Source: Deltaproteobacteria bacterium (lineage in GTDB: Bacteria > Lernaellota > Lernaellaia > JACKCT01). From it: 64,000 bases of DNA. This document shows positions 1 through 64,000 of the stretch, one piece after another (the first letter of the stretch is position 1; each line of letters starts with the position of its first letter). The notes below the pieces were generated by a model, which had not been told where the DNA came from, did no database searches, and saw nothing but the letters and a program-made list of their open reading frames with translations. The stretch is from the NCBI GenBank assembly GCA_020845895.1, contig JADLEX010000053.1, positions 86,050 through 150,049 on the forward strand, given 5' to 3'. The position numbers and the translations under genes were made by a program.

Positions 1-749
1 CGCTGCAACCGCCCCGAGCGTTCGGAAATCGACCGCTCCTGCTCCCAGCACTCGGCCAGCACCGATTTCGCCGCCGCTCCCAGCTTCTCGGCGGAGACCA
101 GGACGCGACGTCGATCGCGCAGTCGCTCGTCCTCGCCCCGCTCGAAACCCGACCCCTCGATTTCGCGAATGACAAAGCGAAGGTAATCCGCCCGCGCGGT
201 CGCCTGGCGTTCGCGATCACGCAGGGACGCCAGTCGGTCCCGCGCCGCCACCACGGTCCTATAGCCCTCCACGACCGGCTCGCGAACGTGGGGAGCGGAC
301 CCGAATTCATCGAGGATGTTCAGATGCGTTTCGGACGAGAGCAGTCCCTTCGAGTCGTGCTGACCCGAAATGGCGACGAGCGCGTCGCCGATCGCCGCGA
401 GCTGCGCCAGCGTGGCGGTTCGTCCGCCCATGAAAACGCGATTCGGCCCGTTCGCAGTGATGACGCGGCGGATGATGAGCCGCCCGCCCTCCACGAGACC
501 CTGCGCTTCCAGATCGGCGAGCAGCACGGGCACGGTCGTGAGATCGAAAATCGCCTCGACCTCGGCGCTCTTCTCGCCGTGGCGAATCGCGTCGGCGCTC
601 GCGCGACCGCCGACGGCGAGGTTCAGCGCGCCGACCAGGATCGACTTGCCCGCGCCGGTCTCGCCGGTCAGTACATTGAGCCCGGGGCCGAGCGGGAGTG
701 TGAGATCGTCGATGATCGCGAGATGCCGGACGGTGAATTCGACGAGCAA
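1..749 (-). CDS. recN: DNA repair protein RecN (5' part, runs off window start)
   Basis: RecN is an SMC-like ATPase that helps recombinational repair of double-strand breaks in the cytoplasm. The visible N-terminal 249 residues contain the Walker A segment GETGAGKS near residue 30 and the Q-loop-like GQHDSKGLL segment, followed by the start of the coiled-coil region. The start is a TTG at 749, which opens directly into the family's N-terminus (LVEFTVRHLAIID) and has a GGAGG ribosome site at 755-759, 5 nt upstream. It follows nadK by 12 nt on the same strand, so the two are probably co-transcribed, as in many bacteria. The 3' part lies outside the window. Confidence 0.9.
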   Translation of the reverse strand, partial: MLVEFTVRHLAIIDDLTLPLGPGLNVLTGETGAGKSILVGALNLAVGGRASADAIRHGEKSAEVEAIFDLTTVPVLLADLEAQGLVEGGRLIIRRVITANGPNRVFMGGRTATLAQLAAIGDALVAISGQHDSKGLLSSETHLNILDEFGSAPHVREPVVEGYRTVVAARDRLASLRDRERQATARADYLRFVIREIEGSGFERGEDERLRDRRRVLVSAEKLGAAAKSVLAECWEQERSISERSGRLQ

Positions 750-761
750 CGCCGCCTCCGG

Positions 762-1613
762 CTACGCCTCACCCCAACGCAGTTTGTCTCGAAGCACTTC
801 GAAATAGCTCCGGTTGGGGCTGACGAGCTTGGTGAGGCGGGATTCGGAACGGCGCACGGTGAGGCGACCGCCCACGTCGAAGTGCGTAAATCGATGACCG
901 TCCGCGGTGACGAGGACTTCGCGGTTTCGCGACGTGACCTCGATGTGCACCTCGCGATCGGCCGGGATGAGCATCGGACGAAACGTGAGACTATGCGGGC
1001 AGATCGGCGTGAGCAGGATTGTCTGCATGGCCGGGTGAAGTATCGGCCCGCCCGCCGATAGGCTGTACGCCGTCGAACCGGTCGGTGTCGAAATGATGAG
1101 GCCGTCTCCCCGCACGAGCGTCACGAGGACGTCGTCAACCATCACCCGCAGCTCGATAACGCGCGCCTCATCGGATTTGTTGACGACGAACTCGTTGAGC
1201 ACGGATCGGTGAAGAGGCGGGCCGCCGTCGACCCGATACTCTCCGTCGAGCATCATGTGCTCGCGCGTCCGCAATTCCCCGGCGAGGGCGAGGCGAAGCG
1301 TGTCGTAGAGTTCGCCGATACCGACCTCGGTGAGAAACCCGAGTCGCCCGAAGTTGACGCCGAGCACGGGGACGTCGCGTTCCTTGGCCAATTGCGACGC
1401 GGCCAGGAAGGTGCCGTCGCCGCCGAGCACGACGAAGACATCCGCGCGATTCGCGAGTTCTTCGGAATCGACGCCGTGGTCGATCCCGTACCGGGACAGT
1501 TCCGTCAGATAGAGCGGTTCGACGCCGTTTTCACGGCACCATGAGATGAGCGTCCGCGCCGCTTCGCCGGCATGAGGGTTGGCACGAATCACCAGGATTC
1601 CGACGCACTTCAC
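762..1613 (-). CDS. nadK: NAD kinase
   Basis: NAD kinase phosphorylates NAD to NADP using ATP. The 283-residue product has the family signatures in order: IRANPHAG at the N-terminus, GGDGTFL (ATP/metal loop), NFGRLGFLTE, and TPTGSTAYSLSAGGPILHP. I chose the GTG at 1613 because a GGAGCGG ribosome site precedes it and the protein then begins like other NadK proteins; an in-frame TTG at 1649 would add 12 unconserved residues. It lies 12 nt upstream of recN on the same strand. The nadK-recN pairing is common and supports both calls. Confidence 0.94.
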   Translation of the reverse strand: MKCVGILVIRANPHAGEAARTLISWCRENGVEPLYLTELSRYGIDHGVDSEELANRADVFVVLGGDGTFLAASQLAKERDVPVLGVNFGRLGFLTEVGIGELYDTLRLALAGELRTREHMMLDGEYRVDGGPPLHRSVLNEFVVNKSDEARVIELRVMVDDVLVTLVRGDGLIISTPTGSTAYSLSAGGPILHPAMQTILLTPICPHSLTFRPMLIPADREVHIEVTSRNREVLVTADGHRFTHFDVGGRLTVRRSESRLTKLVSPNRSYFEVLRDKLRWGEA

Positions 1614-1705
1614 AGGGCCGCTCCGGTCGAATTCGCGACACCCTAGCAAAGTCGGTCCACGCGGGAAAGGGCCGCCCGCCTCGTTTCGCCGGCTCGCAAC
1701 CCGGG

Positions 1706-3079
1706 TTACATGGGCGGCACGGAACGAACGATCGACGCGTGATATCCGCCGGTGTCGGGATCGCGCTCGGTCAGATCGAGTTGGCGGTCTTCCAGCACGT
1801 CGTTGCCGTCGCGGTCGCGCAGCACCTTGACCGTCGGCCGAAAGACGTCGCCGCGCGACGCATCGACCACGAGCGCGGTTTCTTCCGTCGTGAGCTGAAC
1901 GTACGTGCCGGGGGGATACATCCCGAGTGCGACCAGAAAGTGCGCCAGCATGCGCGGCTCGAATTCCGCGCCCGCCATCTTGATCATGCGCAGCGGAATC
2001 TGCTCCGGATGCGTGTAGACGGAACCATGCATGAGATTGTCGTAGATGCTGGCCATCGAGATGATCGCCGCCGCGGTGCTCATCGCGCGCTTGTCGGCCA
2101 GGTGCGGGAATCCCTCGCCGTTGAACTGGCGATGGTGCTCGAACACCGCGATCTCGGCGAGCAGCGGCACGCCGGGAATCGAACGCAGGATGCCGAGCCC
2201 GCGGATCGGGTGCTCCACGTAGATCCGATTGTCGTCGGAGATGAGCACCACGCCGTCCCTCGTCTTCGGCGGGATATCCATGAGACCGATGTCGTGCAGC
2301 AACCCGGCGGTCACGACATCCGGCAGCAACGTCGGGGACACGCCCATGGCCCGCGACGCAAGGTACGCGATGATCGCGGTGTTGATGCTGTGCGCGAACA
2401 GGTCGTCGGTGGCGTGCCGCGTGTGCAGTCGCGACGCCACGGCGAAGGAGTCGACCTGCATCGCCGCGACGAGCCGGTCGCGCAGCTGATTGAGCAGGTC
2501 GAGCGTCGGCGTTCGCCGGGGGTCCACCAACGAAAGGCCGAATGCCTTGAGCGCCTGCTTGAGCGACGCGTAGATGTCGCGGGCTTCATCGGTATCGGTC
2601 GAGACGATCGCTCCGCCCTTGGCGATGTCCACGCGTTGGATGATGAGGTTCTTGATGCCGACGCCGGCCAGCGCGGTCATCGGGTCGCCGCCCTTGTCCC
2701 AGATCTCGTGCGGCGCGAGCACGAGACCGAAGAATGCCACGATCTCCGCCGGCGTCACGCCTTTGCGCACGGTGAGCGAGTCGATCTGCCGACCCGCGAG
2801 CGTCTTGTAGAGCGGCTGCACGTGCGGCATCAGGCGCGAGAGCGGCACGCGGTCGTACACGAACTCGCCGCCGAGCAGGACGATCGTCCACGATTCGTCG
2901 TGTTCAAGGTGGTCGCGCATCTGCGCAATCACCTTCTGGCTGCTCGTCGTGAGAAGCGGGTGCCCCTCGGGGTAGAGGGTCCTGCTGCGCATCGTGAGCG
3001 TCAGAGACTTCAGGATCTCCTCGGTGTGACGAAGTCGCGTCCGCTGGTCCTGCCCGGTCCCCGTGAGTACCCCGCTCAT
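1706..3079 (-). CDS. HD-GYP-like domain protein with a shared N-terminal module
   Basis: This is a 457-residue protein without membrane segments. Residues about 20-120 form a module with the signature YPEGHP ... VYDRVPLS that is also present in the HEAT protein just upstream and, weakly, in the protein at 33400. The C-terminal half is HD-domain-like: LLHDIGLMD carries the HD pair, and EHPIRGLGIL and EHHRQFNGEGFP match the HD-GYP scaffold. The usual GYP tripeptide reads GFP, so cyclic-di-GMP hydrolysis is uncertain. The ATG at 3079 overlaps the upstream stop in an ATGA arrangement, giving translational coupling with the HEAT gene. Confidence 0.75.
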   Translation of the reverse strand: MSGVLTGTGQDQRTRLRHTEEILKSLTLTMRSRTLYPEGHPLLTTSSQKVIAQMRDHLEHDESWTIVLLGGEFVYDRVPLSRLMPHVQPLYKTLAGRQIDSLTVRKGVTPAEIVAFFGLVLAPHEIWDKGGDPMTALAGVGIKNLIIQRVDIAKGGAIVSTDTDEARDIYASLKQALKAFGLSLVDPRRTPTLDLLNQLRDRLVAAMQVDSFAVASRLHTRHATDDLFAHSINTAIIAYLASRAMGVSPTLLPDVVTAGLLHDIGLMDIPPKTRDGVVLISDDNRIYVEHPIRGLGILRSIPGVPLLAEIAVFEHHRQFNGEGFPHLADKRAMSTAAAIISMASIYDNLMHGSVYTHPEQIPLRMIKMAGAEFEPRMLAHFLVALGMYPPGTYVQLTTEETALVVDASRGDVFRPTVKVLRDRDGNDVLEDRQLDLTERDPDTGGYHASIVRSVPPM

Positions 3080-5328
3080 GGCGTATCCTCTACCGCGTCG
3101 TGCCGACGACCGAGACAATCGAGGCAGATCTGCCGGATCGACTTGTTCCAGCTCTTCGAACCGCGCACGAGCGCCTGCACGGCCTCCGCGCCATCGAACC
3201 TCGTCAGGGCGTCGGCGGCGGCGCGCACGACCGTCTCGCTGTGTCGCGACAGAAGTCCGCCATTGACATAAGACCCGAGCGTGGGAATCGCCACTTTGAC
3301 GCGGATTCCGCCGAGGGCTTTGATCGCGAGCAACTCGGCCTGCTCGTCGCCGAAAAACGGCGGCTTCTCCGAGAGCTGTTTCACCAGGAATTCAGCACCC
3401 CGGTGCGAGTCTGTGAAGTGCGCCATGGAGAGAATCGCCTGATGGCGGACCGATGAATCACCATCCCGGACCAGGCGGATGAGGGTTTCAATCGCGGTGC
3501 CGTCTTTGGATACCCCGAGCGCGCGGGCGACTTCCTTGCGCACGCGGACTTCCTGGTGACGAGAGGGTTTGTCGAGGAGTTCCACCATGTCTTCGGGTTT
3601 GAGACGCGCGATCACCGCGACCATATTGCGTACGACGTACCAGAGCGGATGACCGAGGTATCCCGTCGCCTTTTCCACGCACTTGTCGCCGGCCTCGCCG
3701 AGGACGTCGATCAGGATCGCACGCGTCGCCCGGTGGTCCTCGCGGGTGAGCGCGTCGAAGACGGCGTCCCACGCGGCCGGCCCCATCGCCGTCAGGATCC
3801 GCGAAATCGCCGGACTCTCCTCCTTGCCCCACTCGTTGAGAGCACGAACCAGATCGCCAGTCAGTTCGGGCTTCCGGATGCGCACCAAAACGCCACGCGC
3901 CACCCGTTGCGAGAGTTCGTGGTCGTTTTTCTTCGACGCGTGTTTTCTCAGAAGCCGAATCGCGCGGTCGGCGAGCGCATAGCGACCCGTTTCGATGAGA
4001 GTCAGGATCCGCTCGTCCATGCCCAGCGCGTAGAACTCGTAGGCGTCGTTGCCCCGGGCGAGTTCGAGCAAATCGACAAGGTTGTCGGTCGCCCTCTCCT
4101 CCATCACCGGTTCGGCCATCTGGCGCAGGATCTCGGGCATCTCGACGTACATGTTTTCGATGTACTCGTAGATCGGCATCTCGCGGGACACCTGATCGCC
4201 CTGCGTGCCGGAGATCGTCTCGGCGAGCCGTTTCATCCCCGCGCGATCCTGGGGGAGCTGCTGGGCGCGGTTCATCTTCTCGGCGAAGCGCGTGTCGTGG
4301 CGCAGGTCGAAGTCGGCCACGATGCGCCCGATCTCACCCAGAATCTCGGTCTCGTTTCGGGCGTTGACGTAATATTGATAGGTCTTCAGGAACTCGGCGT
4401 CCGACGAATAGTCGGGGTGCAGCCCCTCGAAGAGCGACTGCGCGATCTGGCGCGACCGGTAGGCGGCGAGATGCTCGGCGACCGACTGCCCGAAGATCGT
4501 GCGGTCCAAGTTCGCGTGATCTTTGTCGAGACGCACCGCGTGTTGCATGACGATATAGCGGGTGACCGGGTTGAGGTGGTCGAGCGCGCGCTTCAAATCG
4601 TTTTGAAACACCGCCGCAGCCTCCGCGCCCTCGGCCTGCGAACCGGCGGCGAGCGAACCCATCATCTGAATGAACAGGTCGGCGGTTTTCGACGCCTCCT
4701 CGCGGTCCGCGTCGCGGGCGATCGCGCCGTCGAGGATCGAGGCGAGGCGAGGCGCGTTCTGAATCAGACCGCGCATGAAGTCGAGATCGGCCGCCGAGAT
4801 CTTCTCGTGCGTCGCGGCGAATCCCTTCGAAAGCCGCCTCCAGACCTCGGCATCCGAGAGCGCATCGAGCTTCACCTCGAGGTCGCCATCCGAGATCTTG
4901 TAGTCGATTTCGGTGATTTCGACGGAGGTGATCCCCTTGAGCGCGAGGAGCTTGCGGTATCCACCCGTCTGCCGGGCTTCGAAGGGATCGACATCAAGCG
5001 TGTTCAGAAACGACGCGAGCTCCTGCCGCCCCACGCCCTGGTGGAAAATGATCTGGCTGACGCTATGCTGGTGCAGCGCGCGCGAAAGCGTCGTCACCGC
5101 TTCCTCGCCGACGCGTTCCTCGCCGTCCACATAAAGGCGGTCGTGGCCGACGTTGATGACCATGGCCGGTCGCTGGTGGAAGTACTGTTCAAAATAAAGA
5201 AGAAGCAGGTCGAGCGCGCGGTCTACCGTGGGATGGCCGCTGGGGTACATGTTGTGCTTCTTGATGAGGCGGGCGAAGCCGGAAAGGACCAGACTCGTCG
5301 GCGAATTGCTGTGGAAACTCTGGACCAT
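3076..5328 (-). CDS. HEAT-repeat protein with a shared N-terminal module
   Basis: A 750-residue soluble protein. The N-terminal ~110 residues contain the YPSGHP ... LYVDGEERV module shared with the coupled HD-GYP-like protein. The middle is helical and unassigned. Residues from about 540 to the end contain HEAT-like helical pairs (VRKEVARALG, SVRHQAILSMAHF, VVRAAADALTRF), which usually act as protein-binding scaffolds. Its stop overlaps the next start by 4 nt (ATGA), so the two proteins are probably made in a fixed ratio and may work together. The start is ATG 5328 or the adjacent GTG 5331; a GGGGGA element sits just upstream. No enzymatic motif is seen. Confidence 0.7.
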   Translation of the reverse strand: MVQSFHSNSPTSLVLSGFARLIKKHNMYPSGHPTVDRALDLLLLYFEQYFHQRPAMVINVGHDRLYVDGEERVGEEAVTTLSRALHQHSVSQIIFHQGVGRQELASFLNTLDVDPFEARQTGGYRKLLALKGITSVEITEIDYKISDGDLEVKLDALSDAEVWRRLSKGFAATHEKISAADLDFMRGLIQNAPRLASILDGAIARDADREEASKTADLFIQMMGSLAAGSQAEGAEAAAVFQNDLKRALDHLNPVTRYIVMQHAVRLDKDHANLDRTIFGQSVAEHLAAYRSRQIAQSLFEGLHPDYSSDAEFLKTYQYYVNARNETEILGEIGRIVADFDLRHDTRFAEKMNRAQQLPQDRAGMKRLAETISGTQGDQVSREMPIYEYIENMYVEMPEILRQMAEPVMEERATDNLVDLLELARGNDAYEFYALGMDERILTLIETGRYALADRAIRLLRKHASKKNDHELSQRVARGVLVRIRKPELTGDLVRALNEWGKEESPAISRILTAMGPAAWDAVFDALTREDHRATRAILIDVLGEAGDKCVEKATGYLGHPLWYVVRNMVAVIARLKPEDMVELLDKPSRHQEVRVRKEVARALGVSKDGTAIETLIRLVRDGDSSVRHQAILSMAHFTDSHRGAEFLVKQLSEKPPFFGDEQAELLAIKALGGIRVKVAIPTLGSYVNGGLLSRHSETVVRAAADALTRFDGAEAVQALVRGSKSWNKSIRQICLDCLGRRHDAVEDTP

Positions 5329-5646
5329 CACGTCCCCCGACTTCGCATCACGTCCCCGGAATTCTCCGGTTCACCGGCACGACACGCATCACCAGTCCCA
5401 AGCCTTGATCGCGATCTCCATTGCTATCGGCGGAAATCGGACAAAGCTGAACACGCCATCGGGCGACACTGACCGGCGGTCACCGGTTGCTGGAATGCTC
5501 CGATGGTCTTCGATGCGGATTCGCGTCGCCGTGCGTTCGACCGGCATGACCACGATTCTCGATCGGGTAACGACCCGTTCTGATGGAGGTTTCCCGAGAA
5601 AAATACACCGAAGGCGGGACGGCTGGCAATTCCAGCCGAGTGGAAA
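5329..5646. other. Gene-free stretch between ClC and HEAT genes
   Basis: About 318 nt between the end of the ClC gene and the start of the HEAT gene, both on the minus strand. The open frames here have no recognisable protein features. It should contain the promoter of the HEAT/HD-GYP pair, but I see no convincing -35/-10 pair or hairpin. Confidence 0.5.
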
Positions 5647-7767
5647 TTACGATTTTTCCAATTCGCGCGAAAATTCGTCGAACTGAACCGAGGAACCCGC
5701 GCAAACGAGGATGTCGCCCACGGAAAGAGGCTCGTCCGCATCGGGGACCCCGCCTTCAGACAACCCCGTTTGGTGTGCGCTGCGGCGGGCAAGGCAGTGA
5801 ATGCCCCACCGGGCCCGCAGGCCGATCTGCGCCAGGGTCCGGCCCGCGAGCCTCGCAGTCACAACGATCTCGCGGGTTTCGTATCCCTCCCCAAATTCCA
5901 AGGCGCTGAACAGATCCCCGTTTGCGGTGTGCTGAATGACGCGAAGCCCCCCGCTCGACTGGCGCAATAGCTCCCGATTGTAGGTATCCAGGATGACGGT
6001 CCGCGGCAAAACACCGACCAGTCTCGGATCGTCGGCGCCAGCCACGACGGGCAATTGTTCCTGACTGCGCAGGGACGACATTCTCACGCATTCGGCCAGC
6101 GTCATTTCCGGCGTCGCGTTGGCCGAAGCCGGGAGCATGACGTCCTGGGCCAGGACGAGCTGATCGAGACCCGTTTCCGCCATCACGGACTTGATGAGGT
6201 GGATATTGATCCGCCCGGCCAGACAACCGTCGGCATCGGTGACGTAGATCTCGGCGTGCCGCGAGGCGAGAACCGCGTCGATGACGCCCTGGAAGGAGAG
6301 GTTGCGGGGAATCGTCACGAAATCCGTCTGCATCACGTCGTTGACGCGGACTCGGGCCAGCACCGCTTCTTCCCGGCTCGACGCGATGACGATCCCCGAT
6401 CGAGCGAGCTTGAGCGTGTAAATCGACTCCCGCGAAATGACCCTCGCGAAGACCGTCGCCAGCGCGCACGCGATCATGAGCGGGAGGATGATGGCGTACC
6501 CGTTCGTCATTTCGAAGACGATGAGCATGGCGGTCAGGGGCGCATGCGTTGCCGCCGCCACCACGGCGGCCATGCCGACGACCGCGTAAGTTCCGGACGG
6601 CGCGAATTGGACGAACGGCAACCATCGCGCGGCGAACAGACCGATCGCGCCGCCGAGTGCCGAGCCCATGACCAGACTCGGGGCGAAAACGCCCCCCGAA
6701 CTGCCCGACCCCAGCGACAGGCACGTTGCCGCCATCTTGGCGACGACGATCACGAGGAGAATTCCGGGGGCGAACTCGGCGCGAAAGATCCGGTCGATCA
6801 CGTCGTACCCGACGCCGAAGACCTGGGGCACGCCGATGCCGATCGCTCCGACGACCGCCGCCCCGATGGCGGGCCGAGCCCAGTCGGGGACCTTCTTCAT
6901 CGCCCCGAAAACGTCTTCGGTGGCGTAAAGAAGTTTCTTGTAAGTCACCGCGACGAAGCCCGCGACAACCCCGAGAACGGCATATACGCCCATTTCCCAC
7001 GGCGAATTGAGAACGAAGTCGGGCGGCGCGACGAACGCCGAGGTCGCGCCCAGCACCGACCGCGCAACCACGGTGGCGACGACGCTGGCGATTGCGAGTC
7101 CCGACAGGGCCGTCAGCGCGAAATCCGCGAGGATGATCTCCATCGCGAAAAACATCCCCGCGATGGGGGCATTGAAACTGGCCGCGATACCCGCCGCCAC
7201 GCCGCAGGCGACCAGGTACCGCATCCGCTCCTCGTCAATTCCCAACACCTGCCCGCTGACCGAACCGAAGGTCGCGCCGATCTGCGCAATCGGCCCTTCG
7301 GGACCGAGGCTCGATCCGGTTCCGATGGAGAGCGCACTCGTCAGGATCTTGACGAAGGCCACGCGACCGCGAATAACGCCGCCGCGCCGCGCCACCGCGT
7401 CCATGACCTCCGGAACGCCGTGACCGCGCGCGTCGGGCGCCCAGTAACGCAGGATCGGCCCGACCAACGCGGCTCCCGCGACCGGGACCGCGATCTTGAG
7501 CCAGGGCGGGAACGCGGCGAAGCCCTCGGCGGCGGCGCTTGGATCGAGATGACCCCACCAAACCGCAATGCGCATCGCGCCGTTCCCGATCAATTCGATG
7601 ACGTAATGGAAGGCGATTGCGCCGAGCCCGCCGATGAGCCCGATGAACGCGGCCATCACGAGCAGCGTCCACTCAGCGCCCGCCTGCCAGTGCTCCAGCC
7701 GCGGTCTCAGGAAGATAAGGGCGCCACCGGCGATCGCCCGAAGTCGCGACATGAGGGTTCGTCTCAT
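5647..7767 (-). CDS. ClC-family chloride channel/transporter with CBS and TrkA-C domains
   Basis: An integral membrane ClC protein that moves chloride or another anion, by channel or H+ antiport. The ClC core has GSSLGPEGP (selectivity-filter motif at the start of an inner helix) and GSGSSGGVFAPSLVMG. After the membrane core come two CBS regions (from about VNDVMQTDFVTI) and a C-terminal TrkA-C-like domain. These suggest nucleotide or ligand regulation. The start is uncertain. A TTG at 7803 is open, but a TTGACA element at 7837-7842 with a weak -10 at 7815-7820 would place transcription start near 7808, so the ATG at 7767 is preferred. Neither has a strong ribosome site. Confidence 0.88.
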   Translation of the reverse strand: MRRTLMSRLRAIAGGALIFLRPRLEHWQAGAEWTLLVMAAFIGLIGGLGAIAFHYVIELIGNGAMRIAVWWGHLDPSAAAEGFAAFPPWLKIAVPVAGAALVGPILRYWAPDARGHGVPEVMDAVARRGGVIRGRVAFVKILTSALSIGTGSSLGPEGPIAQIGATFGSVSGQVLGIDEERMRYLVACGVAAGIAASFNAPIAGMFFAMEIILADFALTALSGLAIASVVATVVARSVLGATSAFVAPPDFVLNSPWEMGVYAVLGVVAGFVAVTYKKLLYATEDVFGAMKKVPDWARPAIGAAVVGAIGIGVPQVFGVGYDVIDRIFRAEFAPGILLVIVVAKMAATCLSLGSGSSGGVFAPSLVMGSALGGAIGLFAARWLPFVQFAPSGTYAVVGMAAVVAAATHAPLTAMLIVFEMTNGYAIILPLMIACALATVFARVISRESIYTLKLARSGIVIASSREEAVLARVRVNDVMQTDFVTIPRNLSFQGVIDAVLASRHAEIYVTDADGCLAGRINIHLIKSVMAETGLDQLVLAQDVMLPASANATPEMTLAECVRMSSLRSQEQLPVVAGADDPRLVGVLPRTVILDTYNRELLRQSSGGLRVIQHTANGDLFSALEFGEGYETREIVVTARLAGRTLAQIGLRARWGIHCLARRSAHQTGLSEGGVPDADEPLSVGDILVCAGSSVQFDEFSRELEKS

Positions 7768-8059
7768 GTCGGCACGATTCGGAACGGTGGTTTGGATGGG
7801 CAAAACATGCGCCTTGTCTAGACGAATGAGCCCTCATGTCAAGCGAAAATGACGCGACGCGTAGCCTCGACGCGAATCGATGCGACCCCTTCGCCATGAG
7901 GGGTTCAGACCTTGACTTCACTACCCCCCTCTCCTAAGACACAAGGGTTCGACCGAACCAACGTCATCGTGAAATTTTCGCGCGCGGAACTCGCGCCGGT
8001 CGGTCGTTCGAGCGGCGTAGCAACATCGAACGCGAAGAGACATCGAGCGGCGGAGCGCC

Positions 8060-8767
8060 ATGCGAATTTCGAAACTCGTCGTTGGGATTTGTGTTCTCGT
8101 CCTGTGCGGCGTCACTGCGGTTGTCGCGTCCGCCGCGCCGCTGGGCGGACTTTCGTACAACATCGGCAGCAATGGCTTCGCGTTCTCAGCGGGACCGGGG
8201 GTCGGGTTCGTCCAGCGCGACGTGCATGTGCTGGAAAACGAGCGCGCGGTGGACGAAGCGTCGAGTTCACGCCTGCTGCTCAAAGCCGACGTCGCGCCGG
8301 TTTATTTCCTCGACGTGTACGGCATCATCGGCATGGCCGACTATCAGCTCGACGACGCCGACTTTCGCGGATCGCTCGCTCCGGCGTACGGCGGCGGCGG
8401 CCGGTTGATGCTGTTGCCCTACGGCTTGAAGACCGATTTGAATCTGTCGCTCGACGCGCAGTACCTCGGCTACCGCACCGAGGACCACCACGTGAAGGCA
8501 CGGATCGACGAGACGCAGATCGCTCTCGTGCTCGCCTACAAGCTCCACGGCCTCGTTCCCTACGGCGGCGTCAAATACAATCCCGTCAAAACCCAGTTCG
8601 CCGGCGACGACAACGACCTGCTCAACGATCAGGAGTACGGAATCTTTCTCGGCATCGACTACTTCGTCACGCCGAACGTGTTCTTCTCGGGCGAGCTGTC
8701 GATCTTTTCCGAGACCAGTTTCTTCGCCATGGTGGGATACAACTTCCCGTCGATCCACAGTCGCTGA
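8060..8767 (+). CDS. Predicted outer-membrane beta-barrel protein
   Basis: A 235-residue protein with a clear signal peptide (MRISKLVVGICVLVLCG, cleavage near ASAAP). The mature part is rich in alternating aromatic/polar strands (YFLDVYGIIGMADYQL, LNLSLDAQYLGYR, LFSGELSIFSETSF-like segments) and ends in a compact barrel-like strand. The length and pattern fit a small OmpA/OmpW-like porin-type barrel, but I recognise no specific family. GGAG lies 5 nt upstream of the ATG. It is followed after 42 nt by transaldolase on the same strand; no functional link is evident. Confidence 0.65.
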   Translation: MRISKLVVGICVLVLCGVTAVVASAAPLGGLSYNIGSNGFAFSAGPGVGFVQRDVHVLENERAVDEASSSRLLLKADVAPVYFLDVYGIIGMADYQLDDADFRGSLAPAYGGGGRLMLLPYGLKTDLNLSLDAQYLGYRTEDHHVKARIDETQIALVLAYKLHGLVPYGGVKYNPVKTQFAGDDNDLLNDQEYGIFLGIDYFVTPNVFFSGELSIFSETSFFAMVGYNFPSIHSR

Positions 8768-8809
8768 TCGCGCGCCCCCGCCGGGGGTTCACATTTCAAG
8801 GAGCCGCTC

Positions 8810-9535
8810 ATGGATTTCTATCTCGATACCGCCGACCTCAAGGAAATCGCTCAGGGCGTGGCGTGGGGCCTCGTCGACGGCGTGACCACCAATCCGTCCC
8901 TGATCGCCAAGACCGGAGAGACGTTCGAGTCTCTCGCTCCGAAGATCACGAAGATGGTCAAGGGCCCCATCAGCCTCGAAGTCATCAGCGACGACCACGA
9001 GGGCATGCTGCGCGAGGCGCACCAGCTCGTGAAGATCGCCAAAAACGTCGTCGTGAAGATTCCGATGACCGAAGAGGGCATGATCGCCACGCGAAAGCTC
9101 GCCTCCGAGGGCATCCCCGTCAACGTCACGCTCATCTTCTCGCCCACGCAGGCCCTCATCGCGGCCAAGGCGGGCGCGAGCTACGTGAGCCCATTCCTCG
9201 GGCGCGTGGACGACATCTCCTACGACGGTCTGGAACTCGTCGAGAAGATCGTGGACATTTTCCAGAACTACGACGTGGCGACGCGCGTTCTCGCGGCGTC
9301 GATCCGCCATCCCGTGCACGTGGTGGAATGCGCGCTCATGGGCGCGGACATCTGCACCATGCCGTTCAAGGTCCTGCAGCAGCTCTTCCGACATCCGCTC
9401 ACGGACAAGGGGATCGAGCTGTTCAAGGCCGACTACGCAAAGATCCCCAAGGCACCCGCTCCGTCCGCCAAGAGCGGCAGCAAGAGCGGCAGCAAGGGCG
9501 GCATCAAGAGCGGCAAGAAATCGAAGAAGGCCTAG
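8810..9535 (+). CDS. tal: Transaldolase (TalC/FSA-type) with basic C-terminal tail
   Basis: A small class I aldolase of the TalC/fructose-6-phosphate aldolase type, acting in the non-oxidative pentose phosphate pathway. It begins MDFYLDTADLKEI and contains GVTTNPSL, the Schiff-base lysine in VVVKIPMT, NVTLIFSPTQA, YVSPFLGRVDD and the RVLAASIRHP segment. About 217 residues match the family. They are followed by an unusual tail of roughly 25 residues made of Lys, Ser and Gly repeats (SGSKSGSKGG-like). AAGGAG lies upstream of the ATG. It converges with priA, with only 4 nt between the stop codons. Confidence 0.9.
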   Translation: MDFYLDTADLKEIAQGVAWGLVDGVTTNPSLIAKTGETFESLAPKITKMVKGPISLEVISDDHEGMLREAHQLVKIAKNVVVKIPMTEEGMIATRKLASEGIPVNVTLIFSPTQALIAAKAGASYVSPFLGRVDDISYDGLELVEKIVDIFQNYDVATRVLAASIRHPVHVVECALMGADICTMPFKVLQQLFRHPLTDKGIELFKADYAKIPKAPAPSAKSGSKSGSKGGIKSGKKSKKA

Positions 9536-9539
9536 CGCC

Positions 9540-12053
9540 TCACACGACGCTTTGCGGATCCATGTCGACACGCCACGCCAGCGTGGACGGCGCGACGCGG
9601 TCGTGTGCCTTTTTCGCCGCCGCGATCAGGCGGTGAAGATCTGCGGGGGTTTGAGCGCGCAAAAAGACCTGAAAACGAAAACGGTTCTTGACGCGGGCGA
9701 TCATCGACCGCGCGGGCCCCAGCACGGCGTCGGCTTCGAGGGAAAGTTCCTTGGCCGCCTTACGCGCGCCCTTCGCCGCGGCCAGCGCCGCGCTGCGCGC
9801 GGCGTCGCGGTCGGGCCCGCTCACCCGAACGAGCGCTGTCCGGGCAAACGGCGGAAACCACGACACCTTGCGTCGGTTGATTTCAAGTTCATAAAAGCGT
9901 TCGAAGTCGTGCCCGGAGGCGCACGTCACCGCGTAATGATCGGGATTGTAGGTCTGCATCACGATGCGTCCCGGTGCTTCGGCGCGGCCTGCGCGGCCCG
10001 AGACCTGCGTGACGAGCTGAAACGTCCGCTCCGCGGCGCGAAAATCCGGCATCGAGAGAGAACTGTCGGCTTGTAATACTCCGACGAGCGTGACGTTCGG
10101 AAAGTCGTGTCCTTTGGCGACCATCTGCGTGCCGAGCAGGATGTCGGCCTCGCCCCGTCGAAACGGCGTGAGCACCCGTTGGTGTCCCTCGCGTCCGGCC
10201 ACCGTGTCGCGGTCCATGCGCACCACGCGCGCCGAGGGAAAGAGCCGCGCGATTTCGTGCTCGACCTGCTCGGTCCCGAGCCCCGCGTAAAACAAACGCT
10301 CGCCACCGCAAACGCGGCACGTGCGCGGCGGGGCGTACTCTCGATCGCAGTAGTGGCAGACCGCCTTTTGGCGCGACGCGTGAAACGTCAGGGACACGTC
10401 GCAATCGAGGCACTGCGCCGACGCACCGCACGCGAGACAGAAGACGTGGGTGGAGTATCCGCGACGGTTGAGCAGCAGAATCGTCTGCTCGCCGGCTTCG
10501 AGATTCTCCCGTAACGCTGTGGCGAGGGACGGAGAGAAGATCATGCGGGCATGAGGAAGGTCGTCACCCGGTCGATCCGAGCGTGGTTTTCGGGCGAGTT
10601 CCTTTTCCAACGGACGCAGATCCACCACCGACACCGGCGGCATGCCACGCCCGTGGACGCGTTCGCGCAATTCGAGAAGCTCGTATCGGCCCGACTTCGC
10701 GCCATGAAAGGTCTCCATGCTCGGCGTCGCCGAACCGAGCACGACGGGGCATTTTGTTTCACGTCCCAGCCAGATCGCCAGATCGCGCGCGTTGTAGGGC
10801 AGCGCGTCGTCCTGTTTGTACGAACCGTCGTGCTCCTCATCGACAACGACCACGCCGAGATCATCGAACGGCGCGAAGATCGCACTTCGCGCGCCGATCA
10901 CGACGCGTTTTTCGCGCCGACGCACGCGCCGCCACAGGTCGTAGCGCTCGCCGGGCGCGAGCCCCGAATGACTCGCGCCGACCGCATCGCCAAAGCGGCC
11001 GACGAACCGCCCCACGAGTTGCGGCGTCAGCGCGATCTCCGGCACGAGAACGAGCGCGGGCCGTCCCGCCGCGAGCGCGCGCTCCACGAGACGCAGGTAC
11101 ACCTCGGTCTTGCCCGACCCCGTCACGCCGTGAAGCACGAACGTGCGGTGCTCGCGCGCGTCCATGGTCGCGCAGACCCGGCGCACGGCCGCGCCCTGCG
11201 CCGCGTTCAGCACCGGCGGAGCTTGATGGTCGGCGTCGATCGACGCCTGACGATAGACCTCGCGCGAATCGATGCGGAACCATCCCGCCGCGGCCAGCGC
11301 ACGCAGGTGCGCCCGAGGATCTGCGTCGATCAGATCGGCGATTTCGCCGCCGGTCACGGCGCGCCCCGCCGTGACGACGGCCTCCAGCACGGCGAGCCGC
11401 TTCGGCGAACGCACCAGCGCCGCGCGGGCCTCTTCAAGATTCGCCCCCGTCGCGGGCGCGTACATGGCGATCGTCTTCGCGCAGATCGCCGGCATGCGCA
11501 TCTGCACGTGCGTGAGGACGAGCCCGTCGCGCACGAGCGTTCGAAGCTGCGTCTCGCGGAACGTCGGAACCCGTTTCGGCAGCGACGCGACGGCGATACC
11601 CGGCGGCTCCTCGGCCAGCGCTTCGAGCAACACCATCAGCGCCTCGCGCACGGAGCCCTCTTCGCGCAGCGCCGCGCGCCCGGCGTCGGTGATCTCGGCG
11701 ATGCGCTGCGTCGATTGCAGGATGCCGGCGGGCAGCGCTGTTCGCACAACCTCGCCGATCGGGGCGAGGTAGTAGCGCGCCATGAACTCGAACATGCGGA
11801 CCTGCAAGGGACCGAAGAACGGTTCCGTGGCGAGCGGCTCGATCGCCGGGAGCACCTCGACGTCCACGGGCGCTTCGACCTCCGTGTGCAGAACGAAGGC
11901 GGACACGTGGCGTCGCCCGAAGGGTACGACGAGGCCCGTCCCCACGGAGACCTTGCCGGGCCAGTCCTCGGGAATTCGATAGTGGTAAGTGCCGGGGGCG
12001 GTCAGGGCGACCGCGGTTTCGACGCACATCTCCCGACGATCGACAGCGCTCAT
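9540..12053 (-). CDS. priA: Primosomal replication protein N' (PriA helicase)
   Basis: PriA is the 3'-to-5' DNA helicase that reloads the replisome at stalled forks. The 837-residue product has a DNA-binding N-terminal domain, Walker A GVTGSGKTEVYL, the DEEH box VVVDEEHDGSYKQDD, and an inserted zinc-binding region with four CXXC pairs (CLACG, CLDCD, CHYCD, CRVCG). Helicase motifs V/VI are at LLGTQMVAKGHDFPNVTLVG and VSGRAGRAEAPGRIVMQT. The start is taken at ATG 12053 (MSAVDRREM), preceded by a GAGACG element, 7 nt after the galU stop. This suggests an operon with galU. Confidence 0.95.
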   Translation of the reverse strand: MSAVDRREMCVETAVALTAPGTYHYRIPEDWPGKVSVGTGLVVPFGRRHVSAFVLHTEVEAPVDVEVLPAIEPLATEPFFGPLQVRMFEFMARYYLAPIGEVVRTALPAGILQSTQRIAEITDAGRAALREEGSVREALMVLLEALAEEPPGIAVASLPKRVPTFRETQLRTLVRDGLVLTHVQMRMPAICAKTIAMYAPATGANLEEARAALVRSPKRLAVLEAVVTAGRAVTGGEIADLIDADPRAHLRALAAAGWFRIDSREVYRQASIDADHQAPPVLNAAQGAAVRRVCATMDAREHRTFVLHGVTGSGKTEVYLRLVERALAAGRPALVLVPEIALTPQLVGRFVGRFGDAVGASHSGLAPGERYDLWRRVRRREKRVVIGARSAIFAPFDDLGVVVVDEEHDGSYKQDDALPYNARDLAIWLGRETKCPVVLGSATPSMETFHGAKSGRYELLELRERVHGRGMPPVSVVDLRPLEKELARKPRSDRPGDDLPHARMIFSPSLATALRENLEAGEQTILLLNRRGYSTHVFCLACGASAQCLDCDVSLTFHASRQKAVCHYCDREYAPPRTCRVCGGERLFYAGLGTEQVEHEIARLFPSARVVRMDRDTVAGREGHQRVLTPFRRGEADILLGTQMVAKGHDFPNVTLVGVLQADSSLSMPDFRAAERTFQLVTQVSGRAGRAEAPGRIVMQTYNPDHYAVTCASGHDFERFYELEINRRKVSWFPPFARTALVRVSGPDRDAARSAALAAAKGARKAAKELSLEADAVLGPARSMIARVKNRFRFQVFLRAQTPADLHRLIAAAKKAHDRVAPSTLAWRVDMDPQSVV

Positions 12054-12060
12054 CGGCGTC

Positions 12061-12966
12061 TCACGACGCGGCAAATCGGGCCAGCAGCTCCCGCAGTCGG
12101 TCGGCCAATTCCGGCCGTTTCAGGGCGTACGCGATGTTGGCTTCGATGAAGCCGAAGATGTCGCCGGCGTCGTGGCGCGCGCCGCGAAGCACTTGGGCAA
12201 ACACCCCACCGCCTTCGCGGGCGTTCAGAATGTTGAGTGCGTCCGTAATCTGGATCTCGCCGCTCGCGCCCCTGGGCGTCGCGTCGATGCAGTCGAAAAT
12301 CTCCGGCGGCAGAATGTATCGCCCGATAATGGCGAGATTCGAAGGCGGATTCGACCTCGGTTTTTCCACCATGGCGCGCAGGGGATAGGGCTCGGCATCG
12401 CTCGACGCGCAATCCACGATGCCGTAGCGGTGCGTCGTCTCCACCGGGACCTCATAGACGCCGACCACGGCGCGGCCGCATCGCTCGTAGGCGTCGATGA
12501 GCTGGCGCGTCGCGGGGGGATCGCCGTCGAACATGTCGTCGCCCAGCAGCACCGCGAAGGGCTCGTTGCCGACGACGCCCCGAGCGCATCCGATAGCGTG
12601 TCCGAGACCCAGCGCCGTCTTTTGGCGCACCGACTGAACCTCGACCATTTGCGAAATCTCGCGCACGAGTTCGAGGCGCGCGGTATCGCCCTTTTCCTCC
12701 AGCCACTTTTCGAGTCCGAAGGAGCGGTCGAAATAGTCCTCGATCGCGCTCTTGCCCGCCGCACTCACGAAGATGATCTGCTCGATGCCGGACTGGTACG
12801 CCTCCTCGACGATGTAGTGGATCGTCGGTCGATCCACGATCGGCAGCAGTTCCTTGGCCACGACCTTGGTGGCGGGCAGAAAGCGCGTCCCGAGGCCCGC
12901 CACGGGGATCACGGCCTTGCGGACGGTTTGGTGCGGGGAGCTTCCGGATTTCGATTCGCTCGACAT
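12061..12966 (-). CDS. galU: UTP-glucose-1-phosphate uridylyltransferase
   Basis: GalU makes UDP-glucose from UTP and glucose-1-phosphate for glycogen, LPS and galactose pathways. The 301-residue protein shows the nucleotidyltransferase signature VIPVAGLGTRFLPATK, the KELLPIVDRPTIHYIVEEA segment, the LGDDMFDG metal site and VEKPRS. Full length for the bacterial family. The ATG at 12966 is preceded by GAGAGGG. galT, glgC and a GH57 enzyme lie about 10 kb away on the other strand and would use the same metabolites. Confidence 0.95.
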   Translation of the reverse strand: MSSESKSGSSPHQTVRKAVIPVAGLGTRFLPATKVVAKELLPIVDRPTIHYIVEEAYQSGIEQIIFVSAAGKSAIEDYFDRSFGLEKWLEEKGDTARLELVREISQMVEVQSVRQKTALGLGHAIGCARGVVGNEPFAVLLGDDMFDGDPPATRQLIDAYERCGRAVVGVYEVPVETTHRYGIVDCASSDAEPYPLRAMVEKPRSNPPSNLAIIGRYILPPEIFDCIDATPRGASGEIQITDALNILNAREGGGVFAQVLRGARHDAGDIFGFIEANIAYALKRPELADRLRELLARFAAS

Positions 12967-13190
12967 GTCCCTCTCGTCATCGGCACGAAGACGCGGTTGG
13001 CTTCGAATGGCCTAACCTACCGCGCGGGGGCGACGCGATCAACACGGGGAGACATGGGCGCGCGAAAGGCGATCTTCGGGAATCGGTGGGAGAATATGAT
13101 CTGGATACACGTAGACGAGAATATATGAATTCCTTAGTGTGTCGCCCTTGTGTCGCCCAGGTGAATTTTGGGTGGCATTTTGGAGGCGCC

Positions 13191-15191
13191 ATGAGACGGT
13201 TCGCGGCCTGGAATTTCTCGATTTCCATTCAACTCTTTCTCGCACTCTCCCTGCTGGTGGCGACATTCGGCTGCGCCGGCGGCGATGACGATGACGATTC
13301 CGGGGCGACGGATGACGACGTTGCCGGCGATGACGACGCGACCTCGGATGACGACCTTGCCGACGACGACGCGGACGACGACTGGATTCCGCCCACGACG
13401 CTCGACCTGACCCTCGTGCCGGAGCCCGACGACGCCGCGCCGCTAGGATATTCGCTCGTCGAGGGGCCGGGCGAGCCGCGCGAAATCCGAAACGACCTCG
13501 GCGTGGAACCCACCCGCGACGAGAATGGGGCCGAGCCGCTGTCGATGGCCTACTACCTGAGTATGGCCGACTTTCAGCTCACCGACGAGGAGTCGCCGAC
13601 GCGTCTGACCTTCTTCGATTCCAACCAGATCGTCGGCGGAGGTTTCAGCGCCGCCTACCGCCCGCACGAGGACGTCTCGCCCCACCTTGTGAACTCACTC
13701 ATCCGTACCGCGAACGCGATTCAGTCCGGGTACGGACGCGATTTCGACTTCGCGGTCGTCCTCGGCGACCTGACCGACAACGCGCAGCACAACGAAATGG
13801 CGCTGGTCATCGACGTGTTCGACGCGAACGGCATCACCACCGGCGTGCCCGGCTGGGCGCGGCCCGACAGCGGCGATCTCGATATCGATCCGGACACCGG
13901 GCGAAACCGCGGCGAGCGCAATTTCGGCATTCAGGAGGAAGACGGCGACGGCAACTCGATCAACGCCTTCGACCGCCCCGGCCTGCCGAATTCCAACGCG
14001 GATTTCCCCACGGTCGGGCTGCGTCGCGCGGACGGATCGCAAGTCCCGTGGCTCGCCGTGCTCGGCAATCACGACGTGCTCAACACGGGGAACTTCGATC
14101 CCGATTCCGGACTGACCTTCTATTCGCGCGAAGACTACGTGTCCGCTCTGTCCCACTACGGCTATATCTCGGGCGTGGCGGCGGTGATCCAGTACATGCA
14201 GGACAACCCCGGCCAGCCGGTTTATATCGATGGCGGGATTTTCGGTCTCGACCTCGACTGGCAGACGGTGCTCGATCTGCTGAACCTGCTCGGCCTCGTG
14301 CCGGACGACCTCTCCGCCGACCTCGACGGGCGCTTCGACATGGACGTGCTGCTGAACGGCACCTACGACGACCCGAGCGACGACGGCGTGCCCATCACTC
14401 CCGATCCCGGCCGCGAGTTCCTCGGTCGCGACGGCTCCATCGCCATACTCCATGAAGAGGGCCATGGCTTCATCGACCGCAACGATGACGGCGTCACCGA
14501 CGGCGCGGACGGCGGCTGGTACGCGCTCGACTGGGTGGACATCACCGGACAGGAAATGCCGCTGCGTTTTCTGGTGCTCGACACGACGGATGCGGGCTTG
14601 CTCGCCGCGGGCGGCATCAGCAATCGTCAGTTCGAGTGGATCGAGGACGAACTCGACCGCGCCGAGCAGGACGACGTGCTCGTCATCGTCAACTCCCATC
14701 ATGCCGAGGCCAGCACGCCCAACGGCGGCGACCGGCTGACGCAGCTTCTCGGCACGTGCCCCAACGTGATCCTGCATCAGATCGGCCACGGTCACGAAAA
14801 CGCGATCATCGCGCACCACTCCCCCACCGAGGATCCCGCGCTCGGTTACTGGGAGGTGCAGACGCCCTCGACGATCGACTTCCCGCAACAGGGTCGCGTG
14901 GTCGAACTCGTCGATTATCGCGATGGAACGGGATCGATTCTCCTCACGCTCTTCGACCACTGGGGCATCGTCGGCGACGATTCCGACACGCTCGGCGAAA
15001 CCGGCCGTGAACTCGCGTTCGAGGACGCGATCCGCAAGGGCTACGAAGGCGGCGCGTCGCTGGGCGGCATGGGCGGACCGGCGGACCGCAATCGTGAGCT
15101 GGTCTTCGCGATCCCACCGTCCGTCGCGGATCGTCTGGCGTCGTTCGACAACGGAATGGAGATCACGTCCGCGGAACGCCTCGGAAATTAG
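13191..15191 (+). CDS. Calcineurin-like metallophosphoesterase lipoprotein with Asp-rich tether
   Basis: A predicted secreted or surface phosphoesterase. The start at ATG 13191 has GGAGG 5 nt upstream. The signal peptide ends in LVATFGC, an acceptable though not ideal lipobox. The Cys is followed by a tether of about 35 residues dominated by Asp (GGDDDDDSGATDDD...). The catalytic domain then shows SMADFQLTDEE (first metal motif, with Gln in place of the usual His), VVLGDLTDNAQHNE, VLGNHDVL, VNSHHAEAS and IGHGHEN. Together these are the five metal motifs of the calcineurin-like fold. EF-hand-like Asp/Asn loops occur in insertions. Substrate unknown. The same Asp-rich tether occurs in three other lipoproteins in the window. 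Confidence 0.82.
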   Translation: MRRFAAWNFSISIQLFLALSLLVATFGCAGGDDDDDSGATDDDVAGDDDATSDDDLADDDADDDWIPPTTLDLTLVPEPDDAAPLGYSLVEGPGEPREIRNDLGVEPTRDENGAEPLSMAYYLSMADFQLTDEESPTRLTFFDSNQIVGGGFSAAYRPHEDVSPHLVNSLIRTANAIQSGYGRDFDFAVVLGDLTDNAQHNEMALVIDVFDANGITTGVPGWARPDSGDLDIDPDTGRNRGERNFGIQEEDGDGNSINAFDRPGLPNSNADFPTVGLRRADGSQVPWLAVLGNHDVLNTGNFDPDSGLTFYSREDYVSALSHYGYISGVAAVIQYMQDNPGQPVYIDGGIFGLDLDWQTVLDLLNLLGLVPDDLSADLDGRFDMDVLLNGTYDDPSDDGVPITPDPGREFLGRDGSIAILHEEGHGFIDRNDDGVTDGADGGWYALDWVDITGQEMPLRFLVLDTTDAGLLAAGGISNRQFEWIEDELDRAEQDDVLVIVNSHHAEASTPNGGDRLTQLLGTCPNVILHQIGHGHENAIIAHHSPTEDPALGYWEVQTPSTIDFPQQGRVVELVDYRDGTGSILLTLFDHWGIVGDDSDTLGETGRELAFEDAIRKGYEGGASLGGMGGPADRNRELVFAIPPSVADRLASFDNGMEITSAERLGN

Positions 15192-15322
15192 CGCTTCTCG
15201 ATCCGAAGTCCACGGGTGCACATACGCGTCCCGGCGAGTCGGAACGAAAAGAGACGGAGGCCGTCTCCACCACGTTGCGGCGCGGCGCGCGGTCTTGTTA
15301 GATAGCGGCCCTGGAGAGACGA

Positions 15323-18217
15323 GTGATTCGCATCGCCGTTTGGGCCGCACTGCTCGCGCTGATCGCGCTGTTTCCCGCTTCCGCGTTTGCGGCGAGCGTT
15401 TACGACTCGTCGTATCGTTGGCGTGCGTTCGAAACCGACCATTTCGAGATCGTTTACCACGACGGCGCCGAGTTCATCGCGCGCAAGGCGGCGGTCGTCG
15501 CCGAATCCCAGTACGGCGCGCTCACCAAGCTCTTCCATTGGGAGCCTCGCCGGAAAATCCGCCTCGTCATCTCGGACGACGTGGATGACACCAACGGCTC
15601 GTCGTCGATGACCCCGTGGAACACGATGCGGATCTACGCCGCCCTGCCCCATGCGGAGGACCGTCTGGATCACTACGACGACTGGATTCGCGCCATCATC
15701 ACGCACGAACTGACACACGCGATTCACCTCGACTCGGCGCGCGGCGTCCCGCTCGGATTGCGTTACACGTTCGGGCGCTGGCTGTTCCTGCATCACATGC
15801 AGCCCATTTTTCAGGTCGAGGGCCTCGCCGTCTGGACCGAAACCGAACTGACAACCATGGGCCGCAACCGGTCGAGCGTGTCCGACATGATGCTGCGCGC
15901 GGCGGCGATGGAAGACCGTTTTCCGAGCGTTGACCTCGCGTCGAGCTGGACGCGCCGCTGGCCCTCGGGCGGCACGCCGTACATCTTCGGCGGGATGTTT
16001 CACGACTACATCGCGCGCCACAACGATCCGAACACCATCGGCGACTACTCGTATAAACATGCCGGTCAGATCTGGCCCTTCATGTTCAACATCAACGCCA
16101 AGGGCATCTGGGGAAAAAAGGTCAAACACCTATGGCGCGACTTCGAGAGCGAAGCGCGTGAGAAAGCCCAGCGGCAATACGGCGAGATCGCGGCCCGGGG
16201 CATCACGCCTCTGCGCGAGCTTTCGTCGGGCGGCCGCCAGCAGCGCCGGCCGCTGTGGATCGACGATCGGCGGATCGTCGTCGAGGAACACTCCCCGACA
16301 CGCCACGCGCGGTTGGCGGAGTACGACCTCGATACCGGCGAGGACGAGACGCTCGTCGAGACCGAACTGACGGGCGGCGCGGCGCACCCGCCGGGCGGCG
16401 GCATCGTCTTCGCCCAGCATTCGAAGCGTGAACCCTTCACGCAGTATTATGACCTGTTCGAACTGGCAAACGGCGACCTTCGCCGAATCACGCGCGAGTC
16501 GCGGCTGCGCGATCCCGCGGCGACGCCCGACGGAAAGTCGGTGTACGCCGTCGATCAGGAGATGGGCCGCACCCGAGTCGTGCGCGTCGATGTGGCGACC
16601 GGCGCGATCACCGTCCTGTTCGGCTACGACCGATTCCCCTTCTTCACGCAGTTCGGCCCTCCCGCCGTGTCGCCCGATGGAGAAACGCTAGTCCTGTCCC
16701 TCTGGCACGACGACGGCAATCGAGACCTCTTCGCGTATGACATCGCATCGGATCGCTTCAAACGGCTCACGGCGCACCCCGGGCGCGACATCGATCCCGC
16801 GTTCTCCGCCGATGGCCGTTATCTGTTCTTCGTCTCCGACCGCACCGGCGTGCACAACGTCCACGCCCTCGACTTCGCCCGCGAAAAACTCTTCCAGGTC
16901 ACGAACGTCGTCACGGGCGTCTTCGAACCCGCACCCTCACCCGACGGTCGCCATCTGGCGATGATCTCGTACTCATCGTACGGTTTTGACCTCGCGGTCA
17001 CGGATCTCGACCCCGCCGCGTGGCGCGAGGTTGCTCCCGACCCAATTCCCGAAGACGCCGTGCTGTGCGGGACGATCAGCGCCTCCGTGGACCGCGCCGC
17101 CAACGACCTCGCGCCGCCCGAACGCGAGTATAGCCCGTGGTCGACGCTGATTCCGTCTTACTGGAAGCCCCTTTACTCGTCCGAGTGGGTGGACGGCGAG
17201 ATGATCTCGAATCTCGGATTCACGACCTCCGGCATCGATTCGATCTTTCGGCATTCGTGGCTCACGAGCTTCGTGTACGACCTTGACCACAACTTTCCCA
17301 ACATCTACGCCACTTACGCCTACGACGGATTTCGTCCGACCCTTCAAGCCACATTCTCGCGCTCGGGTCTCGATTGGGGACATGTCGCGGAGGACCCGAC
17401 CGGCGACACCTTCACCGTGTTTCAGGACCGCATCGCCGGGGCGATCGGCGCGTCGTATCGGTTCACGGACGAGCTCGCCACGTTCGCGCATTTCACCGCC
17501 GCCCACTCGGAGAATCACGTCGGCACCGTCAACGTGCGCAACGAGATTCCGAACGGTGGTTGGCTGGCGGGACCTCGCTTCGGATTCTCCGCCTCGACCG
17601 GGAAGTCCTACGCGATGTCGATCTCGCCCGAGGACGGCGGCTTTTACGTGATTTCCGGCGCCGTCGACCACGAGGCGTTCGGCTCCGATTACAACGTGCT
17701 GTCCGGCGTCGTCGCCGCGACGCAGTACGTCTCGCTTCCGTTTCGCAACAACGTCCTGCGTTTCGACCTCAAGGCCGGTGCGGTGCAGGGCGACGACCGC
17801 TACCGGGGCGGATTTCGCGTCGGCGGCACGGTCGAATCCGACCTCACCGCGCAGACCGCCGACAATCAATTCGCCCTGCGCGGATTCCGACGCGCGGCAC
17901 TGGTGGGCGAGCGCGCGGTGGTGGGATCGATCGACTGGCGCATGCCGCTCTGGTACCAGCAACGCGGCCTCGGCGTGTGGCCGATCTTCTTCGACACGCT
18001 CTCGGCGTCGGTCTTCGCCACCGCCGGAAAAACCTGGTACGACGAGCTCGACCTCAAGGACCCGTGGCCGATCTACGATTCCTACGGCGTGGAACTGTAC
18101 CAGTCGCTGGGAATCGCCTACTACTCGAATTGGATCCTGAGCGCAGCTTACGCCTACTCGCCCGAAAAGCGGCATCCGAATACGTACTACATCAACACGG
18201 GCACGGGGTTCTTTTGA
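15323..18217 (+). CDS. Secreted HExxH metallopeptidase-like protein with beta-propeller and C-terminal barrel
   Basis: A 964-residue exported protein. It has a signal peptide ending ASAFAAS. A peptidase-MA-like zinc domain follows, with HELTH at residues 128-132. A TolB/WD40-like propeller then spans about residues 300-580 (repeats of the form PDGxxxxxxD, as in TPDGKSVYAVDQ, SPDGETLVLSLW, SADGRYLFFVSD, SPDGRHLAMISY). The C-terminal ~350 residues are rich in aromatic beta-strands and end in an outer-membrane-barrel-like strand finishing in Phe (NTYYINTGTGFF). The GTG start has GGAG upstream. The next gene overlaps it by 4 nt (TTGA). I infer an outer-membrane-anchored protease or binding protein; its target is unknown. 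Confidence 0.75.
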   Translation: MIRIAVWAALLALIALFPASAFAASVYDSSYRWRAFETDHFEIVYHDGAEFIARKAAVVAESQYGALTKLFHWEPRRKIRLVISDDVDDTNGSSSMTPWNTMRIYAALPHAEDRLDHYDDWIRAIITHELTHAIHLDSARGVPLGLRYTFGRWLFLHHMQPIFQVEGLAVWTETELTTMGRNRSSVSDMMLRAAAMEDRFPSVDLASSWTRRWPSGGTPYIFGGMFHDYIARHNDPNTIGDYSYKHAGQIWPFMFNINAKGIWGKKVKHLWRDFESEAREKAQRQYGEIAARGITPLRELSSGGRQQRRPLWIDDRRIVVEEHSPTRHARLAEYDLDTGEDETLVETELTGGAAHPPGGGIVFAQHSKREPFTQYYDLFELANGDLRRITRESRLRDPAATPDGKSVYAVDQEMGRTRVVRVDVATGAITVLFGYDRFPFFTQFGPPAVSPDGETLVLSLWHDDGNRDLFAYDIASDRFKRLTAHPGRDIDPAFSADGRYLFFVSDRTGVHNVHALDFAREKLFQVTNVVTGVFEPAPSPDGRHLAMISYSSYGFDLAVTDLDPAAWREVAPDPIPEDAVLCGTISASVDRAANDLAPPEREYSPWSTLIPSYWKPLYSSEWVDGEMISNLGFTTSGIDSIFRHSWLTSFVYDLDHNFPNIYATYAYDGFRPTLQATFSRSGLDWGHVAEDPTGDTFTVFQDRIAGAIGASYRFTDELATFAHFTAAHSENHVGTVNVRNEIPNGGWLAGPRFGFSASTGKSYAMSISPEDGGFYVISGAVDHEAFGSDYNVLSGVVAATQYVSLPFRNNVLRFDLKAGAVQGDDRYRGGFRVGGTVESDLTAQTADNQFALRGFRRAALVGERAVVGSIDWRMPLWYQQRGLGVWPIFFDTLSASVFATAGKTWYDELDLKDPWPIYDSYGVELYQSLGIAYYSNWILSAAYAYSPEKRHPNTYYINTGTGFF

Positions 18218-20007
18218 AACGCGGTCGCATCATCCGGCGCGCGCTCGAAATCGCGCTGGTCGCCCTCATCGTCGTGCTCGGCGCGAGTCTCGTGCTGCGT
18301 TCGCACACGCCCGCGAGCCGATTCGCCGCGTTTGCGCCGGACGACGAGAAACGCATCACCGAAGCGGCCTGGACCGGCGTCGCCGGCGGCGGCGGATCGT
18401 TATCCGAAGCGGCGACGGGCGAAGAAGTCGTCGCGATCGTCGTCGCGTTCCACTCGCTGGTCGTCAATCCGAAGTCGCCGCCGATGGCCGCCGCCGTTCC
18501 CGGCGACGACGCGGCCAAAACCGCGGCCGAACTCGCGAAGAGTCTGCGCGCTTCGGTGCCGCCGCAGCAGGTCGTGAGCACGGTGTCGATCCACGCGATC
18601 ACGGACCCAAGGCGAATCCGCATCGCCGAATTCGCGAAGCGCGGCTGGACCTTTGAGCGCGGCCTCGACGCTCTGATGCTCTGCGAGGATGGCGAATGCC
18701 GCGCGATCCCCGCCGTCGTGCAGCACGCCCGGAGCATGTCGTTCGAATCGGCGCGCCAGTCGCTGCACAAAGGGCGCGGCGTCGAGGTCCTCGGTTTGAA
18801 GCTGGACGACGGACTCTATCGCACTCGCGAGTCCGCGTGGCTCTCCAACGGGCCGGGACAGGACGTCGTTCCGCTTTTTCGCGCATCGTCCACCGTCCCG
18901 CGTGTGACATCGGACGACATCCTGCGCGCCTGCCGGATCGGCGGCGACTTCCTCATCAAGATCCAGCAGCCGAACGGCAAATGGTACTACGGCTACGACG
19001 CGGGCAAGGACGATCTGGACAAGGTCGATTACAACCTGCTGCGTCACGCGGGAACGACCTATTCGATGTACCAGCTTTACGATGTCACCCGTGAGCCGCG
19101 CTATCTGGACGCGGCGAACGCGGGCCTGCGCTGGCAGCGCACCGTGATCGAGGCCGACCCGGCGGACCCCGAGCGCTTGTTCGTACGCGAACCGCACAAC
19201 ATCAAACTCGGCGGCGCGGGACTCGCGCTGATGGCGTATGTCGAGAAACGCAAGGTCGCCGGATGGGATGGAGAGGACGAGCGCGTCGCGGCCGGCCTCG
19301 CGCGTCACTGCCTGCTCTCGCAAAAGGACGACGGCAGCTTCCGCGACTACCACGGCATCCCGGGTGTGAACGCCAAGACACGTCGGTCGATCTACTACCC
19401 CGGCGAGGCGATGCTCGGCCTGATCCGCTACCACCAGATTGTTCCCGAGCGCTCCGACATCCTCGACGCCGTGCGCCGCGCGGCAGATCACCTCATCGAC
19501 AACCGCTGGACGATCATGGGAATGCGTTTCAACGTGCCGCCCGATGCCTGGCTGATGCTCGCGCTCGAGGAACTGCACGAGGCCGATCCGAATCCGAAAT
19601 ATGCGGACCACTGTTTCCGCATGGCGCGGGGCATGGAGTTCGAGCAGCTCGGCCCGAGGTGGGGACTCGATCACGCGGGTGGATACTACCCCGCTCCGCC
19701 GCAGGTCACTCCGGCGGGATCGCGCAGCGAGGGACTCACCGCCGCGTGGCTGCTGGCGAAGCGTCTGGGCGACGAGCACACCGCGGACGAAATCCGCGAA
19801 ACGGTGTTGCGTTCCGCCCGCTTTCAGGTGGAGCGCGTCATCCGCCCCGATTTCGTGACGCTCTACCCGTCGCCGCCCCGCGCGCTCGGCGTCTTTCGTC
19901 ACTCGCCGGTCTCGAACGCGATGCGAATCGACTACAACCAGCACAACATCTCGGGCTTGCTGATCGCCGCGCGAATGACGGCGGAGGACAACGTTCCGCA
20001 GCCCTGA
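18214..20007 (+). CDS. Membrane-anchored alpha/alpha-toroid protein of unknown function
   Basis: A 597-residue protein starting at a TTG that overlaps the stop of the peptidase-like gene (TTGA), so the two are coupled. One N-terminal membrane segment (LEIALVALIVVLGASLVL) is followed by about 200 residues that I cannot assign. The C-terminal ~370 residues contain repeated helical pairs typical of six-hairpin glycosidase or terpenoid-cyclase toroids (GGDFLIKIQQPNGKWYYGYD, TTYSMYQLYDVT, GGAGLALMAYVEK, YYPGEAMLGLIRY, GLTAAWLLAKRLG). It could be a glycan-acting hydrolase or lyase. No catalytic residue can be fixed from sequence alone. Confidence 0.68.
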   Translation: MKRGRIIRRALEIALVALIVVLGASLVLRSHTPASRFAAFAPDDEKRITEAAWTGVAGGGGSLSEAATGEEVVAIVVAFHSLVVNPKSPPMAAAVPGDDAAKTAAELAKSLRASVPPQQVVSTVSIHAITDPRRIRIAEFAKRGWTFERGLDALMLCEDGECRAIPAVVQHARSMSFESARQSLHKGRGVEVLGLKLDDGLYRTRESAWLSNGPGQDVVPLFRASSTVPRVTSDDILRACRIGGDFLIKIQQPNGKWYYGYDAGKDDLDKVDYNLLRHAGTTYSMYQLYDVTREPRYLDAANAGLRWQRTVIEADPADPERLFVREPHNIKLGGAGLALMAYVEKRKVAGWDGEDERVAAGLARHCLLSQKDDGSFRDYHGIPGVNAKTRRSIYYPGEAMLGLIRYHQIVPERSDILDAVRRAADHLIDNRWTIMGMRFNVPPDAWLMLALEELHEADPNPKYADHCFRMARGMEFEQLGPRWGLDHAGGYYPAPPQVTPAGSRSEGLTAAWLLAKRLGDEHTADEIRETVLRSARFQVERVIRPDFVTLYPSPPRALGVFRHSPVSNAMRIDYNQHNISGLLIAARMTAEDNVPQP

Positions 20008-20047
20008 TTTTCGGGCGTTTTCGAAGCGGTGGACCGGGCCGAGCCTC

Positions 20048-20075
20048 TTGACAGCCGAGCGCCGATCGCTATGTT
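20048..20075 (+). promoter_or_regulatory. Sigma70-type promoter for the tRNA-Gln/tRNA-Glu unit
   Basis: TTGACA at 20048-20053 and TATGTT at 20070-20075 are separated by 16 bp. The predicted transcription start (about 20082) lies a few bases upstream of tRNA-Gln. Together with the terminator at 20282-20304 this frames a two-tRNA transcript. Confidence 0.7.
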
Positions 20076-20087
20076 TGGGCGTCCTGT

Positions 20088-20158
20088 TCAGGGCTCGTCC
20101 AACGGTAGGACACTGGACTCTGACTCCAGGTATCGGGGTTCGAATCCCTGGCCCTGAT
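20088..20158 (+). tRNA. tRNA-Gln (anticodon CTG)
   Basis: The cloverleaf folds by eye. The acceptor stem TCAGGGC pairs with GCCCTGA, and the D stem GTCC with GGAC. The anticodon stem CTGGA/TCCAG closes a seven-base loop with anticodon CTG at 20120-20122. The T arm has loop TTCGAAT. The terminal CCA is not encoded. It reads CAG codons. Confidence 0.95.
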
Positions 20159-20199
20159 CTGAATGATCCGGCGTCACAAGTCGACGCCGGTTCCGCTGC

Positions 20200-20272
20200 G
20201 CTCCCATCGTCTAGCGGCCTAGGACGTCGGCCTCTCACGCCGAAAACACGGGTTCGATTCCCGTTGGGAGTG
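20200..20272 (+). tRNA. tRNA-Glu (anticodon CTC)
   Basis: The acceptor stem GCTCCCA pairs with TGGGAGT (one G-T pair). The anticodon stem TCGGC/GCCGA holds the loop CTCTCAC with anticodon CTC at 20234-20236. The T loop is TTCGATT. No CCA is encoded. It lies 41 nt downstream of tRNA-Gln and is probably processed from the same transcript. Confidence 0.95.
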
Positions 20273-20281
20273 CTTCTCTCA

Positions 20282-20304
20282 CCCGCGGCGCGCCGCGGGT
20301 TTTT
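20282..20304 (+). terminator. Rho-independent terminator of the tRNA unit
   Basis: A perfect 18-bp palindrome (CCCGCGGCG/CGCCGCGGG, 20282-20299) is followed immediately by five T residues. It ends the tRNA transcript just before the convergent phosphoesterase gene. Confidence 0.85.
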
Positions 20305-20306
20305 CT

Positions 20307-21380
20307 TTAGCCGATGAGATCCTCTTCCACCTGCTGCGTGCCGTGCCAAACCTTCAGGCGCACCACGGGGTTCTCCTCGTCGGTCGCGTCGATGTGCACG
20401 TACGTGCGCGTAACGCGCCGCCCGAGGTTTGAGGCATCGAGCGAGATCAAGTCGGTCCACGTTCCCGCGTTCAGGTACTCGCCATACGCGCCGAAGCGCC
20501 GATGCCCGTATTTGTGCGTATGGCCGAAGATGACGTATCGGTACTTCGTCTTCTTCAGGATCTCATCCGCGCCCTCCTCCATCGAGGCATGTCCGTACGC
20601 GTTGGCCATGCGTCGCCACGACAGGCGGAACTCGCGCCGCGTAACGGGGTCGCGCGAGAGGCGGTTGCGCACCCAGAACCGGACGATGCCCGTGAGCTGA
20701 TGCCAGAAAAAGACGTGGTCGTTGATGAACGCGTACTTCAGGTAGATGCGAAAGGGGCGGATCTTGTTGATGTAGGGCCGTGTTTTCTTGAGCGGACTGA
20801 TGTACTGCATGACGAAGCGGCTGACCGGCGGCATTCGCAGGATGCGCTCGCCGTGCGCGTCGCGATAAAAAAAGTTCCGCGTACTGAAGGCGTTGAGAAA
20901 CTCGTGCTGATGTCCGTGCGCGACGTGGACGACGCCGAAGCTGTAATCGTTGTCGAAAAATCGGATGTCGCCGCCGATGCGCCGGGCGACTTCGTCGCGC
21001 ACCGCGGGCCACAGCAGAGCGGCGTCGTGGTTGCCCACGAGAAACACCACGCGCTTTCCGGGACGCGAGGCGAAATCGGCAACCGCATCGAAAACCTTGG
21101 CGTGACCGGCGATGATCCGTTGAAGCTTCCACAACGCGGTCTGCTCGGTCTCGCGGTCGGTGACCAGATCTCCGTCATAGACGTCGAGGAACTCGAAGAA
21201 GTCGCCGTTGAAGATCAGCTCGACGTCGTCGTGGTAGTGGCGGCGCCCCCCGTAGTACTCGAGAAATTCGACGAACTTGTCGCCCTGATGGAAGTCCTCG
21301 CGCTCATTGAGACCGCCTTCGGCGTCGACGCGCCCGCGTCCGAGATGAAAATCGCTGACGACGAGCTTGATCCGCCTCAT
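20307..21380 (-). CDS. Metallophosphoesterase (UDP-diacylglucosamine-hydrolase-like)
   Basis: A 357-residue calcineurin-like phosphoesterase. Metal motifs are DFHLG near residue 11, NGDFFEFL, VGNHDAAL, HGHQHEF and FGHTHKYGH. The fold and the HGHQHEF element resemble LpxH-type and YbbF-like phosphatases, so a lipid or lipid-A-precursor substrate is possible. The protein is longer than LpxH (about 240 residues), with an insertion between the fourth and fifth motifs containing hydrophobic/aromatic segments. The start is taken at ATG 21380 because GGGAG precedes it; an upstream ATG at 21404 has no ribosome site. Confidence 0.75.
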   Translation of the reverse strand: MRRIKLVVSDFHLGRGRVDAEGGLNEREDFHQGDKFVEFLEYYGGRRHYHDDVELIFNGDFFEFLDVYDGDLVTDRETEQTALWKLQRIIAGHAKVFDAVADFASRPGKRVVFLVGNHDAALLWPAVRDEVARRIGGDIRFFDNDYSFGVVHVAHGHQHEFLNAFSTRNFFYRDAHGERILRMPPVSRFVMQYISPLKKTRPYINKIRPFRIYLKYAFINDHVFFWHQLTGIVRFWVRNRLSRDPVTRREFRLSWRRMANAYGHASMEEGADEILKKTKYRYVIFGHTHKYGHRRFGAYGEYLNAGTWTDLISLDASNLGRRVTRTYVHIDATDEENPVVRLKVWHGTQQVEEDLIG

Positions 21381-21475
21381 TTCAGACGCGCTCCCGCTTC
21401 GCATCGCCGGTCGATTTTTCTTGCAATTCGACCGAAAAGATCCAAGATGGGAACCGGAACGACGCGCGGAAGCTC

Positions 21476-22003
21476 ATGCCTCTCCCCGATGGATTTTTTC
21501 TATATCTGGGCCGCCAACGCATCGCGGGACGCGTTCGGGAACTGGCCCGCCTGATCGCGCGGGATTCCGATCCCGAACGGCTGATCGTCGTCGGCATCCT
21601 GCAGGGTGCCGCGCCGTTTTGCGCCGATCTCGCGCGCGAGTTGGACGGGCGGGTTCGATACGATTTCCTCCGTCTCGCCAGTTACGGCGACGAAACCACG
21701 TCCAGCGGGCGGGTGCGACTGGTGCATGATCGACAGACGGATGTCGAAAATCAAGACGTGATCCTGGTCGACGACATCTTCGACACGGGATTGACGCTGC
21801 GATTCGCGACCGACCATCTGGGTTCTCACGGCGCGCGGAGCGTACGCGCGGTGACGCTGCTCGCCAAGGGGCATGGGAGTCCGGACCACTTCCGCGCCCA
21901 CTGGATCGGGTTCGATGTGCCGCAGGGGTACTACATGGGATACGGCCTCGATTTCGCAGGACGATACCGGGGATTGCCGGACATCTACCGAAGGGAGCCG
22001 TGA
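21476..22003 (+). CDS. hpt: Hypoxanthine phosphoribosyltransferase
   Basis: A purine-salvage enzyme that joins hypoxanthine or guanine with PRPP to give IMP or GMP. The 175-residue protein contains VVGILQGAAPF, the region DFLRLASYGDET, the PRPP-binding motif DVILVDDIFDTGLTL and the C-terminal base-binding DFAGRYRGLPDIY. GGAAG precedes the ATG. Its stop shares bases with the start of the ROK kinase gene (TGATG), so translation is coupled. Confidence 0.92.
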   Translation: MPLPDGFFLYLGRQRIAGRVRELARLIARDSDPERLIVVGILQGAAPFCADLARELDGRVRYDFLRLASYGDETTSSGRVRLVHDRQTDVENQDVILVDDIFDTGLTLRFATDHLGSHGARSVRAVTLLAKGHGSPDHFRAHWIGFDVPQGYYMGYGLDFAGRYRGLPDIYRREP

Positions 22004-22965
22004 TGACACGCCCGCTCTCCGTCACCGTGGCGGCAGTCGACCTGGGCGGTACCGCCATCAAGGCCGGGCTCTTCGACGGTCACGGCCATGCGCTCGCCGA
22101 AAAGCGCGTGCCCACCGGCGACGACCTGCGCGCGGAAGCGATCGCCGACGCCATCGTGAGCGTCGTCCGCGACGTTTGCGGCACGCACGCGACCGCCGGC
22201 CTCGGGATCGGAGTGCCGGGAGGCGTCTACGCCGACGGCCGCACGGTCAGCCAGGCGCCGCAGTTTCCGTTGTGGAAAGACGTCGATCTCGCGTCGATGT
22301 TGGAGGAACGCCTCGCCTGCCCCGTCGCCCTCGACAACGACGCCAATCTCGCCGCGCTCGGCGAATCGTGGCTCGGCGCGGGGCGCGGCGTGCAGAATCT
22401 GGCCATGTACACGCTCGGAACGGGAATCGGCGGCGGGTTGATCCTTGCCGGGCGCGTATGGCGCGGTGCGTGGGGAATGGCGGGTGAGCTCGGCCACGTG
22501 ACGATCGATCGCGACGGACCGCTTTGCGGATGCGGAAACCGCGGGTGCCTGGAATCGCAGGCCAACCTCAAGGCGGTCGTCGCACGCGGCGAAGACGCGT
22601 TGAATCACGGTCGATCCCCGATTTTGCGAGAAATCTCACGCGATCGACTTGACCCTGTCACACCCGAGGCGATATACGACGCCGCGACGAGGGGATGTGC
22701 GACCTGCCGGGAGATTTTCGAGGATGTCGGAAGCTTTCTGGGCATCGCCGCGGCCGGGCTCCTCAACGTGCTCAACGTGGAGACGATCCTCGTGGGCGGC
22801 GGCATGAGCGGGGCCTGGGAGTTCATCGAGGATTCCCTGCGTCGCGAGATCCGCTCGCGGGCCTTTCGCGTCCCGGCCGAGATGGTCGTCGTCCGGCGGG
22901 CGGAGCTCGGCAATCGGGCCGGGCTGGTCGGCGCGGCGCGCATGGCGCTTCTCGACACCGCCTGA
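22003..22965 (+). CDS. ROK-family sugar kinase (probable glucokinase)
   Basis: A cytoplasmic ROK kinase, most likely a glucokinase giving glucose-6-phosphate. Seen: the ATP loop DLGGTAIKAGLFD, the sugar-binding DNDANLAALGE, the phosphate loop TLGTGIGGGLI, and the ROK zinc site ELGHVTIDRDG...CGCGNRGCLE. About 320 residues, the normal length. The ATG at 22003 follows AAGGGAG with 5-nt spacing, and a GTG lies one codon earlier. Genes downstream (glgC, GH57, galT) make a sugar/glycogen function plausible; the exact sugar is inferred from family. Confidence 0.87.
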   Translation: MTRPLSVTVAAVDLGGTAIKAGLFDGHGHALAEKRVPTGDDLRAEAIADAIVSVVRDVCGTHATAGLGIGVPGGVYADGRTVSQAPQFPLWKDVDLASMLEERLACPVALDNDANLAALGESWLGAGRGVQNLAMYTLGTGIGGGLILAGRVWRGAWGMAGELGHVTIDRDGPLCGCGNRGCLESQANLKAVVARGEDALNHGRSPILREISRDRLDPVTPEAIYDAATRGCATCREIFEDVGSFLGIAAAGLLNVLNVETILVGGGMSGAWEFIEDSLRREIRSRAFRVPAEMVVVRRAELGNRAGLVGAARMALLDTA

Positions 22966-22989
22966 TTTTCAAAAACAAGGAGGCTTTCC

Positions 22990-24240
22990 GTGAACTCGCC
23001 CGTTCTGAACACCGCGGATATCCTGACGATGATCCTCGCCGGCGGAGAAGGCAGGCGGCTCTATCCCCTGACGGCGGAGCGCGCCAAGCCCGCCGTGCCT
23101 TTTGGCGGTCGCTACCGCATCATCGATTTTGTGCTGTCGAATTTCGTCAACTCGGGCTTCTACCGCATCAAGGTGCTCACGCAGTACAAGTCCGACTCGC
23201 TCAACAAGCACCTCTCGCGCGGATGGAACCTCTCGACCATGGTCGGTCACTACGTCGAGGCGGTGCCCCCGCAGCAGCGCATGGGTCCCGACTGGTTCAA
23301 GGGCTCGGCCGACGCGATCTACCAGAACATGAACCTCATCACGGATGAACGCCCGAAAATCGTGTGCGTGTTCGGCGCGGACCACATCTTCAAAATGGAC
23401 GTTCGCCAGATGGTGCTGGTCCACCTCGCGATGCAGTCGGCGTGCACGATCGCGGCGATCCCCGTGCCGGTCGAGGAAGCGCGGTCCTTCGGCGTCATCG
23501 AGGTCGACGAAGACTGGAAGGTCGTGGGGTTTCAGGAAAAGCCGACGAAGCCCCGCGAGATCCCCGATCGCCCCGGCTGGGCGCTGGCCAGCATGGGCAA
23601 CTACATTTTCGACATCGACCCGCTCGTGGACGTGCTCAAGCGCGACGCGAAGCGCGCCGACTCCAAGCACGACTTCGGCCAGGACATCCTGCCGACGCTT
23701 ATGACCGAAGGGCGAATGTACGCCTACGACTTTTCGAAGAATCGCGTCCCCGGCATGCACGACCGCGAGGTCGGCTACTGGCGCGACGTGGGGGACCTCG
23801 ACGCCTACTTCGCCGCGAACATGGACCTGGTTTCGGTCACGCCCGTGATCGACATCCACAATCAGGCGTGGCCGATCCACACCTTCGCGCATCCCGCCGC
23901 GCCCGCCAAATTCGTTTTCGCCGACGACGAGCACAAGCGCATGGGCGTGGCGACCGACTCGCTCGTGAGCGAGGGGTGTATCGTCTCCGGCGGACGGCTC
24001 AATCGATGCGTGCTGTCGCGCTTTGTGCGCGTGAATTCCTATTCCAAGGTCGAGCACTCCATCTTGCTCGACGAGGTGGTGATCGGCCGCCATGCGCAAG
24101 TGCGAAACGCGATCATCGACAAACACGCGCACATCAAACCGGGGGCGAAAATCGGATTCGACGACGCGGCCGACCGGGCCCGCTTCCACGTGACAAAAAA
24201 GGGCATCATCGTGGTTCCCAAAGGCGCCGTGGTCGACTAA
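22990..24240 (+). CDS. glgC: Glucose-1-phosphate adenylyltransferase
   Basis: GlgC makes ADP-glucose, the committed donor for bacterial glycogen synthesis, and is usually allosterically controlled. The 416-residue protein has the pyrophosphorylase signature ILAGGEGRRLYPLT followed by KPAVPFGGRYRIIDFVLSN, the FGADHIFKMD metal site, FQEKP, GYWRDVG and a C-terminal left-handed-helix domain (CIVSGGRLNRCVLS). The GTG start has AAGGAGG upstream. It lies 24 nt after the kinase gene. No glycogen synthase is in the window. Confidence 0.95.
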   Translation: MNSPVLNTADILTMILAGGEGRRLYPLTAERAKPAVPFGGRYRIIDFVLSNFVNSGFYRIKVLTQYKSDSLNKHLSRGWNLSTMVGHYVEAVPPQQRMGPDWFKGSADAIYQNMNLITDERPKIVCVFGADHIFKMDVRQMVLVHLAMQSACTIAAIPVPVEEARSFGVIEVDEDWKVVGFQEKPTKPREIPDRPGWALASMGNYIFDIDPLVDVLKRDAKRADSKHDFGQDILPTLMTEGRMYAYDFSKNRVPGMHDREVGYWRDVGDLDAYFAANMDLVSVTPVIDIHNQAWPIHTFAHPAAPAKFVFADDEHKRMGVATDSLVSEGCIVSGGRLNRCVLSRFVRVNSYSKVEHSILLDEVVIGRHAQVRNAIIDKHAHIKPGAKIGFDDAADRARFHVTKKGIIVVPKGAVVD

Positions 24241-24275
24241 AGATCGTCGAACTGACCGAATACGTGGCCGCGTCA

Positions 24276-24304
24276 TTGACAACTGGCGCGGCCATGCCCT
24301 AAAT
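24276..24304 (+). promoter_or_regulatory. Candidate sigma70-type promoter upstream of the GH57 gene
   Basis: TTGACA at 24276-24281 and CTAAAT at 24299-24304 are separated by 17 bp. They lie between glgC and the GH57 gene, so the GH57-galT pair may be transcribed separately from glgC. Confidence 0.5.
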
Positions 24305-24338
24305 CCGCGCCGATTTCCCGAGCCAGGAGCCGTCAGGC

Positions 24339-26468
24339 GTGAAAAACCCCGTCACCTTCTGCATCGCGCTGCACAATCACCAACCCGTGGGGAACTTTGG
24401 TCACGTCTTCGACGACGCGTTCCGAAAGAGCTATGCGCCGTTTCTCGACGTCTTGCACAACCATCCGACCGTCCGCGTCTCGCTGCACACCTCCGGACCC
24501 CTGCTCGATTGGATGGAAGAGCATCAGCCCGGCTACCTCAAGCGACTCAAGTCTTTCGTCGATGCCGGGCGCGTCGAAATTCTCGGCGGCGGATACTACG
24601 AGCCGATCCTCACGATCATTCCCCGGCGCGACGCGGCGATGCAGATCGAGACCATGGCCGCGTTCGTGAAACGCCGCTTCGGTCGCCGCCCTCGCGGAAT
24701 CTGGCTCACCGAGCGCATCTGGGAACCGGGGCTGCCCGAACTGCTCGCGGAAAACGGCGTGGAATACACCCTGCTCGACGAGAGTCACTTCCGCGCATCC
24801 GGTGTCGAGCCCGACGCGATGATCGGCCACTACGTCGCCGAAAAACTCGGCCGCGCGGTGCACATCTTTCCGATCCGCAAGGACCTGCGTTACGCGATTC
24901 CCTTCGCCGAACCGGAAAAGACGGTCGAGATCCTGAAAAAGCTGGGCGAGGCGTCACCCGGAACGTGCGTAACCTACGGCGACGACGGCGAGAAATTCGG
25001 ACTGTGGCCGAACACCTACGACTGGGTTTACGAACGCAGGTGGCTCGAAAAATTCTTCGACGAACTCGCGAAAAACTCCGATTGGCTGACGACGGCCACG
25101 CTGTCCGAGGCGTTCGACCGCGTGCCCGCCACGGGACGCTCTTACCTGCCCGCGACCAGCTATCACGAAATGACCCAGTGGGCGCTGCCGACCGAGGCCG
25201 GCGTCGCGCTGGAGAAGCTCGGTGAGGATCTGAAAAAACGCGGTGAGTGGGAGCAGTCGGAGCGCTTTATCCGCGGCGGATTCTGGGACAACTTCCTGGT
25301 GAAATACGACGAGGCGAACAGGCTTCACAAGCGCATGTTGCGCGTGTCCGAAAAAATCGCTCGTTGCCCGGAGGTCAGCGCTCACACGACGCTTGCGATG
25401 ACGGCCCTGATGAAGGGCCAGTGCAACTGCGCCTACTGGCACGGCCTCTTCGGCGGACTGTATCTCAATTATCTGCGCGACGCCGTCACGCGCCATCTGG
25501 CGCAGGCCGAAAGCTACGCCGACCTCATGCTCCACGGCGGCGCTTCGAGCGCGCGGGTCGAGGTCGCCGACTTCGATCTCGACGGTCGCCACGACGTGAT
25601 TCTCGAATCGCCGTGGTATCGCGCCGTCGTCAATCCGGCGGACGGCGGCACGCTCGCCGATCTCGTGCTCGTCCGACAGAATTTCGACATCACGAACGTC
25701 ATGACGCGTCGCCGCGAGATTTATCACGAGCGCGTGCGGCAGGCTTCGACCGCGACGAGCGACGGCGTCGTCAGTGCGCACGACATGATTGTCGCGAAGG
25801 AAACCGGCCTCGAAGAATATCTGCGTTACGACCGGCACACCCGCGTGGCGTTTCGCGACCGTGCGTTCGCCGAGATTCCGACTCTGGACCAGACGCTTTC
25901 GGACATCCCGGAATCCGTCGGTCGCCTCGCCGATCTGCGCTATGACTTTTCCGTCGGCCCGGACTCGGATTCGCCCCGCGCGCGCCTCGTCGCCTCGACC
26001 GAAATCTCGGCGGACGGCGTCGCCGCGCCGATCCGCATCGAAAAGGAATTTCGCGTCGCGGCCGACACGCCCGAGTTCGTTGTGAGCTATCGCTGGACGA
26101 ATACCGGCGCGACGGCGGTGCGTTTCGTGTGGGCCGCGGAGATGAATTTTACGCTGCTCGCCGCGGACGCTTCCGACCGATGGGTCACCGTCAACGGGCT
26201 GCGTCACTCGCCGCGCGAATCGTTTGACGCAACGACGTCGCTGGTCGCGCTTCACGACGGCTGGCAGGACTTCACCATGTCCGTGGATCTCGACTCGAAG
26301 GCCACGCTTCGACAGTACCCGATCGAGACCGTCTCCCAGTCGGAGGCCGGATTCGAGCGGACGTATCAGGGCACCTGCCTCGTCGTTTATCTAACCGTGG
26401 CGATCGAACCGGGTCGCGCCGCGACCGCGTCCTTCACGTTCACGGTTCTCACCGGCGCGAAGGACTGA
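24339..26468 (+). CDS. Glycoside hydrolase family 57 (4-alpha-glucanotransferase/alpha-amylase type)
   Basis: A 709-residue GH57 enzyme acting on alpha-1,4-glucans. Conserved regions seen: ALHNHQPVGN at the N-terminus, GGGYYEPIL, WLTERIWEP with the presumed nucleophile Glu125, and TYGDDGEKFGLWP with the presumed acid/base Asp215. The spacing matches the Thermococcus-type glucanotransferases. C-terminal beta-rich domains follow the catalytic barrel, as in that subgroup. GTG start with AGGAG upstream. galT follows after 4 nt and glgC precedes it, so glycogen or maltodextrin turnover is the likely role. Confidence 0.9.
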   Translation: MKNPVTFCIALHNHQPVGNFGHVFDDAFRKSYAPFLDVLHNHPTVRVSLHTSGPLLDWMEEHQPGYLKRLKSFVDAGRVEILGGGYYEPILTIIPRRDAAMQIETMAAFVKRRFGRRPRGIWLTERIWEPGLPELLAENGVEYTLLDESHFRASGVEPDAMIGHYVAEKLGRAVHIFPIRKDLRYAIPFAEPEKTVEILKKLGEASPGTCVTYGDDGEKFGLWPNTYDWVYERRWLEKFFDELAKNSDWLTTATLSEAFDRVPATGRSYLPATSYHEMTQWALPTEAGVALEKLGEDLKKRGEWEQSERFIRGGFWDNFLVKYDEANRLHKRMLRVSEKIARCPEVSAHTTLAMTALMKGQCNCAYWHGLFGGLYLNYLRDAVTRHLAQAESYADLMLHGGASSARVEVADFDLDGRHDVILESPWYRAVVNPADGGTLADLVLVRQNFDITNVMTRRREIYHERVRQASTATSDGVVSAHDMIVAKETGLEEYLRYDRHTRVAFRDRAFAEIPTLDQTLSDIPESVGRLADLRYDFSVGPDSDSPRARLVASTEISADGVAAPIRIEKEFRVAADTPEFVVSYRWTNTGATAVRFVWAAEMNFTLLAADASDRWVTVNGLRHSPRESFDATTSLVALHDGWQDFTMSVDLDSKATLRQYPIETVSQSEAGFERTYQGTCLVVYLTVAIEPGRAATASFTFTVLTGAKD

Positions 26469-26472
26469 GAAC

Positions 26473-27486
26473 GTGAGCGAGGCGCACCCGGCACGCGCCC
26501 AGATCCGCGTCGATCCTTTCGGCGGACATCGCGTCATCCTCGCTCCCGACCGGGCCAATCGACCATACGCCTACGCAAAGCCCGAGCCGCCGGTCGAGCG
26601 CGGCGAATGTCCGTTCTGCCCCGGCAAGGAACACGAAACGCCGCCGGAAATCTTCGCACTTCGCGACAACGCGCCGAATACACCCGGGTGGCGTTCGCGG
26701 GTCGTTCCGAACAAGTTCCCCGCCCTCAATCACGCGGCCGACATCACGGAAGTGGGCGCGCCGTGGGAACACATCGAGCCGGGCCTCGGCGCGCACGAGG
26801 TGCTGATCGAGCACTCCGACCATCATTGGACTTGGGCGGATGCGAGCGTTGAGGAAGCCCTGCGGGTGCTGACGATCCTGAGAGACCGCGCCGCCGCCCA
26901 CGCGCACGAGGTGCGATGGGCGTACACGCAGATCTTTCGCAACGAGGGCCGTGAAGCGGGCGCGTCGCTCGCCCACCCGCACACGCAGATTCTGTCGCTG
27001 CCCTTTGTCCCGCTTCCGCTCGTGCGGGAAACCGAAAGTTTCGGTGCACACCACGCGACAACGGGGCGCTGCCTGATGTGCGACGTGATCGAACGTGAGC
27101 GCGAATCGGGCGTGCGTTGGATCACCGGCGTTGGGTGCGCAGCGGCGTTTGCGCCCTTCGCGCCGCGTTTCGCCTACGAAACGTGGATTGCGCCGACGGT
27201 TCACGAAGCGCGGTTCGAAGAGTCGGCGGATGAGGTGCTCGCGGATGCCGCCCAAATCCTGATCGACCTGGCGCGGCGGATGCGCCGCGTGCTCTGGCGA
27301 TTTGATCACAACTGGGTCTTGCACACGCAACCCCAAAATCCTTTACTGCCGGGCGTGTTTCACTGGCACATCGAATGGACGACGCGCCTCGGGCGCGCCG
27401 CGGGATTCGAGCGGGCGACCGACACGTACATCAACTCCGTGCCGCCCGAGGTCGCCGCCGCATCGCTACGCGCGGCGGGAGCGTGA
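26473..27486 (+). CDS. galT: Galactose-1-phosphate uridylyltransferase
   Basis: GalT exchanges UMP between UDP-glucose and galactose-1-phosphate (Leloir pathway). The 337-residue protein contains the zinc-site segment CPFCPGKEHETPPE, RVVPNKFPAL, the catalytic HPHTQ (His168-Pro-His170) and the C-terminal WHIEW segment with a HIT fold. GTG start, 4 nt after the GH57 gene. Some bacterial GalT-like proteins are ADP-glucose phosphorylases; the position next to glgC keeps that alternative open. Confidence 0.87.
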   Translation: MSEAHPARAQIRVDPFGGHRVILAPDRANRPYAYAKPEPPVERGECPFCPGKEHETPPEIFALRDNAPNTPGWRSRVVPNKFPALNHAADITEVGAPWEHIEPGLGAHEVLIEHSDHHWTWADASVEEALRVLTILRDRAAAHAHEVRWAYTQIFRNEGREAGASLAHPHTQILSLPFVPLPLVRETESFGAHHATTGRCLMCDVIERERESGVRWITGVGCAAAFAPFAPRFAYETWIAPTVHEARFEESADEVLADAAQILIDLARRMRRVLWRFDHNWVLHTQPQNPLLPGVFHWHIEWTTRLGRAAGFERATDTYINSVPPEVAAASLRAAGA

Positions 27487-27495
27487 GGTGAAGAT

Positions 27496-28497
27496 ATGAG
27501 TGTTTGCTCGAAGGTCACCGGCGTCGGGTTTTTTGTGCCCGACCGAGTAGTCACGAACGACGACTTGTCGGCGTTGATCGACACCAGCGACGAGTGGATC
27601 CATCAGCGCACGGGCATCAGAGCGCGCCGCCATGCGCCGGACGGCATGACGAACGTCGACATGGCCGAGATCGCCGCGAAGCACGCGATGGACGAGGCGG
27701 GTATCGGCCCGGGCGACATCGACCTGCTGATCGCGGCGACGCTTTCGCCCGACTACTCGTTTCCCAGCAACGCACCGTTCATCCAGCGGCGGCTCGGCCT
27801 CGGGCCGGTGGCGGCCATCGACGTGCGCAACCAGTGCACCGGATTCCTCTACAGCATCGCGGTCGCCGATGCGTACATCCGAACCGGACGGGCACGCCGA
27901 GTGCTCGTGATCGGCTCGGAGGTCCAGAGCGGCGGCCTCGACTTCGACTCGCGATCGCGCGACATCGCGGTCATCTTCGGCGACGGCGCGGGCGCGTTCG
28001 TGATGGAGGCGGGCGATTCGTCCGATGGCAAGGGCGTACTGGCGGTGGCGCTGCACGGCGACGGCACGCACGCCGAAGACCTTTGGACGGATGCCGAACG
28101 CAGCTACGAGCATCCGCGCCTCACGATGGAGATGTACGAGTCGGGCGCGGTGTGGCCGAAGATGCGCGGACGCGCCGTGTTCATCCAGGCGGTCAAGGAA
28201 CTGCCCGAGATCATCAACGAGGTGCTCGCGAAGACCGGCCACGCGCTCGACGACGTGGACTGCTTTGCGTTTCATCAGGCGAATCTGCGCATCAACCAGT
28301 GGGTCGGCTCGTCGATGAACATTCCCGACGAGAAGATCTTCAACAACATCGAGCGTTACGGAAACACCACGGCCGCGACGATTCCCGGCGTGATTTTCGA
28401 GGCCCGCGCTTCCGGCCTGATCCACGACGGGTCGCTGGTCGTCGCGGCGGCGTTCGGCGCGGGGTTCACCTCCGCGGCCATTACGATTCGATTCTGA
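27496..28497 (+). CDS. fabH: 3-oxoacyl-ACP synthase III (KASIII) with intact catalytic triad
   Basis: A thiolase-fold condensing enzyme that starts fatty-acid or related chains from acyl-CoA and malonyl-ACP. All three KASIII catalytic residues are present: Cys114 in NQCTGFLY, His260 in FHQANLRI and Asn290 in YGNTTAATIP. 333 residues, normal length. GGTGAAG precedes the ATG. A second, divergent KASIII-like gene follows after 12 nt, so this may serve a specialised pathway (a heteromeric synthase, for example) rather than general fatty-acid initiation. Confidence 0.88.
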   Translation: MSVCSKVTGVGFFVPDRVVTNDDLSALIDTSDEWIHQRTGIRARRHAPDGMTNVDMAEIAAKHAMDEAGIGPGDIDLLIAATLSPDYSFPSNAPFIQRRLGLGPVAAIDVRNQCTGFLYSIAVADAYIRTGRARRVLVIGSEVQSGGLDFDSRSRDIAVIFGDGAGAFVMEAGDSSDGKGVLAVALHGDGTHAEDLWTDAERSYEHPRLTMEMYESGAVWPKMRGRAVFIQAVKELPEIINEVLAKTGHALDDVDCFAFHQANLRINQWVGSSMNIPDEKIFNNIERYGNTTAATIPGVIFEARASGLIHDGSLVVAAAFGAGFTSAAITIRF

Positions 28498-28509
28498 TCG
28501 GGGCACAAA

Positions 28510-29499
28510 ATGGGCGTGAAGATTCTTTCCGTGGCGAGCGCGTTGCCGCGGCGTCGCGTGGACAATTCCGAACTCGCGACAACCCTTGGGATCGGCGAGG
28601 CGGCCCTCGCATCGCGCGTCGGCACCACGGAGCGGCGCTACGTCGGCGGAGAAGAGACCGGCGCGAAGCTCCTGGCGTCCGCGTCCGATGACGCGCTCGC
28701 TCAGGCGGGACGCACGCGTGAGCAGGTCCGCGCGATCGTGGCCTCGACCGTCACGCCAGACCACCAGTTTCCGGGCAACGCCGCGTTCCTGCAGAAGGAG
28801 TGGGCGCTGCCCGGCGCGGCGATCCTCGATGCGCGCGCGTGCGATGGCGGCTTCCTGCACTCGCTCGATGTCGCGCGGACCTTCATCGACGCGGGCACCT
28901 TCGATCTCGTCCTGCTCGCGGCGTGCGACCTGTTCTCGACCTACCTGCGGCACGAGCCCGAGGGTGCGTCCGTCACGCCGTGGTTCGGCGACGGCGCGGC
29001 CGCGTGCGTGCTGGCGCCTTGCGACGACGACTCCGGAATCCTCGCGCTGGAGGTCGGGAACGATCCCGCGCACGTCGAGGCGTTTTGGGCGAAGGATCCC
29101 GGGACATACGTGCGCCCGCGCATGACGCGCGAAACCATCGAAAAGGGTCTGTGGCATTTCACCATCGACATGGATGCGATGGCGCGCGAGACCGCCCGCC
29201 TGATGCCCGCTATTTGCCGCCGCGCCTTGGAAAAAGCCGGGGTGGGAGCGAGCGACGTGTCGATCTTTATCGGGTCCGCGATCCTGCCCGAGTGGGGCGC
29301 GGCGGTCGCCGACGAACTCGGCATCCCGCGCGAGCGCGTCCCCGCCACGCACGACAGCATCGGCTATTGCGGAACGGCGCTCCTGCCGATCAACATCGAG
29401 CGCGCGCTCCGGTCCGGACGGGTGAAGAGCGGCGACGTGATCCTCGCCGCGTCGGTCGGCGCGGGGATCGCGTTCGGGGCGATGGTCTATCGCGTGTGA
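28510..29499 (+). CDS. Divergent KASIII-like protein lacking catalytic His and Asn
   Basis: A 329-residue thiolase-fold protein of the FabH type, sharing its overall layout with the preceding gene. The nucleophile region is kept (Cys111 in ARACDGGFLHS). The segment aligned to HQAN reads GSAILPE and that aligned to YGNTTSA reads YCGTALLP, so the histidine and asparagine needed for decarboxylative condensation are missing. Family precedents are acyltransferase-like KASIII homologues and the inactive partner of heterodimeric enzymes such as PqsBC. I infer either a partner subunit or a non-decarboxylating acyltransferase. The adjacent genes beyond it are on the other strand. Confidence 0.78.
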   Translation: MGVKILSVASALPRRRVDNSELATTLGIGEAALASRVGTTERRYVGGEETGAKLLASASDDALAQAGRTREQVRAIVASTVTPDHQFPGNAAFLQKEWALPGAAILDARACDGGFLHSLDVARTFIDAGTFDLVLLAACDLFSTYLRHEPEGASVTPWFGDGAAACVLAPCDDDSGILALEVGNDPAHVEAFWAKDPGTYVRPRMTRETIEKGLWHFTIDMDAMARETARLMPAICRRALEKAGVGASDVSIFIGSAILPEWGAAVADELGIPRERVPATHDSIGYCGTALLPINIERALRSGRVKSGDVILAASVGAGIAFGAMVYRV

Positions 29500-29521
29500 G
29501 GTCGGCGCGAACGGACGCGGA

Positions 29522-32220
<2,699 letters not shown>

Positions 32221-32988
32221 CTATTCCTTTCGGCCGCCGACCCGGTCGCGCATGCGCTCCAGATCGGCGGGCGTATCGACACCCCAACTGTCCGACTCGA
32301 CCGTCGGCACCTTGATTCGAATGCCCGCCTCGATCGCGCGAAGCTGCTCGAGCTTTTCGATCTGCTCCAGACGCGACGGCGGCATGGCCGTAAAGCGCCG
32401 AAGAAACTCCTTGCGATACACATAGAGTCCGATGTGCTTGAAGAACATACCGTCGAACTCCGGCCGCCATTCGCGGACGGGCTCGCCGTCCATCGCGTCG
32501 CGCACAAAAGGGATCGGCGATCGCGAAAAATAGATCGCGAAGTCGTTCGCGTCGGCGACCACCTTCGCGCAGTTCGGATTCCACAGATCCGCGGCGTCCC
32601 GAAGCGGAGTCTTGAGCGATCCCATCTGCAAGGCCGCGTCCGATGCAAACGGCGCCACCGCCGCGTCGATGTGTTCCGGATCGAGCAGCGGTTCGTCGCC
32701 CTGCACGTTGACCACCAAATCGACGTCGAGCGGCAATGCGGCCTCGGCAACGCGGTCGGTTCCGCTGGGATGATCGGCGCGCGTCATGACGGCGTCGAAC
32801 CCGGCCCGCGTGGCGACGTCCCGAACGGCGTCGTGGTCCGTCGCCACAATGATCCGATCGACCGAGCGGGCGAGCGCGGCTCGCCGCGCAACGTGCACCA
32901 CCATTTCGACCCCGTCGATCAGGACAAGGGGTTTTCCGGGGAATCGCGTGGACGCGAACCGGGCCGGAATGACGGCGACGACCTTCAT
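32221..32988 (-). CDS. kdsB: 3-deoxy-manno-octulosonate cytidylyltransferase
   Basis: KdsB activates Kdo to CMP-Kdo for lipid A-core assembly. The 255-residue protein starts MKVVAVIPARFASTRFPGKPL and carries VNVQGDEPLLDPEHID and HIGLYVYRKEFL, all typical. The ATG at 32988 has GGAGG 5 nt upstream, and longer frames to 33063 are proline-rich and unconserved. It lies 60 nt upstream of pyrG on the same strand. kdsA and kdsC are not in the window. Confidence 0.94.
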   Translation of the reverse strand: MKVVAVIPARFASTRFPGKPLVLIDGVEMVVHVARRAALARSVDRIIVATDHDAVRDVATRAGFDAVMTRADHPSGTDRVAEAALPLDVDLVVNVQGDEPLLDPEHIDAAVAPFASDAALQMGSLKTPLRDAADLWNPNCAKVVADANDFAIYFSRSPIPFVRDAMDGEPVREWRPEFDGMFFKHIGLYVYRKEFLRRFTAMPPSRLEQIEKLEQLRAIEAGIRIKVPTVESDSWGVDTPADLERMRDRVGGRKE

Positions 32989-33399
32989 CGCGGCCTCCGG
33001 AAGCTCGGCGTCTTGGCCGGGAACGACGGGTTCGGATCGCGGAGGCGGCGGCGCGCAGACCATGCAAAAACGTGCGCACGTCGCCCAAACACCACTCCAC
33101 CTCCGAGACGGACGATCGTCACCTATGGGGCCGGGAGCGGCTCTCGATCCGATTTTTGGAGAGCCGGTTCATCATCCTCGAAGGGCCGATCCGTGTCAAG
33201 GCCGATCGCGAAGGGGGCAGCCAGATCTTGTGGTATTTCCGTGGGATTTCGCCTCTTTACCACTACGGATAGTGGTGATATTCTGGTGATTACCCTCTGA
33301 GGCCGTCCCGGGCCGCCCGCGTGCCCCGGGGTCGTTGACCCCGTTTGCGGCCCGTCTACAATTTCACCCGATCTCATCTCGATCGGCGGGGAAACCGAC
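32989..33399. other. Divergent intergenic region with hairpin and promoter
   Basis: About 410 nt between kdsB and the gene at 33400. It holds a perfect 7-bp inverted repeat with a 4-nt loop (ACCACTA-CGGA-TAGTGGT, 33259-33276), not followed by a T run, and the promoter at 33335-33362. A 66-codon frame at 33072-33272 on the plus strand has no recognisable features or ribosome site, and I do not call it a gene. Confidence 0.5.
33335..33362 (+). promoter_or_regulatory. Sigma70-type promoter of the 33400 gene
   Basis: TTGACC at 33335-33340 and TACAAT at 33357-33362 are separated by 16 bp, with the ATG 37 nt downstream. It probably drives the module protein and the overlapping amidase gene. Confidence 0.65.
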
Positions 33400-34299
33400 A
33401 TGACCGGCGCGCACGTCGACACGCGTTCGCTTCAGGAAAACGTCCTGTTCGGTCCCGTTACCGAATACGAGGTCGTGCGGTTCCTGGAGTCCCTGCTCGA
33501 TCTGTGCGGCAAGATCGAGCGGTACCCCATTTCGAGCAAGATTGTTCAGGAAGGCGGCGCGCAGGCCGCCGCGTCGCTCGCGCGTCTTTGGGAAAAACCC
33601 GGCGACGACGCGACAATTTCCGAACTCTACAATCAGTTGCAGGTCAACGACATTCCACTGTCGAACGCCGCGCAAACGCATCCCACGGTCAGCGCGTTTC
33701 TGTATTTCATGCTCGAAAACAACGTTCGCGCCGTCACCTTTCACGCAAACGCGAAGGACGAAGACCTCGTTCGGTTCTTCTCGGCTCTGGTCAATGCCAC
33801 GGCGGGCAGGGACCTCGACGACGAACTGCGGGGCCTGGGACTCGCATCGATCGACTACTTGCCGCAGGTCACCATCCCAGCTCCGCCGGAGAACGCGCCG
33901 CGTGTATCGTTCGCCCGCACGGACGGGTTCTTCACGGATACGGGCGAGGATTCCGAGGACGACGTGGCCTGGGAGGACGTTCCCGTGGAGCGCAACGCCC
34001 CCGAGGAGCCGGCCGAACCGGCAACCGAGGCGGCGAGTGACGCACCGGGAAAGCGAATCCACGTCCGCGTCGTCGTCGGCACACATCCGCTCTTCGGGGC
34101 GACGGTCACCGTCGTCGATCATCTCCACCCCACGGTCGTTTTCGACGCCGAGCCGGGCGCCACACTCCAACTCATTCCGGGCGACTACGCGCTCGAAGTG
34201 CGCTACGAGGCGTACCGCGTCATGCATCCGCTGAAGGTCGGTTACGACGACGACGTCCGCAACATCGACGTCGATCTCCAGCGCGTTTTCGATTACTGA
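33400..34299 (+). CDS. Protein with YP-module-like N-terminus and C-terminal beta-sandwich-like domain
   Basis: A 299-residue soluble protein. Residues about 20-130 resemble the N-terminal module of the two coupled genes at 1706-5328: an LQVNDIPLSNAAQTHPTVSAF segment, then VRAVTFHANAKDEDLVRFFSAL. Acidic residues 175-210 form a linker. The C-terminal ~85 residues (VRVVVGTHPLFGATVTVVDH ... LQLIPGDYALEVRYEAY) look like a carboxypeptidase-regulatory or PEGA-type beta-sandwich. No catalytic motif. Its stop overlaps the amidase start (TGATG), so the products are coupled. A role as adaptor or signalling scaffold is a guess. Confidence 0.65.
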   Translation: MTGAHVDTRSLQENVLFGPVTEYEVVRFLESLLDLCGKIERYPISSKIVQEGGAQAAASLARLWEKPGDDATISELYNQLQVNDIPLSNAAQTHPTVSAFLYFMLENNVRAVTFHANAKDEDLVRFFSALVNATAGRDLDDELRGLGLASIDYLPQVTIPAPPENAPRVSFARTDGFFTDTGEDSEDDVAWEDVPVERNAPEEPAEPATEAASDAPGKRIHVRVVVGTHPLFGATVTVVDHLHPTVVFDAEPGATLQLIPGDYALEVRYEAYRVMHPLKVGYDDDVRNIDVDLQRVFDY

Positions 34300-35474
34300 T
34301 GCCCTCGCCCGTCCGAAGCCGTTCGATCGCCCGCGTCGCTTGCGTTTGTGTTGTTCTCTTCGCGGCGACCGCCGCATACGCCGACGCGACGCTCGTCGTG
34401 ATCGGCGGCGAATCCACAACGCTGCGCCGCGTTTACGAGCAGGACGGCGAGATCTGGATCGGTGCGCGCGAGCTGCTGGAGGCGCTGGGGTTTCAGGTCA
34501 CGTGGAACGCGTCGAGCGAGAAGTTGATCGGCCACGGGAACGATCGAAGCGTGCTCCTGACGCCCGGAATCGAACACGTCGTCGCCGGGGCGAAGACGCG
34601 CCGCCTCGCGCACGCGCCGCGCTTCGTGGGCGGGGAACTGTGTGTCCCGGTCGAATTCGTCGAGCGCGCCCTGCCCCAGATCCTGGGCACGCAGGCTCAC
34701 CTCGAAGCCGTACACCCGTCGCCGATCGCCGTGGCCCCGACCTTCGCCGCGACGGTGTCCGTTCTGAAAAAGATCGTCGTGGACGCCGGGCACGGCGGGC
34801 ACGACGCCGGCGCGACATCGCCCGAGGGCATCAAGGAAAAGGACATCAACCTCGGTGTCGCGCTCAAGCGGCGCGAGCTGCTCGAACGCAACACGCAGAT
34901 CGACGTGGTCCTGACGCGCGACGGCGACTACTTCATTCCGCTGGCCGGGCGCACGCAGATCGGCAATCGGTCCGAGGCCGACCTGTTCCTGTCGATTCAT
35001 TCGAACGGATCGGTCAATCGCGCGGCGACCGGCCTGGAAACGTATTTTCTCGCCTATGAGGCGACCGACCGGCAGGCGGCGCGGCTGGCCGCCGAGGAAA
35101 ACCGCGTCGTTTCGCTGGAGGAGAATTCGCCGTTTGCCGCGTTCACCGAGGGCGACGATCTGGCAGCCATGCTGCGCGACATGGTGAACGCCGACAACAT
35201 GCGCGCATCGGAGCACTTGGCGGCCGCGGTGCAGCGGCGCATCGTGGAGTACATGCACCTACCCAACCGGGGAGTGAAACAGGCGCCGTTTTTCGTGCTG
35301 GTGGGATCGAAGAATCCGGCGATTCTCGTCGAGGTCGGTTTCGCCAGCAATCCGGTCGAGGCGCGGCGACTGGCCGAGGAACAGACGCAGTGGGTGCTCG
35401 CCGAGGCGCTGTTTCAAGCGATCATGTATTATGACGAAACGCTCGCCGAATCACGCGCGGGCGAGCGGCCCTGA
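34299..35474 (+). CDS. N-acetylmuramoyl-L-alanine amidase (Amidase_3)
   Basis: A periplasmic zinc amidase that removes stem peptides from peptidoglycan during division. The 391-residue protein has a signal peptide (CVVLFAATAAYADA), a copper-amine-oxidase-like N-terminal domain (residues about 30-130, VVIGGESTTLRRV ... ELLEALGFQVTW) and a catalytic domain with IVVDAGHGGHDAGA, KEKDINL, LFLSIHSNGS and the C-terminal glutamate in VEVGFASN. The start overlaps the upstream stop. Its last 24 nt overlap the convergent YihY gene. Confidence 0.9.
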   Translation: MPSPVRSRSIARVACVCVVLFAATAAYADATLVVIGGESTTLRRVYEQDGEIWIGARELLEALGFQVTWNASSEKLIGHGNDRSVLLTPGIEHVVAGAKTRRLAHAPRFVGGELCVPVEFVERALPQILGTQAHLEAVHPSPIAVAPTFAATVSVLKKIVVDAGHGGHDAGATSPEGIKEKDINLGVALKRRELLERNTQIDVVLTRDGDYFIPLAGRTQIGNRSEADLFLSIHSNGSVNRAATGLETYFLAYEATDRQAARLAAEENRVVSLEENSPFAAFTEGDDLAAMLRDMVNADNMRASEHLAAAVQRRIVEYMHLPNRGVKQAPFFVLVGSKNPAILVEVGFASNPVEARRLAEEQTQWVLAEALFQAIMYYDETLAESRAGERP

Positions 35475-36761
35475 ATCCGCCAACAACGACTCCACATCCG
35501 CCGCGCCGATTGCCTCGTATCCCGCATTTTCGAACTGATCCACGATGGCCGCGGCCAGTCGATCCGTCGATTCGCTGGCGGGCAGTGCGAACTTCGCATC
35601 CCGCGTCCGAAACACGCTGAATACCAGCTCGCGAATCGGCAGCGCCGCCGGTGAACGCGCCGGGATGAAGCCGGGCGACGGCTCCTCGACCACGGCTAGC
35701 AACTTCGATTCGACGAAGCCGTCGAGGACCTCCTCGGCGAGTTCGATCGGCACGGCGAAACGATCGGCGATATCGTCGACCTCGGAAGGAGGCTCCCCGT
35801 CGCGAAATCGATTCGCGATAAAGAGATAGATCTGCACGGACAGCAGCAGGCGCTTCTGCGCGTCGAGTTCGCCGAAAACGCGGTTCTTGAGCAGCGCGTG
35901 GAAATTCTGATGGACGAAAGTCACCTCCGTCGCGAACAGCACGATCAGCCACGTGACGTAAAGCCAAATGAGAAACAGCGGCACCAGGGCGAGTGAGCCG
36001 TAGATGACGGAATAGCTCACCGCGCCGGCCGCCCAGCGCGCGAAAAGGCGCTTGCCGACTTCGAACAGGATGGCCCCGGTCACGCCACCGATGAGGGCGC
36101 TGCGAAAACGGACCTTCGTCGCGGGAACGACGGTCATGACGAACGCAAAGGCGAGCGACGAGAAGACCACCGGAAACAGCGACCAGAGGAGGCGCGACAG
36201 AAATCCGATCTGCATGATCTCCTGATAGATCATCATTTTCTGGACCTTGCCGGTGATGTAGAAGCTCGCGCCGAGAAACGCCGTCCCCCACACCAGCACC
36301 GCCGTAAAGATCATGACCTTCTGAACGAAGCGCCGTTTGCCCTTGTTCTTCCAGATCGCGTTGATGTTTTTTTCGATGTTTTGAAACAGCATGACCGACG
36401 TGACGAGCATGGCGACCGCGCCGATCGCGCCGAGCTGTTTCGTGTTGGCGGCGAAGGTGTTCATGTAGGTCATGATCTCGCCGCTTTTGGCCGGAATCAG
36501 GTTCGTGAAGAGGAACTCCTGCAACCGTTCCTTCATGTCGCCGAACGCCGCGAAAACCGAGAACATCGAGAGCAGCACCGCCGTCAGCGGCACCAGCGCG
36601 AGCAGCGACGCGTAGGCCAGCGCGTTCGCCCTCACCACGCACGCGTCCTTGCCGAATTCGCCCAAAAGTTGCGCCACGAACTGCGCGAAACGCACCGCGC
36701 GCCGCTGAATCGGTGGATCGCCCGAGGGGTCGTAACGGAAGAGCCTTTCGAGAATGCTCAA
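35451..36761 (-). CDS. YihY/BrkB-family inner-membrane protein
   Basis: A 436-residue polytopic membrane protein. The N-terminal ~290 residues have six hydrophobic helices with family segments (RANALAYASLLALVPLTAVLLSMF, LYVTWLIVLFATEVTFVHQN). A soluble C-terminal extension of about 140 residues is winged-helix-like (VDDIADRFAVPIELAEEVLDGFV). The function of the family is unsettled; the old name ribonuclease BN is wrong. The start is unclear. I use TTG 36761, four bases after the tyrA stop and preceded by AAGG; longer frames run into tyrA. Confidence 0.8.
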   Translation of the reverse strand: MSILERLFRYDPSGDPPIQRRAVRFAQFVAQLLGEFGKDACVVRANALAYASLLALVPLTAVLLSMFSVFAAFGDMKERLQEFLFTNLIPAKSGEIMTYMNTFAANTKQLGAIGAVAMLVTSVMLFQNIEKNINAIWKNKGKRRFVQKVMIFTAVLVWGTAFLGASFYITGKVQKMMIYQEIMQIGFLSRLLWSLFPVVFSSLAFAFVMTVVPATKVRFRSALIGGVTGAILFEVGKRLFARWAAGAVSYSVIYGSLALVPLFLIWLYVTWLIVLFATEVTFVHQNFHALLKNRVFGELDAQKRLLLSVQIYLFIANRFRDGEPPSEVDDIADRFAVPIELAEEVLDGFVESKLLAVVEEPSPGFIPARSPAALPIRELVFSVFRTRDAKFALPASESTDRLAAAIVDQFENAGYEAIGAADVESLLADSGPLARA

Positions 36762-36765
36762 GACT

Positions 36766-37668
36766 TCAGCCTTTTGCGTCCACGAGGGGGCGCGTTCTCG
36801 GCACCGCTTCGAGCGTGCGATCGAGAACGCGACGGCGCATCGTCGCGGCCTCGTTCCACAATCCCTCAATCTCGCCGTCACGCAATCGACGTCTCAAGTC
36901 GCGCCACGTCGCCTCGAATTCATCGAGCGCCCGCTCGATATCCGCCCGATTGCCGGAAAGCACGCCGCTCCACGGTCGGAAATCCGAAGCCGCCAGCCGA
37001 GTCATGTCGCGAAATCCGTTGCCGGCGATCTTGAACGCGAGGTCGCGGTCCTCGACCGCGCCCCCGACCGTACGCATGAGCGCGGTGGCAAGGAGTTGCG
37101 GCAGGTGGCTGATCATCGCGACGAGCCGGTCGTGTTCGGCGGGATCGAGCGTGATCGGTCGCGCGCCGAGCGACTCGACGAATCTGATGAGATCGAGCAT
37201 TCGATCGGGATTTACGCCCGGCAGCGGACACAGAATCCAAGGCCGCTGGTGAAACAGCAGTGCGTCCGCGGCATAAGCGCCGGAGCGCTCCGATCCGCTC
37301 ATCGGATGGCCGCCGATGAAGGCGCCGCCGCCCAGCGTTTTTGCCGCGTGCGCGCAGATCGCGGATTTGGCGCCCGCCACGTCGGTCACAAGCGTCCCTG
37401 GTCCGATCGCGCCCGCGACGTCGTCGATGAGCATGGGGATGTGCTGCGCCGGCGCGGCGAGCACGACGAGATCGGCGTTGACGGCGAGTCGCGGCAAGGC
37501 ATCGACCGATTCGACGCGATCCGCGGCACTGAGCCCGCGCAATCGCGCGAGCTGTTCCGGTACATCGACGGCCTCGATGACCGTGGCCGGCGCGACGCGG
37601 CGCACCGCAAGCGCGAACGACGCCCCGATCAGACCGAAGCCGGCGATGACGACGCGCCTAAATGCCAT
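36766..37668 (-). CDS. tyrA: Prephenate dehydrogenase
   Basis: TyrA converts prephenate to 4-hydroxyphenylpyruvate in tyrosine synthesis using NAD(P). The 300-residue protein has the Rossmann motif IAGFGLIGASFALA at its N-terminus, TDVAGAKS and GGHPMSGSERSG, which are family hallmarks. There is no fused chorismate mutase or ACT domain. Its start overlaps the aroF stop by 11 nt, so the two are coupled. Confidence 0.92.
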   Translation of the reverse strand: MAFRRVVIAGFGLIGASFALAVRRVAPATVIEAVDVPEQLARLRGLSAADRVESVDALPRLAVNADLVVLAAPAQHIPMLIDDVAGAIGPGTLVTDVAGAKSAICAHAAKTLGGGAFIGGHPMSGSERSGAYAADALLFHQRPWILCPLPGVNPDRMLDLIRFVESLGARPITLDPAEHDRLVAMISHLPQLLATALMRTVGGAVEDRDLAFKIAGNGFRDMTRLAASDFRPWSGVLSGNRADIERALDEFEATWRDLRRRLRDGEIEGLWNEAATMRRRVLDRTLEAVPRTRPLVDAKG

Positions 37669-38695
37669 CGTCCCGCTCGGGGGCGATATTGCGTCCGAGT
37701 GTGGTCGCGATGATCCGGCAACGCCGCATGAGCGTGGCGAACTGGTCGAGATAGAGCGATTGCGGGCCGTCGGACAGCGCCTTCTCGGGATTCGGGTGAA
37801 TCTCGACCATGAGTCCGTCAGCCCCCGCCGCCACCGCCGCCCGCGCGACGGGCGCGACGTAGTCGCGGATGCCGGTCGCGTGGCTGGGATCGGCCACGAT
37901 CGGCAGGTGCGACAGATGCTTCACCACGGGAATCGACGAAATGTCCATGATGTTGCGCGTCTGTTGATCGTAGGAACGGATGCCGCGCTCGCACAGCACA
38001 ACCTGCATGTTGCCGCCCGCCATCAGGTATTCCGCGGACAGCAACCATTCTTCGATGGTGGCCGACAGGCCGCGCTTGAGCAGCACCGGCTTTCGCTGCT
38101 TGCCGAGTTCCGTCAGCATCGTGAAGTTCTGCATGTTGCGCGCGCCGACCTGAAACAGGTCGACGTAGGGCAGCATCGTCTCGATCTGCTCGGTGGACAT
38201 CACCTCGGATACGACCTTCAGGCCGTATCGGTCCGCCGCGTCGCGCAGAAGCTTGAGTCCATCGAGGCCGAGGCCCTGAAAACTGGAGGGGGAAGATCGC
38301 GGCTTGTACGCGCCGCCGCGCAGAATCCGACCGCCGGACGCGGCCACCGCCGCCGCCGACACGTTGATCTGCTCCTCGCTCTCGACGGAACACGGCCCGG
38401 CCATCACGACGACCTCCGGCCCGCCGATCAGCACGCCTTCCACGTCCACGATCGTGTCGTCCTTCTGAAACGTGCGGCTGGGCAGCTTGTACGACGACGA
38501 GATCTTCACGACGTCCGTGACGCCGGGCATGACCAGAAATTCCTCGCGCGCGAGCTTGCCGCCGTGGCCCACCACGCCCAGCACCGTCTGCTCGACGCCG
38601 TCGCTGCGATGCACGTCGAGCCCGAAACCGTGGACCTTCTCGATTACGGCGTCGATCTGCTCGGGCGTGCTGTAGCGATCCATCACGATCACCAT
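37658..38695 (-). CDS. aroF: 3-deoxy-7-phosphoheptulonate synthase (AroF/AroG-II-like, ACT-like N-terminus)
   Basis: DAHP synthase condenses PEP and erythrose-4-phosphate, the first shikimate step. The 345-residue product has an N-terminal ferredoxin-like regulatory domain (VIVMDRYSTPEQIDAVIEKV) and a catalytic barrel with MAGPCSVES, RGGAYKPRSSPSSFQGLG, NFTMLTELGK, VLLKRGLSAT and IVADPSHATG. This is the Thermotoga/Bacillus-type architecture, in which the N-terminal domain allows tyrosine/phenylalanine feedback. The start is ATG 38695 (GGGAG upstream); a longer ATG at 38752 adds no conserved residues. Confidence 0.93.
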   Translation of the reverse strand: MVIVMDRYSTPEQIDAVIEKVHGFGLDVHRSDGVEQTVLGVVGHGGKLAREEFLVMPGVTDVVKISSSYKLPSRTFQKDDTIVDVEGVLIGGPEVVVMAGPCSVESEEQINVSAAAVAASGGRILRGGAYKPRSSPSSFQGLGLDGLKLLRDAADRYGLKVVSEVMSTEQIETMLPYVDLFQVGARNMQNFTMLTELGKQRKPVLLKRGLSATIEEWLLSAEYLMAGGNMQVVLCERGIRSYDQQTRNIMDISSIPVVKHLSHLPIVADPSHATGIRDYVAPVARAAVAAGADGLMVEIHPNPEKALSDGPQSLYLDQFATLMRRCRIIATTLGRNIAPERDDGI

Positions 38696-38835
38696 GTTCC
38701 AACTCCCAACCGGCGGCGAAAGGCCGCGTGAAAAAGCGAAGTAGTATTTCACCCGCCCGAGGGGATGACAAGTCGGGGACGCCCTCCCTATGATGTCCCC
38801 GATCCCGATCCTCGCTCGATTTTGCGGGAGACCCG

Positions 38836-39636
38836 TTGTCCGACCGACTCGTCGACATCTACCGCCACCGCTATCTGCTTCGCGGCTTTGTCCGAACCGA
38901 TCTGCGCAACCGGTACGGCGCGAGCTTTCTGGGCTTTTTCTGGTCGGTCATTCATCCGCTTCTGCTCGTGCTGCTCTACACCTTCGTCTTCGGCTACATC
39001 CTCGACATCAACGTGGGCGGCAACGCGGGGCCGAAAAACTACGGCCTTTTCCTCTTCGCGGGCATGCTGCCCTGGCTGGCGATCTCCGATGCGATCCATC
39101 GATCGTCGCAGGTCTTTCTCGAAAACCGCGACCTCGTGAAGCAGGTGAATTTTCCGAAATTCCTGATGCCGATGCGGTGCGTGATCGGAGCTTTTTTGCA
39201 CGAGCTCATCGCCATGGCCGTGTACGTGCCGGTGCTCGTCATCGTCGGCCACATCGTGCCGAGCGGGATCGGCGTCGGCTTGCTCATCGCGATCCTGCCC
39301 CTGCAACTGATGTTCACGCTTGGGATCACGCTGTTCGTGAGCGCCGTTTCGGTCTTTTACAAGGACGCCCGGGAGATGATCGGCGCGGTGCTGACGCTCT
39401 GGTTCTTCGGGACGCCGATCGTGTTCCCCATGTCGCTGGTGCCGGAGAAGGTCGTGTACCTGTTTTATCTGAATCCGGCTTCGTGGCTGATCAACGCATA
39501 TCGCGCGGCGCTGCTCGGCGACGAGATGCCCGAGCCCCTGGGTTTCCTCTACTTTTCGTTGGCACCGCTGCTCATGCTCGTCGTCGGGTGGGCGTGGTTT
39601 CGGCGGCTTTCGCGCGACTTCGCCGACCTGATATGA
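38836..39636 (+). CDS. ABC-2 type polysaccharide export permease
   Basis: A 266-residue inner-membrane permease of the Wzm/KpsM/TagG type, which exports lipid-linked O-antigen, capsule or similar glycans. It starts with the family's N-terminal amphipathic segment (LVDIYRHRYLLRGFVRTDLRNRYGAS-like, contacting the ATPase), followed by about six membrane helices and the conserved FYKDAREM and NPASWLINAYR segments. TTG start with GGGAG upstream. The partner ATPase normally lies directly downstream, but here a terminator and the convergent dksA-like gene follow. The transporter's other half must be elsewhere. Confidence 0.87.
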   Translation: MSDRLVDIYRHRYLLRGFVRTDLRNRYGASFLGFFWSVIHPLLLVLLYTFVFGYILDINVGGNAGPKNYGLFLFAGMLPWLAISDAIHRSSQVFLENRDLVKQVNFPKFLMPMRCVIGAFLHELIAMAVYVPVLVIVGHIVPSGIGVGLLIAILPLQLMFTLGITLFVSAVSVFYKDAREMIGAVLTLWFFGTPIVFPMSLVPEKVVYLFYLNPASWLINAYRAALLGDEMPEPLGFLYFSLAPLLMLVVGWAWFRRLSRDFADLI

Positions 39637-39637
39637 A

Positions 39638-39665
39638 AAAACCCCGAGCGCGACCCCGGGGTTTT
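39638..39665. terminator. Bidirectional rho-independent terminator
   Basis: AAAACCCC (39638-39645) pairs with GGGGTTTT (39658-39665) around a 12-nt loop. The A run on one side and T run on the other let it stop both the permease transcript (plus) and the convergent dksA-like transcript (minus). Confidence 0.8.
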
Positions 39666-39688
39666 CGAAACTTCAGGAAGTGCCTGAG

Positions 39689-40090
39689 CTAGAACAGCGT
39701 GTCGATCTTCGTGCCGCTGCCGGCCCGACGCTGCCGCTTCTCGCGTTCCAGTTCGGACTTGTGTTCGACCGAATAACGCGTCCACGGGCGAATCGCGAGC
39801 CGTCGCTTGTCGATCGGCTTGCCCGTGCCCTCGCAGTATCCGAATTCGCCTTCCTCGAACTTGGCAAGGGCGTGCTCGATCTCCCGCAGGAGCTTTCGGT
39901 CCTTGTCCAGCAACCGCCAGGCCAAGGCGGCCTCCGTTGCGTGGCTCGCCTGATCGGCTTCGTCGCCTTCGGTGCCGCCGGAAAGGCTGCCCTCACCGAG
40001 GGTGTACTTGGCCTTCGAGATGATTTCCTCGCGCTTCTGTAACAGCGTGGCGCGATACTGTTCGAGTTCTTCTACGGTCAGTTCCATCAT
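39689..40090 (-). CDS. DksA/TraR-family transcription regulator without a full zinc finger
   Basis: A 133-residue DksA-like protein that would bind the RNA polymerase secondary channel. The coiled-coil tip region (TEGDEADQASHATEA) is present. The C-terminal zinc-finger region keeps only one cysteine (GYCEGTGKPIDKRRLAIRPWTRYS) where four ligands are usual. This fits the zinc-independent DksA subgroup known from other proteobacteria. The start is one of two adjacent ATGs (40090 or 40087), with GGAGG upstream. Confidence 0.88.
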   Translation of the reverse strand: MMELTVEELEQYRATLLQKREEIISKAKYTLGEGSLSGGTEGDEADQASHATEAALAWRLLDKDRKLLREIEHALAKFEEGEFGYCEGTGKPIDKRRLAIRPWTRYSVEHKSELEREKRQRRAGSGTKIDTLF

Positions 40091-40327
40091 CAACCGTTTC
40101 CTCCGACATCGGGGGTGCCGAGGACGCAATGGGCCGCGTTTTATAATCGGTGTGGCGGGATTTTTCAAGGCTTTCTCGCACGAAACGCCTTCCCGTCGTC
40201 CAAATGAGATGCTTTCTCAAGAATTCTCGGCACTTACGGGCGAAACGGGGGCGGAATTGACCGTCCCGCGATCGCCCGATAGCATTCGGTCGCACGTTTG
40301 CGGCGGCAGGCCGCCTTGGAGGGTGCG

Positions 40328-41434
40328 TTGATTCGGAGTTTGTTCGTGTTCGGCACACGGCCCGAGGCCATCAAACTCGCCCCGGTGATCCGGGAAATGC
40401 GAGCGAGATCGGATACTTACGAGGTTCTCGTCGTCGTGACCGCCCAGCACCGTCAGATGCTCGATCAGGTGCTGCGTCTGTTCGATATCGTGCCCGACAT
40501 CGACCTTGCGATCATGCGTCCCAACCAATCCCTCGACATGATCGTGGCCCGTGCCATCGAGGGCCTCGGCGAGGCGATGGACCGGCTGAAGCCCGACGTC
40601 GTCCTCGTCCAGGGCGACACCACCACCACCTTCGTCGGTGCGCTCGCGGCCTTTCATCGCCGAATCCCGGTCGCCCACGTCGAGGCGGGGTTGCGGACTT
40701 GGGACCCCTGGTCGCCCTTTCCCGAAGAGATCAACCGCCAGCTCACCTCGCGCCTCGCCGCCGTCCACTTTCCGCCGACAAGCTGGTCGCGCGACAACCT
40801 GCTGCGCGAGGGCATCGACCCCGCCCGCGTGCATATCACGGGCAACACGGTGATCGACGCGCTGCTCGAAATCACAGGGCGCGAGTACCTCTTCACCGAT
40901 CCGATCCTCGCGACGCTGCCGAAAAAGACGATCCTCATCACGGCCCACCGCCGCGAGAGTTTCGGCGAACCGTTTCGCCAAATGTGCCTCGCCATGCGCG
41001 CGATCGCCGAGATGTTCCCCGCGTGCGCGCTCGTCTACCCGGTGCACCTCAATCCGAATGTACGCGAGCCGGTGTTCGAGATTCTGTCCGGCGCGGCGAA
41101 TATCCACCTCGTCGAACCGCTCGACTACGAGCCCTTCGTCCACCTGATGAAAAAAGCCCACATCATCCTCACCGACTCGGGCGGCGTGCAGGAAGAGGCC
41201 CCGTCGCTCGGCAAGCCCGTGCTGGTGATGCGCGAAAAAACCGAACGGCCCGAGGGAATCGAGGCGGGCACGGTGCGTCTCGTCGGAAACGACGGCACCA
41301 AGATCGTCAGCGAGGTCTCGCGCCTGCTCGACGACGCCGACGCGTATCGCGCGATGGCCGAAGCGAAAAACCCTTACGGCGACGGTCGCGCGTCGAAGCG
41401 CATCGCGGACATCGTCCCGGCCTATTGCAAATAG
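40328..41434 (+). CDS. wecB: UDP-N-acetylglucosamine 2-epimerase (non-hydrolysing)
   Basis: WecB interconverts UDP-GlcNAc and UDP-ManNAc for surface polysaccharides. The 368-residue protein begins LFVFGTRPEAIKLAPVI and carries QGDTTTTFVGALAAF, HVEAGLRTWDPWSPFPEEINR, TAHRRESFGEP, LTDSGGVQEEAPSLGKPVLVMR and RPEGIEAGT. These are all expected active-site segments. TTG start with a GGAGGG site upstream. Its 3' end overlaps the convergent sulfatase-like gene by 13 nt. Confidence 0.94.
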   Translation: MIRSLFVFGTRPEAIKLAPVIREMRARSDTYEVLVVVTAQHRQMLDQVLRLFDIVPDIDLAIMRPNQSLDMIVARAIEGLGEAMDRLKPDVVLVQGDTTTTFVGALAAFHRRIPVAHVEAGLRTWDPWSPFPEEINRQLTSRLAAVHFPPTSWSRDNLLREGIDPARVHITGNTVIDALLEITGREYLFTDPILATLPKKTILITAHRRESFGEPFRQMCLAMRAIAEMFPACALVYPVHLNPNVREPVFEILSGAANIHLVEPLDYEPFVHLMKKAHIILTDSGGVQEEAPSLGKPVLVMREKTERPEGIEAGTVRLVGNDGTKIVSEVSRLLDDADAYRAMAEAKNPYGDGRASKRIADIVPAYCK

Positions 41435-43362
41435 CCCAGCGAACGCAGTCGCTCCCGTTCGATATCTGAAATGTCCCGTGTCTCGCCCTCCGACTCCGCG
41501 AGTCGGTTCAGGCGTTCCAGATTTTCGCGTTCCAGTCGCGCGCGGAGGCTCTCGTCATCGGCCTCGGGATAGAGGTTCATTCTCTCGCTAGGATCGGCGG
41601 CCAAGTCGTAGAGTTCCACCGGATGATCGACGGAGAATGCGTCGAGATCGAAACAGATCGGCTCGATCCGTTTCTTCGTCTCGGTACGCACAGCAAATCG
41701 ATGCGGCCCGAAGACCTCGCTCTCGGCGATGGCGATCGGCCCCGCCAGATTTCGCAACAGCTCCGGCGACCGACCATCCACGCACGGGAGAGCCTCGTCT
41801 CTCGTGCCGATCGCCGCGATCAGGTCGAACAGCTTTCGCTGTTCGATCAGACCCGCGTCGCGAAGCCCCGCGCAGGCCGCGTCCGGCGCGCGGAGGATGA
41901 GCGGCACGCGGATCATTTCTTCGTAAAGCGTGACCGAATGCCCCCACATGCCGTGATCGGCGAATTCCTCACCGTGGTCGGAGGTCACGATGATCCACGG
42001 CTTCCTCGCGCCGTCGGCGTCCAAAGTTTCCAGCAATTTCGCGATCGCGGCATCTACCGCGAGGATCTCCTCGTCGTAGCGGTCAATCACCGCCGTTCGC
42101 TCGGCGAGGGAAAACCCCGCCGCCGCCCGCGCGAAGTCGAGAAACGCGAGCCCCTGCAGATCGTCCACCCGGTCCGCGACAGGGCCAAACCGGCCGAGCG
42201 TATCGTCGGGCGGCGCGTAGGGATAATGCGGGTCGTAGAGGTGCAAAAAGAGGAAGCGCGGCCCGGCGGTGCGTTTCCACCAATCCGCGGCGAGGTCCAC
42301 GACCACCGAGGCGCGAAAATCCGGCCGAAGTTGATAGCGGTCGAATCCACGCGCGAAACCGAATGCGGGGCTGAGCAGGTAGTTCGTCGCCACCGCGCCC
42401 GTGGCGTAGCCCGCGTCTTTGAGAATTTCGCCCAGCGTCGTCGCACCCGCGTCGAGCACCTTCTCGATCGAGGTGACGCCGTGCTCCCACGGACGCCGCC
42501 CCGTGAAGATCGACATATGCGTGGGCAGCGTCCACGGGGCGTGGGAGATGAAGCGGTCGGCGACGATGCCCTCACGGGCGAGCTTCGCCAGCCTTGGCGC
42601 GGTCTCGCGCTCATAACCGGACATCGAGAGGTGATCGGCGCGCAGCGTGTCGATGCTGATGAGCACAATGTCGGGACGATCCGGAACGGGATCGCGAGCG
42701 AGCGACGCCATCGCGATGATCCCGGACGCCACGCTCACGCCGCCGAGACGGGCGCTCCATCGCAGGGCGCGACCGACCCGAACCGGTTCCGCCGCAACGT
42801 GCCCGCGCCGAAACAGCTGCCGGGATACCACGAACGCGACCACGAGAAAATTCGCCACGACGACGGCGAGGAGAAACCTCGGAATCCGCGTCTCGTCGGC
42901 GAGGGCCGGCAACACAACGTTGCCGACGACGAGCCAGATGTTGATGTCCTCGGCGAGCGCGCCGCCCAGTTCCGGCCGAAACCACCACGCGCCGCCGACA
43001 AGCGCTCCCGCGAGGAGAGCTGTCGCGACAAGCGGCGTTATCATCAGCGCGCGACGGCGGCGGCGGCGATCGGGCTCGATCCGCGAGGCGAGGCGCGCAA
43101 ATAGCGCCACGACCAGCGCGCCCCAAAACGCCGTGCGAAGCCCATCGGCGAGCGCCTCACGCCAAACCCACGCCACGAGTCCCGGCAGCCCGCGCTCGTG
43201 GTAGCCGTGCGTAAGAATCGTCCGCAGGGCCGCAAGGGATCCGAGGATCGGTCCAAAGCCCCACAGCGCGATGAAAACGCGCCGCCATTGCCCGGATCGA
43301 GTCGGCTTCGCGACTTTCGGGAGAGCTTCGCGAACGGTCGTTTCGGGAATCATCGAAATCAT
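41422..43362 (-). CDS. Membrane-anchored sulfatase-fold protein with Thr at the nucleophile position
   Basis: A 646-residue protein. The N-terminal ~230 residues contain about five membrane helices. The rest is an alkaline-phosphatase/sulfatase fold: VLISIDTLRADHLS (metal Asp), HAPWTLPTHMSIFTG (nucleophile loop), LHLYDPHYPY and IIVTSDHGEEFADHGMWGH (metal site). The sulfatase CxPxR formylglycine motif is absent; Thr occupies the Cys position. Thr is typical of phosphoethanolamine and phosphoglycerol transferases of this fold, so a lipid or glycan headgroup transferase or phosphodiesterase is more likely than a true sulfatase. The start is weakly supported (no clear ribosome site). Confidence 0.82.
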   Translation of the reverse strand: MISMIPETTVREALPKVAKPTRSGQWRRVFIALWGFGPILGSLAALRTILTHGYHERGLPGLVAWVWREALADGLRTAFWGALVVALFARLASRIEPDRRRRRRALMITPLVATALLAGALVGGAWWFRPELGGALAEDINIWLVVGNVVLPALADETRIPRFLLAVVVANFLVVAFVVSRQLFRRGHVAAEPVRVGRALRWSARLGGVSVASGIIAMASLARDPVPDRPDIVLISIDTLRADHLSMSGYERETAPRLAKLAREGIVADRFISHAPWTLPTHMSIFTGRRPWEHGVTSIEKVLDAGATTLGEILKDAGYATGAVATNYLLSPAFGFARGFDRYQLRPDFRASVVVDLAADWWKRTAGPRFLFLHLYDPHYPYAPPDDTLGRFGPVADRVDDLQGLAFLDFARAAAGFSLAERTAVIDRYDEEILAVDAAIAKLLETLDADGARKPWIIVTSDHGEEFADHGMWGHSVTLYEEMIRVPLILRAPDAACAGLRDAGLIEQRKLFDLIAAIGTRDEALPCVDGRSPELLRNLAGPIAIAESEVFGPHRFAVRTETKKRIEPICFDLDAFSVDHPVELYDLAADPSERMNLYPEADDESLRARLERENLERLNRLAESEGETRDISDIERERLRSLGYLQ

Positions 43363-43441
43363 CGTAGGGGGAACCGCGTCCGCGTCAAAGAGGGCCGAAA
43401 TCGCGCGAACATCGAGCGCCCCGTTCTCGTGCCCTTTCGCG

Positions 43442-43471
43442 TTGACAGTGTCGGAAGCGCCCGCCTATATT
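43442..43471 (+). promoter_or_regulatory. Sigma70-type promoter of the 43507 gene
   Basis: TTGACA at 43442-43447 and TATATT at 43466-43471 are separated by 18 bp. The ATG lies 36 nt downstream with AAGGAG in between. Confidence 0.72.
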
Positions 43472-43506
43472 GTCGCGCCCTTGCGGTCCGCTGGTGAAGG
43501 AGTGTC

Positions 43507-45057
43507 ATGAAAAGGCCCGTTTTTGTCATCGTTCTGGCGCTGTTTGTCGCGACGATTTCGTCGTGCACGAAGGGAAGCTGGGACGAGGATGAACCGCCCT
43601 GCCCGAACGAGATCATCGTCGAGGACTACGAGGGTCCGCAGCACATGGTCCTCGGGATCGGCATGGGCGGGCTCGCCGCGCTCGACATGGCGTTCGACCA
43701 CCCCGAAATCTTCGGAGCGGCCGCGGCGCTCGCCGCGCCCACCGATCTGCACGCGTGGCTCGGCGCGATCGAGGCGCAGCTTCGCGACTTCGACAACATC
43801 CCCGACGCCCCCGGCCGCGCGGCGTTTCTGGGCACGCTTCGTGACGCCTTCATCGCCCTCGGAAATCCATTTTACCGGAATGGGCTCAGCCGGTTCTTCC
43901 CTCCGGGCGTCTCCGGTTCGGACCAGACGACCGTGAACGGCGTCGTCGACGCTCAGAACCCCACGGGCGCGACGCCGGCCATCACCTTCGTCGATGAATC
44001 CGGTGTCACCGTGGACTTTCTGCTCGCGCTCGACACCAACGGCAACGGCGTGCGCGATGCGGGCGAGCCGATCATCCTGCAAGGCCACGAGCCTTTCGAC
44101 GATGCGAACGGCGACGGGGTGCGGAACGACGGCGAGGCGTTCGACGACGTGGGCCTCGACGGCGTCGCGGGCACCGGAGATTTCGGCGAGGGCAACGGGG
44201 AGTTCGACGTGTCGCCGAACATGGCTCGCTGGCTGACGCACGACCCGGCCCTGCACGCCGCAACGTCGCTCAACACGGCGAACCGCTTCACCGGCGCGAT
44301 CTATCTCGACGCGGGCGTCAACGACCCGTGGCCCTTTGCCGATCAGGCCGACCGGATGGCCGAGGCGATGCAAAACGTCATGGATGCCGCCGCGCCGCCG
44401 GATGACGAATACTGTCTCGAATTCGAAGTTGGGCGCTACGACGACTTTCTCGGCAAATTTCCATATCCCACGCGACGAATCTGGTTCCCCGAAAAGAACG
44501 TGCTGATGAACTGGGGACCGACGACGGGGACGGCCGATCCCCACTTGGGAAGCGACGAGGTGCAGATCGCCCGGTGGACACACGCCTTGTCGTTCCTGTC
44601 GGCGCGCGTGCCCAACGGGCTTTTTGGCGACGGCGAGCGCGACGTCAATACCTATTACGAGACGCACACCTTCGCGTCGGAGTCGCTGGGCGACGCCAAG
44701 GTCGAGTACTCGATCTACCTGCCCGCCGGGTATTACGCCGACCGCAATCGCTGGAAAACGTATCCGATGCTGCTCGTGCTGCTTGACCGCGGCCAGAGCG
44801 CCAACGACGTGATCGAACTCGCCGTGGCGCAGGGGTATCTCGCCCGTGAGAACTTCGGCCAGCAGACGATTCTCGTGATGCTCGAAGGCACGCGGGAGCC
44901 GGTCGGCGGTTCGGGTTACCACTTCTTTTTCGATCAAGCCGCGTTCGAGTTTCCCGGACGATTCCGAAGCGCCGTGGTGACGGATCTGTTCAATCACCTC
45001 GCGGAGCGATATCGAATCCGCCTGCGTGTGCCGGACGGCGTCGACCCCTTCCCATGA
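43507..45057 (+). CDS. Lipoprotein with an apparently circularly permuted, Ser-less esterase fold
   Basis: A 516-residue lipoprotein (VATISSC lipobox). Near the N-terminus (about residue 48) lies GIGMGGLAALDMAFDHPEIF, the nucleophile-elbow segment of the esterase D/feruloyl-esterase family, with Gly in place of the nucleophilic Ser. The N-terminal half of the same fold (YSIYLPAGYYADRN ... YPMLLVLLDRGQ ... TILVMLEG) occurs after residue 395. The protein ends FNHLAERYRIR, the segment that normally precedes the elbow. The order is thus permuted. Calcium-type DxNGNGVRDxGE loops lie in the middle. Probably non-catalytic binding; ligand unknown. rimI overlaps its stop (ATGA). Confidence 0.72.
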   Translation: MKRPVFVIVLALFVATISSCTKGSWDEDEPPCPNEIIVEDYEGPQHMVLGIGMGGLAALDMAFDHPEIFGAAAALAAPTDLHAWLGAIEAQLRDFDNIPDAPGRAAFLGTLRDAFIALGNPFYRNGLSRFFPPGVSGSDQTTVNGVVDAQNPTGATPAITFVDESGVTVDFLLALDTNGNGVRDAGEPIILQGHEPFDDANGDGVRNDGEAFDDVGLDGVAGTGDFGEGNGEFDVSPNMARWLTHDPALHAATSLNTANRFTGAIYLDAGVNDPWPFADQADRMAEAMQNVMDAAAPPDDEYCLEFEVGRYDDFLGKFPYPTRRIWFPEKNVLMNWGPTTGTADPHLGSDEVQIARWTHALSFLSARVPNGLFGDGERDVNTYYETHTFASESLGDAKVEYSIYLPAGYYADRNRWKTYPMLLVLLDRGQSANDVIELAVAQGYLARENFGQQTILVMLEGTREPVGGSGYHFFFDQAAFEFPGRFRSAVVTDLFNHLAERYRIRLRVPDGVDPFP

Positions 45058-45506
45058 TCGAGGTTCGTCCGGCTCGCATCGACGATCTCGACGACGTGCG
45101 CCGGGCCGAGCTGCTCGGGTTCCCGAATCCGTGGCACCGGTCGACCTACATGGACCAGATCGGCTACCCCAAGGCCGTCTTTCTGGTCGCGACGCGCGCG
45201 GGCCTGTTCGCCGGTCACGCGCTCTCGTGGATCGTGGCCGACGAGATGCATCTGCTCAAGATCGCGGTGCTGCCCGAAGAGCGACGCGCCGGCGTGGGCC
45301 GACGATTGCTGTTGGCCTCGGAGTCGCGTTGCGCCGCCATGGGCGCGCGCTCGTGTTTTCTCGAAGTGCGTCGATCCAACGACCCGGCGCGAATGTTCTA
45401 TGAAAAAATGGGCTACGTGGGGATCGGTGTGCGTCATGGCTATTACGACGACACGGGCGAGGACGCGATCGTGTTGCGCAAATCGTTGGGGGATTTCGTC
45501 GCCTGA
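45054..45506 (+). CDS. rimI: GNAT acetyltransferase, RimI-like
   Basis: A 150-residue GNAT enzyme. It shows the acetyl-CoA loop VLPEERRAGVGRRLL, and LEVRRSNDPARMFYEKMGY followed by GVRHGYYDDTGEDAIVL. These are the RimI-type C-terminal signature (YYxxxxEDAxxM-like). RimI acetylates the N-terminal alanine of ribosomal protein S18, though related proteins have other substrates. It begins within the stop of the preceding lipoprotein gene (ATGA). Confidence 0.85.
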   Translation: MIEVRPARIDDLDDVRRAELLGFPNPWHRSTYMDQIGYPKAVFLVATRAGLFAGHALSWIVADEMHLLKIAVLPEERRAGVGRRLLLASESRCAAMGARSCFLEVRRSNDPARMFYEKMGYVGIGVRHGYYDDTGEDAIVLRKSLGDFVA

Positions 45507-45566
45507 GCGCTCGTTTTCACGCGGCGCATCGCCTATACTTCCTGCTTGATCGCATTGGAGGATGAG

Positions 45567-45908
45567 ATGCACGTTCTTCCCTACCGGGAGATCGACGGCA
45601 AGGTCATCGACAACGACGAAGCCAAGGGCGTGCTCATGCGCGTCGCCGCCGGACCGGATCAGGGCGCGCCGAACTTCACGATGCGCGTCTTCCACGTGAA
45701 ACCCGGTGGACACACTCCGCATCACACGCACCCCTATGAGCACGAGATTTTCTTCCACGCGGGACATGGAGAGGTCTTTTACGAAGGGGAAACGCGCGCG
45801 GTGGCCCCCGGTCACGTCGCCTATGTCGCGCCGGGAGCGGTTCACCAGATCCGCAACACCGGGGACGAGGATCTCGTCTTTATCTGCGTTGTTCCCAAGG
45901 GAATTTGA
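45567..45908 (+). CDS. Small cupin-domain protein
   Basis: A 113-residue single cupin. The first metal motif is HTHPYEHEIFFHAGHGEVFYEG and the second region APGAVHQIRNTGDEDL, giving a three-His, one-Glu metal site. The function cannot be fixed: small cupins include isomerases, dioxygenases and sensors. GGAGG lies 6 nt upstream of ATG 45567; an ATG at 45562 is an alternative in another frame. It is 60 nt after rimI, with the ceramidase-like gene 20 nt downstream. Confidence 0.82.
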   Translation: MHVLPYREIDGKVIDNDEAKGVLMRVAAGPDQGAPNFTMRVFHVKPGGHTPHHTHPYEHEIFFHAGHGEVFYEGETRAVAPGHVAYVAPGAVHQIRNTGDEDLVFICVVPKGI

Positions 45909-45928
45909 CGTCTCCGAGGAGAATCAAC

Positions 45929-47356
45929 ATGCGCGAGCGTACGTGCGTTTGGTGGCGAGTGGCGTTACTGGTATCGTTTTCGCTGCTCGTCGCGTCGTGC
46001 GCGGGTGATGACGACGATGACGATTCGAACGAACCGCCCGCCGATGACGACGCAATCTCCGACGACGACTCCGACGACGATGCGACGAGCGACGACGATC
46101 TCGGCCCCGACGGCATTCTGAAGGTCGGCGCTGCGCGTGTGGACATCTCCCCCGCGCCCGATCACGCGCTCAAAATGGGCGGTTACGGCCTGTACTTCCT
46201 GAGCGAAACGATGTGCCGCTGGTCCACCGGCGTTCACGATCCCATCTACGCCACGGCCATCGCGGTCGAGGATGCCGACGGCCGCCGCGTGATTCTGATC
46301 CACCTCGACGTCGTCGGGCTCATCACGCCCGACGTCGTGCGCATCCAGCAGGGCGTGGCCTCGGCGCTAGCCGTGGTTCCGGATCGGGTCATCGTCTCCG
46401 CGTCGCACTCCCACCAGAGTCCCGACACGGTCGGCATTTGGGGCGTGTTGCTCCCGCCAATCTCGGGCCGCGACGAGGCGTTTATCGACGACATGATCGC
46501 CGGATCCGTGCAGGCGGGCGTGGACGCCTACAACGCTCGTCGCGAGGCCCGGATCTCGTTCGGAACGTCCCAGTTCGCGGACCTGCACTACAACTCGAAT
46601 CAGCCGCTCGACCCGCAGGCGTACACCGACGATGCGATGACGATGATGACGGCGACGACGCCGGAGGGCGATCCGATCGCCACCCTCATGAACTGGGCTT
46701 GCCACCCCATGGTGATGGGGCCGCAGAACACGCTCATCTCGTCGGACTTCCTCGGCCCGTACTATCGGCTGATGGACGCGGAGATCGGCGGCATCAACAT
46801 GTTCATGAACGGCTCCCTCGGCGCGTCCGTGCATCCGCAGAATCCCTACGCGCCCTTCCCCATCGACGGACGCGAATGGGGCACGTGGGAGGACGTCGAG
46901 AACTACGGACGGGTGCTCGCCGACGCCGCGCAGGATCTGCTCGCGGATGTGGAGCCCGCGTCGAATCCGTCCGTGGACGTGCGTGCGTATTGGGTGGAGT
47001 CGAAGCTCCAGAACTATTTCTTCGTGCTGACGGGGAAGTGGGGCATCATCCCGCGCGACATTCCGAACTTCGGCGAGAACGGCATCACCACGATGACCGC
47101 GCTTTGGATCGGCGATGTGCCCTTCGCCACGGTGCCCGGCGAGCTCGTCCCCACCATCAGCACGCAGCTTCGCGGGATCATGGGCGGCGAGCACCAGTTC
47201 CTCATCAACCTCGGGCAGGACTGGATCGGCTACATCATCACGCCGCAGCAGTTCTACCACATCGCCTACATCTACAACGATCTGCTCTCGGCGGGGCCCA
47301 TGACGGGTGTCACGCTCATCGAGAAGTTCGAGGAGATCTACGGCGAGGCCCGCTGA
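45929..47356 (+). CDS. Neutral-ceramidase-like lipoprotein with Asp-rich tether
   Basis: A 475-residue lipoprotein: signal peptide with lipobox LVASC, then about 38 residues rich in Asp (AGDDDDDDSNEPPADDD...), then a domain resembling the N-terminal catalytic part of neutral/alkaline ceramidases. Segments are VGAARVDISPAP, HDPIYATAIAVED, the zinc-site VSASHSHQSPDTVG and NWACHPMVMGP. Full ceramidases are about 650-700 residues; the C-terminal Ig-like domain is reduced or missing. It may hydrolyse an amide or lipid outside the cell; the substrate is not established. GAGGAG precedes the ATG. Confidence 0.8.
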   Translation: MRERTCVWWRVALLVSFSLLVASCAGDDDDDDSNEPPADDDAISDDDSDDDATSDDDLGPDGILKVGAARVDISPAPDHALKMGGYGLYFLSETMCRWSTGVHDPIYATAIAVEDADGRRVILIHLDVVGLITPDVVRIQQGVASALAVVPDRVIVSASHSHQSPDTVGIWGVLLPPISGRDEAFIDDMIAGSVQAGVDAYNARREARISFGTSQFADLHYNSNQPLDPQAYTDDAMTMMTATTPEGDPIATLMNWACHPMVMGPQNTLISSDFLGPYYRLMDAEIGGINMFMNGSLGASVHPQNPYAPFPIDGREWGTWEDVENYGRVLADAAQDLLADVEPASNPSVDVRAYWVESKLQNYFFVLTGKWGIIPRDIPNFGENGITTMTALWIGDVPFATVPGELVPTISTQLRGIMGGEHQFLINLGQDWIGYIITPQQFYHIAYIYNDLLSAGPMTGVTLIEKFEEIYGEAR

Positions 47357-47380
47357 GCAAACGTCCGCTCGACGGCGAGC

Positions 47381-48073
47381 CTAAAGATCCAGAAATGCGT
47401 TCATGAACGAACGCGCCTGCCGCTCCAGCGTGCGTGAGTTGGCCTCCATCGTCGTGAGCAGCAGGTCGGCCGAGGGCAGCCCGGATGCGGCCACGTCCGC
47501 GGGGTACGCCTCCATCCACGAGCGCGCCATGGCGGGCGTCGCCTCCAGATGGAACTGAAGCGCTAACGAGCGCTTGCCGAACAAAAACGCCTGATTGGGC
47601 ACGCCGCGACCGCGCACGATCCGCTCCGCGCCCTTCGGAATCTCGAAGGTCTCGCCGTGCCACTGAAACACAACGAACTCCGACTCGAAATCGTTGAAGA
47701 GCGGATGTACGCGCCCCGCGGGCGTGAGGGAGACAGCGGAGCAACCGATTTCCTTGACCTGCGCGTTGTACACGTTGGCGCGCTGCGCAGCGGCCATCAT
47801 CTGCGAGCCGAGGCAGATGCCCAGCACATGGCGATCTGCGGCCATGGCCGACTTGATGAGCGCGAGCTCGGGCTCGATCCAGGAATAGATCGCACGATCG
47901 CGAACGGACATTGGTCCGCCGAGGACGATCAGACCGTCGCCCTCGCCGATCGCCTCCGGAGGCTTCTCCCCGGCATACAGCCGCACCCGCTCATACGTGA
48001 CGCCACGTTCGTCGAGCACGGCGCTAAAGTGACCAAGGTCCTCGATTTCCACATGCATCAATACGTGAAACAT
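47381..48073 (-). CDS. Class I glutamine amidotransferase (GMP-synthase-like)
   Basis: A stand-alone 230-residue class I amidotransferase. The nucleophile elbow LGICLGSQMMA, FQWHGETFEIPKGA and the catalytic LQFHLEATP are all present, so the Cys-His-Glu triad looks intact. Such single-domain proteins are usually annotated GMP-synthase-like; their amide donor/acceptor partners are mostly unknown. The neighbouring SDR gene is on the same strand, 56 nt upstream. Confidence 0.87.
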   Translation of the reverse strand: MFHVLMHVEIEDLGHFSAVLDERGVTYERVRLYAGEKPPEAIGEGDGLIVLGGPMSVRDRAIYSWIEPELALIKSAMAADRHVLGICLGSQMMAAAQRANVYNAQVKEIGCSAVSLTPAGRVHPLFNDFESEFVVFQWHGETFEIPKGAERIVRGRGVPNQAFLFGKRSLALQFHLEATPAMARSWMEAYPADVAASGLPSADLLLTTMEANSRTLERQARSFMNAFLDL

Positions 48074-48129
48074 GGCGTCTCTCCCGATCTCATTCTATCG
48101 ACTTTCGATCCCAAGACCAATCGCGGACT

Positions 48130-48963
48130 TCATTTCAGCTTCGTGAGGCCGAACTTTTTGGCGAGGATGCGATCGAGCAACCGTGTCGGCGCGAATCGAC
48201 CCATCATGGCGTAGGTCCCCGCGTTGCGACCGATGCGGATGACCGGGGCGGGCGAGTCCTTCGCAAGCCGGTCGCACAGCCGCGCGGCGAATTCGGTCGC
48301 AGGCATCGCCCGGTCCTGCGACGCGTTCGCGCGGGCATCGATGTGCTCGCGGATCGGCTCGTATACGGATGCACCCGCGTCGGCTTCCGCGATGCGTTTG
48401 CGCGCATGCCGGCCGAAATCCGACTCCACGCCACCCGGTTGAACGCACACAACGCGAACGCCGAACGGCGCAAGTTCCATACGCAGGGCGTCGGTGACGG
48501 CATGCAGCGCCGCCTTCGACGCGCAATACGCACCCGAAAACGGCGACACCAGAATGCCCGACACCGAACCGATGTTGACGATCATCCCCGAGCGCCGCGC
48601 GATCATCCCGCGCGCCGCGAGTTGGGCGAGCCGCACCGGCCCGGTGACATTCGTCTCCCACTGCGCGCGCAGTTCGTCCGCCCCCAAGTCAAGCATCGGC
48701 CCCATCAGCCCGAATCCCGCGTTGTTGACGAGGACGTCGAGTCGGCCGCTTTCGCGCTCGACCCGCGTCAAGGCGTCCGCCATGCTCCGTTCGTCGCTCA
48801 CGTCAAGGCGAAGGACCCCCGCCGCGCGACCTTCAAATTCCCGAATCGTTTCGATTCGCCGGGCGCTGACCCACACCCGCGCGCCGCGCCGGATCAGCTC
48901 TTCCCCCAGCACTCGCCCGATTCCCGATGAGCATCCCGTCATCAGAGCGACTCGATCCCTCAC
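48130..48963 (-). CDS. Short-chain dehydrogenase/reductase
   Basis: A 277-residue classical SDR. The NAD(P)-binding TGCSSGIGRVL is at residues about 9-19, followed by NNAGFG, the Ser-Tyr-Lys catalytic set (IGSVSG, YCASK) and VQPGGVESDF. The Arg in SARRIETI after strand 2 suggests NADPH use. The substrate is not predictable. GTG start with AGGAGG 6 nt upstream. Confidence 0.88.
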   Translation of the reverse strand: MRDRVALMTGCSSGIGRVLGEELIRRGARVWVSARRIETIREFEGRAAGVLRLDVSDERSMADALTRVERESGRLDVLVNNAGFGLMGPMLDLGADELRAQWETNVTGPVRLAQLAARGMIARRSGMIVNIGSVSGILVSPFSGAYCASKAALHAVTDALRMELAPFGVRVVCVQPGGVESDFGRHARKRIAEADAGASVYEPIREHIDARANASQDRAMPATEFAARLCDRLAKDSPAPVIRIGRNAGTYAMMGRFAPTRLLDRILAKKFGLTKLK

Positions 48964-49035
48964 GACCGACCTCCTTCTCGCATCTCATCGATATTATTCA
49001 TCTATTTCCATTTCCTGTATTCTTGATCGAGATAA

Positions 49036-50410
<1,375 letters not shown>

Positions 50411-50425
50411 TCCGCCATCGAAGCG

Positions 50426-50458
50426 AAAAGAGCGTTCCGACTTCGGGGCGCTCTTTTT
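50426..50458 (+). terminator. Rho-independent terminator after metY
   Basis: AAAAGAGCG (50426-50434) pairs with CGCTCTTTT (50449-50457), and the T run continues to 50458. It separates metY from the following pair of genes. Confidence 0.8.
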
Positions 50459-50477
50459 CCATCTTGAGCGACGGCGC

Positions 50478-51347
50478 ATGCGCGGATATCGTCGCAACGT
50501 GAGCACGAGTTACCCGACCCGCACTGTGTGGATGGGCCCGCCGGCAACAACGCCGGCGCGACGCATCGTCTCGCTCGTCCCCAGTCTCACCGAAGCGGTC
50601 TTTCAGATTGGCGTGGCGGACCGCCTCGTCGCGCGAACGGAGTACTGCGTTCGTCCGCGCGGATTGGTCGATGCGATCGAATCGGTCGGCGGAACGAAGA
50701 ATCCCAAAACCGCGCGCATCGGCGAACTCGCGCCCGACATCATCCTCGCGAACAAGGAAGAAAATCGACAGAAGCACATCGAGGATCTCGCGCGCGACTT
50801 TCCCGTCTGGCTCACCGACCCCGTCGGTCCCGGCGACGTGCCCGCGCTGTGGGAGGAACTCGGCGACCTGGTGGGGCGACCCGAAGTCGGCGAGCGTTTT
50901 GCGCGCGATACGACCACCGCCATCGACGCCGCGAGGAACGCCTCCACGAAGCTTACGCGTTGTCCGCGCTTCGTCTATTTCGTGTGGAAAGACCCGTGGA
51001 TGGTCGCCGGGCACGAGACGTACATTTCGAATCTGCTGTGCGCGTGCGGATTCGAAAACGCCCTCGATGCGCGGCACTCGCGCTTTCCGGTTCTGACTCC
51101 GGAAGAGATTTCGTCCGTTCAGCGGGACGTGACGATCTACTCGTCCGAACCATACAACTTCGAGCTGCCGCGCGACCTGATCGACGGCGCAATTGCGGAG
51201 TCCGTGGACGATGGGTGGTATCGAACGGACGCTGGACTCGCCCTCTTCGTCGATGCCGAGCCGCTGTCCTGGTATCCGTCGCTCACCGTCGAAGGTCTTG
51301 CGTACGCGTCGAAGCTCGCGACGCGCGCGGCTTCGCTCATCTCATGA
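50478..51347 (+). CDS. Periplasmic-binding-protein-like (TroA/BtuF superfamily) protein
   Basis: A protein of about 289 residues with the helical-backbone metal-receptor fold (ARRIVSLVPSLTEAVFQIGVADRLVART, ELAPDIILANKEEN, FVYFVWKDPWMVAG). These resemble cobalamin- or haem-iron-type binding proteins. No signal peptide or lipobox is seen, and no ABC transporter genes flank it, so it may act in the cytoplasm. The start is uncertain between ATG 50478 and GTG 50499. Its stop overlaps the glycosyltransferase start (ATGA). Confidence 0.75.
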   Translation: MRGYRRNVSTSYPTRTVWMGPPATTPARRIVSLVPSLTEAVFQIGVADRLVARTEYCVRPRGLVDAIESVGGTKNPKTARIGELAPDIILANKEENRQKHIEDLARDFPVWLTDPVGPGDVPALWEELGDLVGRPEVGERFARDTTTAIDAARNASTKLTRCPRFVYFVWKDPWMVAGHETYISNLLCACGFENALDARHSRFPVLTPEEISSVQRDVTIYSSEPYNFELPRDLIDGAIAESVDDGWYRTDAGLALFVDAEPLSWYPSLTVEGLAYASKLATRAASLIS

Positions 51348-52735
51348 ACGCCTCGCCACGAATCTCGGTCGTCATTCCCTGCTACAACATGGGCGCATTC
51401 GTCGGCGAGGCCGTGGAAAGCGCCCTCGCGCAGGGCAGCGGCGAGGTCGAGGTCGTCGTCGTGGACGACGGATCTAATGACGGCGAAACCCCCGAAGCGA
51501 TCGACGCCCTGGCTCGCCGCGTGCCGATTCGCGTGATCCGCACGGCGAATCGCGGACTCGCCGCGGCCCGCAACGAAGGCGTCCGAAACTCGACCAGCGA
51601 TCGGATCGCGTTTCTCGACGCCGATGACCGATTCGCCCCGGGCGCGCTCGAAGCGATGGACCGCGCGTTGTCGGCGCACGCCGATGCCGCGTACGTCTAC
51701 GGCCATACGCGCACGTTCGGCGATCGCGACGAGATCTGGCATCGCGGCGAGTTCAACTTTTTTCATCTGCTGTACGCCAACGAATTCGAGCCCGCCGTGA
51801 TGATTCGCCGTGAAGCGCTGAATCGCGTCGGCGGATTTCGCGCGGTCGGTCCGGTACCCGGCGTTGAAGACTGGGACCTATGGCTGCGCCTCGGCGCATT
51901 GGGTCTGTTCGGTCGACGCGTCGACGCCGTTACGCTCGAATACCGCATCCGCCCCGGCTCGATGGTCGCGGCGATCAAGGCGCGGTGGGACGAAACCGTC
52001 GCCGCGATTCGGGCGGCGAACGCTGATCTGTTTTCACCGGAGCAGATACTGGACTTGAAGCGGCTTTGGTCGCCGGGGGTCTGTGTGGTCGTGCCCGATG
52101 CGATTGGCGCCTCCGCGATGATGACGGTACTGGAGAGAACGTACCCGGACATCGAGATCCGGGACCGGGACGGGCGCCGTATCCGACCGAACAGCGGCGA
52201 GCTTCCGGACGGCGCTTCGTCGCGCGCTTCGCACGTCATACACCTCGAATCGCTCCACACACGGGGCGTACGTTCGGCATTCCAGCGCGTGAGACAGAGC
52301 GAGTGGGATTGGCCCATTTCGCGGACGCCGACGCCGGACCGCATGGAGTCGGCGAAGCGTCACGCGGCACCCATCTGGTGGCGGACCAGACTTCCCCGGG
52401 ATGTGGACGACCTCGACGGACCGATCGCGCGGGTTCAGCTATTCATGCGTCGTTTGCGTGCGAGCGGCGAACGTGAATGGTCGGCGTTCGGCGCGGGACT
52501 GTTTGCGGAGCGCGTCTTGAGCCGAGTGACACACGCAGCACGTCCCGTCGCCATCTATGACGACTTCGCGCGGGAAAGATCCATTCAGGGCGTGCCGGTC
52601 CTTCGTCCCAACGCCTCGGCCCCGCCCTCGTCGCGCGTGCTCATCTTTAGCGATCTCTACGCGCGAGAAATCTTCCGGCGTGCGACCGACCTTTGGCCGG
52701 ACCGCGCGGATCGGATTCACGCGCTCGATTTCTGA
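51344..52735 (+). CDS. Family 2 glycosyltransferase with an extra C-terminal domain
   Basis: A 463-residue enzyme. Residues 1-230 are a GT-A glycosyltransferase: ISVVIPCYNMGAFVGEAV, VVVVDDGSNDGET, the metal-site FLDADDRF and the acceptor-side GVEDWDLWLRLG. The last ~100 residues (WSAFGAGLFAERVLSR ... VAIYDDFARERSIQGVPVLRP) resemble a Rossmann-like domain found beside sugar-modifying enzymes. The middle is unassigned. It starts within the stop of the preceding gene (ATGA). Donor and acceptor unknown. Confidence 0.82.
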   Translation: MNASPRISVVIPCYNMGAFVGEAVESALAQGSGEVEVVVVDDGSNDGETPEAIDALARRVPIRVIRTANRGLAAARNEGVRNSTSDRIAFLDADDRFAPGALEAMDRALSAHADAAYVYGHTRTFGDRDEIWHRGEFNFFHLLYANEFEPAVMIRREALNRVGGFRAVGPVPGVEDWDLWLRLGALGLFGRRVDAVTLEYRIRPGSMVAAIKARWDETVAAIRAANADLFSPEQILDLKRLWSPGVCVVVPDAIGASAMMTVLERTYPDIEIRDRDGRRIRPNSGELPDGASSRASHVIHLESLHTRGVRSAFQRVRQSEWDWPISRTPTPDRMESAKRHAAPIWWRTRLPRDVDDLDGPIARVQLFMRRLRASGEREWSAFGAGLFAERVLSRVTHAARPVAIYDDFARERSIQGVPVLRPNASAPPSSRVLIFSDLYAREIFRRATDLWPDRADRIHALDF

Positions 52736-52738
52736 TCG

Positions 52739-54592
52739 CTACTTCGAGAACACCACCCACGACGACATCTGAATCGTCGCGCCGCCGGGATACGGTTCGT
52801 CGTTGTAGAGGCCCTCGTAGTCGAAGGTCGCCGTTTCGCCGGCCGTCACCGCCGCGGTGACATCGGTCGTCACGACCTGCACCTCTTTGCCGGGGCACCA
52901 GCCGCTGCGTCCGTACCACCAGGTGCCGAACTGGTTGGGCACGGTTCCTTCGTCCGTCTTGTCCATGCAGTCGGTCGCCGTGCCCGCTTTCGGGAACTCG
53001 ATCACGTACTCCTCGCCGTTGACGAAGAACGTGTGCGCGGTGTCGCAAAACTCTGCGCAGTTGCCGGGGCTCGCGCCGCCGTGGCCGGTGATCATCGTCG
53101 CGAGTTCCACCTTCGCCGCGTCGTTCGGCACATCGATGTCCGTCGGCGTATACGCATCGTTGTAATCGGGATCAAAATCGCCGCCCGCGAACAGGAACAC
53201 GCTCTCGTCGGGCCGTTCGGGTTTGCCCTGATTCGACAGGCGAAGCGTCAGCGTCACGTCGTAAGGCTGCTGCGTATAGAAGGCGAACATGCGCTCGCCG
53301 CCATCCGCGATGAGCGGCAAGAGCGCGCTGACGTCATGCACCCATCGGCCTTCGCGGTGATAGGTCGTGATCCAACGGCCGAACTCCGTGGTGCACGTCG
53401 CTTCGTCGTCGGTGTCGCACAGGTAGAGCCAGTTGATGTAGTCCCACGCGGGGCAGTCACCAAATTCACCATCGCCCACGCACCCCAGGTACAGATCCAG
53501 CTCCGCCGTGTCGAAATCCGCCATCTCGCCGGCGGTCGGCAGCGTGACGGTCGCGTATCCGCGCACCCCCGCCCAGCCGGGATCGGAGAGTTCCTCGTTG
53601 TCGAAAAGCGTGACTTCCGTCGCACCGTCGGCGTCCATGCGATCCGCGCGGTCGGACTCGAAGTTGTAATAGACCGCCTCGTTCGCGGCCATCGACAGAT
53701 TGGGCGCGAACCATCCCACGCCGCCATCGAATCGGTTCTGATCGGCGAAGCTGCCGATGAAGCGAACGCGCTGGAATCGGTCGATCCCGAAGCCGAACCG
53801 GGGGCTCTTCATGTGCTCGCCGGGCCACCCGGCGAGTTCGCGCGCGGTGACGGTCGTGATGAAGTGTATCCGCCGCCGCCAATTCGCCAGGTCCTGCTCC
53901 GAGAACTCCGCAACGTATTCGTCCCACTGCGCGAGCAACGGCTCGAAGGCCGTGTCGCGATCGGCCTGCTCGGTCTGCGTGGCGACGAAAAACGCCTGCG
54001 TGTTGGCGGGCAAGCGGTCCAGAAAGTCCGCGAGGTCGCGCGTCCAGAGCGTGTCCTTGAAACTGTTCTCCTGCGACGGATTGTCCGGGATGACGAGATA
54101 GGTCTCGCAACCGGTCCAGTTCTCCGCGAAATTCCAGTCCCCTTCCGTAGTCGGCACGGTGAAATCCGCGGCGATGGCATAGAGGGCGTCGCTCGCCTCG
54201 GCGGTCTGGAAATCGCGGACGGTCAGTCCGAGATCGTCACACGAGAACTGCGGCTCCGGACCGGTGTCGTCATCGGTCGCGTCGTCGTCCGCGTCGTCAT
54301 CCGTTTCGAGGCCGAGACAATCCTTGAACTCTTCGCAGCCGCCAGCATTCACCGCGCAGTCGATCGCGGCCTGTTCCAAATCGTTTGCGTAGAGCAGGCA
54401 GTCATTCATCGTTTCGATGCCGAGCGCGCCCGCGATTTCGCACTGGGCGATGCGTTCGCAGATTACGACCGGCCAGTCCGCGCCCGAGTCGTCGTCGTCA
54501 TCGCCACCGCCGCCGCCCGAGGAACAACCGATCGCGAAAAAACCGGAAAAGAGACCGAGCATCGCCAATAACAGGAAGCGCGACCACGTCAT
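52739..54592 (-). CDS. PNGase F-like lipoprotein with Asp-rich and Cys-rich regions
   Basis: A 617-residue lipoprotein: lipobox FAIGC, a Gly/Asp tether (SSGGGGGDDDDDSG), a small Cys-rich segment (CERIAQCEIAG ... CEEFKDCLGLE), a second Asp-rich linker, then a large domain. The last ~260 residues resemble the two eight-stranded jelly-roll domains of peptide-N-glycosidase F: LYLGCVG ... CPAWDYINWLYLCD, EFGRWITTYHREGRWVHDVSALLPL, then MITGHG ... CAEFC. PNGase F cleaves N-glycans from Asn; whether the catalytic acids are conserved needs an alignment. Possibly acts on glycoproteins outside the cell. Confidence 0.78.
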   Translation of the reverse strand: MTWSRFLLLAMLGLFSGFFAIGCSSGGGGGDDDDDSGADWPVVICERIAQCEIAGALGIETMNDCLLYANDLEQAAIDCAVNAGGCEEFKDCLGLETDDDADDDATDDDTGPEPQFSCDDLGLTVRDFQTAEASDALYAIAADFTVPTTEGDWNFAENWTGCETYLVIPDNPSQENSFKDTLWTRDLADFLDRLPANTQAFFVATQTEQADRDTAFEPLLAQWDEYVAEFSEQDLANWRRRIHFITTVTARELAGWPGEHMKSPRFGFGIDRFQRVRFIGSFADQNRFDGGVGWFAPNLSMAANEAVYYNFESDRADRMDADGATEVTLFDNEELSDPGWAGVRGYATVTLPTAGEMADFDTAELDLYLGCVGDGEFGDCPAWDYINWLYLCDTDDEATCTTEFGRWITTYHREGRWVHDVSALLPLIADGGERMFAFYTQQPYDVTLTLRLSNQGKPERPDESVFLFAGGDFDPDYNDAYTPTDIDVPNDAAKVELATMITGHGGASPGNCAEFCDTAHTFFVNGEEYVIEFPKAGTATDCMDKTDEGTVPNQFGTWWYGRSGWCPGKEVQVVTTDVTAAVTAGETATFDYEGLYNDEPYPGGATIQMSSWVVFSK

Positions 54593-54651
54593 GATTCACC
54601 CCAATCGCAAACACGTCGCGGATTATCCTCACCCAGCCGCCGCGACGCAAA

Positions 54652-54683
54652 CAAAAAAAGTCGGGAAAGCCGAAGCCTTCCCG
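54652..54683 (-). terminator. Rho-independent terminator after the decahaem cytochrome gene
   Basis: Read on the minus strand, the hairpin at 54683-54662 (CGGGAAGGC/GCTTTCCCG with one mismatch) is followed by a run of seven T residues at 54659-54653. A second GC-rich hairpin lies closer to the stop codon. Confidence 0.75.
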
Positions 54684-54748
54684 AATTTCATGCCCTCTTG
54701 TGAGCAGGCACCGGGGACCGCCGAAGCGGCCCCCGGGGTTCGATTTCC

Positions 54749-57124
54749 TTAGTTGTGCAACTCGTACACGTCGTATTCCTTGCCGACGCCGTGGCAGAGG
54801 GTGCAGGTCTCGGGACCGTCGATGCCGCCCATCTGCGTGATGTGCGCGAGGCTCGTGTCGCTGTCGTGGCACGCGAAGCACGCGGATGCCGCCGCCTGCA
54901 TGAACTCATCGTCGCCCGGACCCGCCGCGGTGCCCTGATCCATCGTCTGAGAGATGACGGTGGACGCCAGCGGCAGGCCGTAGGTGTTGGGCAGATGGCA
55001 CATGGTGCAGGTCGCCAGGTCGCCCGGGAACACGACTTCGCCGAAGGCGATCGGGTTGCGACCGTAGCCGTACACCAAGTACTCCTCCTGACGCATGTCA
55101 CCGGCGTGGATGGCGTGGATCATGTACTTGAAGTTGATCGACTCGGCGCGCTTGCCGTCGATGCCCAGAGCGTCCGGGTTGTCCCACGTGCCGTCCGCCG
55201 GGGTCGTATCGATCGACGCCGGGCGCTGGCTGATGTCCGTGGAACGCGGGTTGTGGCACGCGAGGCAAACATCGGTGTTGTCGTTGCGGTTGCCGCCGTG
55301 GAGCGACAGCAGATCGTGGCAGGCGTCGCAGTATTCGATCGCAACGACGTTGCGACGCTCTTTGACCGTCGTGTCGGTGATGGCGAAGAATTTCTCGACG
55401 CTCGGAACCACGATACGGTCGGAGTAGGTCAGGTCGCCGTCGATGTCGCCGCAGGGACGCCCGTCGATGAAGACCACGCCGCTGCCGGTGGCGTCGGCCG
55501 GAATGGCCTTGCCGGTGAAGGTGATCGTGTAGGTCCCGTCGCCGTTCGCCACCGACGTGGTGAGCGCGTTGACCGACACCGGCTGCGCCGGAATCGACGT
55601 CGGGTTGATCGTGTTGGTGTAGTCGGTCGTCGGATTCGCGATCTTCATGTTGACCGAACTGCAGCTCGCGGTTGTCCAGATCGGACCGGTCTTGATGTCG
55701 TAAGGCGCATCGCCGTTCGTCGGATCGGTGACCGAGAACTTTACCACGGGCGTTTCGCCGGGGCCGGTGTCGGTCACTTCGAGGATGTTCCACTCAAACC
55801 GGGGCGTCCACGAATCCATCGGAATCGCGTGGTCCTCAACGATGTCGCGGAATCCGGAATTGTGGCAGCTCAGGCAGTTTTCGTCGGTGCCGGTCTGGTC
55901 GCCGAAGTGATCAGAGAAATCCACGGCGTCGTGGCAACCGGCGCAAGCCTGCTTGCGCGGATACTGATAGTAGTTGTCGGCGTCGGCGCCCGTGTGGCAC
56001 TTCGTGCAATTGCGGACGTCCTGCGGCCAGACCACTTCGGAGTAGTCGTGTTCGCTGTTGCTGTTGCCCCAGATCGTATAGCCGTTCGCGAGGTTCGCAC
56101 CGCGGTGGATTTTGTGCGTCATCTCGGCCATGTCGAGGTTGTTGCCCGAGTTGGCATCGACGGTGCCGGGGTTGTGGCACACGACGCAGTATTCGCCCGC
56201 GATGCGTCCGCCGCCGTGCATGGCCAGCTTGGTATGGCAGGTGTTGCACGAGGACATCAAGTAAATTTCGCGAGTCTGGTCGACATCGGTGCCGTCGGGC
56301 ACGAAGTCGAGGATCGCGTTGTCGGTGTTGCCCGTGTACTGCATCGCCACGCGGTGAACGAGCGTCGGGCCATAGGTCACCGGCGGGGTCGTCACGTTGG
56401 AGATGTCCACGGCGAGCTTGTAGGAATACGTGCCGTCGCCGTAGTTCGTGAACAGACCGTTCGCGTTGTTGCACGTCTCGGTCGTGGCCTGGTAGGTCGT
56501 CGTGCCGTCGGGCATCGTGCCGGGTTCGCCCGCCACCTTGTCCTCGACGCGGTAGATGTAGCTCACCCATTGGCCGGACGACGTTTCCGTCGATTCCGTG
56601 AGTTGGGCGATACCGAAACGAACCGAGCTCGACGCCTGATTCGTCACCGGGTTGCCGTCGGCATCGGCGATGGCGAAATAGATGGTCGTCGTCGTCGCGG
56701 CCGCGACATCCGCGACGTCAACGCCGAAGATTTCCGTGTCGCCCGCGAAGTCATAGGGAGAACCCGTGTCGTCGTCGCCGGTGTCGTCGTCGGTCGTATC
56801 GTCGTCGGTCGTATCGTCGTCGGTCGTGTCGTCGTCGGTCGTGTCGTCGTCGGTCGTGTCGTCGTCGGTCGTATCGTCGTCGGTCGTGTCGTCGTCGGTC
56901 GTGTCGTCGTCGGTCGTGTCGTCGTCGACATCGTCGTCCACGTCGTCATCGACATCGTCGTCGTCGGTGCTGTCATCGTCGATGACCTGACCGTCCTGGC
57001 CGGGTTCGCCGTCCGCACCAGCCTTGCCGTCCTTGCCGTCGGCACCCGCGCACGCGAGCAGCCCGGTGGAAAGGGCCAGCGTCAACATGAGAAGAACCAA
57101 GAGCATCGCTTTTCGATATTGCAT
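54749..57124 (-). CDS. OmcA/MtrC-family decahaem c-type cytochrome lipoprotein
   Basis: A 791-residue outer-surface cytochrome. Ten CXXCH haem sites are present: CNTCH, CVVCH, CTKCH, CAGCH, CLSCH, CDACH, CLACH, CTMCH, CFACH, CTLCH. The number and layout match OmcA/MtrC proteins, which pass electrons to extracellular acceptors. The signal peptide ends at lipobox LLAC. Then come about seven collagen-like Gly-X-Y triplets (GADGKDGKAGADGEPGQDG) and an Asp-Thr repeat with nine DDDTT copies before the first beta domain. The ATG at 57124 has GGAGG 6 nt upstream. A near-consensus sigma54 promoter lies 72-87 nt upstream, and the regulator gene is the next gene upstream. Confidence 0.9.
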   Translation of the reverse strand: MQYRKAMLLVLLMLTLALSTGLLACAGADGKDGKAGADGEPGQDGQVIDDDSTDDDDVDDDVDDDVDDDTTDDDTTDDDTTDDDTTDDDTTDDDTTDDDTTDDDTTDDDTTDDDTGDDDTGSPYDFAGDTEIFGVDVADVAAATTTTIYFAIADADGNPVTNQASSSVRFGIAQLTESTETSSGQWVSYIYRVEDKVAGEPGTMPDGTTTYQATTETCNNANGLFTNYGDGTYSYKLAVDISNVTTPPVTYGPTLVHRVAMQYTGNTDNAILDFVPDGTDVDQTREIYLMSSCNTCHTKLAMHGGGRIAGEYCVVCHNPGTVDANSGNNLDMAEMTHKIHRGANLANGYTIWGNSNSEHDYSEVVWPQDVRNCTKCHTGADADNYYQYPRKQACAGCHDAVDFSDHFGDQTGTDENCLSCHNSGFRDIVEDHAIPMDSWTPRFEWNILEVTDTGPGETPVVKFSVTDPTNGDAPYDIKTGPIWTTASCSSVNMKIANPTTDYTNTINPTSIPAQPVSVNALTTSVANGDGTYTITFTGKAIPADATGSGVVFIDGRPCGDIDGDLTYSDRIVVPSVEKFFAITDTTVKERRNVVAIEYCDACHDLLSLHGGNRNDNTDVCLACHNPRSTDISQRPASIDTTPADGTWDNPDALGIDGKRAESINFKYMIHAIHAGDMRQEEYLVYGYGRNPIAFGEVVFPGDLATCTMCHLPNTYGLPLASTVISQTMDQGTAAGPGDDEFMQAAASACFACHDSDTSLAHITQMGGIDGPETCTLCHGVGKEYDVYELHN
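56781..56927 (-). repeat. 15-bp tandem repeat encoding DDDTT
   Basis: Nine full copies of a 15-bp unit (plus-strand GTRTCGTCGTCGGTC, R = G or A) at 56781-56915, with a partial tenth, inside the decahaem gene. Each copy encodes Asp-Asp-Asp-Thr-Thr. The only variation is the G/A third-codon change, so the array looks recently expanded and may vary in length between strains. Confidence 0.92.
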
Positions 57125-57195
57125 TCGCAGCCTCCGAATCGTGTAACGAAAGGGCTTTTTCGCCCCAATGAAGCTCACGCACCACACGCGTAATA

Positions 57196-57211
57196 GGCAA
57201 TTCGCGTGCCA
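57196..57211 (-). promoter_or_regulatory. Sigma54 promoter of the decahaem cytochrome gene
   Basis: On the minus strand 57211-57196 reads TGGCACGCGAATTGCC, matching the consensus TGGCACG-N4-TTGCW at all but the last position, with the required GG-N10-GC. Predicted transcription start is about 57184, leaving a 60-nt leader. Confidence 0.8.
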
Positions 57212-57299
57212 CCGCGCCCGTCCATCGACAGATTTTTCCCTAAGAGAATCAATGGGTTGCGAGTGTTGAAAATTGCGACAGCACGAAAAACGATGTCGT

Positions 57300-57337
57300 G
57301 GTCCGAATCTAAAACCGACCGGTCTGAAAATGAGTCC
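57300..57337. promoter_or_regulatory. Candidate activator sites upstream of the decahaem promoter
   Basis: Two degenerate copies of the 17-bp palindrome seen at 60472 and 60647. GGTCTGAAAATGAGTCC (57321-57337) has 13 of 17 positions as at 60472, and GGTCCGAATCTAAAACC (57300-57316) has 12 of 17. They start exactly 21 bp apart (two helical turns) and their centres lie 111-132 bp upstream of the sigma54 -12 element, as expected for enhancer sites. Confidence 0.5.
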
Positions 57338-57397
57338 GGTTTCGAACCGAATTTCGAAGGAAGAAATCACGAGCGGACGCGGCAGCTCAGGGAGCCG

Positions 57398-58807
57398 TCA
57401 GGGCGTGATGTCGTCGCGGGTCAGTCCGAATCTCTTCATCAGGCGAATGACGTTGGATTTCGCGGTGCCGAGGCGCTCGGCGGCCCGGGAGATGTTCCAG
57501 CCTTCCAGCTCCAGCGCCTCGGTGATGATCTGGCGGTTGAAATCCTCGAGCACTTTTGAACGGATCTCGCTGTACGACCGTCCTTGAGCGAGATAGGCCA
57601 TGTCCCGCGAACCGACATCGCCGGATGACGTGCCCAAGGCGAGAAACGCGGGGAGATCGTCGCGGGTCACCTCGGTCCCTTCGCACATGATGAGCAGATG
57701 CTTCACGAGGTTCTCCACCTCGCGGGCGTTGCCCGGCCAGTCGTAGTTGACCAGAAGCTCCATGATGTCGTCGGGAACCGTGAGGTCATCACGGCCCGAT
57801 CGCTCGCCGTGCTTCTTGATGAAATAGCGCATGAGCACGGGGATATCCTCTCGCCGGTCGCGAAGGGGCGGAACGTGCAATTCGAGCACGCGCAGCCGGA
57901 AATACAGATCCTCGCGGAACCGCCCGGCATCGACCTCGGCCTGCAGATCCTTGTTCGTGGCAGCCAGCACGCGCACGTCCGCGTGCATTTCCTTGAGCGC
58001 GCCGACGGGGCGAACGAAGTGGTCCTGCAGGAAACGCAGGAACTTGACCTGCATCGGCGTGGGAAGCTCGGAAACTTCGTCGAAGAATACCGTGCCGCCG
58101 TCGGCCTCCATGATGAGGCCCTCTTTGTTTGCCACGGCGCTCGTGAACGCGCCTTTGCGGTGGCCAAACAGCTCGCTCTCCATGAGTTGCTCGGGCAGCG
58201 CGCCGCAGTTCACGGCGATGAACCGCTTCTGCCGGCGTGGGCTGGCCAGGTGGATCGCCCGGGCGAACAACTCCTTGCCCGTACCGCTGCCGCCGGTGAT
58301 GAGGATCGCCTCGTCGGACGGCGCCACCCGGTGCGCCATGCGGATCGACCGCTTGAGCGCTTCGCTCGTGCCGACGATGTTTTCGAAGCCCCATTGGTCT
58401 CGAATCTGACTGCGCAGATAACGCACTTCGTCGCGCAGGAGCAGTTTCTCGAAAACGCGGTCGACCGCCTTGACGATGAGATCGGGCTTGATCGGCTTGA
58501 CGATGTAGTCGTCGGCGCCGCGGCGCAGCGCCTCGACCGCGGAGTTGAGATCGGCGTAGGCCGTGATCATCAGCACCGCGGAGTCAGGCTTGAGTTTACG
58601 CACCTCGTCGAGCAGTTCGAATCCGCTCATGCCCGGCATGTTGATGTCGGTGACGACGACGGGATATGGCTGGTCACGAAACAGTTCGAGCGCCCGTTCA
58701 CCGGCTTCCGCCGTGACGATCTCGTATTGCCCGCGAACCAGGCTTCGCTCCAGCACCATACGGGCTCCGGGTTCGTCATCCACCACGAGCACGCGACGTT
58801 CGATCAA
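57398..58807 (-). CDS. Sigma54-dependent NtrC-family response regulator
   Basis: A 469-residue enhancer-binding protein: receiver domain (LVVDDEPGA, phospho-Asp in VVTDINMPG, Lys in IVKPIK), AAA+ domain (Walker A GGSGTGKELFA, sigma54 contact loop ELFGHRKGAFTSA, Walker B GGTVFFDEVSELP, R-finger region) and a Fis-type helix-turn-helix (WNISRAAERLGTAKSNVIRLMKRF). The contact loop reads GAFTSA, not GAFTGA (Ser223). TTG start at 58807 with AAGGAG; 10 nt after the kinase gene, so co-transcribed. It lies between multihaem cytochrome genes that each have a sigma54-type promoter. Confidence 0.95.
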   Translation of the reverse strand: MIERRVLVVDDEPGARMVLERSLVRGQYEIVTAEAGERALELFRDQPYPVVVTDINMPGMSGFELLDEVRKLKPDSAVLMITAYADLNSAVEALRRGADDYIVKPIKPDLIVKAVDRVFEKLLLRDEVRYLRSQIRDQWGFENIVGTSEALKRSIRMAHRVAPSDEAILITGGSGTGKELFARAIHLASPRRQKRFIAVNCGALPEQLMESELFGHRKGAFTSAVANKEGLIMEADGGTVFFDEVSELPTPMQVKFLRFLQDHFVRPVGALKEMHADVRVLAATNKDLQAEVDAGRFREDLYFRLRVLELHVPPLRDRREDIPVLMRYFIKKHGERSGRDDLTVPDDIMELLVNYDWPGNAREVENLVKHLLIMCEGTEVTRDDLPAFLALGTSSGDVGSRDMAYLAQGRSYSEIRSKVLEDFNRQIITEALELEGWNISRAAERLGTAKSNVIRLMKRFGLTRDDITP

Positions 58808-58817
58808 ACGACTCTCC

Positions 58818-60440
58818 TTAGACGGCGGGGCGGATGGCGTCCGCGACGTCGCGTTCGGCGGTCACGGGTAATCGGACCGAGAACGTCGTGCCCTCGCCGA
58901 CCTTGCTGGCGAGCGCAATTTCTCCGCGGTGTTCCTCGACGATCCGGTGGCTGATGGCCAGACCCAGTCCGGTGCCTTCCCGGCCCTTTTTCGTCGTGAA
59001 GAACGGCTCAAAAATGCGCTTTTGCAATTCGTCCGGGATGCCCGAACCGGTGTCTCGCACGTCGAGAACAATGTAGTTCACGTCGTTTCGCCGCTGGGTT
59101 CGCGTCGAAATTGTGATCGTTCCGCCACCGGTCATGGCCTGGCTGGCGTTGATGAGCAGATTCACGATCACCTGCTTGATCTTGTTCTTGTCCATCATTG
59201 ATTCGGGCAATGCCGGGTCGGGCTGAAACTCGCAGGTGATCTTCGACTTGCGCATCTGCACCGCGAGCAGATCAAGCGACTGGCGGGCGAGTTCGTTGAG
59301 CGATTCGAGCGTCAATTCCGGCTCGGAATGTCGTGCGAAGTCCAGCAGGCCCGAGACGATTTTCTGGCAGCGTGTCGCCTCGGATTCGATCAGATGCAAG
59401 TCGTCCGCGATCGCCGCGCCCGGTTCGAGATCCTTGAGGGCGAGATCGACGACCCCGATGATGACGTGGATCGGATTGTTGATCTCGTGCGCGAGCCCCG
59501 ACGCCAGCGTGCCGATCGCGGAGAGCGTCTCGCTGCGTACGAGTCCGTCCTGCGCCGCTTCGAGCTCCTTGCGGACCTGCGCGATGCGTTCCTCCAGAAT
59601 GGCGTTGAACTCCCGCGTCCGCGCCAGCAGCTCCTCGCGTTCTTCCGTGACGCTGCGAATGCTCTCGACCATGCGGTTGAATGTCGTCGCAAGCGTCTCG
59701 AGTTCGTCCTTGGTCTTGATGATGATGGGGTCGGGGTAATGCCCCGCGGACATCTCCCGCGCGGCCCGATCCAAAACCTGGATGGGGCGCAGCAGCAGCA
59801 CCAGCATCCGCGCCACGAAGAAACTGACCAGCAGCAGACCGAGGATCACGACGGCCGTCGTGTTTCGACCGGTGCGTTCCGCCCAAAAACGGTACTGCGC
59901 GACCAGATGGGCTGACATCTTGTCGAATTCGCTCTCGATTTCCCGAGCCTGGGCGACGATCGTGCGCGACAGATAGAGCGCCATCGCCTCCTTCTGCTCG
60001 CGGTGCGCGTCGTCCGGCGCCTCGGCCACTTCCTTCACCTGCTCACGGTACGACGCCATCAGGCTCGTCAGGCTTTCGATCTGCGGCGCCATCACCCTCC
60101 AGTTGTCGTTGCCCGTCTTCGCATGGCAGTCGACGCAGCTCGCGACAATTCCCGGATCCTTCATGTCTGTTCGGACCCGGGAAACCAGGGCGTCCATTTC
60201 GGCGAAATAATTCTCCAGTGCGGTCGAATCGGTTGAAACGCCGAACCGCTGCTCGGACTGATGCTGCTGGATCATCGTTGACAAAAAGAACAATTTGGAA
60301 AAATTCTCGGTATTCGACAGGGAGTAGCCCATCGCCCGCTCGTGCGTGCGCATGCTGGCGATGTGCCGGTAGACGGAAAGCCCGGCCAGCAACAGTACGG
60401 CCAGAATCATTCCGACGTTGAGGGCGATTTTTCGACGCAT
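58818..60440 (-). CDS. Sensor histidine kinase with a periplasmic haem-c motif
   Basis: A 540-residue inner-membrane kinase. TM1 is at residues about 8-25 and TM2 at about 190-212, with a largely helical periplasmic domain between them. That domain contains CVDCH at residues 102-106, a canonical haem-c attachment site. After TM2 come HAMP (LLLRPIQVLDRAAREMSAG), a coiled coil, HisKA with the phospho-His in LAHEINNPIHV, and HATPase (NLLINASQA, DTGSGIP, GREGTGLGLAIS). No PAS domain is seen. With the adjacent regulator it forms a two-component pair; the haem could report redox state, NO, CO or cytochrome maturation. Start ATG 60440. Confidence 0.95.
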   Translation of the reverse strand: MRRKIALNVGMILAVLLLAGLSVYRHIASMRTHERAMGYSLSNTENFSKLFFLSTMIQQHQSEQRFGVSTDSTALENYFAEMDALVSRVRTDMKDPGIVASCVDCHAKTGNDNWRVMAPQIESLTSLMASYREQVKEVAEAPDDAHREQKEAMALYLSRTIVAQAREIESEFDKMSAHLVAQYRFWAERTGRNTTAVVILGLLLVSFFVARMLVLLLRPIQVLDRAAREMSAGHYPDPIIIKTKDELETLATTFNRMVESIRSVTEEREELLARTREFNAILEERIAQVRKELEAAQDGLVRSETLSAIGTLASGLAHEINNPIHVIIGVVDLALKDLEPGAAIADDLHLIESEATRCQKIVSGLLDFARHSEPELTLESLNELARQSLDLLAVQMRKSKITCEFQPDPALPESMMDKNKIKQVIVNLLINASQAMTGGGTITISTRTQRRNDVNYIVLDVRDTGSGIPDELQKRIFEPFFTTKKGREGTGLGLAISHRIVEEHRGEIALASKVGEGTTFSVRLPVTAERDVADAIRPAV

Positions 60441-60442
60441 CC

Positions 60443-60474
60443 CGCGAATCCTCCCGGTCGCGAATCCTCCCGGT
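60443..60474 (-). repeat. Tandem 16-bp duplication containing the kinase ribosome-binding site
   Basis: The plus-strand 16-mer CGCGAATCCTCCCGGT occurs twice in direct succession (60443-60458, 60459-60474). On the minus strand each copy carries GGGAGG. The copy nearest the ATG (60440) is correctly spaced, and the second gives a stand-by Shine-Dalgarno 16 nt upstream. Confidence 0.85.
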
Positions 60475-60488
60475 CTGAATTCGAGACC
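60472..60488. promoter_or_regulatory. 17-bp palindromic operator, copy 1
   Basis: GGTCTGAATTCGAGACC, perfect 5-bp arms. It lies about 32 bp upstream of the kinase start codon, downstream of the predicted kinase transcription start, where binding could give negative autoregulation. Confidence 0.6.
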
Positions 60489-60535
60489 AAAACGCCCCGC
60501 GACGCAAGCCGATCCGCCGATCCGACGCTCAACTC

Positions 60536-60551
60536 AGCAAGAATTGTACCC
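60536..60551 (-). promoter_or_regulatory. Candidate sigma54 promoter of the kinase-regulator operon
   Basis: On the minus strand 60551-60536 reads GGGTACAATTCTTGCT: GG-N10-GC is exact, TTGCT is a full match to TTGCW, and the -24 half matches four of seven consensus positions. Predicted start about 60525. Confidence 0.5.
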
Positions 60552-60646
60552 TTCGTCACTCAGAGATCGGGGCACGGACTGGCCGGTACTCGTCGTGTTT
60601 CCCCTGTCGGGCGAGGATCTGATTTCGTCTCGAATCGCGCGTCCTC

Positions 60647-60663
60647 GGTCTCAATTCCAGACC
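60647..60663. promoter_or_regulatory. 17-bp palindromic operator, copy 2, midway between divergent promoters
   Basis: GGTCTCAATTCCAGACC, identical to copy 1 except at positions 6 and 12, with the arms extending one pair (CGGTCT/AGACCG). Its centre is 115 bp from the -12 GC of the plus promoter and 118 bp from that of the minus promoter, so one bound activator could serve both. Confidence 0.65.
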
Positions 60664-60755
60664 GAACGGACCGCACTTCCGGCGCACGATGCCCGAAGAA
60701 GACCGAAAATTCCCTGAAAATCGGCGGAATTCACGGCTCGGTTTTCCGACCACGA

Positions 60756-60771
60756 TGGTCGAATTTTTGCA
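60756..60771 (+). promoter_or_regulatory. Candidate sigma54 promoter of the multihaem cytochrome genes
   Basis: TGGTCGAATTTTTGCA has exact GG-N10-GC spacing and a full TTGCA -12 half; the -24 half keeps TGG. Predicted start about 60782, 35 nt before the ATG. Confidence 0.6.
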
Positions 60772-60816
60772 TAACCGGGTGGCGGGACGCGAGTCCCTTG
60801 GATTTGAGGAATGAAA

Positions 60817-62838
60817 ATGCGGACTTCCAGGGTTTCGGTTTCGGTCCGGTGGAGCATCGCTTCCACCCCGCGATGGTCAGCACTTCTGATCGGTTTCGCC
60901 TTGGCGATCGGCGCGCCTTCCTACGCTCTCGCCCTGACGAATCAGGACTGCCTCGACTGCCACACGATGGACATGGCCGCCATGTCCGCCGACGACCGCG
61001 CGGGCATGGTCAATGCCGTTCCCGGCGCTGCCCCGTCCAAGGCAGATCCCAAGCTGCTTCAGGTCAAGCCCGAAACCTACGCCAAGAGCGTGCACGGAGC
61101 GTTCGACTGCGTGAATTGCCACGTGGACATCACGGAAGTGCCCCACGCCGCCCGTCTCGCGCCGGTGAACTGCAAAGAATGCCATGCCGAAGTCCAGGCC
61201 GCCTACGACATGGGCATTCATCGCAAGACGCTCGACGCCGGCAACGACAAGGCGGCGACCTGTGCCAAGTGTCACGGAGCACACGATATCCTGCCCTCCG
61301 CCGACCCGGCATCGAAAACAAACAAGAAAAACCTTCCCGACACGTGCGGCAAGTGCCACCTCGCCGATGCGTCCATCGCGGACCACTCGGTCTTCGGCGC
61401 GGGGGCGAGCCCCGTCGAGTCGTACAAGCTGGGAACCCACGCCAAGGCGCTCGCCCGAGGCGTCGACGCCGCCACCTGCAACGATTGCCACGAATCGCAC
61501 GCGCTGCTGCCGATGAGCGATCCGGCTTCGTCGATTTTCAAGATGAACGTGGCGAAGACCTGCGGAAAATGCCACGTCGAGGAATCGAAGGCCTACAACG
61601 AATCGGTTCACGGCCAGGCCCTCGCGCGTGGTGTTTTCGATTCGCCCACGTGCAACGACTGCCATGGCGAGCACGGCATCATCGCCCCGGCGGACCCTGC
61701 GAGCCCGGTCTCCAAAGCGTCGGTGGGGCGCAGCGCGTGCGCCGACTGCCACCGACAGGAACGGCTCTCCCGCCGGTTTGGCCTGGCGTCGAAGCGCGTC
61801 GCGTCCTACGAAGACAGCTTCCACGGACTCGCCAACAAGATGGGCGACACCACGGTCGCCAACTGCGCGTCGTGCCACGGCGTCCACAACATCCTGCCCA
61901 GCAGTGATCCGGCCAGCACCATCCACCCCGAACGCCTGCCCGCCACCTGCGGAAGCTGCCATCCGCGCTTCACGCAGGCCGAGGCGATCGGTCCGGTTCA
62001 CGGCGGCGATGAAGACTCCACCGCCGCGAAAGCCAATTGGTGGGTCCGGTGGTTTTACTACTCGATGATCGTGGGAACGCTGGGCTTCATGTTCGCGCAC
62101 AACTTCATCGACTGGCTGCGCGGCGTGCTGGAAAAGTTGCGGGATCGCAAGAACAAGAAGCTGTACGTTCGGCTCAGCCGAAACGAGCGCTGGATGCACC
62201 TGCTCCTGCTCACGAGCTTCATCACCCTCGCGGTGACGGGCTTCATGCTGGTCTACAACGTCTCCGTCCCCTTCGTCTCGGGCGAACTCTCTCAGAAAAT
62301 TCGCGCCACCGGCCACCGCGTCGCGGCGGTCGCGTTCACGGTTTGGGCGGTGTGGCACGTCGCGTATCTCGTCGGCTCGCGCCGCGGGCGTCGGTGGTTC
62401 ATCGACATGCTGCCGAAGATGGCGGACGCGCGCGACTTCATGGCGCTCATGAAATTCAACCTCGGCATGTCGAAGGTCCGGCCGAAATTCGCGCGATTCA
62501 GCTACATCGAGAAGCTCGAGTACTGGGCCCTGCTGTGGGGCGCGATCGTCATGATGGCGACCGGCGCGGGGTTGTGGTTCAAGAATTTCTTCGCGCCCTA
62601 CCTGCCCTTTTGGGGATTCGACATCGCGACACTGATCCATCTGATGGAGGCGATCCTCGCGTCCGCCGCCATCGTGATCTGGCACTTCTACGCGGTCATG
62701 TTCAAATCCGATGTGCGCCCGATGGCGGTCTGGTGGATCACCGGAACGATGACCGAGGAAGAGATGCACGAGGAACACGCCCTCGAACTGGAGCGACTCC
62801 AGCGCGAGGAAAAATCCAAATCCAAATCGAAACCCTAG
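60817..62838 (+). CDS. CbcL-like fusion: 11-haem c-type domain plus b-type cytochrome membrane domain
   Basis: A 673-residue protein. After a signal peptide/anchor (SALLIGFALAIGAPSYALA), residues about 45-390 carry eleven CXXCH motifs (CLDCH, CVNCH, CKECH, CAKCH, CGKCH, CNDCH, CGKCH, CNDCH, CADCH, CASCH, CGSCH) with distal SVHG/THAK-type histidines. The C-terminal ~270 residues form a membrane domain with paired His in helices (NERWMHLLLL, GHRVAAVAFTVWAVWHV, LIHLMEAI ... WHFYAV), like HydC/FdnI di-haem b subunits. This matches the CbcL design, a menaquinol oxidase passing electrons to periplasmic haems. ATG 60817 fits GAGGA spacing better than ATG 60811. Confidence 0.88.
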   Translation: MRTSRVSVSVRWSIASTPRWSALLIGFALAIGAPSYALALTNQDCLDCHTMDMAAMSADDRAGMVNAVPGAAPSKADPKLLQVKPETYAKSVHGAFDCVNCHVDITEVPHAARLAPVNCKECHAEVQAAYDMGIHRKTLDAGNDKAATCAKCHGAHDILPSADPASKTNKKNLPDTCGKCHLADASIADHSVFGAGASPVESYKLGTHAKALARGVDAATCNDCHESHALLPMSDPASSIFKMNVAKTCGKCHVEESKAYNESVHGQALARGVFDSPTCNDCHGEHGIIAPADPASPVSKASVGRSACADCHRQERLSRRFGLASKRVASYEDSFHGLANKMGDTTVANCASCHGVHNILPSSDPASTIHPERLPATCGSCHPRFTQAEAIGPVHGGDEDSTAAKANWWVRWFYYSMIVGTLGFMFAHNFIDWLRGVLEKLRDRKNKKLYVRLSRNERWMHLLLLTSFITLAVTGFMLVYNVSVPFVSGELSQKIRATGHRVAAVAFTVWAVWHVAYLVGSRRGRRWFIDMLPKMADARDFMALMKFNLGMSKVRPKFARFSYIEKLEYWALLWGAIVMMATGAGLWFKNFFAPYLPFWGFDIATLIHLMEAILASAAIVIWHFYAVMFKSDVRPMAVWWITGTMTEEEMHEEHALELERLQREEKSKSKSKP

Positions 62839-62874
62839 TCCTTTGGGCCTGCTGCTTTGCGGAGGAGGAATCCC

Positions 62875-64000
62875 GTGTCCGAGAAACGCATAACGTCCCG
62901 ATGGATCGCGGCCGGCATCGTCGCCGTCGCGCTCGTCGCGCTGCTCATGCCCGGCGTCGCCTCGGCGCAATCGAAACAGGTGACGCTCGAGGTCACGCTG
63001 CCCGCGCCGATCGTCAAGGAAAAGTGCCTGGAGTGCCACGACGCTCAGGTGAACCTGCTGAAATTCACCAACTCCGTTCACGGCAACAACTCGTGCACCT
63101 CGTGCCACGCCGACATCATTGACGTCGATAAGCACGCGATCGGCGAATTCAAGCCGGGTAAGGTGCAGTGCGGTGCGTGCCACGAGGTCCAGTTCACCGA
63201 GTACAAGGACAGCGTGCACCGCGTGAAGAACGACTTCGAGTGCACAGCCTGCCACACCCCGATCCACGAGGTGGCGAAGTGGAACGGCAAGAAGAAGTCG
63301 ATCATCGAAAAGTGCACCGAGTGCCACGGGAAAGAGGACTACGTCGTCAGCGGTCATGCCGAGGCCGCCCTGCACGGCAACGAAGACGCGCCCGTTTGCT
63401 CCGACTGCCACGGCTTGCACAACACCCGGGCGCTGCACGCCAATATGGAGGCTTTTCCGGAGGAAGCGCGCCTCTTCTACACGCAGACCTGCAAGCGCTG
63501 CCACGGCGACAAGGAGATGATGACGCGCAACGGTCTGCGCACCGACGTGGTGGACACTTACGAACACACCTACCACGGAAAGATTCAGAAGCTCGGCTAC
63601 GCCACGCACGTCGCGGGGTGCGCCGACTGCCACACCACGCACAGCATCAAGCCCAAGGACGACCCGGCCTCGCCCATCCACCCGGACAACCTCGTCAAGA
63701 ACTGCGGCAAGTGCCATGACCACGCGAACGCGAATTTCGTGAAGTTCCGTCCGCACGCCGACTTCCTCGACCGCCACGCGTACCCCGAGCTGTTCTGGAC
63801 CGTGGTGCTTATGTCGGCCCTGCTCCTCGGCACCTTCGTCTTCTTCTGGTTCCACACGCTGCTGTGGTGGCGCAAAACGTATTGGGAGAAGCAGCGACGG
63901 CTCGCAAAGGGCGAGATCCTCGAGGCGGCACAGTTCGACATCGCCAAACCGGGCGAATGGTACGTGCGCTTCAAGCCCATCGCCCGCGTCATGCACATCA
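62875..64000 (+). CDS. Multihaem c-type cytochrome with membrane segment (3' end outside window)
   Basis: An open frame running off the window; 375 residues are visible. The GTG start has GGAGGAGG upstream, 36 nt after the preceding cytochrome gene. It has a signal peptide (VALVALLMPGVASA) and nine CXXCH motifs so far (CLECH, CTSCH, CGACH, CTACH, CTECH, CSDCH, CKRCH, CADCH, CGKCH). A membrane helix near residues 300-325 (LFWTVVLMSALLLGTFVFFWFHTLLWW) carries a histidine, and a cytoplasmic segment follows. Blocks such as DDPASPIHPDNLVKNCGKCH closely resemble the upstream gene, so the two are paralogous in their haem domains. It is probably a partner in the same quinol-to-periplasm route. Confidence 0.88.
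   Translation, partial: MSEKRITSRWIAAGIVAVALVALLMPGVASAQSKQVTLEVTLPAPIVKEKCLECHDAQVNLLKFTNSVHGNNSCTSCHADIIDVDKHAIGEFKPGKVQCGACHEVQFTEYKDSVHRVKNDFECTACHTPIHEVAKWNGKKKSIIEKCTECHGKEDYVVSGHAEAALHGNEDAPVCSDCHGLHNTRALHANMEAFPEEARLFYTQTCKRCHGDKEMMTRNGLRTDVVDTYEHTYHGKIQKLGYATHVAGCADCHTTHSIKPKDDPASPIHPDNLVKNCGKCHDHANANFVKFRPHADFLDRHAYPELFWTVVLMSALLLGTFVFFWFHTLLWWRKTYWEKQRRLAKGEILEAAQFDIAKPGEWYVRFKPIARVMHI

What the first reader, a model, noticed from the sequence alone, without database searches (positions are those of the whole stretch)
54749..64000. Candidate haem-sensing, sigma54-controlled extracellular electron transfer locus
One contiguous block encodes an OmcA/MtrC-type decahaem lipoprotein, an 11-haem c/b fusion cytochrome, a further multihaem cytochrome, a kinase with its own haem-c motif and its sigma54 regulator. 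GG-N10-GC promoters stand before all three transcription units, and a common palindrome lies about 110-135 bp upstream of each. Sensor, regulator, sites and target genes are all visible together. Geobacter has a CbcL cytochrome whose expression depends on an NtrC-type regulator (BccR), but a haem-bearing kinase controlling both inner-membrane and outer-surface cytochromes from shared sites is not something I know as described.
Basis: partly seen in the sequence, partly recalled or inferred. Interest (0 to 1): 0.9.

Follow-up and report, generated by a model that had tools for sequence, protein, structure and literature searches.

The report
Haem-kinase switch for electron-export genes
In a little-known bacterium and two related genera, the same DNA palindrome stands about 100 to 125 bases before predicted promoters of genes for likely inner-membrane, outer-membrane and surface parts of an electron route, so one two-part sensor with a predicted bound haem likely switches that route on and off as a whole.

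Summary
The window encodes a decahaem OmcA/MtrC-type lipoprotein, an NtrC-type regulator, a kinase with one CXXCH, an 11-haem c/b cytochrome and a second c/b-type cytochrome cut by the contig end. Sigma54-like elements precede all three units (1st, 4th, 9th best in 64 kb), with a palindrome (family consensus GGTCTCAAWTTGAGACC) centred 101-118 bp upstream of their -24. A pattern made from the three window sites found the same pairing before two units of an unlinked cluster: a porin-like gene with 12-, 13- and 4-haem cytochromes, and a 17-haem NapC-type cytochrome. Two other genera of the family (phylum Ca. Lernaellota) carry the pairing before most corresponding genes, even where these are unlinked from the regulator. 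Four class relatives lack the sensor and, before their porin and c/b genes, the pairing. The regulator's DNA-reading helix is identical in the three genera. The surface-cytochrome slot is swapped: OmcA-type here, an unrelated 9-haem lipoprotein there. The sensor is predicted to be a four-helix bundle with a c-haem motif and matches no named family. Redox sensing, regulator binding and electron export are inferred; nothing was measured.

The parts
54749..57124 (-). OmcA/MtrC-type decahaem lipoprotein (10 CXXCH, lipobox, Asp/Thr-rich linker)
   Evidence: TIGR03507 476 bits vs cut-off 209; CXXCH count; PDB matches MtrF, OmcA, UndA, MtrC
57196..57211 (-). sigma54-like promoter of the OmcA-type gene, TGGCACGCGAATTGCC
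   Evidence: best of 64 kb, 15.2 bits; 87 bp before the start codon
57321..57337 (.). palindrome (proposed upstream activator site) of the OmcA-type gene; centre 118 bp upstream of the -24 element
   Evidence: same pairing before the surface-cytochrome gene of G002 (L053:10403-10423)
57300..57316 (.). second, degenerate copy of the palindrome, 21 bp from the first
   Evidence: 11.9 bits; a weaker second copy (9.1 bits) lies at the same 21-bp offset in G002
57398..58807 (-). NtrC-type sigma54 response regulator (receiver, AAA+, Fis-type HTH)
   Evidence: orthologues 64-66% identical in G001, G002; helix AERLGTAKSNVIRLMKRF identical in the three genera
58818..60440 (-). histidine kinase with predicted periplasmic four-helix-bundle sensor and one CXXCH (residues 102-106); HAMP, HisKA, HATPase_c
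60472..60488 (.). exact palindrome in the kinase leader, downstream of its promoter (possible feedback operator, inferred)
   Evidence: a site also lies downstream of the sigma54 element of the kinase operon in G001 and G002
60536..60551 (-). sigma54-like promoter of the kinase-regulator operon, GGGTACAATTCTTGCT
   Evidence: 4th best of 64 kb, 11.4 bits
60647..60663 (.). exact palindrome shared by the divergent kinase and c/b cytochrome promoters; centre 104 and 101 bp from their -24 elements
60756..60771 (+). sigma54-like promoter of the c/b cytochrome gene, TGGTCGAATTTTTGCA
   Evidence: 9th best of 64 kb, 10.1 bits
60811..62838 (+). CbcL-like fusion: 11 c-type haem motifs plus cytochrome b561 domain
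   Evidence: relatives in 24 of 60 genomes
62857..63999 (+). second multihaem c/b-type cytochrome, 9 CXXCH before the contig end (likely start GTG at 62875)
   Evidence: 64% identical over residues 59-381 to the gene downstream of the c/b cytochrome in G002, where the region continues into a b-type domain

Best explanation
A kinase carrying a predicted covalent haem in its outward-facing domain and its partner sigma54 regulator likely act as one switch for the layers of a predicted electron-export route, through a palindrome that stands 100-118 bases upstream of five predicted promoters in this genome. Proposed working: the kinase's periplasmic four-helix bundle holds a c-type haem near the membrane; a change of the haem's oxidation state (or ligand) alters autophosphorylation; the phosphorylated NtrC-type regulator binds the palindrome and drives RpoN polymerase at (1) its own kinase-regulator operon, (2) the c/b quinol-oxidase-like cytochromes, (3) the 17-haem NapC-type inner-membrane cytochrome, (4) the porin-cytochrome operon and (5) the surface lipoprotein cytochrome. 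A further palindrome in the kinase leader would damp the loop. Shown by sequence: genes, palindromes, promoter-like elements, spacing and conservation. Inferred: binding, direction of the response, haem attachment, signal, export direction.
For: Pattern from the three window sites, run on the whole genome: of the three best places outside the locus, two (one exact, one with 1 mismatch) stand before sigma54 elements of the porin-type operon and the 17-haem gene on another contig; 20 matches at 12 places vs 4 matches for the reversed control. Matrix trained on the three window sites only: of 10 promoters in G001 and G002 picked by gene position or orthology, 6 have a site at p<=0.005 with the centre 101-125 bp upstream of the -24 (5 distinct sites), 2 are weak (p=0.02, 0.047), 2 have none. 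Sigma54-like elements of 9.99 bits or more before 14 of 15 family genes, and, like for like (porin and c/b genes), before 5 of 6 family genes against 0 of 7 orthologues in G003-G006, best 6.0; those four genomes have no match to the sensor and no clear palindrome excess over the control. A palindrome place in G001 found by pattern fell 110 bp before a sigma54 element and an 8-haem lipoprotein gene. Regulator helix identical in three genera, best-scoring other HTH 45% identical. CXXCH invariant in 5 of 5 sensors. RpoN gene in 7 of 7 genomes.
Against: No expression or binding data. G001's c/b cytochrome promoter and G002's kinase-operon promoter have no upstream site at the expected spacing. The G002 c/b cytochrome element has 9, not 10, spacer bases and scores 3.3. 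Palindromes without an outward sigma54 element at 75-140 bp: 4 of 9 places in G000, 3 of 4 in G001 and 5 of 9 in G002, one of these scoring 24.6 bits; four further 2-mismatch places in G000 also have none within 600 bp. G001's own regulon sites are too divergent for the family consensus to recover. The regulator's GAFTGA loop reads GAFTSA in this genome (GAFTGA in G001 and G002). The AlphaFold models rest on five sequences.
Confidence: 0.72

Rival explanations
1. The regulon is real, but the haem binds a diatomic ligand such as NO or O2 instead of reporting redox state, so the system protects or shuts down electron export rather than tuning it to the acceptor.
For: A preprint abstract reports that c-haem Cache sensors fused to signalling modules have NO-sensor properties (PMC12889525, abstract and one section read). 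[quoted passage not shown]
Against: This sensor matches no Pfam family above its cut-off and is predicted all-helical, so the Cache result does not transfer directly. The Geobacter periplasmic c-haem sensors are described as redox responsive (PMC8396549, passages).
Confidence: 0.3
2. The palindrome belongs to another enhancer-binding protein of the genome, and the kinase-regulator pair is only one of its targets.
For: These genomes hold many NtrC-type regulators: loose first-look candidates 51-121 per genome.
Against: The regulator is encoded between its own sites, its HTH is conserved in exactly the genera that have the sites, and the best-scoring other HTH in the seven genomes is 45% identical.
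Confidence: 0.1
3. The proteins under the palindrome take electrons in, or respire soluble acceptors in the periplasm, rather than exporting electrons to solids.
For: Porin-cytochrome modules can run either way (recalled), and no substrate is known here.
Against: OmcA/MtrC-type decahaem lipoprotein plus c/b and NapC-type cytochromes fit outward respiration (inference).
Confidence: 0.15
4. Chance motifs: GG-N10-GC elements and short palindromes are common and the reader joined unrelated ones.
For: 71 positions reach 7 bits in 64 kb.
Against: Cross-genus tests and the unlinked cluster; random centres have a sigma54 element >=10 bits at 75-140 bp in 330 of 20000 trials.
Confidence: 0.03

Closest known systems
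sigma54 control of multihaem electron-transfer genes (DVU3142 with ohcBAC in Desulfovibrio; RpoN regulon of Geobacter sulfurreducens)
   Same: An enhancer-binding protein with predicted sites and sigma54 promoters before a multihaem cytochrome complex (PMC4641369, section 10 read); cytochromes for Fe(III) reduction lie in the Geobacter RpoN regulon (PMC2725144, passages).
   Different: In what I read, the first concerns one membrane complex and the second names no single site and sensor. Here one site joins inner-membrane, periplasmic, outer-membrane and surface genes, next to a kinase with a c-haem motif.
Periplasmic c-type haem sensors: GSU0582/GSU0935, DcrA, Anaeromyxobacter Adeh_0923/2011/3383, Tll0287/DUF3365 (sCache_heme)
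   Same: c-type haem motif in the periplasmic domain of a signalling protein (PMC8396549 passages; PMC3831638 passages; PMC12889525 abstract and one section).
   Different: Those are described as PAS-like or Cache folds; this sensor is predicted all-helical and matches no such family. GSU0582, GSU0935 and DcrA are chemotaxis proteins, not kinases.
MsmS (MA4561) of Methanosarcina acetivorans
   Same: A sensor kinase of a two-component system with a c-type haem (PMC8396549, passage).
   Different: Regulates methyl sulfide methyltransferases; domain type, phylum and targets differ. Not compared by sequence here.
CbcL and other inner-membrane quinol oxidases of Geobacter
   Same: Multihaem c-type domain fused to a b-type membrane domain here; CbcL is a bc-type complex that oxidises menaquinol at low potential (PMC12307469, passages).
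   Different: 11 c-type motifs here; no direct comparison with the Geobacter protein was run.
OmcA/MtrC family and porin-cytochrome conduits
   Same: TIGR03507 member; a porin-like protein with 12- and 13-haem partners.
   Different: The porin-like protein matches no Pfam, NCBIfam or PDB entry; the two clusters lie on separate contigs joined only by the shared sites.

Membership tests
OmcA/MtrC decahaem family (TIGR03507) | score above the curated cut-off | tested here: met
   476 vs 209 bits
OmcA/MtrC decahaem family (TIGR03507) | ten CXXCH and a lipoprotein signal | tested here: met
   10 motifs; LSTGLLAC lipobox read by eye in the translation
OmcA/MtrC decahaem family (TIGR03507) | exposure on the cell surface | not testable with these tools
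   needs protease or antibody tests
NtrC-type enhancer-binding response regulators | receiver, AAA+ sigma54 and Fis-type HTH domains | tested here: met
   PF00072, PF00158, PF02954 above cut-off
NtrC-type enhancer-binding response regulators | GAFTGA loop for sigma54 contact | tested here: inconclusive
   GAFTSA here, GAFTGA in G001 and G002
sigma54 promoters | GG-N10-GC elements, with rpoN in the genome | tested here: met
   transcription start not testable
CbcL-type inner-membrane c/b cytochromes | multihaem c domain plus b-type membrane domain | tested here: met
   11 CXXCH and PF01292 39.5 vs 30.1 bits
CbcL-type inner-membrane c/b cytochromes | orthology to Geobacter CbcL | not tested
   the homologue search listed 120 of 7841 matches, none named CbcL
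DUF3365/Tll0287 (sCache_heme) sensors | match to the Pfam family | tested here: not met
   no such match among families at E<=5 for three sensor domains, within HMMER's filters
PAS-type c-haem sensors (GSU0582/GSU0935) | PAS fold with beta sheet | tested here: not met
   model all-helical, pLDDT 83, pTM 0.78; a prediction from five sequences
four-helix-bundle sensor domains (LytS-N, MCP ligand-binding domains, Adeh_2942) | up-down four-helix bundle | tested here: inconclusive
BccR (Geobacter) | sequence and target identity | not testable with these tools
   no paper on it among those found or listed

The most novel reading that the evidence does not exclude
A new class of c-type-haem four-helix-bundle kinase is the redox master switch of a whole transenvelope electron-export chain: one palindrome wires quinol oxidation, periplasmic relay, outer-membrane conduit and surface cytochrome to the cell's own respiratory haem state, and evolution swaps the surface cytochrome while keeping the switch.
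Probability: 0.4. Interest if true: 0.82.

Novelty: new variant of a known kind. Interest (0 to 1): 0.64.

Why it matters
How bacteria that breathe onto solids decide when to build each layer of their electron chain is poorly known; a 2025 review of Geobacter says that regulation of multihaem nanowires is little known and that regulatory and functional redundancy among cytochromes hampers assigning roles (PMC12307469, passages). Here sensor, regulator, site and targets can all be named from sequence, giving a short list of DNA fragments and proteins to test in vitro without culturing the organism. The site also predicts which cytochromes of a little-studied phylum belong to one electron route although the genes are scattered, and shows the surface cytochrome being exchanged under an unchanged promoter design. 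A c-haem kinase would extend a small group: a 2021 review says few two-component systems with c-type haem are known (PMC8396549, passage).

Tried and rejected
Rejected: chance pairing of motifs (failed against cross-genus and outgroup tests). Rejected: a DUF3365/Cache or PAS haem sensor. Dropped: the label 'OmcA' for the surface-cytochrome genes of G001 and G002, used as a working name in scripts; they are 58% identical to each other and share with the window gene only weak matches around haem motifs.

Foldseek on the whole kinase: the 50 rows shown are matches to histidine kinases or their kinase parts. BccR. The sensor search in 5.8 billion proteins gave 3 proteins, one being the window's own, and with the G001 sensor 1 (itself), so depth stays at five sequences.

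Limits of the statistics: the sigma54 weights are recalled, not fitted. Gene starts used were chosen by eye or as longest frames, also for the outgroups. I had seen the sites before tabulated them. The G002 NrfD-type promoter was included after seeing its sites, so it is left out of the 10-promoter test. The background contains the true sites, which makes its p-values larger. The consensus was built from sites that it then recovers; among promoter sites only the C56 place in G001 is new there. The G002 c/b cytochrome element was picked by resemblance. Sigma54-like elements of 10.4 and 10.9 bits lie near the porin genes of G003 and G004 but on the opposite strand.
Full report
What is there. The window is the last 64 kb of contig C53 of a 4.98-Mb genome. 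Its phylum holds seven genomes here. One class relative, G004, has contig C3 of 304501 bases; a c/b cytochrome deposited as Candidatus Lernaella stagnicola lies on a contig of that same length, so the phylum is taken to be Ca. Lernaellota (lineage). The locus encodes, on the minus strand, kinase, regulator and a decahaem OmcA/MtrC-type lipoprotein, and on the plus strand an 11-haem c/b cytochrome and a second c/b-type cytochrome cut by the contig end.

Promoters and palindromes. The three sigma54-like elements rank 1st, 4th and 9th over both strands of the window. The palindrome is exact at 60472-60488 and 60647-60663 and has one mismatch at 57321-57337; only one other place in 64 kb is as good as the last. 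Site centres lie 118, 104 and 101 bp upstream of the -24 elements of the OmcA-type, kinase and c/b cytochrome promoters; the last two share a site.

The regulon reaches an unlinked cluster. A pattern made from the three window sites, run over the whole genome with up to two mismatches, gave 20 matches at 12 places against 4 matches for the reversed control. Outside the locus the three best places were C106:23627, C106:28399 and C15:13121. The first two precede sigma54 elements (site centres 110 and 100 bp from the -24), in front of a 17-haem NapC/NirT-type cytochrome and of an operon with a porin-like protein and 12-, 13- and 4-haem cytochromes. C15 and the six other places outside the locus have no sigma54 element of 9 bits or more within 600 bp. 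The porin-like protein has a signal-peptide-like start but no Pfam, NCBIfam or PDB match, so 'porin' is a reading of its sequence and neighbours.

Two other genera. A matrix trained on the window sites alone was used on promoters of G001 and G002. In G001 the c/b cytochrome and the regulator lie on different contigs; in G002 they are about 14 kb apart. Of 10 promoters chosen by gene position or orthology, 6 have a site at p<=0.005 (G001 17-haem and porin; G002 surface cytochrome, 17-haem, c/b cytochrome and porin; G002 17-haem and c/b share one site), 2 are weak (G001 surface cytochrome p=0.02; G001 kinase p=0.047) and 2 have none (G001 c/b cytochrome; G002 kinase operon). An eleventh, the G002 FeS/NrfD/8-haem module (Hmc-like), has tandem sites and p=0.0037 but was picked after seeing them. 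In G001 a palindrome found by pattern at C56:10924 lies 110 bp before a 13.9-bit sigma54 element and an 8-haem lipoprotein gene.

Controls. Upstream of porin and c/b cytochrome orthologues in G003-G006, 0 of 7 regions reach 9.99 bits for sigma54 (best 6.0), against 5 of 6 such regions in the family and 14 of 15 family regions of all kinds; palindrome scores reach 10.0 and 10.7 in two of the seven, below the 12.1 maximum of 54 kb of window background. No porin orthologue was found in G006. The relaxed consensus occurs at 9, 4 and 9 places in G000, G001 and G002 (reversed control 0, 1, 1) and at 2, 3, 0 and 0 in G003-G006 (control 1, 3, 0, 0). Of the 22 family places, 10 have an outward sigma54 element 75-140 bp away (one of these elements lies inside the kinase gene, so 9 are credible): 5 of 9 in G000, 1 of 4 in G001, 4 of 9 in G002; against 0 of 5 outgroup places and 330 of 20000 random centres. 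Two of the five G002 places without one lie in the kinase-operon leader and at the start of the c/b cytochrome gene. That consensus was built partly from the same sites, so the figure shows consistency, not an independent test. G001's own regulon sites diverge from the consensus and are not recovered by it.

Who binds. The regulator's HTH helix AERLGTAKSNVIRLMKRF is identical in the three genera although the proteins are 64-66% identical overall. The best-scoring other HTH in the seven genomes is 45% identical. Sensor, site excess and this HTH share one distribution: 3 of 7 genomes. RpoN is encoded in 7 of 7.

The sensor. The kinase has two hydrophobic stretches (residues 5-23 and 197-215) around a predicted periplasmic domain. 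AlphaFold predicts a four-helix bundle with the CXXCH on an extra short helix between helices 2 and 3, which by topology is the membrane-proximal side (pLDDT 83, pTM 0.78, five sequences). C102, C105, H106 and H178 are invariant in 5 of 5; H106 would be the proximal ligand, H178 a candidate distal one (inferred). No Pfam family reaches its cut-off. In G002 a PhnD-type binding protein gene, broken in the assembly, precedes the kinase, which suggests a further periplasmic input there.

Feedback. A palindrome also lies downstream of the sigma54 element of the kinase operon in G000 (60472-60488), G001 (L052:6973-6993, 12.1 bits) and G002 (L053:14373-14389, one mismatch to GGTCT-N7-AGACC). A site there could block or damp transcription; this is inference.

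Swapped surface protein. TIGR03507 exceeds its cut-off in 1 of 7 genomes, this one. The gene in the same slot of G001 and G002 encodes a 9-haem lipoprotein with a PKD-like domain, 58% identical between them; in G000 it has matches only to its first 155 or so residues, the Asp-rich region. The promoter design is kept while the gene product differs, the palindrome being weak in G001.

Known or new. Sigma54 regulators of single multihaem complexes are predicted in Desulfovibrio (PMC4641369, section 10), and cytochromes belong to the Geobacter RpoN regulon (PMC2725144, passages). Periplasmic c-haem sensors are known with PAS/Cache folds, and one c-haem sensor kinase, MsmS, in an archaeon. I saw no paper joining a c-haem kinase, a sigma54 regulator and a transenvelope cytochrome regulon in the listings (one search listed 20 of 330, 10 of 4,180, 12 of 24, 8 of 53); the library lacks most subscription papers, so this is a limited statement. 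The parts are of known kinds; the combination and the predicted sensor fold are a new variant.

Noticed in passing
L185:5262-5282 (G002:C9:49263): The strongest palindrome outside the regulon in G002 (24.6 bits) lies at the start of a small gene next to a possible RES-type gene (name by eye), with no sigma54 element >=10 bits in the 10-kb locus.
   Followed up: partly
window 56765-56927: Tandem array of 15-bp units (10.9 copies, 94% matches) encoding the Asp/Thr-rich linker of the OmcA-type lipoprotein; Asp-rich N-terminal regions of this kind match many proteins in six of the seven genomes.
   Followed up: partly
window 60443-60475: A 16-bp unit repeated exactly (2.1 copies) just upstream of the kinase start codon, overlapping the leader palindrome.
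   Followed up: no
L053:13501-14432: PhnD-type periplasmic binding protein gene, broken by frame changes in the assembly, directly upstream of the c-haem kinase in G002.
   Followed up: partly
window 52739-54592: Lipoprotein-like protein with a peptide-N-glycosidase F C-terminal domain (PF09113), beside the electron-transfer locus.
   Followed up: no
L075:8738-10717 and 3926-4948: A Nitrospirae kinase with one CXXCH near a 9-haem cytochrome gene; possibly a second, unrelated c-haem kinase beside a multihaem gene.
   Followed up: no
L168:11749-14297: Hmc-like FeS/NrfD/8-haem module in G002 beside the porin cluster, with tandem palindromes and its own sigma54 element.
   Followed up: partly
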